From: Bolinopsis microptera
Taxonomy: Eukaryota; Ctenophora; Tentaculata; Lobata; Bolinopsidae
Assembly: GCF_026151205.1 (NCBI RefSeq)
Contig: NC_087072.1
Span: 18,119,669 to 18,183,668 of the forward strand
Direction of reading: 5' to 3'
DNA: 64,000 bases
How positions within the stretch are numbered: position 1 is the first letter of the stretch; the number at the start of each line of letters is the position of its first letter. Under the pieces are notes generated by a model that ran no database searches, was not told the DNA's origin, and was given only the letters and a program-made list of their open reading frames with translations. The translations under genes and the position numbers were made by a program. This document shows, piece by piece, positions 1 to 64,000 of this stretch.

Positions 1-850
1 AATGGCAAAATCATGCGTTGTTAACGATAAATCGACGTAAGGTCTATTTAGTTCGACTGACGGCGGGGCGCCAAATTTGTGCGCTAGTTGCAGCGCAGCC
101 ACTGTGTATCGGTGTATTTTTGGACGCTGATTCCGAATCACCCCCATGACATAGTATAGGGTTGAAATGCTTCCCTGGAGAGTTATGGGCAAAAAACCGT
201 TTTGGTCACGTGACAGGCTAGTAAAATACGAATTCGATTGTTTAGGGCTCGTCATGTTAGGGTTAGGGTTGTGGTAAAGGTTATGGTTAGCTTCGGGGTT
301 ATGGTTAGGGTTAGGGTTGCAGGGATAAGGGTTTATGTAAAACCGTTTTGTACGGCTGCAAAACCATAAAAACCAATTGTCACGTGAAATTTTTGGGCGA
401 GCGAATTAGTAAGAGCCGTGGGGGTCACCACGTGATACAAGTACAACCTACCAGGACGCGCGCCGAGTTGGACTCGTCGACGGTCCAATATATGGGACAG
501 ATATTTTACGAGTATCACCCGTTAATTACAAGTTGCAAGTGCAGCGTGCGCAACTACCGTGACCCAGGCCCTTTTGGAAATCATACCTAGGCCACGTGAC
601 CCAGTTACCACGTTGTAGCGCGATGCACCACTGGGTCGCGCAGCGCATCAAATAATTCTTCTCGCAACCACAGTAGATCGGCGAGATGCACCACTGTGCC
701 TCACCGAGCTGCGAAGGATTGACATCGTGAATCAAGTTACCACGTGACTGGTGACCCAGGCCCTTTCGGGACCCTGACCCAGGCCCTTTCGGGACCGTGA
801 CCCAGGCCCTTTTGGAACTCATGCCTAGGCCACGTGACCCAGGCCCTTTC
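1..850. repeat. Repeat-rich intergenic block with CACGTG-containing copies
   Basis: No convincing gene is seen here. A short segment reading CCACGTGACCCAGGCCCTTT, or close variants, recurs around 545-600, 740-790 and 795-850, partly in tandem. CACGTG hexamers occur near 207, 380, 429, 593, 741 and 831. The reading frames across this block look like products of the repeat and not proteins. It could be decayed transposon sequence. Confidence 0.6.
243..330 (+). repeat. Degenerate TTAGGG (telomere-like) interstitial repeat
   Basis: GTTAGGG and GGTTATGGTTAG-type units recur about ten times with many substitutions. TTAGGG is the usual animal telomere unit. The short, mutated block inside other sequence suggests an interstitial relic, not a chromosome end. 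Confidence 0.6.
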
Positions 851-1019
851 GCACATTTGCCGCATAATTGGTAAAAATTTACCGCACATTTTACCTTTAT
901 AGTCGGGTGCGGTACCGCATAATTGATAATTTCGAATAATATATGTGCCTCTGGTGGCTTTCGCTATATAGCGGGAACGCTCACATGCAATAAAGCGTTT
1001 AAGCATAGCTGGTTAGGAC

Positions 1020-2807
1020 ATCCAAATGAAAAACTTGGCGTCCTTTTCTACAACATTTGCACATACCACATTAGATGATGATTGATCTTGTTTGAATCTA
1101 TTTATAATTATTAACCAGTTCAAAGTTGCGAATGTAAACTATTGATTTTAAAACTGCATAAGCAATAAGATAAAATTAATTTCAAACATAATTCTCAATA
1201 TCAAATATTATCAATTCAACATAAAATCATGCTCTTTATACTTTCCATATAGAATTTAAGTCAAGCAAGAAAGGTTCAGTAGATAATAAAATTCACTATG
1301 TAAATTTAAAAGTGTTTCTAAACATTTCAAACCATTATTTTAGCCGAAATACTGGTCGAATAAGAAATTATGCAATATATGATTATCTGAATTGCTAATT
1401 GACTGGATCTGAAAATGATTGTGTGGGGTTTACAAGTGGACCCTTTTCCCATCCCTCACAATTCCAAGTTCCCAAATCTTTCAAGAACTTCAACTATGTC
1501 AGCCTCTTTTCACAGTTGCAGTAAGTGTATATCCGTCATAATACTCGTGTTTATAGGGAAACATTTGAAATTAGAATTTTAAATAATATCCGGACATGTG
1601 CTGGTCGCAAAAATAAACGCCAACTTTAAATCTGTTCACGGTAACGGTACAACTACATGTATACAAACATTAAACAATCACATGTCAATTGTCAACTTAT
1701 CTTCTCCGTCTTGGATCAGTACAGAGGCACACGATTGACAATTAATATTTATATTAAAGTTCAACATTCGACATACATACTGATGAAATAAAGGATATAT
1801 CTTAAAATTAAAATTAAATAGCCAGTGTCAGAGTGACAAATAATAACTGTATAAAATTAGACAAATAATGGGTGATTTGGATAAGTGAATCTTAGCTAAC
1901 GGCTACAATAATATAAAGAAACAAGCGGTGGTCATTGCAGGAATGTTTTTCTCGTGCTGTAAGAAATTAATAACATTAAAGCTGAGGATCGTAAAGAATG
2001 TGTTAACAAGTTTACACATTTCTTTTGTGTAAAAAGGTATTTAGAAAGAAAAAAGTAGCTGCACCACAGTTAAACTTACTTAAATTAGATGTTTGGATAA
2101 ATCTTCATATGATTGCTATATGATATAATAAAAGTGATATTTTTCTGAATAGATTTAATTTTTGAGATGATTTAGTTGTTTGTTGCAGGATATTTTCACC
2201 TCACCCTTTAGAACCGCTCTGACATGGTTAGTACCTGACATTTGTGTCAGTTGCTAACCATATGGGCGGTATACAAGCACATTATTTCATTTAATTTCAT
2301 AAGATAATAATTTTAAAATTAATAGGTAAAGATTTAAGATATATCTAATAAAGTTTAAAGTTTAACTGTGAAGCAGAATGCCATAATGAAGTTCAGAATA
2401 TAAGTTCTAAAAACAGCGTGTAATAAAGTTTTACAATAGAAATAGTACAAACAGGTGTGTAATAATACGGTGGTGGCAAAATCGGTATAAAAAGAGCTAG
2501 AGGGGGAAAAGGGCTGATCTATATTTAGATTGGTCACCATGACTTTTATACCGACTTCTTCACTAACCTATAACTCTGCCCTAGGTAAAAACCACGGACT
2601 CATAAACTTTATATATCTAAAATACTTAAAATAATTCTTCAGCGAAATAACATGGTTTGAATGTCCGGACCTTGTCAGATCAGCTTGTCAGTGTCCTGAA
2701 GTCATGAAGTGCGAGTCTGAATGGAGCTGGAACAAATTTTCGTCAAAAGTCCCTCAAAAAAGAATCAGAAAAGAATCTATATCGGGCACTTTTGCCATTT
2801 GAAAAGT
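1020..2807. other. AT-rich intergenic DNA, no gene seen
   Basis: No ORF with domain-like composition and no exon with matching splice sites was found on either strand. The only notable structure is the hairpin at 2213-2269, listed separately. The proximal part of this stretch probably includes the 3' UTR of the minus-strand PH-BTK gene. Confidence 0.5.
2213..2269. other. 57-nt perfect-arm hairpin
   Basis: Nested complementary blocks pair around a TTTG loop: ACCGC/GCGGT, ATGGTTAG/CTAACCAT and CTGACA/TGTCAG, separated by small internal loops. It may be a structured RNA precursor or a tiny palindromic insertion. It lies several hundred bases downstream of the PH-BTK stop codon. Confidence 0.5.
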
Positions 2808-5061
2808 TTAATATCTGGGACTGTTACCACTGGAATCAAGGCTGTGTTTAGTTTTGAAGGAGCCACCCTCGTCATCACTGAGTTCTCCGTCTGAGAACAC
2901 GTCTTCCTCCTCGTGGGTCTCTGAGCTGATAGACTTGGTGTGAGTTAGACTGTCCGTTTTATCTGATTTGTCCAGCTTCAGTGAGTGCATCATGTTTTGC
3001 AGGGACAGTTTCCGCTTTATGGTGTGTCGTTGTTGGTCTGCTGCGTTGCTAGCCCGCCTTGCTTCTGCTTCCATGCTGGCTCGTCTCGGGTCTATGCCCA
3101 TGTCTGAAAAATAACATGTTTGTTAGCTTATAATTTTACAGAGCTCGATGTTTAGTTCTAAAGATATTCAATACTTTGTTATTCTATTTCATCATGCACT
3201 TGTAAATGTATTATAATCAAAGAATAGTATCATTATTTATCTAAAATTAAGTAATATGTGTTACTGCAAAATTCGCATGAGAATTGTCACTTTTAAAACA
3301 GGAAGTTAGGTAAATGTAATCCTGGATAATTGAATGATTCAACGAATATTGCTGTACACGGGATATATGTAGATTCAATTAAAACGATAGGTTATTATTA
3401 GCCTTCATTATGGCGGTTTAAGGAAAATTTACTAAAAATCTAAAAAAATACATCCCAACCTACGATCATACATATAAAAATAACGTCAAATTCATCACCA
3501 ACCTGATATCCTATCGCACACGTATGTGTTCTCACAACCTGAGTCGTAATGTTTCTCAGTCTTGTGACAGCAGCTCCACTTCTTCTTAATGTACGCTCCA
3601 CTGTGATAGTGACTCAACATTCTCTCAGGGCACGACTTCTCTGACACTGCAGGGAGGGAGAGAGAGGTTAGATTATATATTAGATCATCACTAGTAAGCG
3701 CTAATGAACAGGGTTATAAATTAAGTGAGGTGTTGTTGAAGTCGCTTGATGATTATGGCAGACTTTTGACTTCTGTGTCAGATTCTTTGTGCTTTGCCTT
3801 TGTTTAAGTTCACAATATATTTTACAATATTTATCTGGCACAGAGCCAGGTCGGACGTGTAGGAGCCACTTCATTCACCCAAATTCGTCAAGTTGTCACG
3901 TCCAAAAGTATTATGGACGGAATGAAGAGCAGCTCATTAATGTATTACATAAAATATGATTTGATGCGATTATCGTAAGGTATGTAATTCACAATCGATG
4001 TTTATAATATCAGGTACTGCCAATTATATGCAGGTTGAAAAAGTCTAGGTTTATGGAGAGTTATTATTACAGAGTTATTGTTATTATGAGAGTTATAGTT
4101 ATTAGTTATAATTATTATGAGAGTTACAGTTATTAGAGTTAAAGCTATTATGAGAGTTGTAGGGAAAATACTTATTTTAGGTTACTTTAGGAGAAATAGA
4201 AGAAATATGGAATCACTAAATGATCAGATAATCCAGAATGATCTATAATAGGACGCACGAAACATTTGTTTGACCTTCTTCTGATCCAAAATAGGAAAAA
4301 AGGGCACGAGTTAACGCTACTTTTTTTGGCAAGCCATTAAATAAAACAAGCTCTTACCTAGTCGTATGCACTGTATCCACTCTTCTTGTGTCTGTTTAGT
4401 ATCACTTTGTAGATAAAGAGCTCTTAGCTTCTCCTTGTCTGAGTATACCACCTGCACATATCATTGTCTTAATACTCCTCTCTATACGTGACAATAACTT
4501 ATAGCCATCTCAACGTTAGTCTTAACAATAACCAGTACTTCCGGAGAAGAGAAATAGTACTGGCTCTAACATACGATGAACATTGAGACAACACCAAGAA
4601 TGTGTATTGAGGGACAGATAATTGCACTGCTCTTTGGTCTATCACATCACGGCAACAGCTTACTAACCTGGAATAGGCGGGGTCTGTTAAAGGTCTCTTC
4701 TTCTACAAGTTCACAACATCTGATGCAGTCCACGCTGATACGACCTTTCTCCTGGCAAACAATGTTACTGTTAGTTAAAAAACTGAACAGATCAAACTGA
4801 TATGCTGACTAAAAAAAGCTTCGTTCTAAATTATCAATCTTTGATCTACAATCTTGGCTATCACACAAAGAAATCGGCAATCAAAGAAGCGGAGCTGTTA
4901 GAACTCACCGAGTGTCCATTAGGAGTGTGATAAGTCAAAGTCTTGTCCGTCAAAACAAACCACCTTTCTTGGAACTTAGCATTGAAAGTGGTCTTGCTCT
5001 TACTGATGCTGCGCTTTGTCAGCATTCCATGTCTGACGGGTCTGTCAACTGTGCTAGCCAT
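2808..5061 (-). CDS. Stand-alone PH + BTK zinc-finger protein (256 aa, 5 exons)
   Basis: Coding exons on the minus strand are 4909-5061, 4668-4751, 4358-4451, 3503-3646 and 2808-3103. All introns have GT/AG ends and matching phases, giving 256 residues. Residues 1-110 form a PH domain: an N-terminal basic strand, then KFQERWFVLTDKTLTYH, and a last helix with EEWIQCI, where W is the conserved PH tryptophan. Residues 111-158 are a BTK motif with H125, C136, C137 and C148 as zinc ligands. The final gap is 10 residues, against 9 in human BTK. The tail (159-256) is basic, then Ser/Asp/Glu-rich, and ends at a stop. In known families this pair precedes SH3-SH2-kinase (Tec) or RasGAP domains; neither is present here or downstream in the window. 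Such PH domains bind PI(3,4,5)P3 or related lipids, so a membrane adaptor role is inferred. Confidence 0.88.
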
Positions 5062-5181
5062 CCTAAAACATAGTACATTAGCAAGGAAATGAGTCTGTGT
5101 ACTGCACTAATTGCTGATTAACAAGTTGCAGAACACGTGATACTCTAATTGCAGGCAGCGCGCACAACACGTGCACTTACC
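5062..5181 (-). other. Probable 5' UTR intron of the PH-BTK gene
   Basis: Directly upstream of the ATG the minus strand reads TTTTAG|GATGG, a good acceptor two bases before the coding start region. A good donor, GTG|GTAAGT, lies at 5180-5181. This implies a non-coding first exon ending near 5181. The acceptor could instead receive a trans-spliced leader. Confidence 0.45.
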
Positions 5182-6323
5182 ACGCTGTTTACTAGAGTTT
5201 CTGAAACGACTAGAGCAAAAATGAGAGCACATTAGATCATGAATTATCAATAAATGGGAAAACACAGGGGTCTAATCGAGTAATATAAGTGTTAAATTCC
5301 AGAAATATTTCATTATCACCAAAATAAAAACTCGAAACCCAGAAGTCTGATCTAATACAGAAAATTAGGCTACAGACACACCGCCAGCGCTTCAGTATAG
5401 CCAACCATAAATGAACTGTAGACCTACTGGCGGAAATTATGACATACTTTGCGCTGTATCAAAGGACTGCAAATGTTATTGTTACTACACACAATTCGAC
5501 TATTCTGCCCTGTGCAAAGTGGAAACTAAATACAATGCGCCATTTCCGACGCTATATAATATCGGTTGAGATCGAGAATGTACGTAGAGCAGCTAGGTGT
5601 CATGTGCGCGCGCTGCACGCGCACAACAAAGCCGTGTCTGACTTATAACTACAAACATTTGAGTCAAAGCGCCTTACTGAACAGTCACAATGTTTGTGGC
5701 AAGTTTAAAATGCAGGAAGTGAGCGGATCAATATCCAACCAGAAAGAAGCTTGGAAATATAGAAATAAGTTCTAAATTGATCAAGTTTCTATTATTGGAC
5801 GTTAAATCAAACCCGGTAGCCTAAATAAAACCAACCAAAAATGTGTACATACTTTAAAACAACTTCGTAAATTTAACAGGGCGGGCCAAAAGTTGTCAGT
5901 CCTTCTTAAATCCGGATGCTAAAACTTGGCCTGTATAAAACTCCAATCATATGTTCGAGGATCTGTAAGTCAATAATAAAGAATGTGATATTTTAGCCAA
6001 ATTCTTTAAATACGCGAATATAAAACATTCAACGCATACCACAAGCTTCAAAATCGCAACAACGGTAGCGAGAGTCCTGAGTTAGTTTAAATTTATGTAT
6101 CCTGAATAATAAACTAAGATGGCAAAACAGAGCAGTTGTAGTAAGCACTTTTTACATCTTTTGACAACATTAATTAGGTCACCATCTCATCAGCAAGCAA
6201 TTGATAAGATTCCCATGCGAGTTAAGTTATCACTTGATCGAATCCTAGTAATAAACGTGAGCTTGAAAAGCTCTACATCGGAGTTACTAGAGATCCATTT
6301 TCCGGCTGGTATAAGTTCGGAAA
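5182..6323. other. Intergenic, no gene seen
   Basis: This is probably the promoter region of the minus-strand PH-BTK gene. CACGTG boxes occur near 5132 and 5169. Short ORFs at 5439-5775 and 6119-6340 show no recognisable domain or splice pattern. Confidence 0.4.
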
Positions 6324-6334
6324 TTCTAAACAAC

Positions 6335-6761
6335 CGGTAACACGACATCTGTCCGAAAGCGACATCTGTCCGAATCAGAAAATATGTTATTTGGACAATA
6401 GTTTATGTCGGATCCTACCGTACGATTTTCTTAAAACTTTCCATAAAGTATGGTGGTTATAGGACGAATAATATGTGTAAGTTTGAAGAATTTTTAAGAA
6501 AATCGTATCGTTGGATCTCCAGATATATGCTTTGGAACCACTGAGTACCACCGAATTGGATATATTTTTTGCGGTTAAGGTAATATCTTAAACTTGGCTC
6601 ATAGAAACTCGCTCAAACTTACACATATTATTCGTCATATAACCACCATACTTTATGGAAAGTTTTAAGAAAATCGTACGGTAGGATCCGACATAAACTA
6701 TTGTCCAAATAACATATTTTCTGATTCGGACAGATGTCGCTTTCGGACAGATGTCGCCCAA
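6335..6761. mobile_element. Foldback MITE with 11-bp target duplication
   Basis: Two arms of about 145 nt (roughly 6343-6489 and 6607-6758) are near-perfect inverted copies around a spacer of about 120 bp. Each end starts with CGACATCTGTCCG given twice in tandem. The element is flanked by the direct repeat TCTAAACAACC at 6324-6334 and 6762-6772. An 11-bp duplication with long inverted repeats would suit a Mutator-like mover, but no transposase is present. It lies between the PH-BTK gene and CCDC47. Confidence 0.85.
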
Positions 6762-7078
6762 TCTAAACAACCTATCTGGGAATAATGATCCTTGAGCAGG
6801 GAGTTGCAAAAAAGGACCAAGTTCTATTAATTACAGACCGGAAATCCTCGAACATGTGAAGGAAAATGTGCTGTAAAACGAACTATAACGATTGGACACG
6901 AGATAAGCTAACTAGCTACAATAAAAGTTTGACAACTTTTAGCCGACCCCATATTATGCATACTATTCAATCCATCAGCAAACAACACAGGGTAAACATA
7001 TAATATAAAGCTTCAAAATAAGGAATAAAGATAGGTTGATCATGATGGGTAAACAAATTGTAAACAAAGTTTCCAGAA

Positions 7079-13180
<6,102 letters not shown>

Positions 13181-14095
13181 GACTACCTGATCGAAGATGT
13201 GATTATTCTGCCTCTTGATTAGAATATAGGTACGAGTTTGATAACAGATAGAAATTATCTGGGTACATTATCCTTGTGGACACGAAATAAGTATTATGTG
13301 TGCATCAAAATCATTTGAAAGCAATAACATACAGTTACAAGATATTTCATAAGACATAGATTAACTAATATGAATAACTTCAACTAAAACTAAAGCAATG
13401 AAACAAATTCCTCTAAATCCTCAATAAAAGAGACACAGATAAAAATAATGAAATATCTTCAAAACGTAGAAAAATAGCGTAAAAGCTAAGATATAAACAT
13501 AAATTATCAAAGAGTATTTTTGGAGTTATCTGCAATTACATGCTTTCAAAATCCATAAAACATATATCGATGAACATTTAAATTAAAACCTTTTGGTATT
13601 CAATAGGTTTATTGATTTCTTCATAATACAGCTTTAAGAATTCTCAGTCCCTCTTAATTATGCCATTTTGTTTGTGATGTTTATTGAAGAGACTTTGAAT
13701 GCCCTTCATTCTTGTGTTAGCTAATTATGGAATATAGAATTTTTTCAAGATTCAAATAAGTTTTAATACTTTATTGCTGTAATCTGTAAAATTTGAAAAA
13801 GTATTTAATAAAAAACTTTTAAAAAGTATCTAATTTCTATCACATAAACATTGTCTGTCTCATGGTCTACCTGACACAGAGGCTAGTATTGAGTATGGTT
13901 CCTTAATTATGCAAATTATCTAAGTTATAATAACTTTTTTCTTTAATATCTCGAACTACATTATATTTATATATAGAGATTGACTGTACAATTATTTCTG
14001 ATTTATATACAAAAATATAAATCTGAAAATTCAAAAAATTTATTTGAAACCAAAATTTATAAAAATAAATCCCAGCTCTTCGAGTGTCCACAAAT
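13181..14095. other. AT-rich intergenic between CCDC47 and the F-box gene
   Basis: No gene is seen. It should hold the promoter of CCDC47 and the 3' UTR of the F-box gene, both on the minus strand. No distinct promoter motif was recognised. Confidence 0.5.
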
Positions 14096-15442
14096 TTACT
14101 TATCATCAAAACAAAGACGCCTTAGTTTTTGCTTGTAAATCGTCCTAATACCTGTCTGATATTCATCATGAAAAGGAATAAAAACGAACAAATTATCTTG
14201 ACTGGTCACAACGGCCAAGACATCGTGATAATAATACTCAGGTTTCTCTAATTCTGGCATCATACCCAATGTGATTCGTCCCTTAAATGCAGCAATATAA
14301 CTCCTTCCATCACTTTCATTGTCTTTAAATGTTGCATCAATTAGATCAGCATCAATTAGCTGTAGAAGATTAATCAGGTTTTCATCGACATATATGGGCT
14401 CCACCCCCAGCAGCACATCAAGTGAGTCCTCTGTCATCTGAAATTCTTCAAGGATCTTTTTAACATTAAATAGATCAGGTTGCCTTGCAATAGAGTTGAG
14501 AACTCCTAAATAATTAATGGGATGGGTCATGTCAACTAGAATAGATATAGCTCCACATCTTACATATCGATCACCAGATATTTTAGTTAGTATCATGTGA
14601 TTTGAGTCATATGTCAGTGATAGAATTTCACTTCCATGAACAGCATAATCTCCAGCGAAGAACCCAGGTGCAATAACACGTTCTTCTGCAAGGGATTGAG
14701 GCATTTTGATACTAGTAAACATGATACCACCATCGCTAAACCCAGAGAACATGGCATGCAAAACTTCGTCACTGTTCATGCCCAGTGCGGACGAAAAATC
14801 ATGCCTCATTGTTTCCATATCGTGATCTTTGGCAAACTCATCTATTTTGGCAAAATCATCTGAGCAACAACACATTCTCATTTTCATTCCATATTCACAT
14901 TCCATTTCATTTTCCAAAGATATAGAAACACAGTGCTCCGTGGTAGAATACAGAGCACAGCAAATTCCATCTTTGTCAAGGTAATCAATGCCAACATTAC
15001 GGTGTATACCTGCCTCATTTTCATCAATGTTTATGACAAAGATAGGAACTAAACTTGTCTGGAATTCTGTAGCTTTAGGAGCCTGTATGATGTAGCCTAC
15101 AATTTTACATGGCGACATTTTCATCTGAACATGCAACAATCCACCAAATGCTGGGATCAGACTTTTCCAAAAGCCGATGAGCCAATCCCATTTTTTGAAG
15201 GCATTTATGTACAGTGATCTAAGCTGTACCCATTCCATTGTCATGAGAGATTCCATGGGAAAATTATAGCTGATTGGATCTATAAAAAGTTTGTATTGCC
15301 TCAAAACGTTTACCCATGATGTTTGACAGTTGCATAGACTGTTCAATTTCTGATTTGTTACACTGAGTTCTATGAGATCATCACCACAAAGATAAGACAG
15401 TACCTTAACAAGCAGTTCATCAGGTAGGAGTGAAATTGCCAT
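14096..15442 (-). CDS. FBXO31-like F-box protein (448 aa, single exon)
   Basis: This is one uninterrupted ORF of 448 residues. Residues 5-45 are an F-box (LPDELLVKVLSYLCGDDLIE), which would bind SKP1 in an SCF E3 ligase. The rest matches the FBXO31 substrate-binding region: FGGLLHVQMKMSPCKIVGYI resembles the human GGLLNVVVDG..IIGW segment, and APGFFAGDYAVHGSEILSLT followed by TKISGDRY resembles human PGLFKGTYGSHGLEIV..TKITGD. The last third (HDVLAVVTSQDNLFVFIPFH) fits the C-terminal strand block. Human FBXO31 is 539 aa and has been linked to cyclin D1 and MDM2 turnover and to recognition of C-terminally amidated proteins; whether that holds here is unknown. Every neighbouring gene has introns, so this may be a retrocopy or an expanded family member. 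The first ATG directly precedes the F-box. Confidence 0.82.
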   Translation of the reverse strand: MAISLLPDELLVKVLSYLCGDDLIELSVTNQKLNSLCNCQTSWVNVLRQYKLFIDPISYNFPMESLMTMEWVQLRSLYINAFKKWDWLIGFWKSLIPAFGGLLHVQMKMSPCKIVGYIIQAPKATEFQTSLVPIFVINIDENEAGIHRNVGIDYLDKDGICCALYSTTEHCVSISLENEMECEYGMKMRMCCCSDDFAKIDEFAKDHDMETMRHDFSSALGMNSDEVLHAMFSGFSDGGIMFTSIKMPQSLAEERVIAPGFFAGDYAVHGSEILSLTYDSNHMILTKISGDRYVRCGAISILVDMTHPINYLGVLNSIARQPDLFNVKKILEEFQMTEDSLDVLLGVEPIYVDENLINLLQLIDADLIDATFKDNESDGRSYIAAFKGRITLGMMPELEKPEYYYHDVLAVVTSQDNLFVFIPFHDEYQTGIRTIYKQKLRRLCFDDK

Positions 15443-16719
15443 TTCACAGGCATTAGTGTAGAAATAAAGTCCTCTGTTAAGTGTAAGGGGCCATCTTTGA
15501 GCTTGGATAGTATAGTAGTGTGCAACTTTGCCGAACTTAGTGACCTAAGAGTTCTAAAAAAATTATACAAGGCAATGAAGTAATGAAGAAATATTATTAT
15601 TTCTTAAACTTTTGAAAGCTAACATAACAGTTTTACTATAGATATGATAATTGTGATGATAATGACAAGTTAAACCAAAATTTCATCAACAATTAGAATT
15701 GAAAGGCCTGATGTAATTGCTATGACCAATTTACTGGTCAACTGGTGTTTCGTTGTCCCCAATCTTGTTTACACTCGGTCACTTGTCAAGGCATGTAAGG
15801 TCATTCAGCGAATTTTCTTTGAAATAAAATGATGTATTTGTGTAACATTTTGAAAGTTTATTGATGAAAAAATAGCATTTTTAAAAATCTACATGTATGT
15901 TTTTACAAAATAAAACTGTAAACAAACTAAATTCACAATTTTCAAATCTAATTAGAACTCAGTCTAAACCCTTTAAAGATGATGATAGCTGCTAATTACA
16001 GCTCTCAGAACAATATATTGTGACAAATAAAATTATGATCTGCAAAACAAAATTAAGACAGCCTTTTCAAACATAAACCAAGTTCTGGTAGGAGTGAAAT
16101 ATAACTGAGGTAGATAATGATTGACAAGAATTCCAATTAATCACAATTTCGAGACTAGAGAAGCTATAGAGAACACTCCAAATAAATATCAGCTTTTAAA
16201 GAAAAAAATTAAATTTAAAGAAATATTAGAAATTTGATAATACCTAATTAAAAGCAAAGACGTCTTTAAGGTTTTTTTATAAGTGTGGTGAAAATGACTT
16301 TAATAAAACAAAAGTTAATAAAGATGCCTTCAATCTTAACTCCCCCTGTAAGGAAAATCCATTAGTTAGTTAATATGTCATAATATAGTACCAAGGCAGT
16401 GCCAGTTTTCAGCATTTTGGACCGCAATCGTAGGGGCATGTAGTTGGTTCAGATAACTCTCACCCTGACGACGGCGTCAAGAAATTATCAAATTATGCAT
16501 TTGCGCCATACTGGACACATTTTATATTTAATATTCTGTGGTTTGTAGAAATTACCAAATCCATTCAATCCTCTCTGTGAACGAACAATTTACAGCTTAC
16601 TATAAGAGCCCAGATTTCCACTCAAATACTGGCTATTCCATAATGCTATAGGACCTCAAAATAAGATCGTGCTCTACAAATTCGATCTATTCAAAGAAAA
16701 ATAGTATTATAAAACATTT
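15443..16719. other. AT-rich intergenic, no gene seen
   Basis: This is the upstream region of the F-box gene. No ORF, exon or clear repeat could be supported. It ends at the inverted repeat of the next element. Confidence 0.5.
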
Positions 16720-17488
16720 GGTCATTGTAAAGTTTGCTTTGCCCATTTTGCTAACTTTTTGATTTAAATTTTTGAGCAGGTTGATAAAGAGCAATTTAAT
16801 CCTTTCTGATATCATTTTCATCTGAAGATTCCGAATTTTCTGAATTCTTTGGAATGAAGTTTCTATCTCATGTGGAGCAAAAGTTATGACCTGCTTTTCG
16901 ATGTGGAGCAAAAAAGTGTGGAGCTCCCCAATAAAATCTATGCTTTTTGACTATTTTGATCGCCATTTAACAAATAGATCCTGGACGTTAATTGCAAAAT
17001 ATTTTCACTGCCAAATCATAAAATGGACCTCAGCCAGTGTGGAGCAGTCGAAATATCCTCATATTTTTCGTCTCAACCAGGGGTAAACATTACAGTAGAA
17101 TCTCCGTCTTTTCACAAAATCTTAGTTTGAAGGAATACGCACCAGATAACATTATCAATAATGGTACACCTTGCTCAACCGATGCAGAGCAGCGAAACTA
17201 TTATACCCTAGTTGGGAATACTGATTGGGAAGAAACTGAGTTTTGAAAGTGAGTGTGATTAAAAACGATAAATACATCTAATCAGGCCATAAAAATATCA
17301 TTTTTTCTTGTGATTATGTTCAGACCCCCTGACTCTATTCTTTGGAACTGCTGATAAACCTAGTAATGCTCAACCATGTGGAGCAGAGGACTTTTACTGC
17401 ATAACATGGCTCCTCATCGGCTGATATGACTTGGATGAGAAATTAGAATGAGTATTTTAGCTTTTACAATAAATTACTACGGGTATCG

Positions 17489-18048
17489 GCCTTACAAAAT
17501 GACAGGCCTCACAAAATGACATGCCACATAGACCATGCTGTAGCTTAGGTTCCCTATACATTGAACCCTATTCCTTTTACTGTATGAAAGAAAAAGCATT
17601 AATTAACACTTCCTAAGGAATGATAATGACATAGAATCTATATTTCTTACATAAATATGGACGTTTTTGCTGTTCAGTCATTGCCCCGTCAAACTGTTAC
17701 CCAGCATGGAGACCAAAGTTTAGAATTTAACCCCAGAAAACCAGGTACTACCATGACTTATGTCAATCAAAGACTACTCTGGTCAAATAAAAAAACTGAT
17801 TTAGTGACTTTGGTAGAAGAAATGACAAAAAAATGACCTAGCCTCACAAAATGACAGTGTTATGCCTCACAAAATGACAGTTTTATTTTATGATACAAAG
17901 ATGGCATATTTATATTGGATGCCCCTTGCCTAATTATTGGTATTCTTAAACCCAGTAAGCTTATGATGAGCCTAAATGTGTTTGTTTGATCATCAATTTT
18001 GAACAAAATGCCTCACAAAATGACACCGAAAAGCCTTACAAAATGACA
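17489..18048 (+). repeat. Motif B cluster, left arm (six GCCTYACAAAATGACA sites)
   Basis: Sites lie at 17489-17504, 17506-17521, 17841-17856, 17864-17879, 18010-18025 and 18033-18048, in three close pairs. The sequence between them is not repeated. Conserved short sites in unconserved surroundings suggest protein-binding sites. Confidence 0.8.
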
Positions 18049-19819
18049 ATGTCTACACAGAACTAGGAGAAATACAAATTAATCAGCTTCCAAGTTTCTG
18101 TGACCTCTTACCTAAATCGAATACAGCTAATATATATCTACATGACTGCTCACCTGAAGAGGTGGCTAAGATCATATCGGAACTTAAGAATGGCAAGGCT
18201 AGTGATATACCAGTACATATAGTAAAGGCAGTATCAGGTATAATTAGTCCACTACTATCGGTATTGTATAACGAATGTATGCAACAGGGAGTTTTAAAGA
18301 CGACCTAAAAGTAGGTAAAATAAGTCCAATATATAAGAAAGAAAATGCTGAGCTTCTTGAAAATTACAGGCCTATCTCAACCTTAGCGATATTTGGTAAA
18401 ATACTTGAGAAGATCATATTCTCCAGGCTTTACAGTTTCTTTCAGTCGCAAGGATTATTATATGAAAATCAATATGGCTTCAGAAAAAATCATTCCACAA
18501 GCCATGCACTTAACTTCTCTGTCGACTACATTGAAAAATCACTAAGAGATAAAAATCATGTACTAGGCATCTTCATTGATTTAAGTAAAGCTTTTGATAC
18601 AATCTGTCATGATAAACTGCTTAAAAAACTGAATGATTATGGAATTCGAGGGACTGCAAATAAATTAATAGCCAGTTACCTCTCTAATAGACAGCAATAT
18701 GTTTCAGTACTTGGAGAAGAATCCGAAAAACTGTCTGTAATATTTGGTGTGCCTCAGGGGTCAGTATTAGGTCCCTTGCTTTTCATTATCTACATCAATG
18801 AAATATATAGAGTATCAGATCTAGGTAAGTTTATACTTTTTGCCGATGACACCAACATATTTGTTGTAGATAAATGTATAAAAACACTTTACTGCAAAGC
18901 TAACAAAATTCTTAAACTTGTTCATCAGTATATGAAGAGTAACTTGCTGCATATCAACACAAAGAAATGTTGTTATATCCACTTTAAGCCGAACTGTAGA
19001 AATGAACCAGATTCAAACACCAATGAATTAGAACTGACACTGAATAATATAATAATTAAAAAGGTAGAGGAAACTAAGTTTCTTGGAGTCATTATTGACC
19101 AAAAACTGAACTGGGATGCTCACTTAAGAGCGTTAAATAGTAAATTGAAATGTGAGATTGGTAGACTATGTGGAATTAGACGCTGTGTACCTAAAAAACT
19201 ATATAAGGACCTGTACCACACCCTTTTTGAATCACACCTATGTTATGGAATATCTGTTTGGGGAGGTGTATCAAATAATAAACTAGAAGCCATATTTAAA
19301 ACACAAAAGAAATGCATAAGAATTCTCTTTGGTGATAATGATGCGTACTTCAATAAGTTCAAAACATGTGCCAGAGTAAGGCCTATCACTAGGGATAAGA
19401 CCGGTAAAGTTATCAAGCAGATGTTAGGCAAAGATTTCTTTGAACTAGAACACAGTAAACCAATCTGTAACGAGTATAACTTCCTGACTGTCCACAATCT
19501 TCATAAGTTGCACTGTTTACTGGAAATGTTTAAAATTAATAAGTTCCAATCACCAGTCTCAATGTTCTCTTTATTCAACAGGTCACCAAGACGAGACAAC
19601 TACTTCATCCCACCCACTCCGTCCTCACTATTCATCTACCAATCAACCAGTATTTGGAATCACTGCCGTAAGTCAACAAGTGAAATAGACTTCTCCACTC
19701 CTATCAGTATATTCAAGAATAATCTTAAGAAAGCTTTGTTAGAACTACAATCTAAATATGACAGACAACTATGGTGCAGTTACAACTTTGATGCAAATGA
19801 ATTATCATTGAAATAGGTT
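18049..19819 (+). mobile_element. 5'-truncated, frameshifted non-LTR retrotransposon (LINE) RT copy
   Basis: The main ORF (18275-19816) encodes a reverse transcriptase of the jockey/CR1-like LINE class: NYRPISTLAIFGKILEKII, NQYGFRKNHST, GIFIDLSKAFDT (first catalytic Asp), GVPQGSVLGPLLF, then LFADDTNIF, with DD as the catalytic pair. The thumb and C-terminal part continue to the stop (CGISVWGG.., SIWNHCRKS). The RT N-terminal segment (18049-18294, including SPEEVAKIISELKNGKAS) is in another frame, joined near 18290-18300, so this copy has a frameshift. No endonuclease domain is present. The homology starts right after a motif B site, so the element is 5'-truncated or was recombined there. Confidence 0.93.
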
Positions 19820-21482
19820 AATTAACTAAACTTAATCATATGAGTAAACCACGGTGTTATTGCAAAGAACCATGACAAGGGTATCAGACCTATATTAATC
19901 TAAGAGACGAAACAAAACGAATCATCATACAACAAATTTTAAAATCCTGCGGCACAGGATCCTGTTGTTTTCCTACTCTGCCTCTCCCAAACCCCTCTCT
20001 CCTTCTCCTTCTTCAGGTTTATTCTACAATTTTTTAAATTAGATAGCAGATATATTTTCTTTCGAATGTAGTAATGGCATTATACATTATTTGGTATCGT
20101 ATGTATGTTGTGTTTAGTGTTTGCTAACTAGGTATGTGCTATATATTTTGAAGAATTTTGAGGCTCACGACGTCTCGTCCCATGGGTTGAGTTGCAAGCT
20201 GAGTATATGTTCAAATCGCCTTACTTCGTATGGTGAAACATCGACAGGTTTGCCTTGACCTTTCGGACGAGTGTTTGCCCACCGGGGATCCAAAAATATG
20301 ATCACCATGAACATTACTTTGACACGTGAACTTATCAAACGACTGTAATGATTCCATTAAATTTTCTTAGTACATTTAGCTAGTTTATAGTAGATACACA
20401 CGGTCACAGAATAGAGGAGCACAATTGGGCTCTTTGTTCTGCGACCGTGTTTCCTCGGTGGGCCGACAGGTTTTTGTTGTGTAGTAGTGCTGGGGAAAAA
20501 ACACGCTTTAAATATCAATGAATGTAAATATTGTTAATTGACATTAGTGCCACAGTTTATGTGGTAAAAACAAATTTATGGTCAAACATTATATATCGTA
20601 GAAGGGCATGATTTACCCACATCACTAAGCATCTGGATGGATAATTAGCACACAAGGATAAACTGAGCTTTAAACATGACCACCATCAATAGCATATAAC
20701 CATAGCTCCAAAATAAATAAATTGCTCTACATAGAAACATCTGGCCTGATCTTATCACATTGTGGTCCCCTGGGGTTCGGTAAAGCCCTTACAGGCAACT
20801 GGGTCCTTTTACCAGCCACAATAAAACTAGTCATGCCAGTACTGTCATAAACTGTAACCAACTATTTAAAAATAAGATATCTTTTGCTAGAATTTTAAAT
20901 TTTAAGCCATAGAGCAATCTTCTCAATTTTTAAATTTAAAAATAACATTTTACCCTAACTATGATGTGGTGGCATTTCATACTTAACTAAAATTCAACTT
21001 TGAAAGTCAATAGATTATTAGTCACAACAAAATTATAGTTTAAGACATCCATTTTGCATTGTGTTTCCATTATTAGAATTTATGATATGTATTGATTGAA
21101 TAATTGGTAATAAATTTAACTTTTGTTTTATTAACTTTTGTTTTATTTTCAGATTGAATTACTTTCATCATCTAAAATGGATCAGAAACAGTCAATACAA
21201 GAAGGGGTTAAAAATAATCATAATCTGACCGTTAACAATCAAGTAGCATTAAAAAAGTGTAGTTCTGATATCAAAACTTTGATTTCAAACTCTTTGATTT
21301 CAAACTCTGATTTCAAAAATCAACGAAATAAAGCTTCTATTTTGTGAAAGCAGAGAGTAATAACAACTCCTAAAACATGTCAAACGTTATCTAAACACTG
21401 AAAAGTGATCTATCCAGTCATAGAAAATATCAAATATAACCAAATACTGTGTTCAAGTATGAAAACAAAAAATGATTTTTAC
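19820..21482. other. Non-coding interior of the large TIR element
   Basis: No protein is supported here. The first part may be the LINE 3' UTR; the C-rich stretch around 19975-20015 is not coding. The hairpin at 20398-20452 is listed separately. Confidence 0.4.
20398..20452. other. Hairpin with 14-nt arms
   Basis: ACACGGTCACAGAA at 20398-20411 pairs with TTCTGCGACCGTGT at 20439-20452, with one mismatch. A second inner pair, GAGCAC...GGGCTC, flanks an AATT loop. It lies about 0.6 kb beyond the LINE stop. It could be a LINE 3' structure or part of the enclosing element. Confidence 0.55.
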
Positions 21483-22041
21483 GCCTCACAAAATGACATT
21501 TTTAAAACTTTTTCAAAGTATAAAAAATGTTCCTTTTTTAATATATTCTACTAAAAACAGAACTGGTATAATGTAAACAACATATATATCTAACAGTAAG
21601 ACACGTGAAAGAATAATGAAACTTTTTCCCAAATCGGATTTGAAGTGATGCCGTTTTGGGTTGTCATTTTGTAAGGCACTATCTCACGCGAAATTGCCCA
21701 ACTTTTTTAAATCATCCTTTTTCCTGTAAAAGCTATTCTAATCTTCAATCTATTATATTTATCTAACTGTCCTAGGTGAAATCAAATTTCTATATAGGCT
21801 GCTGTTAAAAAATGACAGCCGTGACGAAATTGTCATTTTGTAAGGCATGTTTTTTTGGACGATTTCAAAGATGACAATTTTTATCGCAAAATTTATGGTT
21901 TTTCAATCAAATTAACCCCCGGGAAGAAAAATATACCTGTTGAACTACCTATCTGGATAATAAAACAAGAACAAAACTCATTTTTGTGCATTTCAGAGCC
22001 ATCTCCTTTTTCGTGTCATTTTGTAAGGCCGATACCCGTAG
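21483..22041. repeat. Motif B cluster, right side
   Basis: Motif B copies lie at 21483-21498 (+), 21662-21677 (-), 21831-21846 (-) and 22014-22029 (-). The last belongs to the 28-bp block that is perfectly inverted relative to 17477-17504. Confidence 0.8.
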
Positions 22042-23558
22042 CAGAACAGATTGAAAAATTGTATTTAATAGGCTCAACCAGAGAGGAGCAGAATGGAATG
22101 ATAGATTGATAACACAACTATTTGTAAGGATCAGTGTTGTTATATTAGGATAAAGGAGGAATGATATCATCAATACTTAAGAAGCTGTTGATGTATGTAG
22201 TACTGTGTCCTTTAAAGAGAAATATGCCACCATAGAAAAAGACAATATGCTCAACCGTGAGGAGCAACAGGCTTTTCTACGGTAAAAAGAGTCTCCATGA
22301 TGGTCGATCTGTAGCCAATTTGTACGTAATGCAATTTAAAGTTTACTGGTATACTTTAAATACTTTTCTTACCATGATTGATGTTCCAGAACTGTTCAGC
22401 CAGAGTGGATCAGAGCTAGAAATGACATGTCATGTACGGGATTTCTCAACTGCCTAACATTTGATGAAGATCTCTCTTGCATGCGGCTGTAGAATGAAGT
22501 AGTGAGCTTCGAAAATCTAATACAACAGAAATCATCTCTGCTCCACACAGGTTGAGCACTGAATAGTTCCCGTGAAGTAAGTTTATTGACCACCAATATT
22601 ATAACATATTTTCTCTAGAATGAATAAAAATAATATCCCATGAAGCACTTAAAAGTTGTCTCTATTGATCAAAAGGAAGACCTCTTTTTGCTCCACATGG
22701 TTGAGATAGGCTGTTCTCGACTAAAGAGTCTGCATCAACGGTGAAAATATAGATACAGGAGTCAAGATGAAAATCACAGAAGTCACTTTATCTCAACCCA
22801 GAAAGAATTTAAAAGTTGGCAAATTTTTAACCATTTTGGGCTCCACAGGGTTGAGAGAAGTGTACTGAATATAAATATCCGTTTCAGTACTCAAAATAGA
22901 GTTAGTAATAGTTACCAAGCTAAAAAAATCTTACAGATAAATCAAATCAAATCAAAATATAATGACACAAACATCATCACACATCATCAAAAATATATCT
23001 ACTAAAGTTTAAAAATTATCTTTAATATATTGGCCTAAACAACCAAGTTAAAATGAATCTAATTTACATACCTAAACAAGATCTAAACAAAAGCATTATG
23101 AAAAGCTAATAAATTAGAGGGGTTTCAGCTAATAAGTTCATAGAGTTTCAACCAAAAACTTGACTGTTTAGCGTATGATTTTTGGTCTTGAAAATTGCCT
23201 AACTTTCAAGCTACTGCTCCACACAGGCTGAGCATTAAAAGTTGTCTTAACCGGGGCTTTCTGTGTAGATGGGACCTTTTTCTGAGAGTCTCAACCTGTT
23301 TTGACTGCCAGATTCAGTTACCAACGAGATTGCAAAAAGTTTAAAAATGTCACTTTGAAGCACTGATATGCTCCACATTGGCTGAGTAACACATATAGAT
23401 TACATGTTAAAGTGTCCAGTGAACATTTGTTTCCATCTTGGTGAAATATTAACAAAGGGTGAACACCAGGTGGCATGCTAGCTCACTAAATAGCTCAACC
23501 GGTCAAATTGTACCAATTTTGGCAGTCAAATTTGGGCAAAGCAAACTTTACAATGACC

Positions 23559-24169
23559 ATTTCTATTTTATACCTACACATTTGTAAATAACTAGATTTG
23601 TCTAACTTTAAATTATTTCAGAATTATAACTATTGTGGATTCAATAAAATAATTATCACTTTTGTATCCTTGTATCCTTGTATCCTACACAGGTAACGGA
23701 AATGTTCCATCGCTACTAGTGCGTATTATATATGAAATATCAGCAATCAAATATATACACATCTACTCCATCATTGAAAATAAGCTCACTTGGAAGCTTC
23801 AGAAGTTCCATGACTTTGTAAACTGTTAATAATGTCCCATGGCCGTGTGTGTACAATGTCTCGCCAGCTCATCGTTTGGTCATTTACATGATATGCAACA
23901 ACTTCCAATGAAATGCAGTCAATATTATATTATAGAACATCCAAATTACATGCATAGTAGTATCATGCTAATAAGAAAAAAGGTCATTAATATAATTTAA
24001 ACCAAACCTACTTTCATTATTCAAGCTAATTGTCGAATGACCCAATAAATCAGTAAGATTTATAGTCCAGAATATGCTTGTACAGAAAGCTGTTATAACC
24101 ATTGCTGCATTTCAAATAGATTTTGGAAGGTCAATTTCCAGTGATACTTTGATTGCTTGGACACTCTTA
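23559..24169. other. AT-rich spacer, no gene seen
   Basis: It holds a short GTATCCTT tandem near 23657-23685 and nothing else I can support. Confidence 0.4.
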
Positions 24170-24557
24170 GGGGTCGTTCACATATTACGTAATCAGCCGA
24201 GGGGGGGTTTCAAATGCTTACGGTTGATTACGGGGGGGGGGGGGGTTTGGTCGTTGATTACGTTATCAGAATTTTAATTTTTTACCGATTTTCGAAATAC
24301 CAATTGGACAATTTTGTATTCATTAATCCGTTGTGATTTGTCATACGTTGTATGACCCGCCGCGCACGAGTGCGCGGCTCCTCATGTATCATAGAAACTC
24401 TATAGTGAAGCGATGCAGTGGGGGTCACCACCATTAGATACAAGTCAGACCTTGATTACGTAATATAGGGGGGGGGGTTGGTCTTGATTACGGTTGATTA
24501 CGGAGTGAGGGGGTAAAAATTGCCAAAATATTGATTACGTAATATGTGTACAACCCC
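24170..24557. mobile_element. PIF/Harbinger-like MITE, copy 1
   Basis: The left end GGGGTCGTTCACATATTACG and the right end, its inverted counterpart with a few differences (TTACGTAATATGTGTACAAC..), are flanked by TTA on both sides. A 3-bp TTA duplication fits PIF/Harbinger elements. The interior holds G-runs, several TTGATTACG repeats and a copy of the TTGTATCACG/CGTATGACAA family. A second copy lies at 48582-48764. Confidence 0.75.
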
Positions 24558-24577
24558 TTACCACCTAGCTCATGCAT

Positions 24578-24976
24578 GTTGCATTTGTATCACGTTGCGA
24601 CCCCCACGGTCGTTTCATTATGGTGACGATATACAGGGGAGCCGGGCACTTCGTGCGCGGCGGGTCATACAACGTATGACAATGTTGTATGTACTGAACA
24701 TTTGTTGCATTGACGTAAATTGTAAAGCATTGACGGAAAATTTATGATGGCAAAATTCAATGTCGATTTTGGTTTAACACTCGATTTTTGTTGTAACACC
24801 TGAACATTTAAAAATGTGTGTGGCGCGGCTTAATTATTAAAAGTTTAGCTTTTTATCTAATCAATAGAAATTTTGTATCACGTTGCGACCCCCACGTTGC
24901 GACCCCCACCCCTGACGATACAGGGGGAGCCGCGCACTTAGCTTCGTGCGCGGCGGGTCATACAACGTATGACAAT
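24578..24976. repeat. Two copies of a short TTGTATCACG...CGTATGACAA element
   Basis: The copies are 24584-24682 and 24873-24975. Each opens with TTGTATCACGTTGCGACCCC and closes with GGGTCATACAACGTATGACA, ends that are partly inverted relative to each other, around a GC-rich CGCGCACTTCGTGCGCG-like core. An inverted relative lies at about 24337-24457 inside the MITE. Shorter relatives occur near 47716-47777 and 410-450. The GC-rich core stands out from the AT-rich surroundings. This is probably a small MITE family. Confidence 0.65.
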
Positions 24977-25315
24977 AGAAATTGAGGGATTAATTTAAAA
25001 AGTATAAAATAATTAAATAAACATGTTTATATCAATGTAAAATAAATTGACTGAGATGTGTTATGCAGTATCAAAATAAAATAGAAAAACAAAATAAAAG
25101 ACACGCAGATAAAATTATTTTAAATTTATATTGATCCTTAAATAATACAAACTTAAATATTGTTTTACATGTGTCATACGTACGTGCAATGTGCAGCTGA
25201 TTTTTATAATATTTACTTATCAAATTTTTGTGATTTATTTTGGCGTTAAAATGAATACGTTAACATTTAATTGCTAAAATTATATTTTTTAGATTTAAAA
25301 TTACTAAACAGCGCT

Positions 25316-25505
25316 TAAATTGAGGATTTCCAGTCTACGGCTGTAAGGAAAAGCACTCACCCCATCAATCAGACGGGTAAACCGCTGCTGGACGCTCTCC
25401 AGCTCCAAAATAGTCCCCCAACTCCCATGAGCCGAAGGTGGATTCCACGATCGGACACAACACTCAAAATGAGGTCTTATTAAAGCGTTATATCCACACC
25501 AGTCA
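25316..25505 (-). pseudogene. LINE reverse-transcriptase C-terminal fragment
   Basis: Read on the minus strand from about 25500 to 25318, it encodes GYNALIRPHFECCVRSWNPP, then LELESVQQRFTRLI and PYSRRLEILNL. This matches the conserved block after the RT palm/thumb in CR1/jockey-like LINEs (IRPHLEY..VWNP..LE.VQRR.TK.I...PY.ERL..L.L). Only about 60 codons remain, with no stop inside. It is a different subfamily from the copy at 18-19.8 kb. Confidence 0.8.
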
Positions 25506-26122
25506 TTTCATTACATTAAACTGATTGAGGTGATGCCCTTTGTACATGCTGAAGCAATATACAATGATGAAGCAATATGCAACGATGAGTGGAATATGAG
25601 TTAGGATCTGTTTGGTCCGTTTCATGGCAAAAACATTCATTAAAGCTTTATATATAGCAATCATAACAACTTGTTATCTAATAAACATGAGACCCCTCGC
25701 TCTATCAGAAGTCTCATAAAACCGCATTCCTGCCCCAATGATGGAGTAGATGATGTGTTTAGAAAATTTTTGTGTGTATATTTGATTGTTGATTGTGTAA
25801 TATAAAGTTCGATTGGTAGCAATGGACCATTTCCGTTACCTATGTATTGTGCTCTGCTAATTGCAACACTTGATAGGACCTGTTGTGATATCATGGATCG
25901 CTTAGGTTCCACCAGGATCTGGTAGTCCTCATAATTCTGTGGCCTCTATGTATCGTCATCTCGCACAACTCCTTAAGAATCTTGTGAATTTGTCATGTGA
26001 AAATTTGCAGCCTTCCAGACATTGATTGGGTCAGCGAGGTGTCGCACGTCACCTCAAGATCGGGTGAATAAATCCCGATTATGAAAAAATTACAAAGTTC
26101 GAAAAATTAGTCACAGTTTTAT
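25506..26122. other. Intergenic, no gene seen
   Basis: The ORF at 25661-25912 has no recognisable features. The stretch ends with TTTTAT, which is repeated beyond the far end of the following foldback element. Confidence 0.4.
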
Positions 26123-26224
26123 AGGCCTCCCCCAGCCTCGGATCTTAGGATTAGATTTGCAAAAATTCCTGAGACACAGGTGCAAAAGTTAAGACAGCAG
26201 AATAATCCTAAGACAGCAGAATAA

Positions 26225-26545
26225 TCCTAAGACAAAATTTAAGAAATCCTGAGACAGCGAAAAATCCTGAGACAAAATTTAAGAAATCCCGAGACAGCGA
26301 AAAAACCTGAGACAAAATTTAAGAAATCCCGAGACAGCGAAAAAACCTGAGACAAAATTTAAGAAATCCCGAGACAGCGAAAAAACCCAAGACAAAATTT
26401 AAGAATCCTGAGACGCGCGAAAAAACCTGAGACAAAATTTAAGAAATCCCGAGACAGCGAAAAATCCTGAGACAAAATTTAAGAAAACCTGAGACAGCGA
26501 AAAATCCTGAGACAAAATTTAAGAAAACCTGAGACAGCGAAAAAT
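26225..26545 (+). repeat. 41-bp satellite in left foldback arm
   Basis: About eight units of GAGACAGCGAAAAAACCTGA plus GACAAAATTTAAGAAATCC are present, with point changes and one GACGCGCG variant near 26411. The inverted counterpart at 31985-32420 carries about ten units, including the same GCGCG variant, so the arms share a recent ancestor or exchange sequence. Confidence 0.92.
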
Positions 26546-27392
26546 TTTTAGATACAATTTATACAATAGCCACAAGAATATACATGGATATTACATCTTT
26601 TAATTTCTTGCAAAGAATATAATAAATACAATATTACTAGGTATAGTAGGAATGTCAATAAGTCAATAGAATTTGTCTGAAACCTCTATGTGCCTGCTAA
26701 TGAAGTGAGTATCCCAGATCATATCTTTCCAGATCATATCCCAGATCATATCTTCACAGATCATATCTTTACAGGTAGGACTGTATAATGGGGGCCCGAT
26801 GTTATAGCGGACATCATCTCCCCCCCCCCCCCCCTTACCCCTTCTTACCCCCAGTTCCATAGCGGATATTATGCCAAATTATTGGACGGAGATCGTCAAC
26901 TAATATTTCTTCGGATATTTCTCCGGTTTGCAGTTCCATAACCTTATCCGGAGACCATCTACGGTAATTTTGTTGATTCTCACAGAGCAAAGTGCAAAGA
27001 AACTGCCACAAACTGCTACAATCTCCGAGAAATCTACTTATTGAGTTATTGACTAGCTTGCTAAAATTCATCGGCAAATTACCGCTGCTCGAGTTACCTA
27101 GCCAGGCCCATTTCAGTTTTGAGTACTGGAGTCGGTTATCTAGTCAAAGCCTAGCTTTTTGGAACTTGCAAGTGCTTTTGCGGATTGTCGTGGATTTCGG
27201 CAAATAGTCGTGGATTTCGGCGATATTTTCAGATTATTCTTCAATGTCCTCAAACCTGAGCACTGGGACTACTTAAGTTTTTGCTACTATCTGAATTATT
27301 TGCTCAAGCTACTGGCTCGCTAGGTTCAAAGGTTTATTTCCTATTTATCATGAAAAAAAAAATTGTGCTGGGTAAAAGTTTACACGGTGTTC

Positions 27393-27460
27393 ACGCAGGT
27401 TTGAACACCCGACCTCGCGCAGAGCTAGCCGATCGCCTAGCCGCTTAGCTACTCGGGTGA
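27393..27460 (-). ncRNA. tRNA-like Pol III promoter segment (left arm)
   Basis: On the minus strand, a perfect A-box consensus TAGCTTAGCGG-type match (27441-27451) is followed by the B-box core GTTCAAACC (27398-27406) at tRNA-like spacing. The stems do not pair well enough for a functional tRNA. It looks like the head of a tRNA-derived SINE carried in the foldback arm. Confidence 0.6.
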
Positions 27461-27502
27461 TGTACTTATGAAATTTTTGATGTAAATATATATTTACCCC
27501 TT

Positions 27503-27793
27503 TTTACCCCCAGTTCCATAGCGGATATTATGCCAAATTATTGGACGGAGATCGTCAACTAACATTTCTTCGGATATTTCTCCGGTTTGCAGTTCCATAA
27601 CCTTATCCGGAGACCATCTCACAGAGCAAAGTGCAAAGAAACTGCCACAAACTGCTACAATCTCCGAGAAATTCCCGGAGAGCTTCATCTCCGTATAACT
27701 GTATAATACAGTAGACGGAGCCGGAGAATCATCACCGTAGAAATGGACCTCCGTCTAATAATTTGGCATAATATCCGCTATGGAACTGGGGGG
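27503..27793. mobile_element. MITE inside left foldback arm
   Basis: CCCCCAGTTCCATAGCGGAT at 27507 and its inverted copy ending near 27790 bound about 290 bp, with the inverted match running about 45 bp into each side. A related single-ended copy lies at 26848-27040, and the matching unit of the right arm is at 30714-31025. Confidence 0.75.
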
Positions 27794-29348
27794 TTAATCT
27801 GATTAAAAGCTACAAAAAATTCCAGAAATGAGATGGCTGGTTAACACCTACCTTTGGAAAGCTCTGATGAACCTGCCTGTGGAGAAATAAACGCACTTAA
27901 CTTCACCTCAATTGAGCAATAACTATTTATCGCTTATTACTTCATTTATTTTGGATGTACAGTGTGCTTCGTAACTAATTTATTATTACAAAGTTTACTT
28001 TCTAATAAGCTAAAACGACAACTAATCTTTCGTTTTACTCCCTACTGTACAGGTTTACTCGTCAATCCAGGTATATGAGAATTTGTGAGAATGGTCTTGA
28101 AACTCTGAAAAGAGGGAAGCAGTTTTGGGGACGGGGAGATTGAAGCGGGTGGGCGACAAATCAGGAAAACAACAATTTCAGGAAAACAACAATTTTATTT
28201 AGTATCAGTTACAGCAAACAAAAAATATATTTTATATAATATAATATAACTAGGACGAACTTTAGTTTAGAAATCTTGGGGGACTTGGAGTAGCAAGAGA
28301 TTGACTAGAAGGTATATACCTTTTACCAAAAACGTCGAAAAGAATCCTGGGTGATACAGGATCGGAGAGTACAGACCATAAAGTTTACGCACCCACCTTT
28401 GCCTCCAGAATTCTTGGTTGGTTGAAAATGTATGCTAACTTGGTCGTTTATACTCCAAGTCCCTTTGTTAAAAGAAGTAATATTATGTACGTCTGGAGTT
28501 AACTTCATTCAATAATAACAATATCAATATAGTCAATATCAATATCAGACTAAACTATCGAATAAATTATCAAATATTATTTGTTAATTCGATCTGAATA
28601 AAAATTTAGTTAAGTTAAGATATTAAATAATTAAAAACATTACAACAAGTGGTTAAAAACGCCCAAAATTGATCTGAGAGCTTTTCAGTCTATAATACAA
28701 TCATGATAGTAATATTAAGTGTGTTAAGGCCACAGGGGGGGGGGGGTCGAGGCTTCAAAAAATGCAAAATAATATTATGCTTTGAATCAATATATATTTT
28801 TGTGGTGGATACTTTGCCACCACTCATTTGTCTGTAGCTATTTTACTTTTTTTAATAAATGAGGTTAACCAATTCTTCCGAAATTGGCTATGCAATATTG
28901 AGGTTAACGAAATTGATGCTTGGATTTGATTTCATGCTAAGATATTTTGTTGTTTCGATCAACGAATAATAAATCGTAATTTTTATTTCGCAATTGGTTG
29001 AAAATGAAGGATCCAAAGTGGTTAAAAACGAGGTTAACCTCTTATTTCATTGATATCGAGAAGAATTGAGATGAAAGTTATTATCATTCATGAAGTAAGT
29101 TCAGTGTATTTTAATTTCAAAACGTAACTCGTACTAATTTATTACTTCAAATCTACTTCAAATCTAAAAAATGAGGTTAACCAGGTCAATTATAACCACT
29201 AAAATACATACATGAGTGTCTAATTTTCAATCAAACTCAAGACATTAGTTAGCTATATATTTGTAATAGAACGCTGGGAAGTTTGATCACGAGAAAAATA
29301 TGATTTGAAACAACTATGACTTGGTAGCGATATTGACCATTAACATAC

Positions 29349-30348
29349 GAACCCCCCCCCGGCCCCCCCCCCCCTATTGTAAGCCCCCCGGCTTACAATT
29401 GACCCCCCATGCAATTACACTGAGTCAATTGATCTCAGTATAATAACATGGGGGTTAATTGTCGGGGGTCAATTGTCGTACTAAGCCCTAGATTGTACCT
29501 GCTAATGAGGTGAATATCCCAGATCATAGCTTCACAGGTAGGACTGTTTAATGGGGGCCCTGATGTTATAGTGGACATCACTTCCGTCACTACGTAGTAG
29601 CTCGTGACACTGGGCTCCAGTTGGACGACCTTCGAACTGTTATGTGCGATCAAGACGTGTGGAGGCAGACAGTGAATGGGAGTTCGATCGAGGATCGCCG
29701 AAAGTAAGTAAGTTGTTCAATCCCCCAGTACCTTTATTATTATAATTACCCTCCTAGGCTCCTACATCCTACCCGTTTTTGATGCTGTAATCTTCCCGTC
29801 CCCAAAACCGCTAATTCCTTCTTTTCATAGTTTCAGGACCGTTCTAATACATACTCCTATACCTGAATTGACGAGTAATCCAGTACAGTAGGAAAGTTAA
29901 CTTTGTAGCTTTTTAGAAAGTTCGGAGTAATCACTCAGGTATAGTATCTCACAACGAAGCCCAATCTAAAATAAATGAAGTTATAAGCAATAAATAGGCA
30001 GTTATTGCTCAATTGAGCTGAAGTTAAGTGTGTTTATTTCTCCACGGGCCAGTCCATCGGAGCTTTCCCAAGGTAGATTTTAACCAATCTCATTTCTTGA
30101 CTGTTTTGTATCCTTTAATCAGATACGGGAGGGGAAAGTGATGTCCACTATAACATCAGGGCCCCCATTATACAGTCCTACATGTGAAGCTATGATCTGG
30201 GATATTCACCTCATTAGCAGGTACAATCTAGGGCTTAGTACGACAATTAACCCCCATGTTATTATACTGAGATCAATTGACTCAGTGTAATTGCATGGGG
30301 GGTCAATTGTAAGCCGGGGGGCTTACAATAGGGGGGGGGGGGGGGTTC
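29349..30348. mobile_element. Smaller foldback nested in the centre of the large one
   Basis: The segments 29349-29585 and 30132-30348 are inverted copies: C/G-runs, then TATTGTAAGCCCCCCGGC, then a block ending with the same AGGACTGT..GGGGGCCC module seen in the outer arms. Its interior (29790-30125) is a diverged direct copy of 30365-30715, so one member seems to have inserted next to or into another. Confidence 0.8.
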
Positions 30349-30713
30349 ATTTGTCGCCCACCCGCTTCAATCTCCCCGTCCCCAAAACTGCTTCCCTCTT
30401 TTCAGAGTTTCAAGACCATTCTCACACATTCTCATATACCTGGATTGACGAGTAAACCAGTACAGTAGGGAGTAAAACGAAAGATTAGTTGTCGTTTTAG
30501 CTTATTAGAAAGTAAACTTTGTAATAATAAATTAGTTACGAAGCACACTGTACATCCAAAATAAATGAAGTAATAAGCGATAAATAGTTATTGCTCAATT
30601 GAGGTGAAGTTAAGTGTGTTTATTTCTCCACGGGCAGGTTCATCAGAGCTTTCCAAAGGTAGGTTTTAACCAGCCATCTCATTTCTGGAATTTTTTGTAG
30701 CTTTTAATCAGAT

Positions 30714-31025
30714 TAACCCCCCAGTTCCATAGCGGATATTATGCCAAATTATTAGACGGAGGTCCATTTCTACGGTGATGATTCTCCGGCTCCGTCTACT
30801 GTATTATACAGTTATACGGAGATGAAGCTCTCCGGGAATTTCTCGGAGATTGTAGCAGTTTGTGGCAGTTTCTTTGCACTTTGCTCTGTGAGAATCAACA
30901 AAATTACCGTAGATGGTCTCCGGATAAGGTTATGGAACTGCAAACCGGAGAAATATCCGAAGAAATGTTAGTTGACGATCTCCGTCCAATAATTTGGCAT
31001 AATATCCGCTATGGAACTGGGGGTA
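30714..31025. mobile_element. MITE inside right foldback arm
   Basis: This is the inverted counterpart of the 27503-27793 unit, with CCCAGTTCCATAGCGGAT ends. Compared with the left copy it contains an additional stretch (AGAATCAACAAAATTACCGT) also seen near 26960-26990. Confidence 0.75.
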
Positions 31026-31070
31026 AAAAGGGGTAAATATATATTTACATCAAAAATTTCATGAGTACAT

Positions 31071-31140
31071 CACCCGAGTAGCTTAGCGGCTAGGCGATTG
31101 GCTAGCTCTGAGCGAGGTCGGGTGTTCAAACCTGCGTGTA
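31071..31140 (+). ncRNA. tRNA-like Pol III promoter segment (right arm)
   Basis: A-box TAGCTTAGCGG lies at 31079-31089 and B-box core GTTCAAACC at 31124-31132. It is the inverted partner of the left-arm copy, with a few substitutions. Transcription from the two copies would run outward, away from the centre. Confidence 0.6.
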
Positions 31141-31984
31141 CACCGTGTAAACTTTTACCCAGCACAATTTTTTTTTCATGATAAATAGGAAATAAACCTT
31201 TGAACCTAGCGAGCCAGTAGCTTGAGCAAATAATTCAGATAGTAGCAAAAACTTAAGTAGTCCCAGTGCTCAGGTTTGAGGACATTGAAGAATAATCTGA
31301 AAATATCGCCGAAATCCACGACTATTTGCCGAAATCCACGACAATCCGCAAAAGCACTTGCAAGTTACAAAAAAGCTAGGCTTTGACTAGATAACCGACT
31401 CCAGTACTCAAAACTGAAATGGGCCTGGCTAGGTAACTTTTGATTGATTCGAGCAGCGATGAATTTTAGCAAGCTAGTCAATAACTCAATAAGTAGATTT
31501 CTCGGAGATTGTAGCAGTTTGTGGCAGTTTCTTTGCACTTTGCTGGGGGTAAGAAGGGGTAAGGGGGGGGGGGATGGGCCTGGCTAGGTAACTTTTGATT
31601 GATTCGAGCAGCGATGAATTTTAGCAAGCTAGTCAATAACTCAATAAGTAGATTTCTCGGAGATTGTAGCAGTTTGTGGCAGTTTCTTTGCACTTTGCTG
31701 GGGGTAAGAAGGGGTAAGGGGGGGGGGGGGGGGGGGAGATGATGTCCGCTATAACATCGGGCCCCCATTATACAGTCCATATGATCTGTGAAGATATGAT
31801 CTGGGATATGATCTGGAAAGATATGATCTGGGATACTCACTTCATTAGCAGGCACATAGAGGTTTCAGACAAATTCTATTGACTTATTGACATTCCTACT
31901 ATACCTTGTAATATTGTATTTATTATATTCTTTGCAAGAAATTAAAAGATGTAATATCCATGTATATTCTTGTGGCTATTGTAT

Positions 31985-32420
31985 AAATTGTATCTAAAAA
32001 TTTTTCGCTGCCTCAGGTTTTCTTAAATTTTGTCTCAGGATTTTTCGCTGTCTCAGGTTTTCTTAAATTTTGTCTCAGGATTTTTCGCTGTCTCGGGATT
32101 TCTTAAATTTTGTCTCAGGTTTTTTCGCGCGTCTCAGGATTCTTAAATTTTGTCTTAGGTTTTTTCGCTGTCTCGGGATTTCTTAAATTTTGTCTCAGGT
32201 TTTTTCGCTGTCTCGGGATTTCTTAAATTTTGTCTCAGGATTTTTCGCTGTCTCAGGATTTCTTAAATTTTGTCTTAGGATTTTTCGCTGTCTTGGGTTT
32301 CCTTAAATTTTGTCTCAGGATTATCTGCTGTCTTAGGTTTCCTTAAATTTTGTCTTAAGACTTTTCGCTGTCTTAGCTTTTTTTGACATCTCAGGTTCGC
32401 TTAAATTTTGTCTCAGCTTT
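31985..32420 (-). repeat. 41-bp satellite in right foldback arm
   Basis: About ten units of TCTTAAATTTTGTCTCAGG plus TTTTTTCGCTGTCTCGGGAT are present. The outermost units (32300-32460) are more diverged, as expected for older units at the edge of a slipping array. Confidence 0.9.
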
Positions 32421-32504
32421 TTTTGCAGTCTTAGCTTTTCTTAAGCAGTTTGTCTTAGGAATTTTTGCAAATCCAATCCTAAGATCCGAGGCTGGGGGAG
32501 GCCT

Positions 32505-33566
32505 TTTTATATATTTAAATCGCAGTCCATTTACCTATGTGATAAAAAAGCCAACAGAACAGCCACATTTGGCAAGATAATACATGTATATTATACATAA
32601 ATCATGAGACCTTCTGGGTGTTTCTATGCAACTTCCTATTTCTCATCCGATTTGCACGCAGGCGGTCATACATACAAAGACAATCTTTCGATTTATAATA
32701 TAGTTAATTACATTTTTACTGGGTCATTTTTACTGGGTCGTACCTAGCATTTTAGTTTGTTTTGTAAATTTTGTAGAAATATTTTGACGTGTGATGATGT
32801 TTATGTCATTGTTAGTTGACATGATTCGATTTCGTGATTTCTTTGTAGTGTAGATATGAATTTGATAGGCACAAGAACCTGGTTAATTGGTTCTCAACTT
32901 TCTAGTGATAGCTTCTTATCAAAACCATGTGTTGTAACAAATGGGGCCCCAAAAGAAGATGCTGTTCATAATCTACATAAGTATTCGGATAGTATAGAAT
33001 AACCAGGAGATCTTTAAAATACAAATTGAGGAATAAAGATGGAGTTGGTAGAGTTTTCTTAAATTTGTTTCACTAAAAATTTGTTTCACTTAAAAAAAAT
33101 GTTGGTCCTGACATATCAGGGTAATTCTCAGCAGGGAAAAGTATTGAAAGCACCATCACAGGACGATGTTTATTTGTTTTATCATTACGTTGATCTGGAG
33201 TTTGTGGAAAATTGCAACAACTCTTTATATTATGGAAACTAAATGTGTCTATTTTTATCAAGTTTTCATTTCTAACCTACTTCCCACTTGAACAATTCAT
33301 TGTTTTCGATTTTAACACATGTTTTATTTTAACACAGTTTAGTATAAAGTCAATGATACGTTTTTTAGCCTTGTATAAAGTATCAATATTTATAATTATC
33401 ATTATTGTTGTCAAGAAATATTAAATTTGCTGATTGCTGTTAATGAGTATGTATCTATAACTGTGCCGGAGTTTGTTTTAATAATGTGCTGAAATTTAAT
33501 ATTTTCATCCTTTCTATATAGGCTTAGAAATAAAAGTCCTGCCAGAAAAGAAGAGACTTTATTAAG
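32505..33566. promoter_or_regulatory. Upstream region of CLINT1
   Basis: No gene is seen. A good 3' splice site (CCTTTCTATATAG|GCTTAG) lies at about 33521, 46 bp before the CLINT1 ATG. The 5' UTR is therefore either cis-spliced to an upstream exon that I cannot identify or trans-spliced. No TATA box could be assigned. Confidence 0.45.
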
Positions 33567-36500
33567 ATGGCAAACTTTAACTTCCCTAAACTGGACATGT
33601 GGCAACTCCGCAACATTGGCGACAAAGTGTGAGTAGAAAATGGTTGTACTTTTAGATTTATAGGTTATATTTATATGTGATAGGTAAGAAGGCTGTTAAG
33701 AGCTCGATTGGGTTTGCAATCATAACTAATGCAAACAATTCTAAGTAATTCAAGAGGTTTTAATTGTTTTAGTTTCTGGAGCGAAAATAAAGATGTGAAT
33801 CAGTTCCCCGTCCCCATCATAACCCATGTGATCATAAACAGTTTTTGGCTCCATTTTACCACATCGTTACTGCTATACAACACTGCATGTTGAATCATAA
33901 CGCTGGAAAAAATGTTTGCTTGTTTCATAGCAGATTTTGTATGTATGTATGAAAATAGAATTATTGAATAAAATGAATTTCAGTACGAATGTTGTGATGA
34001 ATTATACTGATGCAGAAACCAAGGTAAACTCTAAAAAATGTATTATTTTCGTGCTTAAAATTATTTTCAATAATGTATCTACTTTCTAGATTACTAGAAA
34101 AGATTACTGATAGTGTTAGTTGAACTCAATTGTTCTTTGTTCACAGCATTTTTGGAAAGGAATTCCAAAATATTGTCTGCCACAATATTGCTAATTCATA
34201 TATTCTTGCTCAGGTAAGGGAAGCATCCAATGATGATCCTTGGGGGCCCTCTGGAACACTAATGCAGGAAGTTGCTCGCCTCACCTATCAATATACCACT
34301 TATGATGAAGTCATGGCTATGCTTTGGAAAAGGATGTTTGAAAACAAAAAGAATTGGAGGCGAATCTATAAGGTTTGTAAAGCCTTGTCCAACAACAAAT
34401 ATTAACTCCAACCTTAGTCTTAATGTCAAATAAATGATATTATAAATACACTTCAGCTTAAATAATTAAATAATATGTGTGTACTGTATGTGAAAATAAG
34501 CTGATAACTGGTCCTGTAGATTGCCACTAATTCAAACGTATTACTTTTTCAAGCACTTTTTAAGTATTTCATCTTATTTTATTATGACTGTCCGTTTAGC
34601 AGTGGTTTCTATCACTCTACAGTCTACCGCCGTTGATAATGGTTTTTGCAGTTTATTAATAGTTAACCATTGTGCAATCATTGCACATTACACTGCAATG
34701 TTCAATACATAAACATATGGACGGATATTGATTAACACCGTGTTTGGTGAGGGAAGGTTAGCTATAAAATAACAATATTTCTTTATGTTATGTTATCGTC
34801 TGTAGACTTTTGTAAATTTCTGCAGAACTCTACCATTAAAATGTTCATGGTTGCAGTATTGCATTTTGGTGATAAATGATATTGTCTGATCATAGTGCAG
34901 ATTTAGTATTTTGGGATATATAGCTAAGACATACAACGACCATCCTTGTTGTATTAAATACTTTTCAAATGTAACAAAGTACGATCAAAATATAAAATCG
35001 GTCAAATATTTTTGATACCCAAAACACGATAAACGCATGGTAAACTATGCCGCAATTACTTGGACCCTTTATATCAAGCCGAATAAAATATTGATACAGA
35101 TTTGTTTATAACTGCACACATCAACGGTTGAGAAGTGTACATACCATGCAATGCAATGGAAACTTATTTTAAAACATTTTTCTATGTATATAACGTCATC
35201 TTTATCATACAATAGAAATTTCTATTAGATGTAAGTCAGAATGTGGTGTGTGATAAAAAATTCCGCGTGTTGAGAGATGATGAAAGCATAAAGAGCTGAG
35301 AGAAACAAAAGAAAAGAGATTAGGCCTCGCTGATTGTTTTGCTTATCATATTGTCTATTATAACTTTCCTGGACATCTGGTAACCTCGGATTTGAAAAAT
35401 CTAGCTGATGCTATTAGTGTCATGTCTGTAAATGATGCCTATCACGCAGTTCAATATAATTAGATAACGAAAGACTTTTACAGTGCCTGCTATTGCTCGC
35501 ATACCTAGTACGCAATGGAAGTGAGCGAGCTGTTGAGAATGCTCGAGATCACTTGTTCGACTTGGGATCTCTAGAAAACTACACTTTCACTGACGAAGTA
35601 GGGAAAGATCAAGGGATTAATGGTGAGAAAAAAAGCATTATTTCTTTGTTATTGTAATTTAAATATAATAATTCGTCGGAATTCAACAGAATATCCTAAC
35701 ATCCGGCGATAATTGTTTGTTAGGCAATTTATTAAACCCCTGACAAGCTTTCTTTTTAAATGATAACTTTGAATCTTGATTAATAATATCACCTTATAGT
35801 GCGACAACGTGTGACAGAGCTGATCCAGTTCCTTCAAGACGATAAAATGATCAGGGACGAGCGGAAGAAGGCCCGAAAAAACAGGGACAAATACACTGGT
35901 GTTTCAAGCGACGAGTTTTCAGGATCTGGATTCGGACCCAGCAAAGGTGAGCTTAAACTCGGTGTTACCTAGCATTGTGTTCAAATAAATGTTTTTGTAT
36001 GTTTTGTACGGAGAAATAATATATTATTATTGTTGTATTAAAACATTAGATATTGTTCCCGCACTCCGCAGTACTTATCGTGTACATCAAATAATAAAGT
36101 TTCTGTTAATACAATCTTGTGCCTGGTGTTAAGATGCAACTATGTATCTTTGTACTCTACCGTAAGAAGATTCGATTGTAATGTCGAGAAATAACATATA
36201 TTTGCCGATTTTTTTGATATGATCATGTTGTCAAAATATTTGACGACGCTGTTCAAAGGACCAGCTGTAGCTAGAAGCACCAGTACCGATTCTGACCACG
36301 GATTTCAAGAATCGAACTTGGACAAACTTCGTACGTAAATCATAGCATGCTGCAACCACTGCTTCACCAAAATAACTGAAAATTAGTCTGTTCGTGTACC
36401 GAAATCTACTCAACAAATCATATAATAATCCTAATTAATGTTGTACAAATTTAATGTTATAAATTCGCTACGTGTTGTGACCAATAAAATCATGATGATT

Positions 36501-39500
36501 ACCAAAGTTGTGAAAACAGTTATTATGCATTTTAATTGTGTTGATAAAAGTTATTATGTTTTAATTGTGAACCACGCATGTTCCGTTCATTATATGGTGT
36601 AACGCTTGGTATTCTCTTGGGTGTCTTGACGGAGAATGAATTAATAATTTAATATGTGATAATGTGTAATGAAAGATAATTTGAATGATGCAGTGGCGTA
36701 ACAATACCTCCCTCACCGTCCCCCTCGAAATGAAGACGAAATTACCTGACACACCGCACAGGTCTCTTTCTTTTCATAAAGTAGGCCTAGTCTGGGTCTG
36801 CGGGGCCGTGTTCGTTACGCCACTAATGGTATGCCGTCTGCTGATGTGACATGATACATTTTATTACCGTGGAAACTTCTGTAACAATTAATTATAAAAA
36901 GTAGCGCTACATCATGTGCTTATTCGGAGTAACCTGTAGTTCTCTAGAAATAGATCACCTTCACACCCCTACATACCTACACAGCATATTTTCAGCATTT
37001 TTCTGCTGTAGTCTAGTATCTTTAAATCCAAATCGATTATGTCATATACATACCAATATTAATTACACGATGGAAAATTCGTGATTGGCAAATGATAAAA
37101 CTTAGCGCTTGTTATCTTAAAATGTGTACTCGATGTACGTTTCCTCTTCATTGGTGTCATGAAATGTGTTGTGATTTTTAGTTAGTAGGTCATTAAATGA
37201 ACCACGTCTCTCACCTCCTGTTTCATTTTATTTGATTACGAGATAATGGTATCTGCACGCCAATCATGCAATGTGGAATGTAACTACCCGTGGAAGATGT
37301 AATTATACGTAACATTATAATCAAATGTACATTGATCTACAAGTCACTGATCTAATTTTACGTTTTGTACTCACAATTTATAAGATGGTACACTATGTTC
37401 AGGTTCATTTAGCAGTGGTATTTTCGACAAGGCTAAATCGAAATGGGACGATGATAAAGAGGAAGATTTTAAAATTAAAGACGATCTCAGCTCCTGGAAA
37501 CCAAAGTAAGTGTTTTAAAGTAATACAGTCAAGTAATATGTAATTATACTTCATTTAAACAAACTGGAAATCTTTCTGACAAGTTTCTGGGAAGTCTCCA
37601 AGAACTGTCAGAGTTAGCTGGTCAACATGACAGCTAGCTCGTTAACTGATTAAAACAGAGTGTCATTTGATACTACAGCTGAGCTCCACTCTTACTGGAC
37701 ATCAGCTTCAAATACAGTCACGGTACTTGACAGAGTAGTCAAAGACATGTTCAGTCACTGATGTTTTTGCTTTGAACTTAGGTACTTGTACAGTGTACAG
37801 TGTACAGTGTATAATTATCGACTTTGATCTTAATACCGGGCTAATGTGATAATATAAATCACAAAACATTCTAAAAATCTTTGTTTTTTCCCTGCCCATA
37901 AAAACATTCTCTGTTATACTCAGAGATCGAAGGACAAATGTTTCTGCCAATGATAATGATGTGTCAACAGGGGTGCGAATGAGAATGTCCCATGAACCTT
38001 GGTCGGAAAACAGGTGCCTCTATCTAGCCTCTCCCACTGTACAAAGCCAGTCACTTTAAAGCACATAATATACCTTGTCAAAGCCAAGATATTTGAAAAT
38101 TCGCCACTCTGTGATGGAACTTGGCCTTCAGTTAAACTGACAAAGATTGAAAGATTACGAAAGCACGGTCATTCGTTTATTATCAAAACCAATGAAAATT
38201 ATTCACATCGTATCTTGTTCTACAACTGTTCGGTTAAATTACAGTCGCAAGATTTGGGGGACAATGTTATGTACAAGCAATAATAACGAATGGTTTTTAA
38301 ACGTGAAAACTAATGGTTTTACAGGACTAGGTGGTGTAACATGACATGTTGATAATAATATCGTCTGTTTCAGAACTGATAGTTGGGGTTCCGGACTGAG
38401 GAAACCTTACAAGGACGAGGACGAAGAGGAGAGGTCAGTAGATATCTTACATCCGTGTAATTGGGTATTATCTCATTACCAATTACTTATGTGGGAGTTA
38501 GGCTTAGGACTATATATTTGCCTAACTGCTAATTGTTTGTGTGCTATTCACCCGAAGCATGTCTTATTGTCGAGTAGCTAGAATGTGAGACATATAATAC
38601 AGTGAAACCTCTGTGCACTGGGCCTCTCGGACTCGGGGGAAATGAAAAGTGCACCTGTACACTGCAATTGTATAGGAAAAAACCCGGTATAGAGAGGTTC
38701 AGTATCTATTATATCCTCTCAAATAACCTGTCAAGCGTCTCATTATATACCTCTTTAGGGGCCACATAAAGCGTTATGTACACCCAATGCGATATGAGCT
38801 AGGATTATGTACATTTCTTAACCAAAACACTAAGTATAGTAACTAAACGTTTGGGGGAATAGAAAAGAAGAAGCCCGATATATCGATTATCGAGGTACCC
38901 GGTATAGAGAGGTTTTGTTGTACAGTTTTGTAGTACGGTATAATATCATGTGTTAAGGTTTTAACTCGACCTGCAGTATTCCATGTGTACAGAAATGTAC
39001 AATGTACACAATACATTAATATAAAACCACGATGCACATGTTATGAAGTTGTTCAAATGCCAGATTACTATACATTGGCAGACTATTAGGTATCAGTCGA
39101 TAGATATCACATACTGTTATGTAATATGCATATATTGTTTTAAACTAATTACAACATTACAAATCTATTACATTTATTGAGGACGTTACAGAATGAATTA
39201 ATTTAATGTAGTTTGAGGAGTCCTCACTCTCCTCAAGTCGAACAATGGCGTTTCTCTTGTCGCTAATATAAGATAGATAAGTATTAGATAAATACTCAAA
39301 GTTTATACACTTTATTACATAATACGGTACACTATATAGCAGATACTGTCCTTTCTGACGTTATATATAGTGTAATATTGCATGACTAGGGCGTGTGCCC
39401 GCCCTGAAGAACTTTGATGATATTATTGGATAAAGCGTCATAACAACAATATTCACAACAACACTTCTGTACATTTCGTGATACTCTCAACATTAATTCA

Positions 39501-42500
39501 TTTCTTTAAATGATAAAAGAAAACAATAGTACTCAAATTATAAGCGTCATGTTTACTGAGCTGGAGAATATGTTGGTATTATAGGGGATCATGTTTTATA
39601 GGGGGATCATGTTTTATAGGGGGATCATGTTTTATAGGGGATCATGTTTTATAGGGGGATCATTTTTCATAGGGTATCATGTTTTTTGTCCATTTTTTTT
39701 GTCCATGCGGTACCCTATTTTCTGAGGATGGACAAAATCTTATGGACAAAAATGGACAAAACAAACATGATCCCCTATTATACTCTACAGTCCTCAGAAG
39801 ACGAGGACGGCCTGGAATGATCTTGAAGAACTTGAAATTCCCTGCTTTGGAATGATCTTTGAGAAGTTTAAATTTCCAGATATATAAATAGATCTTCTTG
39901 TTATTTAAGGTTTGGGCAAGCAGAGAAACTTTATGAACTGAACGAAAGTAGAAATATCGGTTGGGAGGCGATACACTGCAACTTCTGTTAAAAATCAGAA
40001 CTATTAGATTTTTGTTTGTCACATAATACTGTTACATATGATAATTATGATAATGATATTTATTTTATACTGACGTGTGTTTTATGAAGCATTAGTGTGC
40101 CACCTGTTGATTTTAAAAGTAAAAGTTGGCAGTAAAAAATTTGCTTGTTCTATCACAACAGTAATCTTGTAAATTTATGTTAACATTATGCGAGTATATT
40201 TTATACATGCTTTTATACAATATACATGTTCGGAATTCCTTTGACTGTTACGTCAGAGTTTTAAATATAATTTTATCAGCGAAAGATTAGGATGTGGCCG
40301 GTGTCTTTATATATATGGACCTGGGTATTCGAAATTGAAATTTTCCGATTTAAGGACCTTCTAAAATTGTATTTATAAATATAAATAGAATACATTCAAC
40401 TATTGACGGCTTCTTTCCCCAACATATTTGTGAAGTCATTGCACTTTGGAATGAAACCAAACTTTCTGCTATTGTAATCATTCCATCGAATACACTGGCG
40501 ACGAATGTAAACATTCTTACACTAACATTCACCTGTAATTAAAGCAAATATTTTAACTTCCATAATTTGTGTACTATTTCCTTCTTACCAATTACCTAGC
40601 ATAATTCCTCCGTTACACTTATAACCTAGTATATTTCCATTATATCTTAAACGAAAATGGTGAATCTTGATGTGATCATAGTATGTAATAAACTTAGATA
40701 TTTGATATCCACATAATTATTATGGCGAGTTTGATTTCTAAGGGCGCTGCCCAACAGTACCACTAACTGTTCCAGTAAGCTATATAGGGGGTGACATGTA
40801 CATGTAATTTTTTCTTTCAGCGGATATTCTTGGTCCTGCATTTTTCGGAATAAGATCATATTCTATTTGAGCTATTGACGTGATTATTCGGGAACATTTT
40901 TATTCAAGCGGCAGTAAGACACAAAAGGATCACGATTAAATTATGTATGGTGGTGAGCCTGTACTACATTTCTTAATTGACAGATAGCTATAACTATAAG
41001 TTACAGTTGAATGGTTAATATCATGACAACCATTCCGTACCTACCTTCCTATTAAACCTATTGAGCTATTGAGAGTTATAAACCCGAATTTAAAATTCGT
41101 GCTATTTCATGATAAAAGAAGCTTCTAGCATGCAAATCTAGGCTGAAAGTGATATCTATGAGCATTTCATTGTCATTCATTCTAGGAAGTAGAGTGATGG
41201 AAATCATTAATATATGCTATATTTAATATTTATGCCTTATCCAATTATTGGTGAGAATTAAAAAGAACGTAGTAGCATGGACCATGCCATTAATACTCAC
41301 ATTATTGTAGTGTTTGTCACCCTCAATATACATACTATTATTGCTACATGCGCTAGAACCTTCCCCTTATTGCAGCAAAGAAGAGAAGGGATTTGATGCT
41401 GTAAGGGAAGAGGCCGCTGAAGACGATGATGATTTTGATTTTATTCGGTCGAAGAGCAGCGCCATCTCTAACGATGCGCCCCGCAAGAAAGCCGAACCCA
41501 GTAAATTGGTTGGGTTAGGGGCTGCTTCTAGCTTCGCTAAGTAAGCTTTGTTGTGTTCTTTTGGAGCATTAGCTTTTGAAATTATATATTTCATTGATTA
41601 ACGTATTGACAGTTTCAAAATATTCTAAATCATTACGAAAATTTCTAGATCATTCAATTTTGCTTGTACAAAAGCTCTCTTTGGCTGTCTGACCGTTTTA
41701 AATCACAAACGATTCTAAACGGTTAACTATCACTTACTTTCCAATAACGAACTGATAACAGGGGCGGTGAGACACCAGCAGCAGCTGTTCCAGCGCCAAC
41801 TCAAGAACCATTTGATCCGTTTAAAGAAAACTCAAAGGTGGAGGAGACTGCAGATTTGTTCAATTTTGGGGACGATCCTGCCCCTCTCCCTTCACAATCA
41901 GGTGCGATAGTTAAAGCTGTTCTTCTTTTTCATTTTATTCATGATCTTCTCACTTTATCGCTGGGCAGCTTTTCGTGTTCGTGTGCTGTTTCATTTAAAA
42001 CAGATTTTCCATGCTTTGTCACTTTTTCAGCTGCTGCTGAACATGCTGATCCTTTCTTCGGATCGGAATCTCCAACAAATGATGGTGAGATAGCGTTCAG
42101 TGTTGTTTCCCTTGTATCTGCCAAATATGTAAATATCTTGACACGTGTGCTCTTGAAGGCGTTTCGTTGCAATGATAATTCAAGAACATAATTAAGGTAT
42201 TTTACGGAACACGCGAAATAGTTAAAATGATTCAAAATGTGCTGTTGTGAATTGCCACTAAATCACGCGCAGCTAGCGCAGCTTAGCTAGCGCGCTTAGC
42301 TAAGCTAGGTAGCACGCACGTACGTGTGTTCTAATCGATTCGATCTGTATCTGTACGCGTGTACATTACATAAACAATGTGAGTCACATTTTTGTCACAG
42401 TCCTAACCTAGTTATTGAATTACGAAGCAGTCGAAGTACCGATAGAATTTCCACTCTAAGCTATCTTCTTTCGTTTGTCGCTAACTGAGCTGCTCATCTC

Positions 42501-45082
42501 TAATCCCATGGGATTTGCGAAGCAGGAAATGCTAATTTAATACATTCCATCACTAACAATACATTGATTCCTTTTATCTTGATCAAAATGATCGTTAGCA
42601 TTAATTGTTCACATTATTGCTAACCAGGTTTTGCAGATTTCGCGTCCTTCCAGTCGGCGCCTGCTAATGAAGCTAAACCAGCCGCTAATGGGCTAGAAGC
42701 GGACTTATTTGGACTAAGCTTGGTAAGTTCTGTGGAGTGTGGATAAATTACTGTTCGATTTCGTATTTGTCGAATGTCGCATACTTTACAGACTTAATTT
42801 CAATCATAAGCCGCAGACTCAGTCCATTTCCAATTCAACATAAGTGTTATCATTTAAGCTTGGGTGATGAAAAATACGATGAGAGTTGATATTTTGTTGT
42901 TCTGAAGAACTTCAGCCAATATTACTTGTTAATAACAAGTTAGAGTTTTTACTTTAGCAGTCTTGAAGTTATCATTTCCAGGGTCAAGCACCAGCCGCAG
43001 CCCCTGTCCCAGCAGCATCTACAGATCTGTTCGGATTATCGTCAGCACCACAAGCAGCTCCAGCACAACCTGCTGCAGCTGACCCGTTTGCTGCGTTCGC
43101 ATCCCTTTCCGCTTCTCAGCCCGCAGCGCAGCCCAACTTGATGGACGACTTTGCTGGTTTTGGTGCGCCCAGTAATCCTGCTCTTACTCAGACAGTTCCT
43201 AGCCAACCTGTCCAACCCATGATGAATCTCATGCCCCAAAATCAGTCTCTGATATCTCAAAACCAGCCTATCATGTCCACCAGCACGAACCAGCCTATGA
43301 TGACGCAGGGTCAGCAGCCTATGATGTTCCCAAATCAAGGGATGATGATGGCACCACAAAGTCAAGGAATGATGCAGCAAGGAATGGCTCCCCAGACTGC
43401 CCAGCCTGCTCCCAAACAGTCTCAACCACAGGTTTAGTCTAAGTTATCACATTATCATTCTGATTGAAGGGTGCTATAGTTTACGCTTGCCTTCTATGGT
43501 TCTTGCCACACTATTATAAATATCTAATTGATTATTAAACTAGTATCTTGATTTTTATTATATATCTAAGTGTGTTATTTTCAGACGGGTATGTGGAACG
43601 TCAGTGGTCTTGACATCTCGTTAGATAATCTGAGCGGTGGTGGTCCTAAACAAAACAGGGGCGTTCCTATGTCTCAGATGATGGTGAGTTATTATTAGTA
43701 ATTCTGTGAGAAGTTAAGGGGGCCGGGGGGGTCTTCATCAAAATTATCTCGAAATCGACTTTATAGTTGTTTCTGATAGAGGGGAGTGATATCTTTCAGC
43801 TGCTTTTAGTCCCATGGAAAAATATTGTTCCTAGCCGAAATTATCGCCGGTCTAAGGTCAGCGCTTATGTGTAATTATATTGCGCGAGCGATTTTCAATC
43901 GCAAATTCTGAAAATAGAGTCTAAAAATCTATCTTCTCCCACATTTTTTGAGCAATCACCCTGAAACTTTCAGGATATGTTCTAGGGTCCATTTAGAAGA
44001 GATGGATCATACAAAATTTTGAGATAGGCCTTTACAAGGGTTAGCGAACGAGGTTTTTTTTGTATATGGTAGCTTTTCGACCGTCGTGTGTCGTGCGTGT
44101 GTACATGCCCTCGCGCACTGTTATCGCCCACGTGACTACCTGCGCACAAATCTGAATTAAATAATTGTTGGTGCGCGGCGCTGAACTAACCAAGTACATT
44201 ATTAATTTCACAATGTACATATCCCACTAGGCACTAATTGATAGCATACTATTATTATTTTGAGCTACTATTACTATTTTGCACAGATCCGTGTCGGGTG
44301 TCAGGTTGCATAAACAATAATCATATGGTTACATAGAAATATACACGATTTTCAAATTCAATATGGAATTATATTAACTTGGTGGCGCTCGGCCTGTCAC
44401 TCCGCTATATCTGCATGCTTATAAACAGTTAAACTGGGATCTCCAGGTTGTATGGAATATGATAAAATACGCCATCACGGATCGGGAAATTGAGCGGCCA
44501 TCCACAAAAGAAAAGCGGCCGCATTTCTTGTTTGAATATAAAACTGTATTTATCTGGTCATACATCCGAATCCCGACGGCACTCTCGTGGCACTATGGTG
44601 GCACTCGCGGCATCGAGTACACTTTTCATAATCTCTCTAATTTTCCTTATTAAGTTTCTAACTAGTATTAGTGCCACGAGAGTGCCGTCGGGATTAGGAT
44701 GTATGACCATTTATTTAAGTGATTTTTAAGATTTCTTCATTAGACTAAAGATTTAACCCCTCAGCCGGGCCAGCCAGTACAGTATCCCCCTATGCAGTAC
44801 GGTGGAATGCAACAGGGAGGTGGAGCTATGAACTTCCAGCAAGGTGGAATGCAAATGGGTGGCGGTATGCCAAACATGATGCCCATGCAACAACAACAGC
44901 AGCAGCCGCAGCAAGGCATGCAAAACTTCGGACAATTCAATCAGATGCCTCAGCAACAAAGAGGCAGCGTACCCCAACAGAATTTCTTACCCATGGGTAG
45001 TAACTCGGGCGGTGGATTTAGCCAGCCACCCGGTTCATTTAATAATCAGCAGGGATTTCAACAACTAGGCAATCTGAGCTGA
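33567..45082 (+). CDS. CLINT1: CLINT1 / epsinR clathrin adaptor (676 aa, 14 exons)
   Basis: Exons: 33567-33628, 33984-34023, 34214-34372, 35484-35622, 35800-35946, 37403-37505, 38374-38433, 41376-41540, 41762-41901, 42031-42084, 42628-42722, 42982-43431, 43585-43683, 44765-45082. All junctions are in phase and encode 676 residues (human 625). Residues 1 to about 150 form the ENTH domain (TNVVMNYTDAETK, NDDPWGPSGTLM, KKNWRRIYK, YLVRNGSERAVENARDHLFD, GKDQGI), which binds phosphoinositides and, in epsinR, the SNARE Vti1b. The tail is disordered, with DPF and DLF motifs and two gamma-ear-type motifs, DGFADF (356-361) and DDFAGF (443-448), for AP-1/GGA binding. The end is Met/Gln-rich. CLINT1 works in clathrin traffic between the TGN and endosomes. 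Confidence 0.96.
36691..36824. mobile_element. CAGTGGCGTAAC MITE in CLINT1 intron 5
   Basis: The left end CAGTGGCGTAAC is matched by GTTACGCCACT at the right. CAGTGGCGTA-type ends are common in hAT elements. A second copy lies at 47855-47984. No clear target duplication is visible. Confidence 0.75.
39577..39690. repeat. ATCATGTTTTATAGGGGG tandem repeat
   Basis: About five units of 18-19 bp lie in CLINT1 intron 7, followed by a short inverted tail (AACATGATCCCCTATTATA near 39762-39780). The unit resembles the TTTTATAGGGG core of the minisatellite in CCDC47 (minus strand). Confidence 0.85.
44555..44710. mobile_element. MITE with 41-bp inverted repeats in CLINT1 intron 13
   Basis: The left arm begins TGGTCATACATCC at 44555 and includes CCCGACGGCACTCTCGTGGC. 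The right arm (44669-44710) is its inverted copy with a single mismatch. ATTTAT-like sequence lies on both sides. The spacer of about 70 bp is GC-richer than the rest of the intron. Confidence 0.85.
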
Positions 45083-45360
45083 GTGAGAGAGGACTTTAGT
45101 TCTTATTCTCTTCTAGGAGGAGTCAGTCAGAGGTTAACTCTGCAGGTGTGCTGGTTCACATCCGCAGCTTCTCCTCACAACCGTGGGACTCTTGACAAGT
45201 GTCTTGCAAAGAGTTTGCTGATTTTATGTTCAAAATTCGGGCTCCGGGGCAGGTGGCTTCATGTGATATTATATATATTGAGTGATGTGTCATGATATTA
45301 TGGAATAAGTGTTTTTAATTTAGTAAGCTGTACTGAAAGTCTAACTAGAATCACCGTAGA

Positions 45361-45386
<26 letters not shown>
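45361..45386. repeat. (AT)n microsatellite
   Basis: A run of 13 AT units lies in the CLINT1 3' UTR. Confidence 0.95.
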
Positions 45387-45391
<5 letters not shown>

Positions 45392-45696
45392 ATAACCAAG
45401 TTTTATCAACAACTACTTGTGAAATTCAAATTCAACTGACTTACTTCTTTGATTTTGTTTAAGTTTACCTTAATTAAACGAAAAGATTACTTCCAGAGTA
45501 ATTTGTAGGAGTTAATTTTTATAAATTTCTGTTCATTTAAAAAGACTTGCAGATAATTAGTCAATAGCTATGATATTGCTATTAACCTGCCCTTTTAAAT
45601 CTTCGAGAAGTTAGAACGTAAATTTGTTATCAGCTATTTTGTAAAATGTAAAATACGTGTAATTTTGAGAGGTTGATTTTCCAATTTACTTCATTT

Positions 45697-45702
45697 AATA
45701 AA
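45697..45702 (+). terminator. Poly(A) signal of CLINT1
   Basis: A canonical AATAAA lies about 615 bp after the stop codon, followed by a T-rich stretch. It is the best candidate in this interval; a second AATAAA occurs near 45886. Confidence 0.5.
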
Positions 45703-46343
45703 GTTTTGCCTTCGTAACTCTTGCTGTGCGAAGTAGCAAACCATATATGGAATATTTATAATTACCGCACGCCTTAACTAGGAAAAAAATAAGATGCTGT
45801 TTAAAATTACGAACATTTCTTGAGTTTCATCACCTTTAAAATCTGCGAACAGATAAAAGAGTGATTCAGATTGATTTAAATAATAAACTTCTGTTAATGG
45901 CCAACTGCTATCTAACGAAGGGCCTCTGTTGTGATATAAAGCAAAGGTATTATTTTATGTTCTGATTACATTATTAGTTGATACTTGCAGGATACATTTT
46001 GTACAGTGTAAACTCTTGTTTAATTGCAATATGACTGAAACTGATGTATAACAGCGTACATTCATTTAAATAAGTACTGAAATTGCAAACATTTAAATCA
46101 AATACTCTAAAAATAAAGAAAAGGCAACTCTTGCATGACAATTAATTGTAAACAGAATATTTCTTGATTCAATATCAAGCTGTTTTAAGAATAAGTACAA
46201 ACAGATATCCAAATTTGACATTCTAAACTACCAAGAATTCTAAAAAGCACGCAGCATTTCTGTAGGTGCCATGAACCCTGTTCGGTTTTCGGGTACATCT
46301 ACAAAGACAACATCTAAACTACAGTCCTCTGAAAGAGTGCCCT

Positions 46344-49300
46344 CTAAAACGGAAGAGTGGCTGTAACTGCCAGAAAGACCACATAGAAGATTGTAACAGG
46401 TAATGTGCTTCTTGTTGTCCCACCAGACATGGCATAGTCGTATTCATGGTTGTAACACCACCCTTGGTCACAGTACTGGGGAACATTGTTCGTTAGTCTA
46501 ATATAGTACCGTGGTAGGAGTAAGAGGGCATTTTTGTCCCATTTAACTTACAACTATATAAGTCAAAAATGGTAGTAGAAAACCATGATTATTTGCAGGA
46601 TAATACTAACCTTCAAAGGTACATCTTAAGTTACCTTACGAGACATATTTAAATGGTACAAAAGTCGGTGGTTTTTGCTAAGAAAACACCATATTTTCGG
46701 ACTACCAAAATTTAGATCATCATTATTTTCCCCAAATTATTTTTCACGTATTTTACTTATATATTAATTATGACTTGATCGATTTACTATCAACTTATCA
46801 ATATGTAGTAAGTTATAAATATGATTAATCGAAAAATTAATGAACACTAGTATTCGATCATGAATTGAAGTTCCATTAAAAATAAGCAAGCTCTTAGCTC
46901 TGTCACTACGTTATTGGCACTGCGGTGAAATTTCGGGAGTAGTGGATAACAAACACTGTCGGTCTCATACTCTGGATGATTATAAGTTAAGTTGAGGCTA
47001 AATTTAAAAAGCTCCGGAGAAATTGTTTACAAGATGAAACAGCTGATCAGAGAAGATCTTTGTATTTAATTTTCTCGAATATTGGGTTTCATTTTTGTAA
47101 AATAAGGAGATGACAGAAATATCCCCAAATACCATGATTTAATTTGGGGTACGAAATGTGGCGGTTTTCGGGAAAAATCCCCATATTTTCTTTCCCAAAT
47201 CATTTAGGTCACCGGAATTATGTCGAATATAAATATGTCTCGTAAGGTATATACTATTGTGAATGCAAAGAAATGTATTGTTTTTTTCAGGTTCTGTTTA
47301 TTTTATATTTATCATCAAAATGATTTTAGAAAAACTGTCCACCGTCGCACACAGTATAATTCTGGTGGTCGGTTATCTGCAATTTTACGACTACTTTAGT
47401 AGCCGGGTACACAATCCCCCGCCCACAAATAGAATTAGAATGAAAATGAAAGCAAAACAAATATTGTTACTACTACCTGATCAGGCATACAATTGCAGTA
47501 ATCTGTTGAATTATTCATGTACCCACTGTCGCTCTTGTACCAGCAGTTCATTCCATCTCTGTCACATTCTATCATTCCAGCAGCTGTGAGGAAACCAAGT
47601 TACATTTACCATTATTGGGCATTATAATTATGGGCATTATATCCAATCCACGGCCATGGGTGAATATAGATATATTAACATAGTTCTTTGAAGATTACAT
47701 GTGAGAATATTCTTATTGTCATACGGCTCCCCCTGTATCGTAAGAACGATAAAGGGGGGTCACGACGTGATACAATATTCTTAATGGTCGCCCCTGATTC
47801 GTGGAGGTTGGGAATGCCGGAACACGGAATGAGGTGGTCAATGTTTGATCATGCCAGTGGCGTAACGTCGCGTGTCGCCCCCCCCCCCCCCACAGCTAGT
47901 ACTTTACTTAAGTTTTCCAAAATTGTCCCACATTCAAACGACGATTTGACGCCCCCTAAGGTGGGGCTCTTCGTTACGCCACTGGGTTGAATGCTGATAC
48001 CACACATTTATCTGGGAAGTGGGAACCCCTAAATATAATTTGAAGTTGAAATAATTGTATAATTTACTGCACTGATTACTCACGCATGCATTGGTCGGGG
48101 CTAGTTGACGTCATGTACATTGTGGTAGATCCGTAAGGGCATGAGAGACACTCTCGGCCGTTGCCATAGGTGCCACGACGGCACGGTTCACATTTCACTT
48201 CCCTTCGAGATAATGGGTTAGAATAATGATGATTTTTAGGTCCTCTCTCTCTCTTGATATAACGATTATAATAGGAATCTTAAATGACAGTATAGAACTT
48301 TTTCTGGAATGTAATTGTAAACTGTTCGTGTACCTGTTTTCAAATTAACTATTTACCCGGTCCATTCCATAGTAGTGTATATAGCCTGAGCTCTGTACCC
48401 AGTTTTACATCTCCCGGCGTCCTCTTGTACACGTTCTATTTCTCTTTCTATATCTGGAGCGATCATTTTATTACTTTAAAAAAATCAAATCGAATTATAT
48501 TTCTCTAAACGTACGGAAATGAACATATCAACGGGAATTGGGGAGTTAAGTTAAATTGAAATGAAAACTATCTAAGGGCAAGGGATCGTTCACATATTAC
48601 GTAATCACGATTTGGACATTGGAAAATTGTACCCCCGCCCCCTCCGTAAAGGTAAAGTTAAACAGTTTTACACATAGCTATTGTGTTAAAATGACACTAG
48701 CGTAATCATTTGGAAACCCTTGTCCCCCTCAGTAATTACGTAATATGTGAAACTGAACGACCCCTCACAGCTTACCCTTCTTGTGTCTCCTGTAAAGAAT
48801 GTCCTCCTGCCCGAAGTTTACATATCGCACACTCACAGCGGCAGCACTGCCACACACTCCATAAGGCTGCCGGCTCCTAATCTCCACAACCACCTCTCTG
48901 TTCACAAACAAGCACAACAGGGTTTCGTTTTTGAATAGTCTCCAATCCCCTGTCATGTCAAAGTTTCCTGATTCTATCCAGTTGCACACCTGGTCGTTCC
49001 CTTTGAAAGCGATCGAGTTAGGTGATAAGGCCAGGGTCCCGATAATACCCATATATTTGTCCAGCATCTTTATTGTCACATTTAATGTGCCGGGTACCGC
49101 CCGGAATTCTACTTCTGTTTCTGTCCTCCATTCTAACCCTGAAATGTGTCAGTGCGATGGTATAAAATTTGTATCTTACAATCGTGAACTGTAAATTAGT
49201 TGTTTCGACTATAGTAAACCAATCTGTTCGAATCATACATGATCAGTATGTATTTGTAGTTGGCTGTGATGAGCTGAAAACAGTCTGTTTTTAATTTTGC

Positions 49301-52300
49301 AGGTCCGGTTTTCTAAACTTTTTCAGTTTCATCCACGTTAGAACATATCTAGCGATAATAAAATTGTGTCTAGTTTAGACAGAAACAAATTGTCGTTTCT
49401 ATGGCGATCAATCAGTTATACCTTGTTCGTGTAGGTCGAAATAATCTGGAGCACAGTAAGGACACGATCTAATGTATCTCATTTCATCCGGCCCCGATTT
49501 ATCTGGAACAAATGTAATCATGTAAAATTTGTAAATGGTAACTGTATCTGTATCAATCAGCTCGATGTAAGATTATAGACAACTTGATTGATTGTATGAT
49601 GTATCGGGTTAACTATCCTACCATTGATAATGATAGTTAATGTTATCAGTCCATTGGTTATATTAATGTTGGTTAAACTTTGTGTAGATTCTCAATTAGA
49701 TCTTATTTTCACTTACTGATTTCGCGGTATTGCAGGTAGCTCAAACTGGAAGTTTCTGCATTAAATCCGTCCACAACATTCCCACTATACGTGTAATTGC
49801 ACTGAACTCCTCCTTCAGCAAATTCATAGGTCAGTAATACTGTATCTTCTTTGCAGACCTGTCAGAATTCTCTTTTTAATGAAAAATAAACATTGATCGA
49901 TTAAATTCTTAAGTTTTTTCTCAGTTGTTCTGGGTTTTTAAATCAGGTTAGCAGCCCAGCAATCTTCCTTTAAAACGATATACAAGTACAAACCACTAGA
50001 TGAGTCTCGTTCTTTTCAAAAATCCAAGTTCCGAGCATCATCCTTGGGCGGCTGACGTAGTATAAATTAGCATTGCTTTTTCCTGTGTTCTCAAAACATC
50101 CTTCCAATGTTAAAAACATTCTACTCAACGTTATCGCACCTGTTTAGGATTGCAATTAAGCTATAAAATATTTAGTAGTGTTTTATCCAGCTAGCATATT
50201 CTCAAGAGACTTTTCATCATTTGCATAAACCATCAATTAGACGGAACCAAGTGTCGAAATTTTCTAAAGTGGCCATTTTTTGTGGTGACGTCGCCAATTT
50301 TATCTATTTCGTAACCACCATAAAAACTGATAGTCTCATTGTCACAATTTCCGTTAAAGAACTAAGAACAGAGGCATCAGTACTACCAGAAGCTGACAAT
50401 GGTGATTTGGTTAGCACCGCAATCCACATTCCACATGTTCCATCGCAATGATTCCATCGGCAACCACTTGCAATTATTCGCCGGCTTAGTGCTGCCTATG
50501 CTAGTTGTTAATTGACAGTGCCGTCAAATGGTGCAAATGATGAGGACAATAACGCCACTGGACTTCTCTAAAGTGCATCATAATAATGACTTTAATTTCG
50601 AAGAAGAAGGAATATCTATATAAATATTCAACAATGAAGCTCTTAAAAATCGTTTAACTGTAACAAATTACCTAGTCGTGTTGGCTCGGTTTCCATGTCA
50701 ACACCCCAGTCAGCAAACAACTGAACAGTAAACGAGTCGATATCCCTTTCATCCACTTGACCAGGGTCTAGGTGAATAATTAGACCTGATCGCTCTAGTT
50801 TGAGTGGGTACTTCATTCTCTGACTGGCCTTCATCCAATCATTGTTACTGAATCTCTCTGGTCCACTCATCTCAGCTACTGAAGGGTGAGGAAACTTGTG
50901 ATTTCATAGTCCAACTGAGAGTGACATAATATAAGTCACGACTCACGTTCATAAAAATGTCCAATTTAAAGTCTAATATTAATATTAATAAAGCGTTTTC
51001 CAGCAACATTTGTGCATTACACAGCTGGTGCAGGCTATAATAGCCTTGGTCAAAAGTTGTGTTATTCCTACTACTATACCTGCTATATCCTACTACTATT
51101 AACTATACCTGCCGCTCTATACTGAGTAAATATAAACTGAGTTTTTCCCAGATTATCCAAATCTTCGAAGTTAACGAATCCCACTGTGTCTCCCGCAAAT
51201 GGAGATTCGCAGCCATTTTGAGAAGGATTTGTTTGGTAAGGATCTAAAGGAAGTTCCTTGAGGAAGTGCACCTCTGTACCATAGGTCACCTCCAAGTGGG
51301 TGTAGTTCTTCATCACACACAACATGTTGTTTATCCCTGTTAGGAAGAGTCTCAGAGGAACTTCTGTACAGATTATTGGTAACTGTTTGGAGTCTTAAAT
51401 TCATTCCTATGGTTTCACTCAATATGATCGTGAATTTCTACAATCCAGGTAAATCGGGGTTTTACTGTTTTTGGTATCCTTATGACCAATCTAGAAAACA
51501 TGACGTATATTATAGAGTCGATTACACTTACAGCAGTTAAGGCAAAACTTGCTCGCGTAATCACAGATCTACCTAAAAATAAAAGCAACCAGATTATAGA
51601 ATTGTCTAACCTTTTTCACTGATCGTGTAATTTATACTAATATCGCTGAAGTCGTCAGAATTACTTCTACTGCACTGATGGCCATAGGTTGTATTAAGGA
51701 CTATCATTCCTTTGTCCCAAAACAAAGTTCCCAGATTTTCTAAATCGTCTCTGAAGTATTTTACATGATTTGCATGATTTGCATAACACTTACCAACGTA
51801 TGTGTTGGTTATTTCTATGCAATACTACTAACGACCCTGCCAAATTTAATAAAATAATGTTGCATGGCTGATGGCAGAACATTAAACAAATAATTTACCA
51901 TTTAATGTCAAATGTCAATGAGTATGCAACTTTACAGTATTAGACTAACCCTTTGAAACCCATCTTATATCTCATCGACGATGGCGTATTCGGTGTCATA
52001 ATGTCGAGTCCTTTGCACTCCAAGTCCCACTTTATAAATTCTTTTTGGCATCTTACATTTTCATCACAAATTTTCTTGTACTCAAGCTCTTCAATTTAGG
52101 AAAAAGTTTGGTTTATTATTATAATTTCGAAATTAGCGTAGTCAAGTTTTCATGCGATCTTCATATATACTTTTGTGTTAATTTGATCACGGTTCATAGC
52201 TGACCGTCTAAAATAGACCACTGACCTTCAATAGGGAGTCTCTGGCCGTGAGCCTCAATGCTCGCAATCTCCATCTTGCCTCGTTCGACGCTGACCCTGA

Positions 52301-53392
52301 CACTGGTTACCAGTGTGACGGGCTTAGTGCAGTTCCACTTGGTATTCCACTCCAGCTTGCATGATCTCATCTTCTTGTCACCGTTATAGAGGTCCACTGT
52401 GTGGTTCGAGAGGGGTGTCTTGCTTGTTGATTTTAACGAGAAAAGGATCCACTCAGGGAGAGAGGGCTGAGGGATGGGGATGGGGTTATTTGGGGGAGGG
52501 GGGTTATTTTGGGGTTTGTTTGAACATTGACCTGATTCCTAAAGCTTCGCGTATGTAATAAGAACCGTGTTGTTTTCATAACGGAATTTAAGTTGGCATT
52601 GGTTTATAAATTATTATAATTTATGTCCTTTGTAATTTTAGGGATTTAATAGCGACGTTGTAATACTAATATTAGTAAACCAAGATCACAACTTTATCCG
52701 ATAATAAGTCACAACTATGTACTGATGAAAAAGAAAGAATAGTACGGTGTCAAAGTAGAGTTGTATCCACGAGTTTTTGGTAGATTGAGTGCACGAGTAT
52801 GTTGCAGGATCTTCATCAATAGCCTCCCTGGCGAAGTGTACCGAGGGAAAGGAGTATCCCTTGCCTCGACTTTGTCTAGCATGAGAGAACTGTAGTAGCT
52901 CACACTGCGCACCTGTATAGTCGGATGTGAAGTGTCTGGGTACTGGTAGTGATACTGATCGTAGTAAAGGTGGTTTATATATCAACCTTTACTCAGATCA
53001 GTATATACATATATATACAGGTGCTGTAGATAATGACTCCAACCCTTGATTCCCCTGATCCTTGTAACATTTTGCGATCGACAATTGACATCCCCTCCAT
53101 CAAAATAATCACCATAATTAAATTGATATTGTTTAATGGTTTTATAATTGGTTCACTTTAAGCTCCGTACAGGTCTTCAGTCCCAGTGCAACGATAACAT
53201 TTCTGTTAATCAATACAACCTAGTTAGAATGCCTTATTGCCTTATGCGATGTCGCGATGATGAAAATATGACAGATATCCTCTAAACTGGAGCTAAGAAC
53301 TTACTGGGGGGCCGGGGGGGGGGGGGGGGGGGCAACTTACTGTGAAAACCGAAAACCAGCAGGAACACGAGATGGATGATTATCAAAACCAT
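46344..53392 (-). CDS. Unrecognised secreted, probably GPI-anchored glycoprotein (770 aa, 15 exons)
   Basis: Exons: 53341-53392, 52746-52912, 52226-52418, 51950-52088, 51611-51750, 51109-51336, 50672-50878, 49994-50139, 49717-49858, 49422-49502, 48776-49138, 48357-48453, 48084-48202, 47477-47583, 46344-46475. Phases match throughout, giving 770 residues. A signal peptide (MVLIIIHLVFLLVFG) is followed by a region (about 19-138) whose AREAIDEDP..CTQSTKNSWIQLYF pattern recalls fucolectin/F5-8-type lectin domains. Beta-rich, Cys-containing segments follow, most exons using phase-1 junctions as in shuffled extracellular modules. About 652-692 is a Cys-rich module (CEPCRRGTYGNGRECLSCPY) like ephrin-receptor/GCC2-GCC3 repeats. 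The end is hydrophobic (VTIFYVVFLAVTATLPF) with no cytosolic tail, after SGGTTRST, which suggests GPI attachment. At least ten N-glycosylation sequons are seen. A cell-surface carbohydrate-binding or recognition role is only inference. Exon 2/3 splice sites are the least certain. Confidence 0.82.
46632..47249. mobile_element. Candidate MITE with TACCTTACGAGACATATTTA ends
   Basis: A 20-bp sequence at 46632-46651 is perfectly inverted at 47230-47249. Similarity continues weakly inside (GGTGGTTTTTG against GGCGGTTTTCG, both near CCATATTTTC). It sits in the last intron of the 770-aa gene and has no coding capacity. Confidence 0.65.
47855..47984. mobile_element. CAGTGGCGTAACG MITE, second copy
   Basis: CAGTGGCGTAACG at the left and CGTTACGCCACTG at the right are perfect inverted ends, with a C-run inside. 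It shares ends, but little interior, with 36691-36824. It lies in the intron before the Cys-rich module exon of the 770-aa gene. Confidence 0.8.
48582..48764. mobile_element. PIF/Harbinger-like MITE, copy 2
   Basis: GGGATCGTTCACATATTACG and an inverted right end (ACGTAATATGTGAAACTGAA, CGACCCC) bound about 183 bp. It shares its ends with the copy at 24170-24557. It stops about 10 bp from the splice donor of the 363-nt exon of the 770-aa gene. Confidence 0.75.
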
Positions 53393-54700
53393 TTCAGCGA
53401 AAACATAAATAAAATGATAGTTTGTTGAAGCGATTCATTTTAAAGGGTCGAAAACGGCCACCTCAATTTCACCTTACTACTTACAACTCATCATAATGCA
53501 TGTCACAAAATTCATTTCGGCTCTGATCTAGATTTCTTAGATTAGTAGGTTGTAGGTATCATCCGTTGTGCGTTCGCTTCTTCGTCTGATTGGACTATTC
53601 AGAATTCAGAAATCAAATATTTCTTGTAAAGTTGTAATAACTTGCCGTACGATTTTGTAATTTATGAATAGGCTCTCAGCAGAGATTGTCTTTCAATCAA
53701 ATGCATGCTAGATATTAAATCGTAATTTTGGACCAAATTGTAGTCACGTTTTGTGCTCGAAATTGGAGAAAAAAAATTGAGAATTGTCTCATTCTTATGA
53801 AATTTTTATCACAAATCTTCTGCTGCAGCTTAACTGTAAAATTGTGGGATTCTTACTGAAAGAACAAAAAAAACTTTTGGTGAACATTTAAAATTCAATA
53901 CTTCTAACAATAAATTAGAAAGCAATCTAAAATCGTTATTAAATTAATCAATTTTAATCGTTATTAAATCAAAGCATCAAGGTACAATAAACGTCTATTT
54001 CAATATTTCATTTGCAGTACAAGTTAACACAATCTACTATATATCTACGAGAAAGGCTCAAACGTTTTCTCAACATTGTCTATGTGTCACTACGAGGGCA
54101 ACAACTGCTATCATGGCTGTTCAAAGTTTGATTGAAATCACGTGACCATGATACTTCCTAATCTATATTGTATAATCAGTGTTATCTATGAGTTTTTTTC
54201 TCGAATAAACGCCAGATTTCAATCTGTTAACGCCACGGGGTTTCATATTTAGCAATGAATTCATTTGGTTTCCCCTATTTCTGAAGACTAAGATGGCGTG
54301 GCAGAAACCACAACCTGTCTTTTCTTCTAAACTTTTGTCTTCTATCCATCACCATGATCATTCATCATGTTCACAATTTCTCGGTCGATATGTTATCTCA
54401 CGCGTGTTCCCGCACCACGTGACGTCACACTACTTGATACGTCACGTCACGTGACGCGTCGTTACGTCACAGGATGTCACGGCACGGCGTCGTTAGATGT
54501 GTCATTTACTCCAAATGTGTTGCATTTTGCGAGCCACTGAAGCAGGTAGTCGACTCGCTTCATTGAAAGTATGCTGCGCCACAACACGTAACATCTACCC
54601 CTGGCAATAGTACGTTTTAAATTATCTGACGATAAACTTCCGCGTGTGATTCAGTTTTAGTTTGTTTATCACGAGAAAAAGATACTGTCGACTTTCATAG
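53393..54700. promoter_or_regulatory. Region upstream of the 770-aa gene
   Basis: No coding sequence is seen. A G-run lies at about 53311-53332, just inside the first intron. The region holds the CRE/E-box cluster at 54413-54480, about 1 kb upstream of the start codon, and probably also the 3' UTR of the 131-aa gene. Confidence 0.45.
54413..54480. promoter_or_regulatory. Dense CRE / E-box cluster
   Basis: Within 65 bp are CACGTGACGTCAC (overlapping E-box and full CRE, 54416-54428), GTCACGTGAC (a perfect palindrome, 54445-54454) and several further CGTCAC half-sites. TGACGTCA is the CREB/ATF site and CACGTG a bHLH-zip site. Position between two minus-strand secreted-protein genes suggests a promoter or enhancer for the 770-aa gene, but this is inference. 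Confidence 0.55.
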
Positions 54701-56250
54701 CTACAATCGTGGGACTGACCTGATAGCGCAGAAGTTACGACGACAATGGCATCTCATGTCGTGGGAAGGGCAGGACTCCAACTTTCTACCTGAAAAATGG
54801 GGAAATGTTAGACTATCATTCAAGAATCTAATGAAAGAGTTAAATCTGATGAATTAATTCTGACAAATTGGAGAATATTCGTCAAATTTTGAATGCGATT
54901 TAATTTTTAAAGTAAGATTCACTTAAACATTCCTGAGGAATGCAATGGCATAATTAAATCAATCCCAAGACGGTTATTTTTAGTAAAACATTCAAGAGTA
55001 AAGTCATTGTTTAACTCTGGTTAATTCTGGTTCGCTCGTTCACAGAATATAACTACCACGGACATATCTTATGATGATGATCTAGAAACATATAAACTTC
55101 GAACACTTGATAGATGCAATAGAGAGAATTCCTAAGACAATGACTCATTGGGGAAGTCCAATTTTACGCAAAGTTAGGAAGAAGGCTGAGACGATGAGAA
55201 CCGATTTAAGAGAGAATTTGTCAAAAATACAAAGTTTAATCCTAAGGAGAATGCTCTATTATACTGCGGTTTAAGTCGATCTGTTAATTAGTGGGTGTAT
55301 TATGTGAACCAACATATTTAAAATTAGTGCTCAGAGCATCGTCTATTTGTCCCTGGGAAGGTGCTGATCTCAAACATTTGAAGGGTGAAAGTGTCAGGAT
55401 ACGTAACTGACCTAGCTTTTTTCAAGTTAAAACTTTATTATCCACAAAACTCTCTCACCATTCAATAAGCTAAGATAACCGCTACTTAATACTTTTGACC
55501 GCATTCGCAAAATCATCAGTCTCAGTGCATAAAATTCGCATTTCATGAAATATTTTGACCATCATTAAGCAGTGTTTAAAAGAACACAAAACTGAATATC
55601 TAAATATTATGAACTATTTAAAAGAACATAATGAAAAAACTTAAACTTCCGTACTCATAATCACACTTAATTCGACGGACACTGAGCTCAGTGTCTGTAA
55701 AATTAAGTTTGATCACGGAATTTTAGCGGAGACAGATCTGACATAACTTACATCGTGGGAGCGACCTTAAGTCTTTGAAGTCGACGTAGTTCTCACAGTT
55801 GTTATGGGCACTGAAGTGCTCTAAACATTCACAAGACATGTGTTTAATGTTGGAGGAGTAGGTCTTGCAACCTTGCTGCCGCGTGAACTCCCAATCTTCT
55901 ATTTCGTTTGATTCTGGGACGAGTTTGGAGATGATTTGTGAAATGATCTGATAAATTCCATACCACTGATCTAAGTAATGGCTAAAGATTAATGAAATCC
56001 TGTGTCTGGAACTCGGAACATCAATATATCAACAGATTAATGTAATGAACTTATCAGCCATTAAGTAATAACCCGGTTACAGGTATCACTTTTATTAGAC
56101 ACACTGTGATACAACCAGATCAAGATGCAAAAGACAAACTATAATCATAAAACTCAAGTTACCTTTGCCATTGTGGTCCTTTCCTTTGAAAATGGGGGCC
56201 GCCAAACCCAGTAAATAACCTGACAACACCAGGTATACTCTCAAACCCAT
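54701..56250 (-). CDS. Small secreted cysteine-rich protein (131 aa, 3 exons)
   Basis: Exons 56163-56250, 55752-55970 and 54701-54789 join in phase 1/phase 1 to 131 residues. The first exon encodes a signal peptide (MGLRVYLVLSGYLLGLAAP). The mature part has nine cysteines in two similar blocks: C-x11-C-E-C-x9-C (from QQGCKTYSSN) and, at the end, C-x6-C-H-C-x4-C (from ESCPSHDMRCHC). The tail is basic and ends at a stop. No transmembrane segment follows, so it should be secreted or vesicular. I do not recognise the family. The second exon acceptor was chosen at 55970 because only that site keeps the cysteine-rich frame from the signal exon; another AG lies nearby. An odd cysteine count could mean a dimer or an error at an exon edge. 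Confidence 0.72.
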
Positions 56251-58124
56251 ATCTTTACTCGTGTACAGAGTCTCTGATATCTCGTTACTAGGTTACTAAT
56301 TAATCTGTATATCAGGATACTGGGCTAGTTACTTAGTAACTCCACTCGTAACTAGGTTACCGATTTCATCCTGCTATTGAGATTTGTTGTCAACAAACAT
56401 TTCACTTGTCACTCTTTACCGACTACGTTATGTATGAAAGTTATAGTGTAAATTTCCTATAACTCGCCATGAAAATACAATTATAACAAGACTGTTTTTG
56501 ATTTACAAAGTGTAGGAGTCACTGTCAGTATAATCACTAAAGCCCAACCTATCACATCCATCAATAGACATATCAATAGGGTTCAAGGACAAAGAAATGA
56601 TAACAAAAAACCCCAAGAAAAGCTCCACTCAGGAAAGACGATAATGACAAAAATGTATCGAATTCCTAAAGCTAAGGTACGAGACCAGTGTTTAAAGAAG
56701 CTTCTGGCCGGCACAAAGTGGAAAGCCTCAACGTAGTTAGAGCTGGAGTCGAACTATAAGTATACTGACATATCTAAAGCTGGTTCCTAAACCTTAGTCC
56801 TGGATGTGATGACTCATATTCAGCCTAATTTTATCACATCCTTATGTCTAGGAGTGCAGGGGAGTCGGTAGTTTCCCTGAAATTTCCCCCACATTCTTGT
56901 ACACACAGACGTTTTATCATATTGTTCAACATTCGTAATACTTTACATATTTTACCCGCCAGATTCGCCAGAACTGCTTCTCGGGCTTGATGAGGTAGAG
57001 TGTAGACAGAATGAGGGCCGTCTTAAAAAAGGTCTCCAAACAGATCACTTTTCTTACTAATAATAATACTACGGATGTCCCCAGTCAGTCCCCAGTCAGT
57101 AACCTTGCACGTGCCGAATCAAACGCATCTTTGCAATCTATGTTAAACATCAGGGCTGGAATATATCATGGGTTTCAGGTCATGAAGTTGAACGCCTTTT
57201 GAAATCATTCGTAAACAAAGCAAGAAATAATCAGGTTAGCGGGGGCTTTCCGGTGCAATCCATGGGAATTGGGATATCGAACTGCGAAATGACAAAAACC
57301 CAAAAGAAGACAAATTCACTAACAAAACTTCAAACAAAGTAATTATTATAATACGTGCCGGATGGCCAATTTCGATCACGCCGTGATGTCAGCAAATAGA
57401 TCAAATTCCAAGAATTTTAAACTAAATAGAAATTTGACACTGTAGGAGTTAGGAATGATAATGTATAGTGAAGTTAGCGTGGCTGTGGGGCTCGGCCCAG
57501 CCCCTGTGCCTACATAGTATCACATATCCCAAAATACCTCTCTTTATCGTAATAGAATACAGTAAAATATATTAATATTTACGATCACGGATGCAGATTT
57601 AACATAGGGAGAAGCACAGCAGGTAGACTCACTTGAGAAGTGACGAATGGCAATGCATTTTAGGGCACTTATTCTAACCATAAGTCACGTGAAGCGCTAC
57701 CAAGTCGCTGATTGGTCACCCAGTCGACCTAACCGGGCTGGGATTGGTTGACAACTCAGGGTGAGGTTAGCTGGGCGCTAACCGTTTCCTCATCCCCTGA
57801 TTTTAGTATGTAATCAGCGACACTAGAGACTGTAATGCATTGCACTAGGCTACCCGTAGTGCTGAGGTTACAACATGTCACAATATATTGGTTAGGAGAA
57901 TTGTGGTGTATACATTGCCGAGTTATCGAAATGTCACGGTGGGCAAAAGTCGGAGAAAGTTAAGCTATCACCAATGCCGTAAATATTTCCTAACTGATAG
58001 CAAAATCTTCGTAACTCCTAATTTATAGAATAAAAAATGAAAAGATATGAAAAATTAATATCTAAACTCCGCTCTTATCAACAATCCATAATATTAAAGG
58101 AAGAGATTACCTATGTCAGGGCGG
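56251..58124. other. Intergenic, no gene seen
   Basis: This is the upstream region of the 131-aa gene. ORF 57011-57202 has no recognisable features. Two ATTGG boxes occur near 57710 and 57743 beside a CACGTGA near 57686, but no transcript start can be assigned. Confidence 0.4.
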
Positions 58125-58345
58125 CTCTGACGTATTATTTTTTCATCGGCCGATTAAAATGTTGGGTAAAAAGTCGGGTAAAAGTGAACAATGCCATATT
58201 AGGTTGATATTATCTATGTTTTCTCCTCTTGTAGGTTTATTTCTAAAGTAATAATAATAGTGGAAGATAGAATTCTCAATTTGTATCGACCAAATATGGT
58301 ATTGTTCAAATGTTTTCCCAACTAACCTTCCAATCTACTGTTGAA
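58125..58345. mobile_element. CATCGGCCGATTAAAA MITE, copy 1
   Basis: The left part (TCGGCCGATTAAAATGTTGG...GAACAATGCCATATTAGG) is inverted with changes in the right part (CCAAATATGGTATTGTTC...CCAACTAACCTTCCAATC). It is a decayed terminal-inverted-repeat element of about 220 bp. Confidence 0.65.
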
Positions 58346-58878
58346 GACACACAGACACACAGACGTTAAGATGACTTTAATCTCTTAGGGGTATTAAGTT
58401 TGGCTGCGCTGATATTTTAGATGATCGAAGCGGATGGAAAAACTGTTCAACAGAATATTCAATGCCAAACTTGTCGATGCATGTTGTGTATTCTCTCTTT
58501 CTTTCAGTAATTACTAAAAAAGTAAGCCTACACCTAGCTAGAGGACAATATAGAGGTAGCATCTATCATTTATATGATATTAACCTATTATCTTTTCATC
58601 CAACCCTTCAATATGAAAACACATATACGGCATCTCCTAAAAATGATATTTTCAAAAGAAAACCTGTTATCGACGGCTGTCAAATAACTAAGCAAAGAGA
58701 AATGGTTGTCAGATGAAAACTTGAATATTTGAACAACAGAAGCAAGACACCAACTGTGACCCAGGACAAAGCCCCTTTGTTTCACAATAAGATCCTTGTT
58801 GACTTGATCAGACAATGAGCATGCTCTCTCAGGAAACCCTGACATTTACCCATTGGTAGTTTACATTCCCTCTTCTCT

Positions 58879-58985
58879 TCCTATTGGCTAGCGACTCTAA
58901 ACCGAGCAATCTTATTGGCTAGCGACCACAAATCGAGTAATCTTATTGGCTGGTGACTCTAAACCGAACAGTCGTATTGAATAGT
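58879..58985. repeat. 31-bp tandem array with ATTGGCT boxes
   Basis: Three good units and one decayed unit of TTATTGGCTAGCGACTCTAA plus ACCGAGCAATC are seen. ATTGGCT lies at 58883, 58914 and 58945, with a degenerate ATTGAAT at 58976, exactly 31 bp apart. ATTGGCT is an inverted CCAAT (NF-Y type) box, and 31 bp is about three helical turns. No adjacent coding exon was found. Confidence 0.75.
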
Positions 58986-60414
58986 CGTTCCGGATGACGA
59001 AGCCTTTGTTTCAAACTTAACTCGAAGGAAGATGGTTGTTTCCACCATTGTATTTTTTTTATGAATGTGCTCAGCAGACTTAAATAATTAATTGACTAAA
59101 ATTACAGTACGTTAAAAATTAACTGTACTTGTATGTGCGGTAAAAAGAACTCATTTATGAAATTTGCGAACTAAAAAAAACCTGCCAAAAGCAAGAGCAA
59201 CAGGGGCATGCCAAGTATAAAAAATAAGCAATTAGCTGAATACGGTTGGAATTTCAAACATGTTATGCCACTCCTCTGCCATGCTTCTGTCGTCGACATA
59301 TACTACAGAACGACTGCCTCTAACATGATGAGCAGGCCGTTGTAAGTGATGATAGGAAATGAAACAGAATGGCGCTTGGCGTTGAGAAATAGAGACAAAT
59401 AGAAACCATTTTTCAACTGGCTGGCTATTTCCATGCCACATTCATCGAATGGAGAGTGAAATAACAATAGCTAACTATTTGTCACGGATAATAATAAGTT
59501 ACAGATTGGATTGTAACCACTGCAGAGATTGCAAGCGCACTTTCTTCCACATTCTGCAAATTGCCTGCGAATTATCTGAATCAACTTGGAAATAGATTCA
59601 ACAAAAGAGAAAACAAGATTTTAAAATATTCCAGTCTGCTTCTTGATATGCACATTGAAACTGAGAACATCCTAAAACTGAACACAATTTCCGATATTGA
59701 ATACCAATTAAATTGAGCAGTTAGAAGAACAAATCCGAGCAAGGTATTGTTTTCACCATTTTACCCACTTCCTTGCCACACTATTTAAACGGTATAAAAT
59801 ATAACGATTTAAAAAGGTTACGACTAAATGTCAGGTCAATAAACATGTTTTAAATTCTAACAAATTATTTCAAACTACTGCTTTAAGTCACTTTATATGC
59901 AAAAATGACTTCCCCATACGATTATATAGTTAGAGCATAAATGTTTTCTGGGAACTAATTAGCCATGAGCATTTCTCAATAGTCCCGGGAACCACCCCAA
60001 AGAGTGGCTTGCAAAGGTAGATCTGATGGACACAACCAGCTAGAGCATATTTTCTCCAGGCGCTCTAATAGCAAATCAAAAAATTTAATTGAAGTGCGTT
60101 ATATTTTGGGTTAGAAAGGTCACAGATTTCGATATTGGTGCAAAATGTTCGCAATGGCATAATTATTTACAACATATCAAGCAACATATGCCCTAAATGC
60201 TTATTTTTAGAATTATAGGCGAAATAATAGAGACAAAAAATGCAATTTATGCCTTTTTTGTGAAAAATATTATTTAAGTGGTTATATTATCTACATCTAT
60301 GCTTCACTCAAATATTAAATCATCTCCCAAACTTTTGAGCATAATTTTCATTCATAACCTGATTCCCCTTGCTAAGAGATAAGCCATCTTAGCCCATACA
60401 TATCTTTATTAGTC
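58986..60414. other. AT-rich intergenic, no gene seen
   Basis: The short ORF at 59232-59441 shows no recognisable domain. No repeat or RNA gene is supported. Confidence 0.4.
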
Positions 60415-60630
60415 GAATGAAAGGTTGTTAAAAAGTCAGCTAAAATACGTTTGAAAAGTACCGTATATTTGGCCGGTATGTGGATTATCTCTTCCATCAT
60501 TTTATAACTTTAAAAGTAAACCTGTACGTAACAAGAGGATACTATATAGATAATATCAACCTATTATGGTATTGATCAATCGTATTTTTTGCCGACTTTC
60601 CAACCAACCTTTTAATCGGCCGATGGAGAA
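60415..60630. mobile_element. CATCGGCCGATTAAAA MITE, copy 2
   Basis: The right end reads AACCTTTTAATCGGCCGAT. The left end (AAAGGTTGTTAAAAAGTC) is its inverted counterpart. The body matches copy 1 in inverted orientation, including CTATATAGATAATATCAACC. Confidence 0.7.
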
Positions 60631-60728
60631 ACATTTACGTTAAGTACTAAAAGTAGGTTAATGCTACGCGTGTTTTAAATGCCCGTAAAGAATGCCCTCC
60701 TACCAGATAAAATTGTCATACTACCAAC

Positions 60729-61440
60729 GACAGAAGGGAGTACACTCTGAGCAAACTATGAGGGGGGGGGGTCCAAGGGGAACTTTGGGGAACTTTGGGA
60801 AAGTCCCCCAAGATTTCTGAAGTTCCCCAAAAAAAAGTTCCCCAAAACTCCCCAAAGTTCCCCAAAATTCCCCAAAATTATTCAAAATTATTCAAAATTA
60901 TTCAAAATTATTCAAAATTATTCAAAATTATTCAAAATTATTCAAAATTATTCAAAATTTCTCTAATATACATTAATACCCATTAATGTTAACATGTAAC
61001 ATGTAACATGTTATTATAATGTATAATCTTAACTTACTTGTTGATACTTGCAGCATGATAATTTTTTTGGCATGATAATTTTTTTGGGGAACTTTGGGGA
61101 ACTTTGGGAAATTTTGGGGAACTTTCTGAAGTTCCCCAAAAAAAAGTTCCCCAAAATTCCCCAAAATTATTTGTTTCATTGATAATTTTTTGGGGAACTT
61201 TGGGAAAGTCCCCCAGGTTTCCTGAAGTTCCCCAAAAAAATAGTTCCCCAAAACTCCCCAAAGTTCCCCTTGGACCCCCCCCCCCCCCTATGAGGGCCGG
61301 AGTACACTCTGAGCAAACTATAAGGGCCGGAGTACACTCTGAGCAAACTATAAGGGCCGGAGTACACTCTGAGCAAACTATAAGGGCCGGAGTACACTCT
61401 GAGCAAACTATAAGGGCCGGAGTACACTCTGAGCAAACTA
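60729..61440. repeat. 30-bp tandem repeat split by an insertion
   Basis: Five near-identical units of AGGGCCGGAGTACACTCTGA plus GCAAACTATA fill 61291-61440. A sixth, partial unit (GGAGTACACTCTGAGCAAAC) lies at 60736-60760, on the other side of the GGGGAACTTT element. The in-frame RAGVHSEQTI repeat is a by-product of the 30-bp period; there is no supporting gene structure. Confidence 0.92.
60762..61289. mobile_element. GGGGAACTTT foldback element with 8-bp target duplication
   Basis: The element starts GGGGGGGTCCAAGGGGAACT and ends with the inverted form (AGTTCCCCTTGGACCCCC). CTATGAGG lies immediately on both sides (60755-60762 and 61288-61296, give or take a base in the G/C-runs), fitting the 8-bp duplication of hAT elements. 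Inside are repeated GGGGAACTTTGG/CCAAAGTTCCCC blocks, an (ATTATTCAAA)n run at 60875-60957, and a shorter internal inverted block. Confidence 0.8.
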
Positions 61441-61494
61441 TTTTTCTGGACCACGTACGCTAAATGACCCTACATTTCTCACGTGGAACAAGAT

Positions 61495-61514
61495 AGCTCT
61501 CTCTCTCTCTCTCT
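61495..61514. repeat. (CT)n microsatellite
   Basis: This is a short CT run after the 30-bp tandem array. Confidence 0.9.
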
Positions 61515-62929
61515 GCATATAGCGGTCGAGCATTGAACCTCTCAAACAAGGTCTTATTGGACATTGTGCTTGCGCTTGGTCAGTAAACAATTAACATTCA
61601 TAATATATCGAATGACATAACTATGCATTTTGTCATTTCTGATACATATGATTATCAAGTTGAAATTTATTTGAAATATATTAAAAAAGACTGAACATTA
61701 GAACATATAATGGTAAATATTTACAACTTTAACACCGGCTGTAATCATGTGTTAATCTTTTAAACATTTATTTTAAAGTTTTGTTGACGACGTTCTAAAG
61801 TAGGTGGGGTTGATAATATATTCAGCATGTCGATTGTTAAATTGTTACGGAATGATGCAAACAACTGGAGTTGGCAATAGCCTTTCATATATTTTTCGTA
61901 CTAGAGTACGTGTCTAACTATAGTACGTGTACTCGTGGTTATTGTTAAAATAAAGATATATTATGTTCTATTATTATTATATATAAAGATGCTTCTTATC
62001 TCAAAAAGGGACGGTCGACGAGGATTGGAATTCATATAACCTTACCTATCCACTAACTCAATAAATGTTATCAGTTGAGGTTGGGAAATTAGTTTAAACT
62101 GTCATAATATTATGAACCAAGAAACGTCGTTAAAACTTGACAGTTTCACTGCTGAGCTGAGGCGATAGTCGCTCCTGATTTTAAATAGTAGGCCGTCTAG
62201 GCTTAACTAAATATAAACATAATGTGTTTACCACACTGATTTGATTTGAAACATTTCAAATAGTACAGAAGGTACATTAAGTCATACATTAAAACAAATC
62301 GTGGCGACAAAGTGTGGTCAGATTAACTGGATAGTCGTCAGGAACTAATAAAACAATTATAGTCACAACTTGACTGGGCAAACCTATAACATCCAAATTA
62401 AAGCACAAGTGCTCCAGAATCTGGCTCCTAAGAAAAACTTACTATGAAGGTGTTGGTTTTATTATTATGATTATTTAGCATTCATTGCATGTTATGTAAG
62501 TGTAATGAAATCATTCCTATGTGGCGTTATGTTATTATTATAAATTTACGACAGCATTTTGTTACCAGAAATAATAAATTCAAATCGATGGCATTGTTTA
62601 GGAGATATCTACTTCGAATGAAAAGAAAGCAACCGCCGAATCAAAGCCAAGAAATTAGAAATTACACTAAATTTCAAACAAAAAGATACTGATTTCATAA
62701 GACTTTTTCTGGCCACAGCTACGATTCTAATCAATCGGAGACTACGAGAAATTTAATTAATTGAAGGAATGAATTGTTGCCGCTGCTTGGCTGCAGTAAA
62801 ATTAAGTATAATTAAACGTTAACGGCGGTAATTAACTGCCCAGTCCTTGATGCTCAGTAGCTCGCTCAAACGGACGAATGTTGAGCAAGCGAGTAAATCA
62901 ATCAAGATCTCGTCTAGTAGCATTAGCAA
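61515..62929. other. AT-rich intergenic, no gene seen
   Basis: The ORF at 62489-62692 is basic and AT-biased with no recognisable domain. No splice-compatible exon series was found. Confidence 0.4.
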
Positions 62930-62988
62930 CACACACACACACACATACACACGCACACACACACACAACACACAGACAAAACATCATG
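62930..62988. repeat. (CA)n microsatellite
   Basis: This is an imperfect CA run with a few interruptions (CATACACACGC). Confidence 0.95.
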
Positions 62989-63629
62989 TGTTCTAGTAAG
63001 TAACATTATTTCATCTAGCTGTGATATAAATCGCTTTTGTAATCATAATATCCTGATCACAGCGATATTCAGCTGGCAACTTTACTCTAAATATTTACTC
63101 TAAATAAATTTATTCAAACTAACCAATGTTGTCCACCGTGGGAATTTGGGAGGATGAGTTTAGTTAATTTGTTCATTTTCATTTCTCTATCGTTTACGTG
63201 AGGTCAGAGAAAATGTGACTAGAAAGTTACTCCTCTTACAAACTTTAGCCGAGTAAACATATTGAGAGTAGTTATTTTAGTTAAGCTACTCATAGTTCCA
63301 CTTAATCATATGAAATCTCTAATCTCTTAGAATAAGTGCTGGCCATTACCCAGATTCTCTCTGTTACCGCAGTAGAACTAAAGACGAGATATAAACAAAT
63401 TAGTCCATATATTTTAGGAAACAAGAGATATATATATTAGGAAACAAGAGATACAATTTTGAACGTGAATTCCAAAAGTCAAAATACACATTTCCCCGTG
63501 TGATAAACTAAGCTCACGAGTCCTTGTTTCTCAGAACGCGTATTAAGTGATGATGTAGCTTGGGATGTGTTGCGAAATGTTAACTAAGTACGATCTGGTT
63601 TAGCATTAATTGATCTATTTGTATTTAAA

Positions 63630-63870
63630 CTGGTCGAATGTTCGGGAAAACTTACTGAGTCCAAATTCGAACAAACTAACTGAGTACACATATCTATTTG
63701 AACACTAACTGAGTGAAAAATCATCAAAAATAGTCGAGTGCAACTTTATCAAATCTGACAGAGTTTAAATGCTAATAACCCAATTTAGCTGAGTACTTAT
63801 CTATTAAAGCTAACTGGGTGATGTTTCAATGAAACTGCCGGAGTGCAATCTTACTTAACCAAGCTGAACA
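63630..63870 (+). repeat. Degenerate ACTGAGT-periodic repeat
   Basis: AACTNACTGAGT-like words recur about every 25-30 bp (near 63654, 63679, 63707, 63733, 63757, 63788, 63813 and 63837) with heavy substitution. It is probably an old minisatellite. The rest of 62989-64000 shows nothing I can support. Confidence 0.55.
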
Positions 63871-64000
63871 TGAATTCAATCAATCTGTCCAGAGCATATA
63901 ACGTAGCAAGGCCAGTTGGCCGGTCTTTGGTAAACGAGCATTACTTAGCAATTAAACTTTTAAAGATAAACAGATAGGGATGGTAGTAAGCGCAAGGAAC

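Follow-up and report, generated by a model that had tools for sequence, protein, structure and literature searches.

Three nested mobile DNAs in Bolinopsis microptera, with near-evenly spaced motif sites in two transposon families

We analysed a window of 64,000 nucleotides of Bolinopsis microptera (contig NC_087072.1, positions 18,119,669 to 18,183,668) and followed its elements through 264.7 Mb of genome. The 6.8-kb stretch at 16720-23558 of the window is a nest of three mobile DNAs, i.e. two DNA transposons and one retrotransposon: a LINE lies inside element C, and element C inside element A (Table 1). The sequence-only reading had described a single 6.8-kb terminal inverted repeat (TIR) element with two arms, bounded by perfect 26-bp ends and by a 28-bp internal inverted match. 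Both landmarks are real: the TIRs of A are perfect over 26 bp, and the internal match (17477-17504 / 22014-22041) is perfect as well, being made up of the 25-bp terminal repeat of C, the adjoining TA of its duplication and a C/G that matches by chance. Perfect ends together with a perfect internal match could suggest one element whose arms have diverged except at protein-binding sites, but 12 other copies measure about 2.2 kb and have no such interior, and the interior is a separate family found at many places with duplications of its own. The uninterrupted A copies refute the one-element view, to which we leave virtually no probability. The 4.56 kb beyond the native length of A (about 2.2 kb) are the inserted C, a TIR element of another family, with the LINE that it carries. 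C is placed within A because the A sequence breaks off at the ends of C and then continues, with TA doubled, and because C occurs alone elsewhere. Such nesting is by itself ordinary.

Table 1. Features of the nested locus (positions in the window)
Feature	Position	Strand	Remarks
Left target duplication of A	16716..16719	.	ATTT, 4 bp
Left part of A, up to the C insertion	16720..17479	+	97-98% identity to other A copies; last two bases (17478-17479) are the TA target of C
Left TIR of A	16720..16745	+	26 bp
Motif-1 sites, left arm of A	17029..17384	-	score >=14; centres 17037, 17182, 17376; two of three also recovered with <=2 mismatches
TA target duplication of C, left	17478..17479	.	
Element C, inserted in A and interrupted by the LINE	17480..22038	+	family about 1.46 kb
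Left terminal repeat of C	17480..17504	+	begins CGGGTATCGGCC; part of the earlier 'internal' match
Motif-2 sites of C	17489..18048	+	starts 17489, 17506, 17841, 17864, 18010, 18033; seventh at 21483
LINE in C	18053..21146	+	15-bp tail repeat at 3' end
ORF of the LINE	18275..19816	+	513 aa, reverse transcriptase domain RVT_1 (E 4e-37)
Motif-2 sites of C	21662..22029	-	starts 21662, 21831, 22014
Right terminal repeat of C	22014..22038	-	
TA target duplication of C, right	22039..22040	.	
Right part of A	22041..23558	+	similarity to other A copies
Motif-1 sites right of the insert	22073..23386		score >=14; centres 22081, 22257 (-), 22548, 22698, 22848, 23224, 23378 (+); part also recovered with <=2 mismatches
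Right TIR of A	23533..23558	-	26 bp
Right target duplication of A	23559..23562	.	ATTT, 4 bp

Genome-wide, mismatch-free matches to the ends of A numbered 35, i.e. 17 left-right pairs and one lone left end, and the expectation that other copies have the same ends was thus upheld. All 17 two-ended copies carry TIRs (0 mismatches at the right end, 0 or 2 of 26 at the left), and identical 4-bp flanks were found in 16/17, the duplications seen being ATAT, ATAA, ATTT, GTAT, CTAT, TTAT, ACAT and TTAA. The exception, copy L024, has flanks in common with copy L025 (97% over 1055 bp); judging from these shared flanks, the two are probably one insertion that was duplicated together with its surroundings. 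Another copy (L017) interrupts an exon of a C2H2 zinc-finger array (identity judged by eye), and its flanks, joined minus the second ATAT, give a frame open over all 258 codons. The 12 copies of about 2.2 kb have a mean likeness of 98.5%, whereas the extra length of the three long two-ended copies is due to inserts. Copies of A have no long ORF, the longest one overlapping A in L012 being of 98 aa. A is best read as a young non-autonomous DNA transposon of about 2.2 kb. Non-autonomous TIR transposons (MITE-like) have short perfect ends, a fixed-length duplication, no long ORF and many near-identical copies; A shares all of these, but is longer than typical MITEs and has motif sites along its whole length, with a central polarity switch and near-even spacing.

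Element C is unrelated to A and has at least 40 genome copies of about 1.46 kb. TA flanks were present in 13/13 two-ended copies examined, the window copy among them. Four longer copies besides the window (L034, L041, L042 and L043/L044) owe their length to inserts; they are interrupted copies and were rejected as autonomous C. No long ORF was seen in C copies (longest overlapping C in L036, 88 aa), and C is best read as a non-autonomous DNA transposon. TIR elements inserting at TA include Tc1/mariner and Mirage, with which C has the TA duplication in common. The LINE is apparently 5'-truncated, as no endonuclease domain was found in its ORF.

The two short motifs that the sequence-only reading saw repeated many times both occur far above shuffled expectation. 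Motif 1, GCTCCACA-NN-GGTTGAGC (scored as GCTCCACA-N1-2-GGTTGAGC, cut-off of at least 14 out of 16), belongs to A, and motif 2, GCCTYACAAAATGACA (core ACAAAATGACA), to C; they mark two nested families and not, as had been thought, one element. With at most 2 mismatches, motif 1 occurs 7 times in the window (shuffle mean 0.09), while motif 2 occurs 10 times exactly (shuffle mean 0.12 with up to 2 mismatches); all of these matches (7/7 and 10/10) lie within 16720-23558, and in the window each motif is confined to its own element. Their recurrence in other copies was confirmed for motif 2 in C, with 10 sites per copy (up to 2 mismatches) in 13/13 two-ended copies examined, window included; its core was absent from the five other A loci scanned (L009, L010, L011, L012 and L024). 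A perfect-palindrome form of motif 1 (at most 1 mismatch) had 0 matches genome-wide, against 2 and 2 for the controls.

A third family, B, has about 61 copies (end matches: 61 plus, 62 minus). It has in common with A the GGTCA ends, the 4-bp duplication and motif 1, the remaining sequence being unlike, as expected if one transposase served both. Twelve loci were taken from motif-1 matches: nine have both B ends, L050 is a partial copy, and L051 and L052 were rejected as not B. Of the nine loci in which both ends were read, eight show the 4-bp duplication.

An autonomous relative encoding a transposase, for which the sequence-only reading had suggested a search, was sought through A ends with at most 3 mismatches, through similarity to one 2231-base copy, of which 2101 bases served as query, and among the long copies, and none was found. 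The three long A copies contain LINE or C inserts, none showing A ends together with a transposase; L009 and L010 were rejected as autonomous A, their length coming from LINEs that have both an endonuclease and a reverse transcriptase domain. The lone left end (L011, 508 bp matching) has no right end in the adjoining 17 kb, where one match in L026 (9/26 mismatches) was taken as chance, and there is no unpaired right end genome-wide. The single 3-mismatch end, at L040, equals the reversed-pattern control (1 match) and has no partner within the 9.8 kb read. Viral contigs gave no exact match for one A-end and one C-end pattern.

Several superfamilies were considered for A. piggyBac and Kolobok duplicate TTAA only and are ruled out by the varied duplications of A, in which TTAA is just one among eight; hAT elements, with 8-bp target duplications, are ruled out by its 4-bp duplication. 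Sola is a superfamily with a 4-bp target duplication, and A resembles it in the length of its duplication. According to PMC4079192, Chapaev (CMC) elements have a 3- to 4-bp duplication, which is compatible with A, and invariable CAC...GTG ends; A and B in contrast start with GGTCA, and this assignment was rejected. Galileo, a Foldback-like element of Drosophila, has transposase DNA-binding-domain sites inside its long end regions that were proposed to serve binding specificity, the extra sites lying in tandem repeats of a 1.2-kb TIR with three sites reported (PMC3688188). Several internal sites are common to Galileo and, as predicted sites, to A, but the TIR of A is 26 bp, its arms are unlike and its sites lie outside recognisable repeats. 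A Foldback / Galileo assignment was therefore rejected, such elements having long, internally repetitive TIRs, whereas A has a 26-bp TIR and units between sites that are not detectably homologous.

Taken together, we consider it likely that this nest of three mobile elements comprises two non-autonomous transposons, A and C, whose motifs are bound by a transposase or a partner protein. A would move by cut-and-paste, with a transposase supplied from elsewhere; C inserted into A, and C in turn received the LINE. In each of the two DNA transposons the motif is a predicted binding site for the element's own transposase or a partner protein, and the numerous sites, most of which point the same way within a half, would gather that protein along the element. 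The earlier reading was right about a TIR element whose otherwise unlike arms repeat binding-like sites, a transposase being the putative binder. Several observations weigh against this reading. No transposase gene or autonomous copy of A was found, and the sites span the full length of A, beyond the end regions, which is more than a transposase should need. A 412-bp deletion form of A has no full sites (L024: 0 with a score of at least 14, half sites only), yet L025, a copy of this form, is flanked by a clean target duplication; the form may have been deleted after insertion. Moreover, conservation in the site columns does not significantly exceed that of the remainder: among the 12 copies of 2.2 kb, 11/228 site columns vary, against 166/2003 outside (p = 0.07). 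The earlier claim that sites are kept and sequence is not holds for the left versus the right arm within one copy and fails between these 12 copies (mean divergence 1.5%). As these copies keep their whole sequence, sites and rest alike, they do not clearly prove that the sites are under selection.

The 12 motif-1 sites of A lie on a 157-bp grid with a single polarity switch at the centre. The best period of 157 bp (vector length 0.89) was equalled by 1/4000 uniform placements, by 43/4000 when the observed 144-bp minimum gap was granted, and by 0/20,000 with a 20-bp minimum gap; the evenness of the gaps (CV 0.097) was reached in 0/100,000 uniform placements and in about 4/200,000 with a 100-bp exclusion. 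For the 10 motif-2 sites of C, the best period was 178 bp (vector length 0.95; 0/4000 placements as good), and about 4/20,000 placements were as good after merging doublets to 7 sites. In both elements the grid was seen in the data first and the statistics were computed afterwards.

Such even spacing might be expected if the sites were all that can still be recognised of an old satellite, a tandem array with units of about 157 bp. This origin would also fit the right arm's short secondary repeats, which end in AAAAGTTG (family D7), the four top-scoring pairs of A units, all from the right arm and three of them neighbours (scores 22-24), and, in C, a 39-bp doublet-holding piece that recurs 169 bp on with 82-85% identity. 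However, the units of A resemble one another barely more than shuffled sequences do (mean local score 16.7 vs 16.2, i.e. no detectable repeats), no pair exceeds the 99.9% shuffle point (28), and in-register identity is 0.282 vs 0.276 (sd 0.004, 1.4 sd). As polarity also reverses at the centre of A, a satellite origin is already weakened and appears very improbable.

The sites could instead be targets of a chromatin or transcription protein of the host, their nucleosome-scale spacing ordering nucleosomes so that one site is open per linker; open linkers would let the ends be brought together or keep the element accessible. The near-even grids of A and C, rare in random placements, and the absence of detectable likeness between A units speak for this explanation, but the periods differ (157 vs 178), the grid was noticed prior to testing, no clear wave was seen in base composition between sites, and B has no overall grid despite having the motif of A. 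We regard it as rather unlikely. To the more specific proposal that a protein bound to the grid of putative sites phases nucleosomes and links the element to the transposition machinery, we likewise give little credence. If the grid reading were true, selection would act on site positions and not on the intervening sequence.

It is already known that transposase-binding sites can be repeated near the ends of a transposon. What would be new, if true, is an array that spans the whole element, with a single polarity in each half and near-even, nucleosome-scale spacing, found in two families that share a genome but are unrelated, with no recognisable repeats between sites; it would tie transposon architecture to chromatin. 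Among open-access titles and opening lines of abstracts, we found no mention of a TIR element with sites at even intervals; families A, B and C may already be catalogued, for instance in Repbase or Dfam. Since each family is young and its many copies are almost identical, the idea is experimentally testable. B was rejected as a third example, as it has no grid across the whole element (p 0.43 with uniform placement, 0.14 with a minimum gap); its left five minus-strand motif-1 sites, a subset picked post hoc, are even, with gaps of 154, 152, 154 and 167 bp.

The 6.8-kb element described in the sequence-only reading as a single terminal-inverted-repeat (TIR) element is a nest: element A, a TIR DNA transposon, carries a copy of a second TIR family, element C (~1.46 kb), which itself carries a LINE. 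When the window copy of A was compared with the 2.2-kb copies found elsewhere, the alignment broke at position 760 and picked up again at 5320. CGGGTATCGGCC opens the insert and its reverse complement closes it, with one copy of a duplicated TA on either side. As these ends are those of family C, the internal 28-bp inverted match, exact as reported, is the terminal repeat of the inserted C and not part of A's arms. Three independent movements are the simplest account of the nest. No endonuclease domain was found in the ORF of the window LINE, which is thus apparently 5'-truncated. Coordinates are collected in the table.

Features of the window and of related genomic loci
Feature	Sequence	Position	Remarks
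Element A, interrupted	window	16720-23558	
Perfect 26-bp ends of A	window	16720-16745; 23533-23558	exact
28-bp inverted match	window	17477-17504; 22014-22041	exact
Element C	window	17480-22038	inserted in A
LINE in C	window	18053-21146	interrupts C at its position 573; reverse transcriptase ORF of 513 aa; 15-bp tail repeat
Large inverted structure	window	26201-32384	many inverted pieces, about 26.2-29.6 kb vs 30.1-32.4 kb; largest 545 and 546 nt, 98-99%; 40-bp tandem repeats (CCTGAGACAGCGAAAA-type) at outer ends
Inverted repeat	window	6343-6756	144 bp, 99%; 126 bp separating the arms
LINE in A copy	L009	832-5849	near-complete; ORFs of 555 and 1114 aa
Insert in C copy	L034	778-2058	1281 bp; inverted repeats at the two termini, similarity at least 80% across 59 bp
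Insert in C copy	L042	414-3137	rich in TCAGTCCTCCTCA-type repeats
Insert in C copy	L044	1-4837	rich in TCAGTCCTCCTCA-type repeats
B nested in another B	G000:C6	16055395-16058463	suggested by end matches

Genome-wide searches (264.7 Mb) with the exact ends of A retrieved 18 places for the left end and 17 for the right; a relaxed pattern gave 35 perfect matches plus a single one with three mismatches (control, 1). Pairing yielded 17 two-ended copies, of 2202-2239 bp (n=12), 412 bp (n=2) or 6.8-9.1 kb (n=3), and one unpaired left end. A 4-bp duplication (ATAT, ATAA, ATTT, TTAA, TTAT, GTAT, CTAT or ACAT) flanks 16 of the 17. The exception, L024, is 97% alike to L025 over 1055 bp, and since this likeness extends through both flanks, the two are probably one insertion duplicated afterwards. 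At L017, joining the flanks of the insertion leaves 258/258 codons open in an exon reading as C2H2 zinc-finger. The twelve 2.2-kb copies diverge by 1.5% on average (0.3-4.9%). Moreover, when 2101 of the 2231 bases in the uninterrupted copy L012 served as query for a similarity search, the 23 matches obtained all fell within the 18 known A loci, each at 93% identity or more, so the family appears to have arrived recently. No ORF longer than 98 aa overlapping A was found in L012.

For C, at least 40 places were scored per end, from 83 and 75 candidates. TA stands on both sides of all 13 two-ended copies examined (window included). In 11 of them, the invariant outer C and G enclose 1372-1475 bp, and these 11 diverge by 1.3% on average. 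Four longer copies other than that of the window were examined, each of them interrupted; the right end of L027 was not found within the 8 kb read. The L034 insert, which contains the 9-mer TAGCCGGCT 28 times (both strands counted), is another motif-array element. LINEs were also seen within A. In L010, one lies within a few bases of the spot where C entered the window copy (A position about 754-760; window 17478), i.e. two independent insertions that coincide by chance or through a shared target preference. In L009, a LINE stands at A position 1804; its 1114-aa ORF has an N-terminal cysteine-rich stretch and endonuclease and reverse transcriptase domains, and the first listed ATG of its 555-aa ORF falls just beyond the insert, in A sequence, which may mean that this LINE lacks a little of its 5' end.

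Both short motifs noticed earlier are indeed repeated, much more often than in shuffles, and confined to the element within the window: motif 1 has 7 matches (up to 2 mismatches; shuffle mean 0.09) and motif 2 has 10 exact matches (shuffle mean 0.12 at up to 2 mismatches). They belong, however, to the two nested families, and not to one element. With gapped scoring, the window copy of A retains 10 motif-1 sites (score at least 14 of 16), with none outside the element. L012 holds 12, six minus then six plus, with the polarity switch at the centre; the remaining eleven 2.2-kb copies hold 11 or 12 in the same strand order. Lowering the threshold to 12 raises the number in L012 to 16, whereas 200 dinucleotide shuffles gave 0.7 on average and at most 4.

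The sites of A are nearly even (mean spacing 157.5 bp, sd 15, CV 0.097), an evenness matched by 0/100,000 uniform placements and about 4/200,000 with a 100-bp exclusion. A scan of periods from 120 to 220 bp gave 157 bp as best for the 12 sites (vector length 0.89), equalled by 1/4000 uniform placements, 0/20,000 with a 20-bp minimum gap and 43/4000 granting the observed 144-bp minimum gap, these and the other grid p-values being optimistic as the grid was seen before the tests ran. All 16 looser sites gave 156 bp (vector length 0.72, p 0.004, uniform). A plain worn tandem repeat is an improbable origin for such an array and is not supported, because the inter-site stretches are hardly more alike than shuffles (in-register likeness 1.4 sd above; the most similar pairs are right-arm units, with no pair past the 99.9% point). 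The earlier view that the arms are unlike except at the sites stands within a single copy of A. In C, the first seven of the 10 motif-2 sites are on the plus strand and the last three on the minus strand; 9 follow the nearest-end strand rule, and the sites are identical in number and strand order in 13/13 two-ended copies. The best period of these sites is 178 bp (vector length 0.95; 0/4000 placements), or 179 bp with doublets merged into 7 sites (about 4/20,000).

Among the motif-1 matches listed genome-wide (about the first 100 of 240), the further loci read were mostly a third family, B, of about 1.53 kb. Its ends are GGTCAAGTTCGGAGACAACCTGTACA, for which 61 plus and 62 minus matches were counted. 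Where both ends of a B locus were read, a 4-bp duplication, mostly ATAT, flanks 8 of 9. Common to A and B are terminal GGTCA, duplication length and motif 1; beyond these, they show only short matches (E 0.02 or worse). At threshold 12, B has 12 motif-1 sites (shuffle mean 0.4, maximum 3). Of its 10 sites scoring at least 13, eight follow the strand rule, but the set as a whole shows no grid (uniform placement, p 0.43; minimum gap imposed, p 0.14). The five minus-strand sites on its left side are evenly spaced (CV 0.044; about 6/100,000), as a subset picked after the fact. The grid is a feature of two of the three families (A and C, not B), which counters its generality.

A and C would be non-autonomous and depend on a transposase in trans. 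As A and B have motif 1 and GGTCA ends in common, we suggest that a single enzyme acts on these two families; several sites, in one orientation per half, would load it, by analogy with Galileo, for whose multiple sites this has been proposed (PMC3688188). A nucleosome-linked role is possible for the near-even, full-length array. Full motif-1 sites may not be essential, since the 412-bp form has none in L024 and a clean target duplication in L025, unless this form was shortened after insertion.

Finally, the window contains two further inverted structures (table), the larger of which is either Foldback-like or an inverted duplication.
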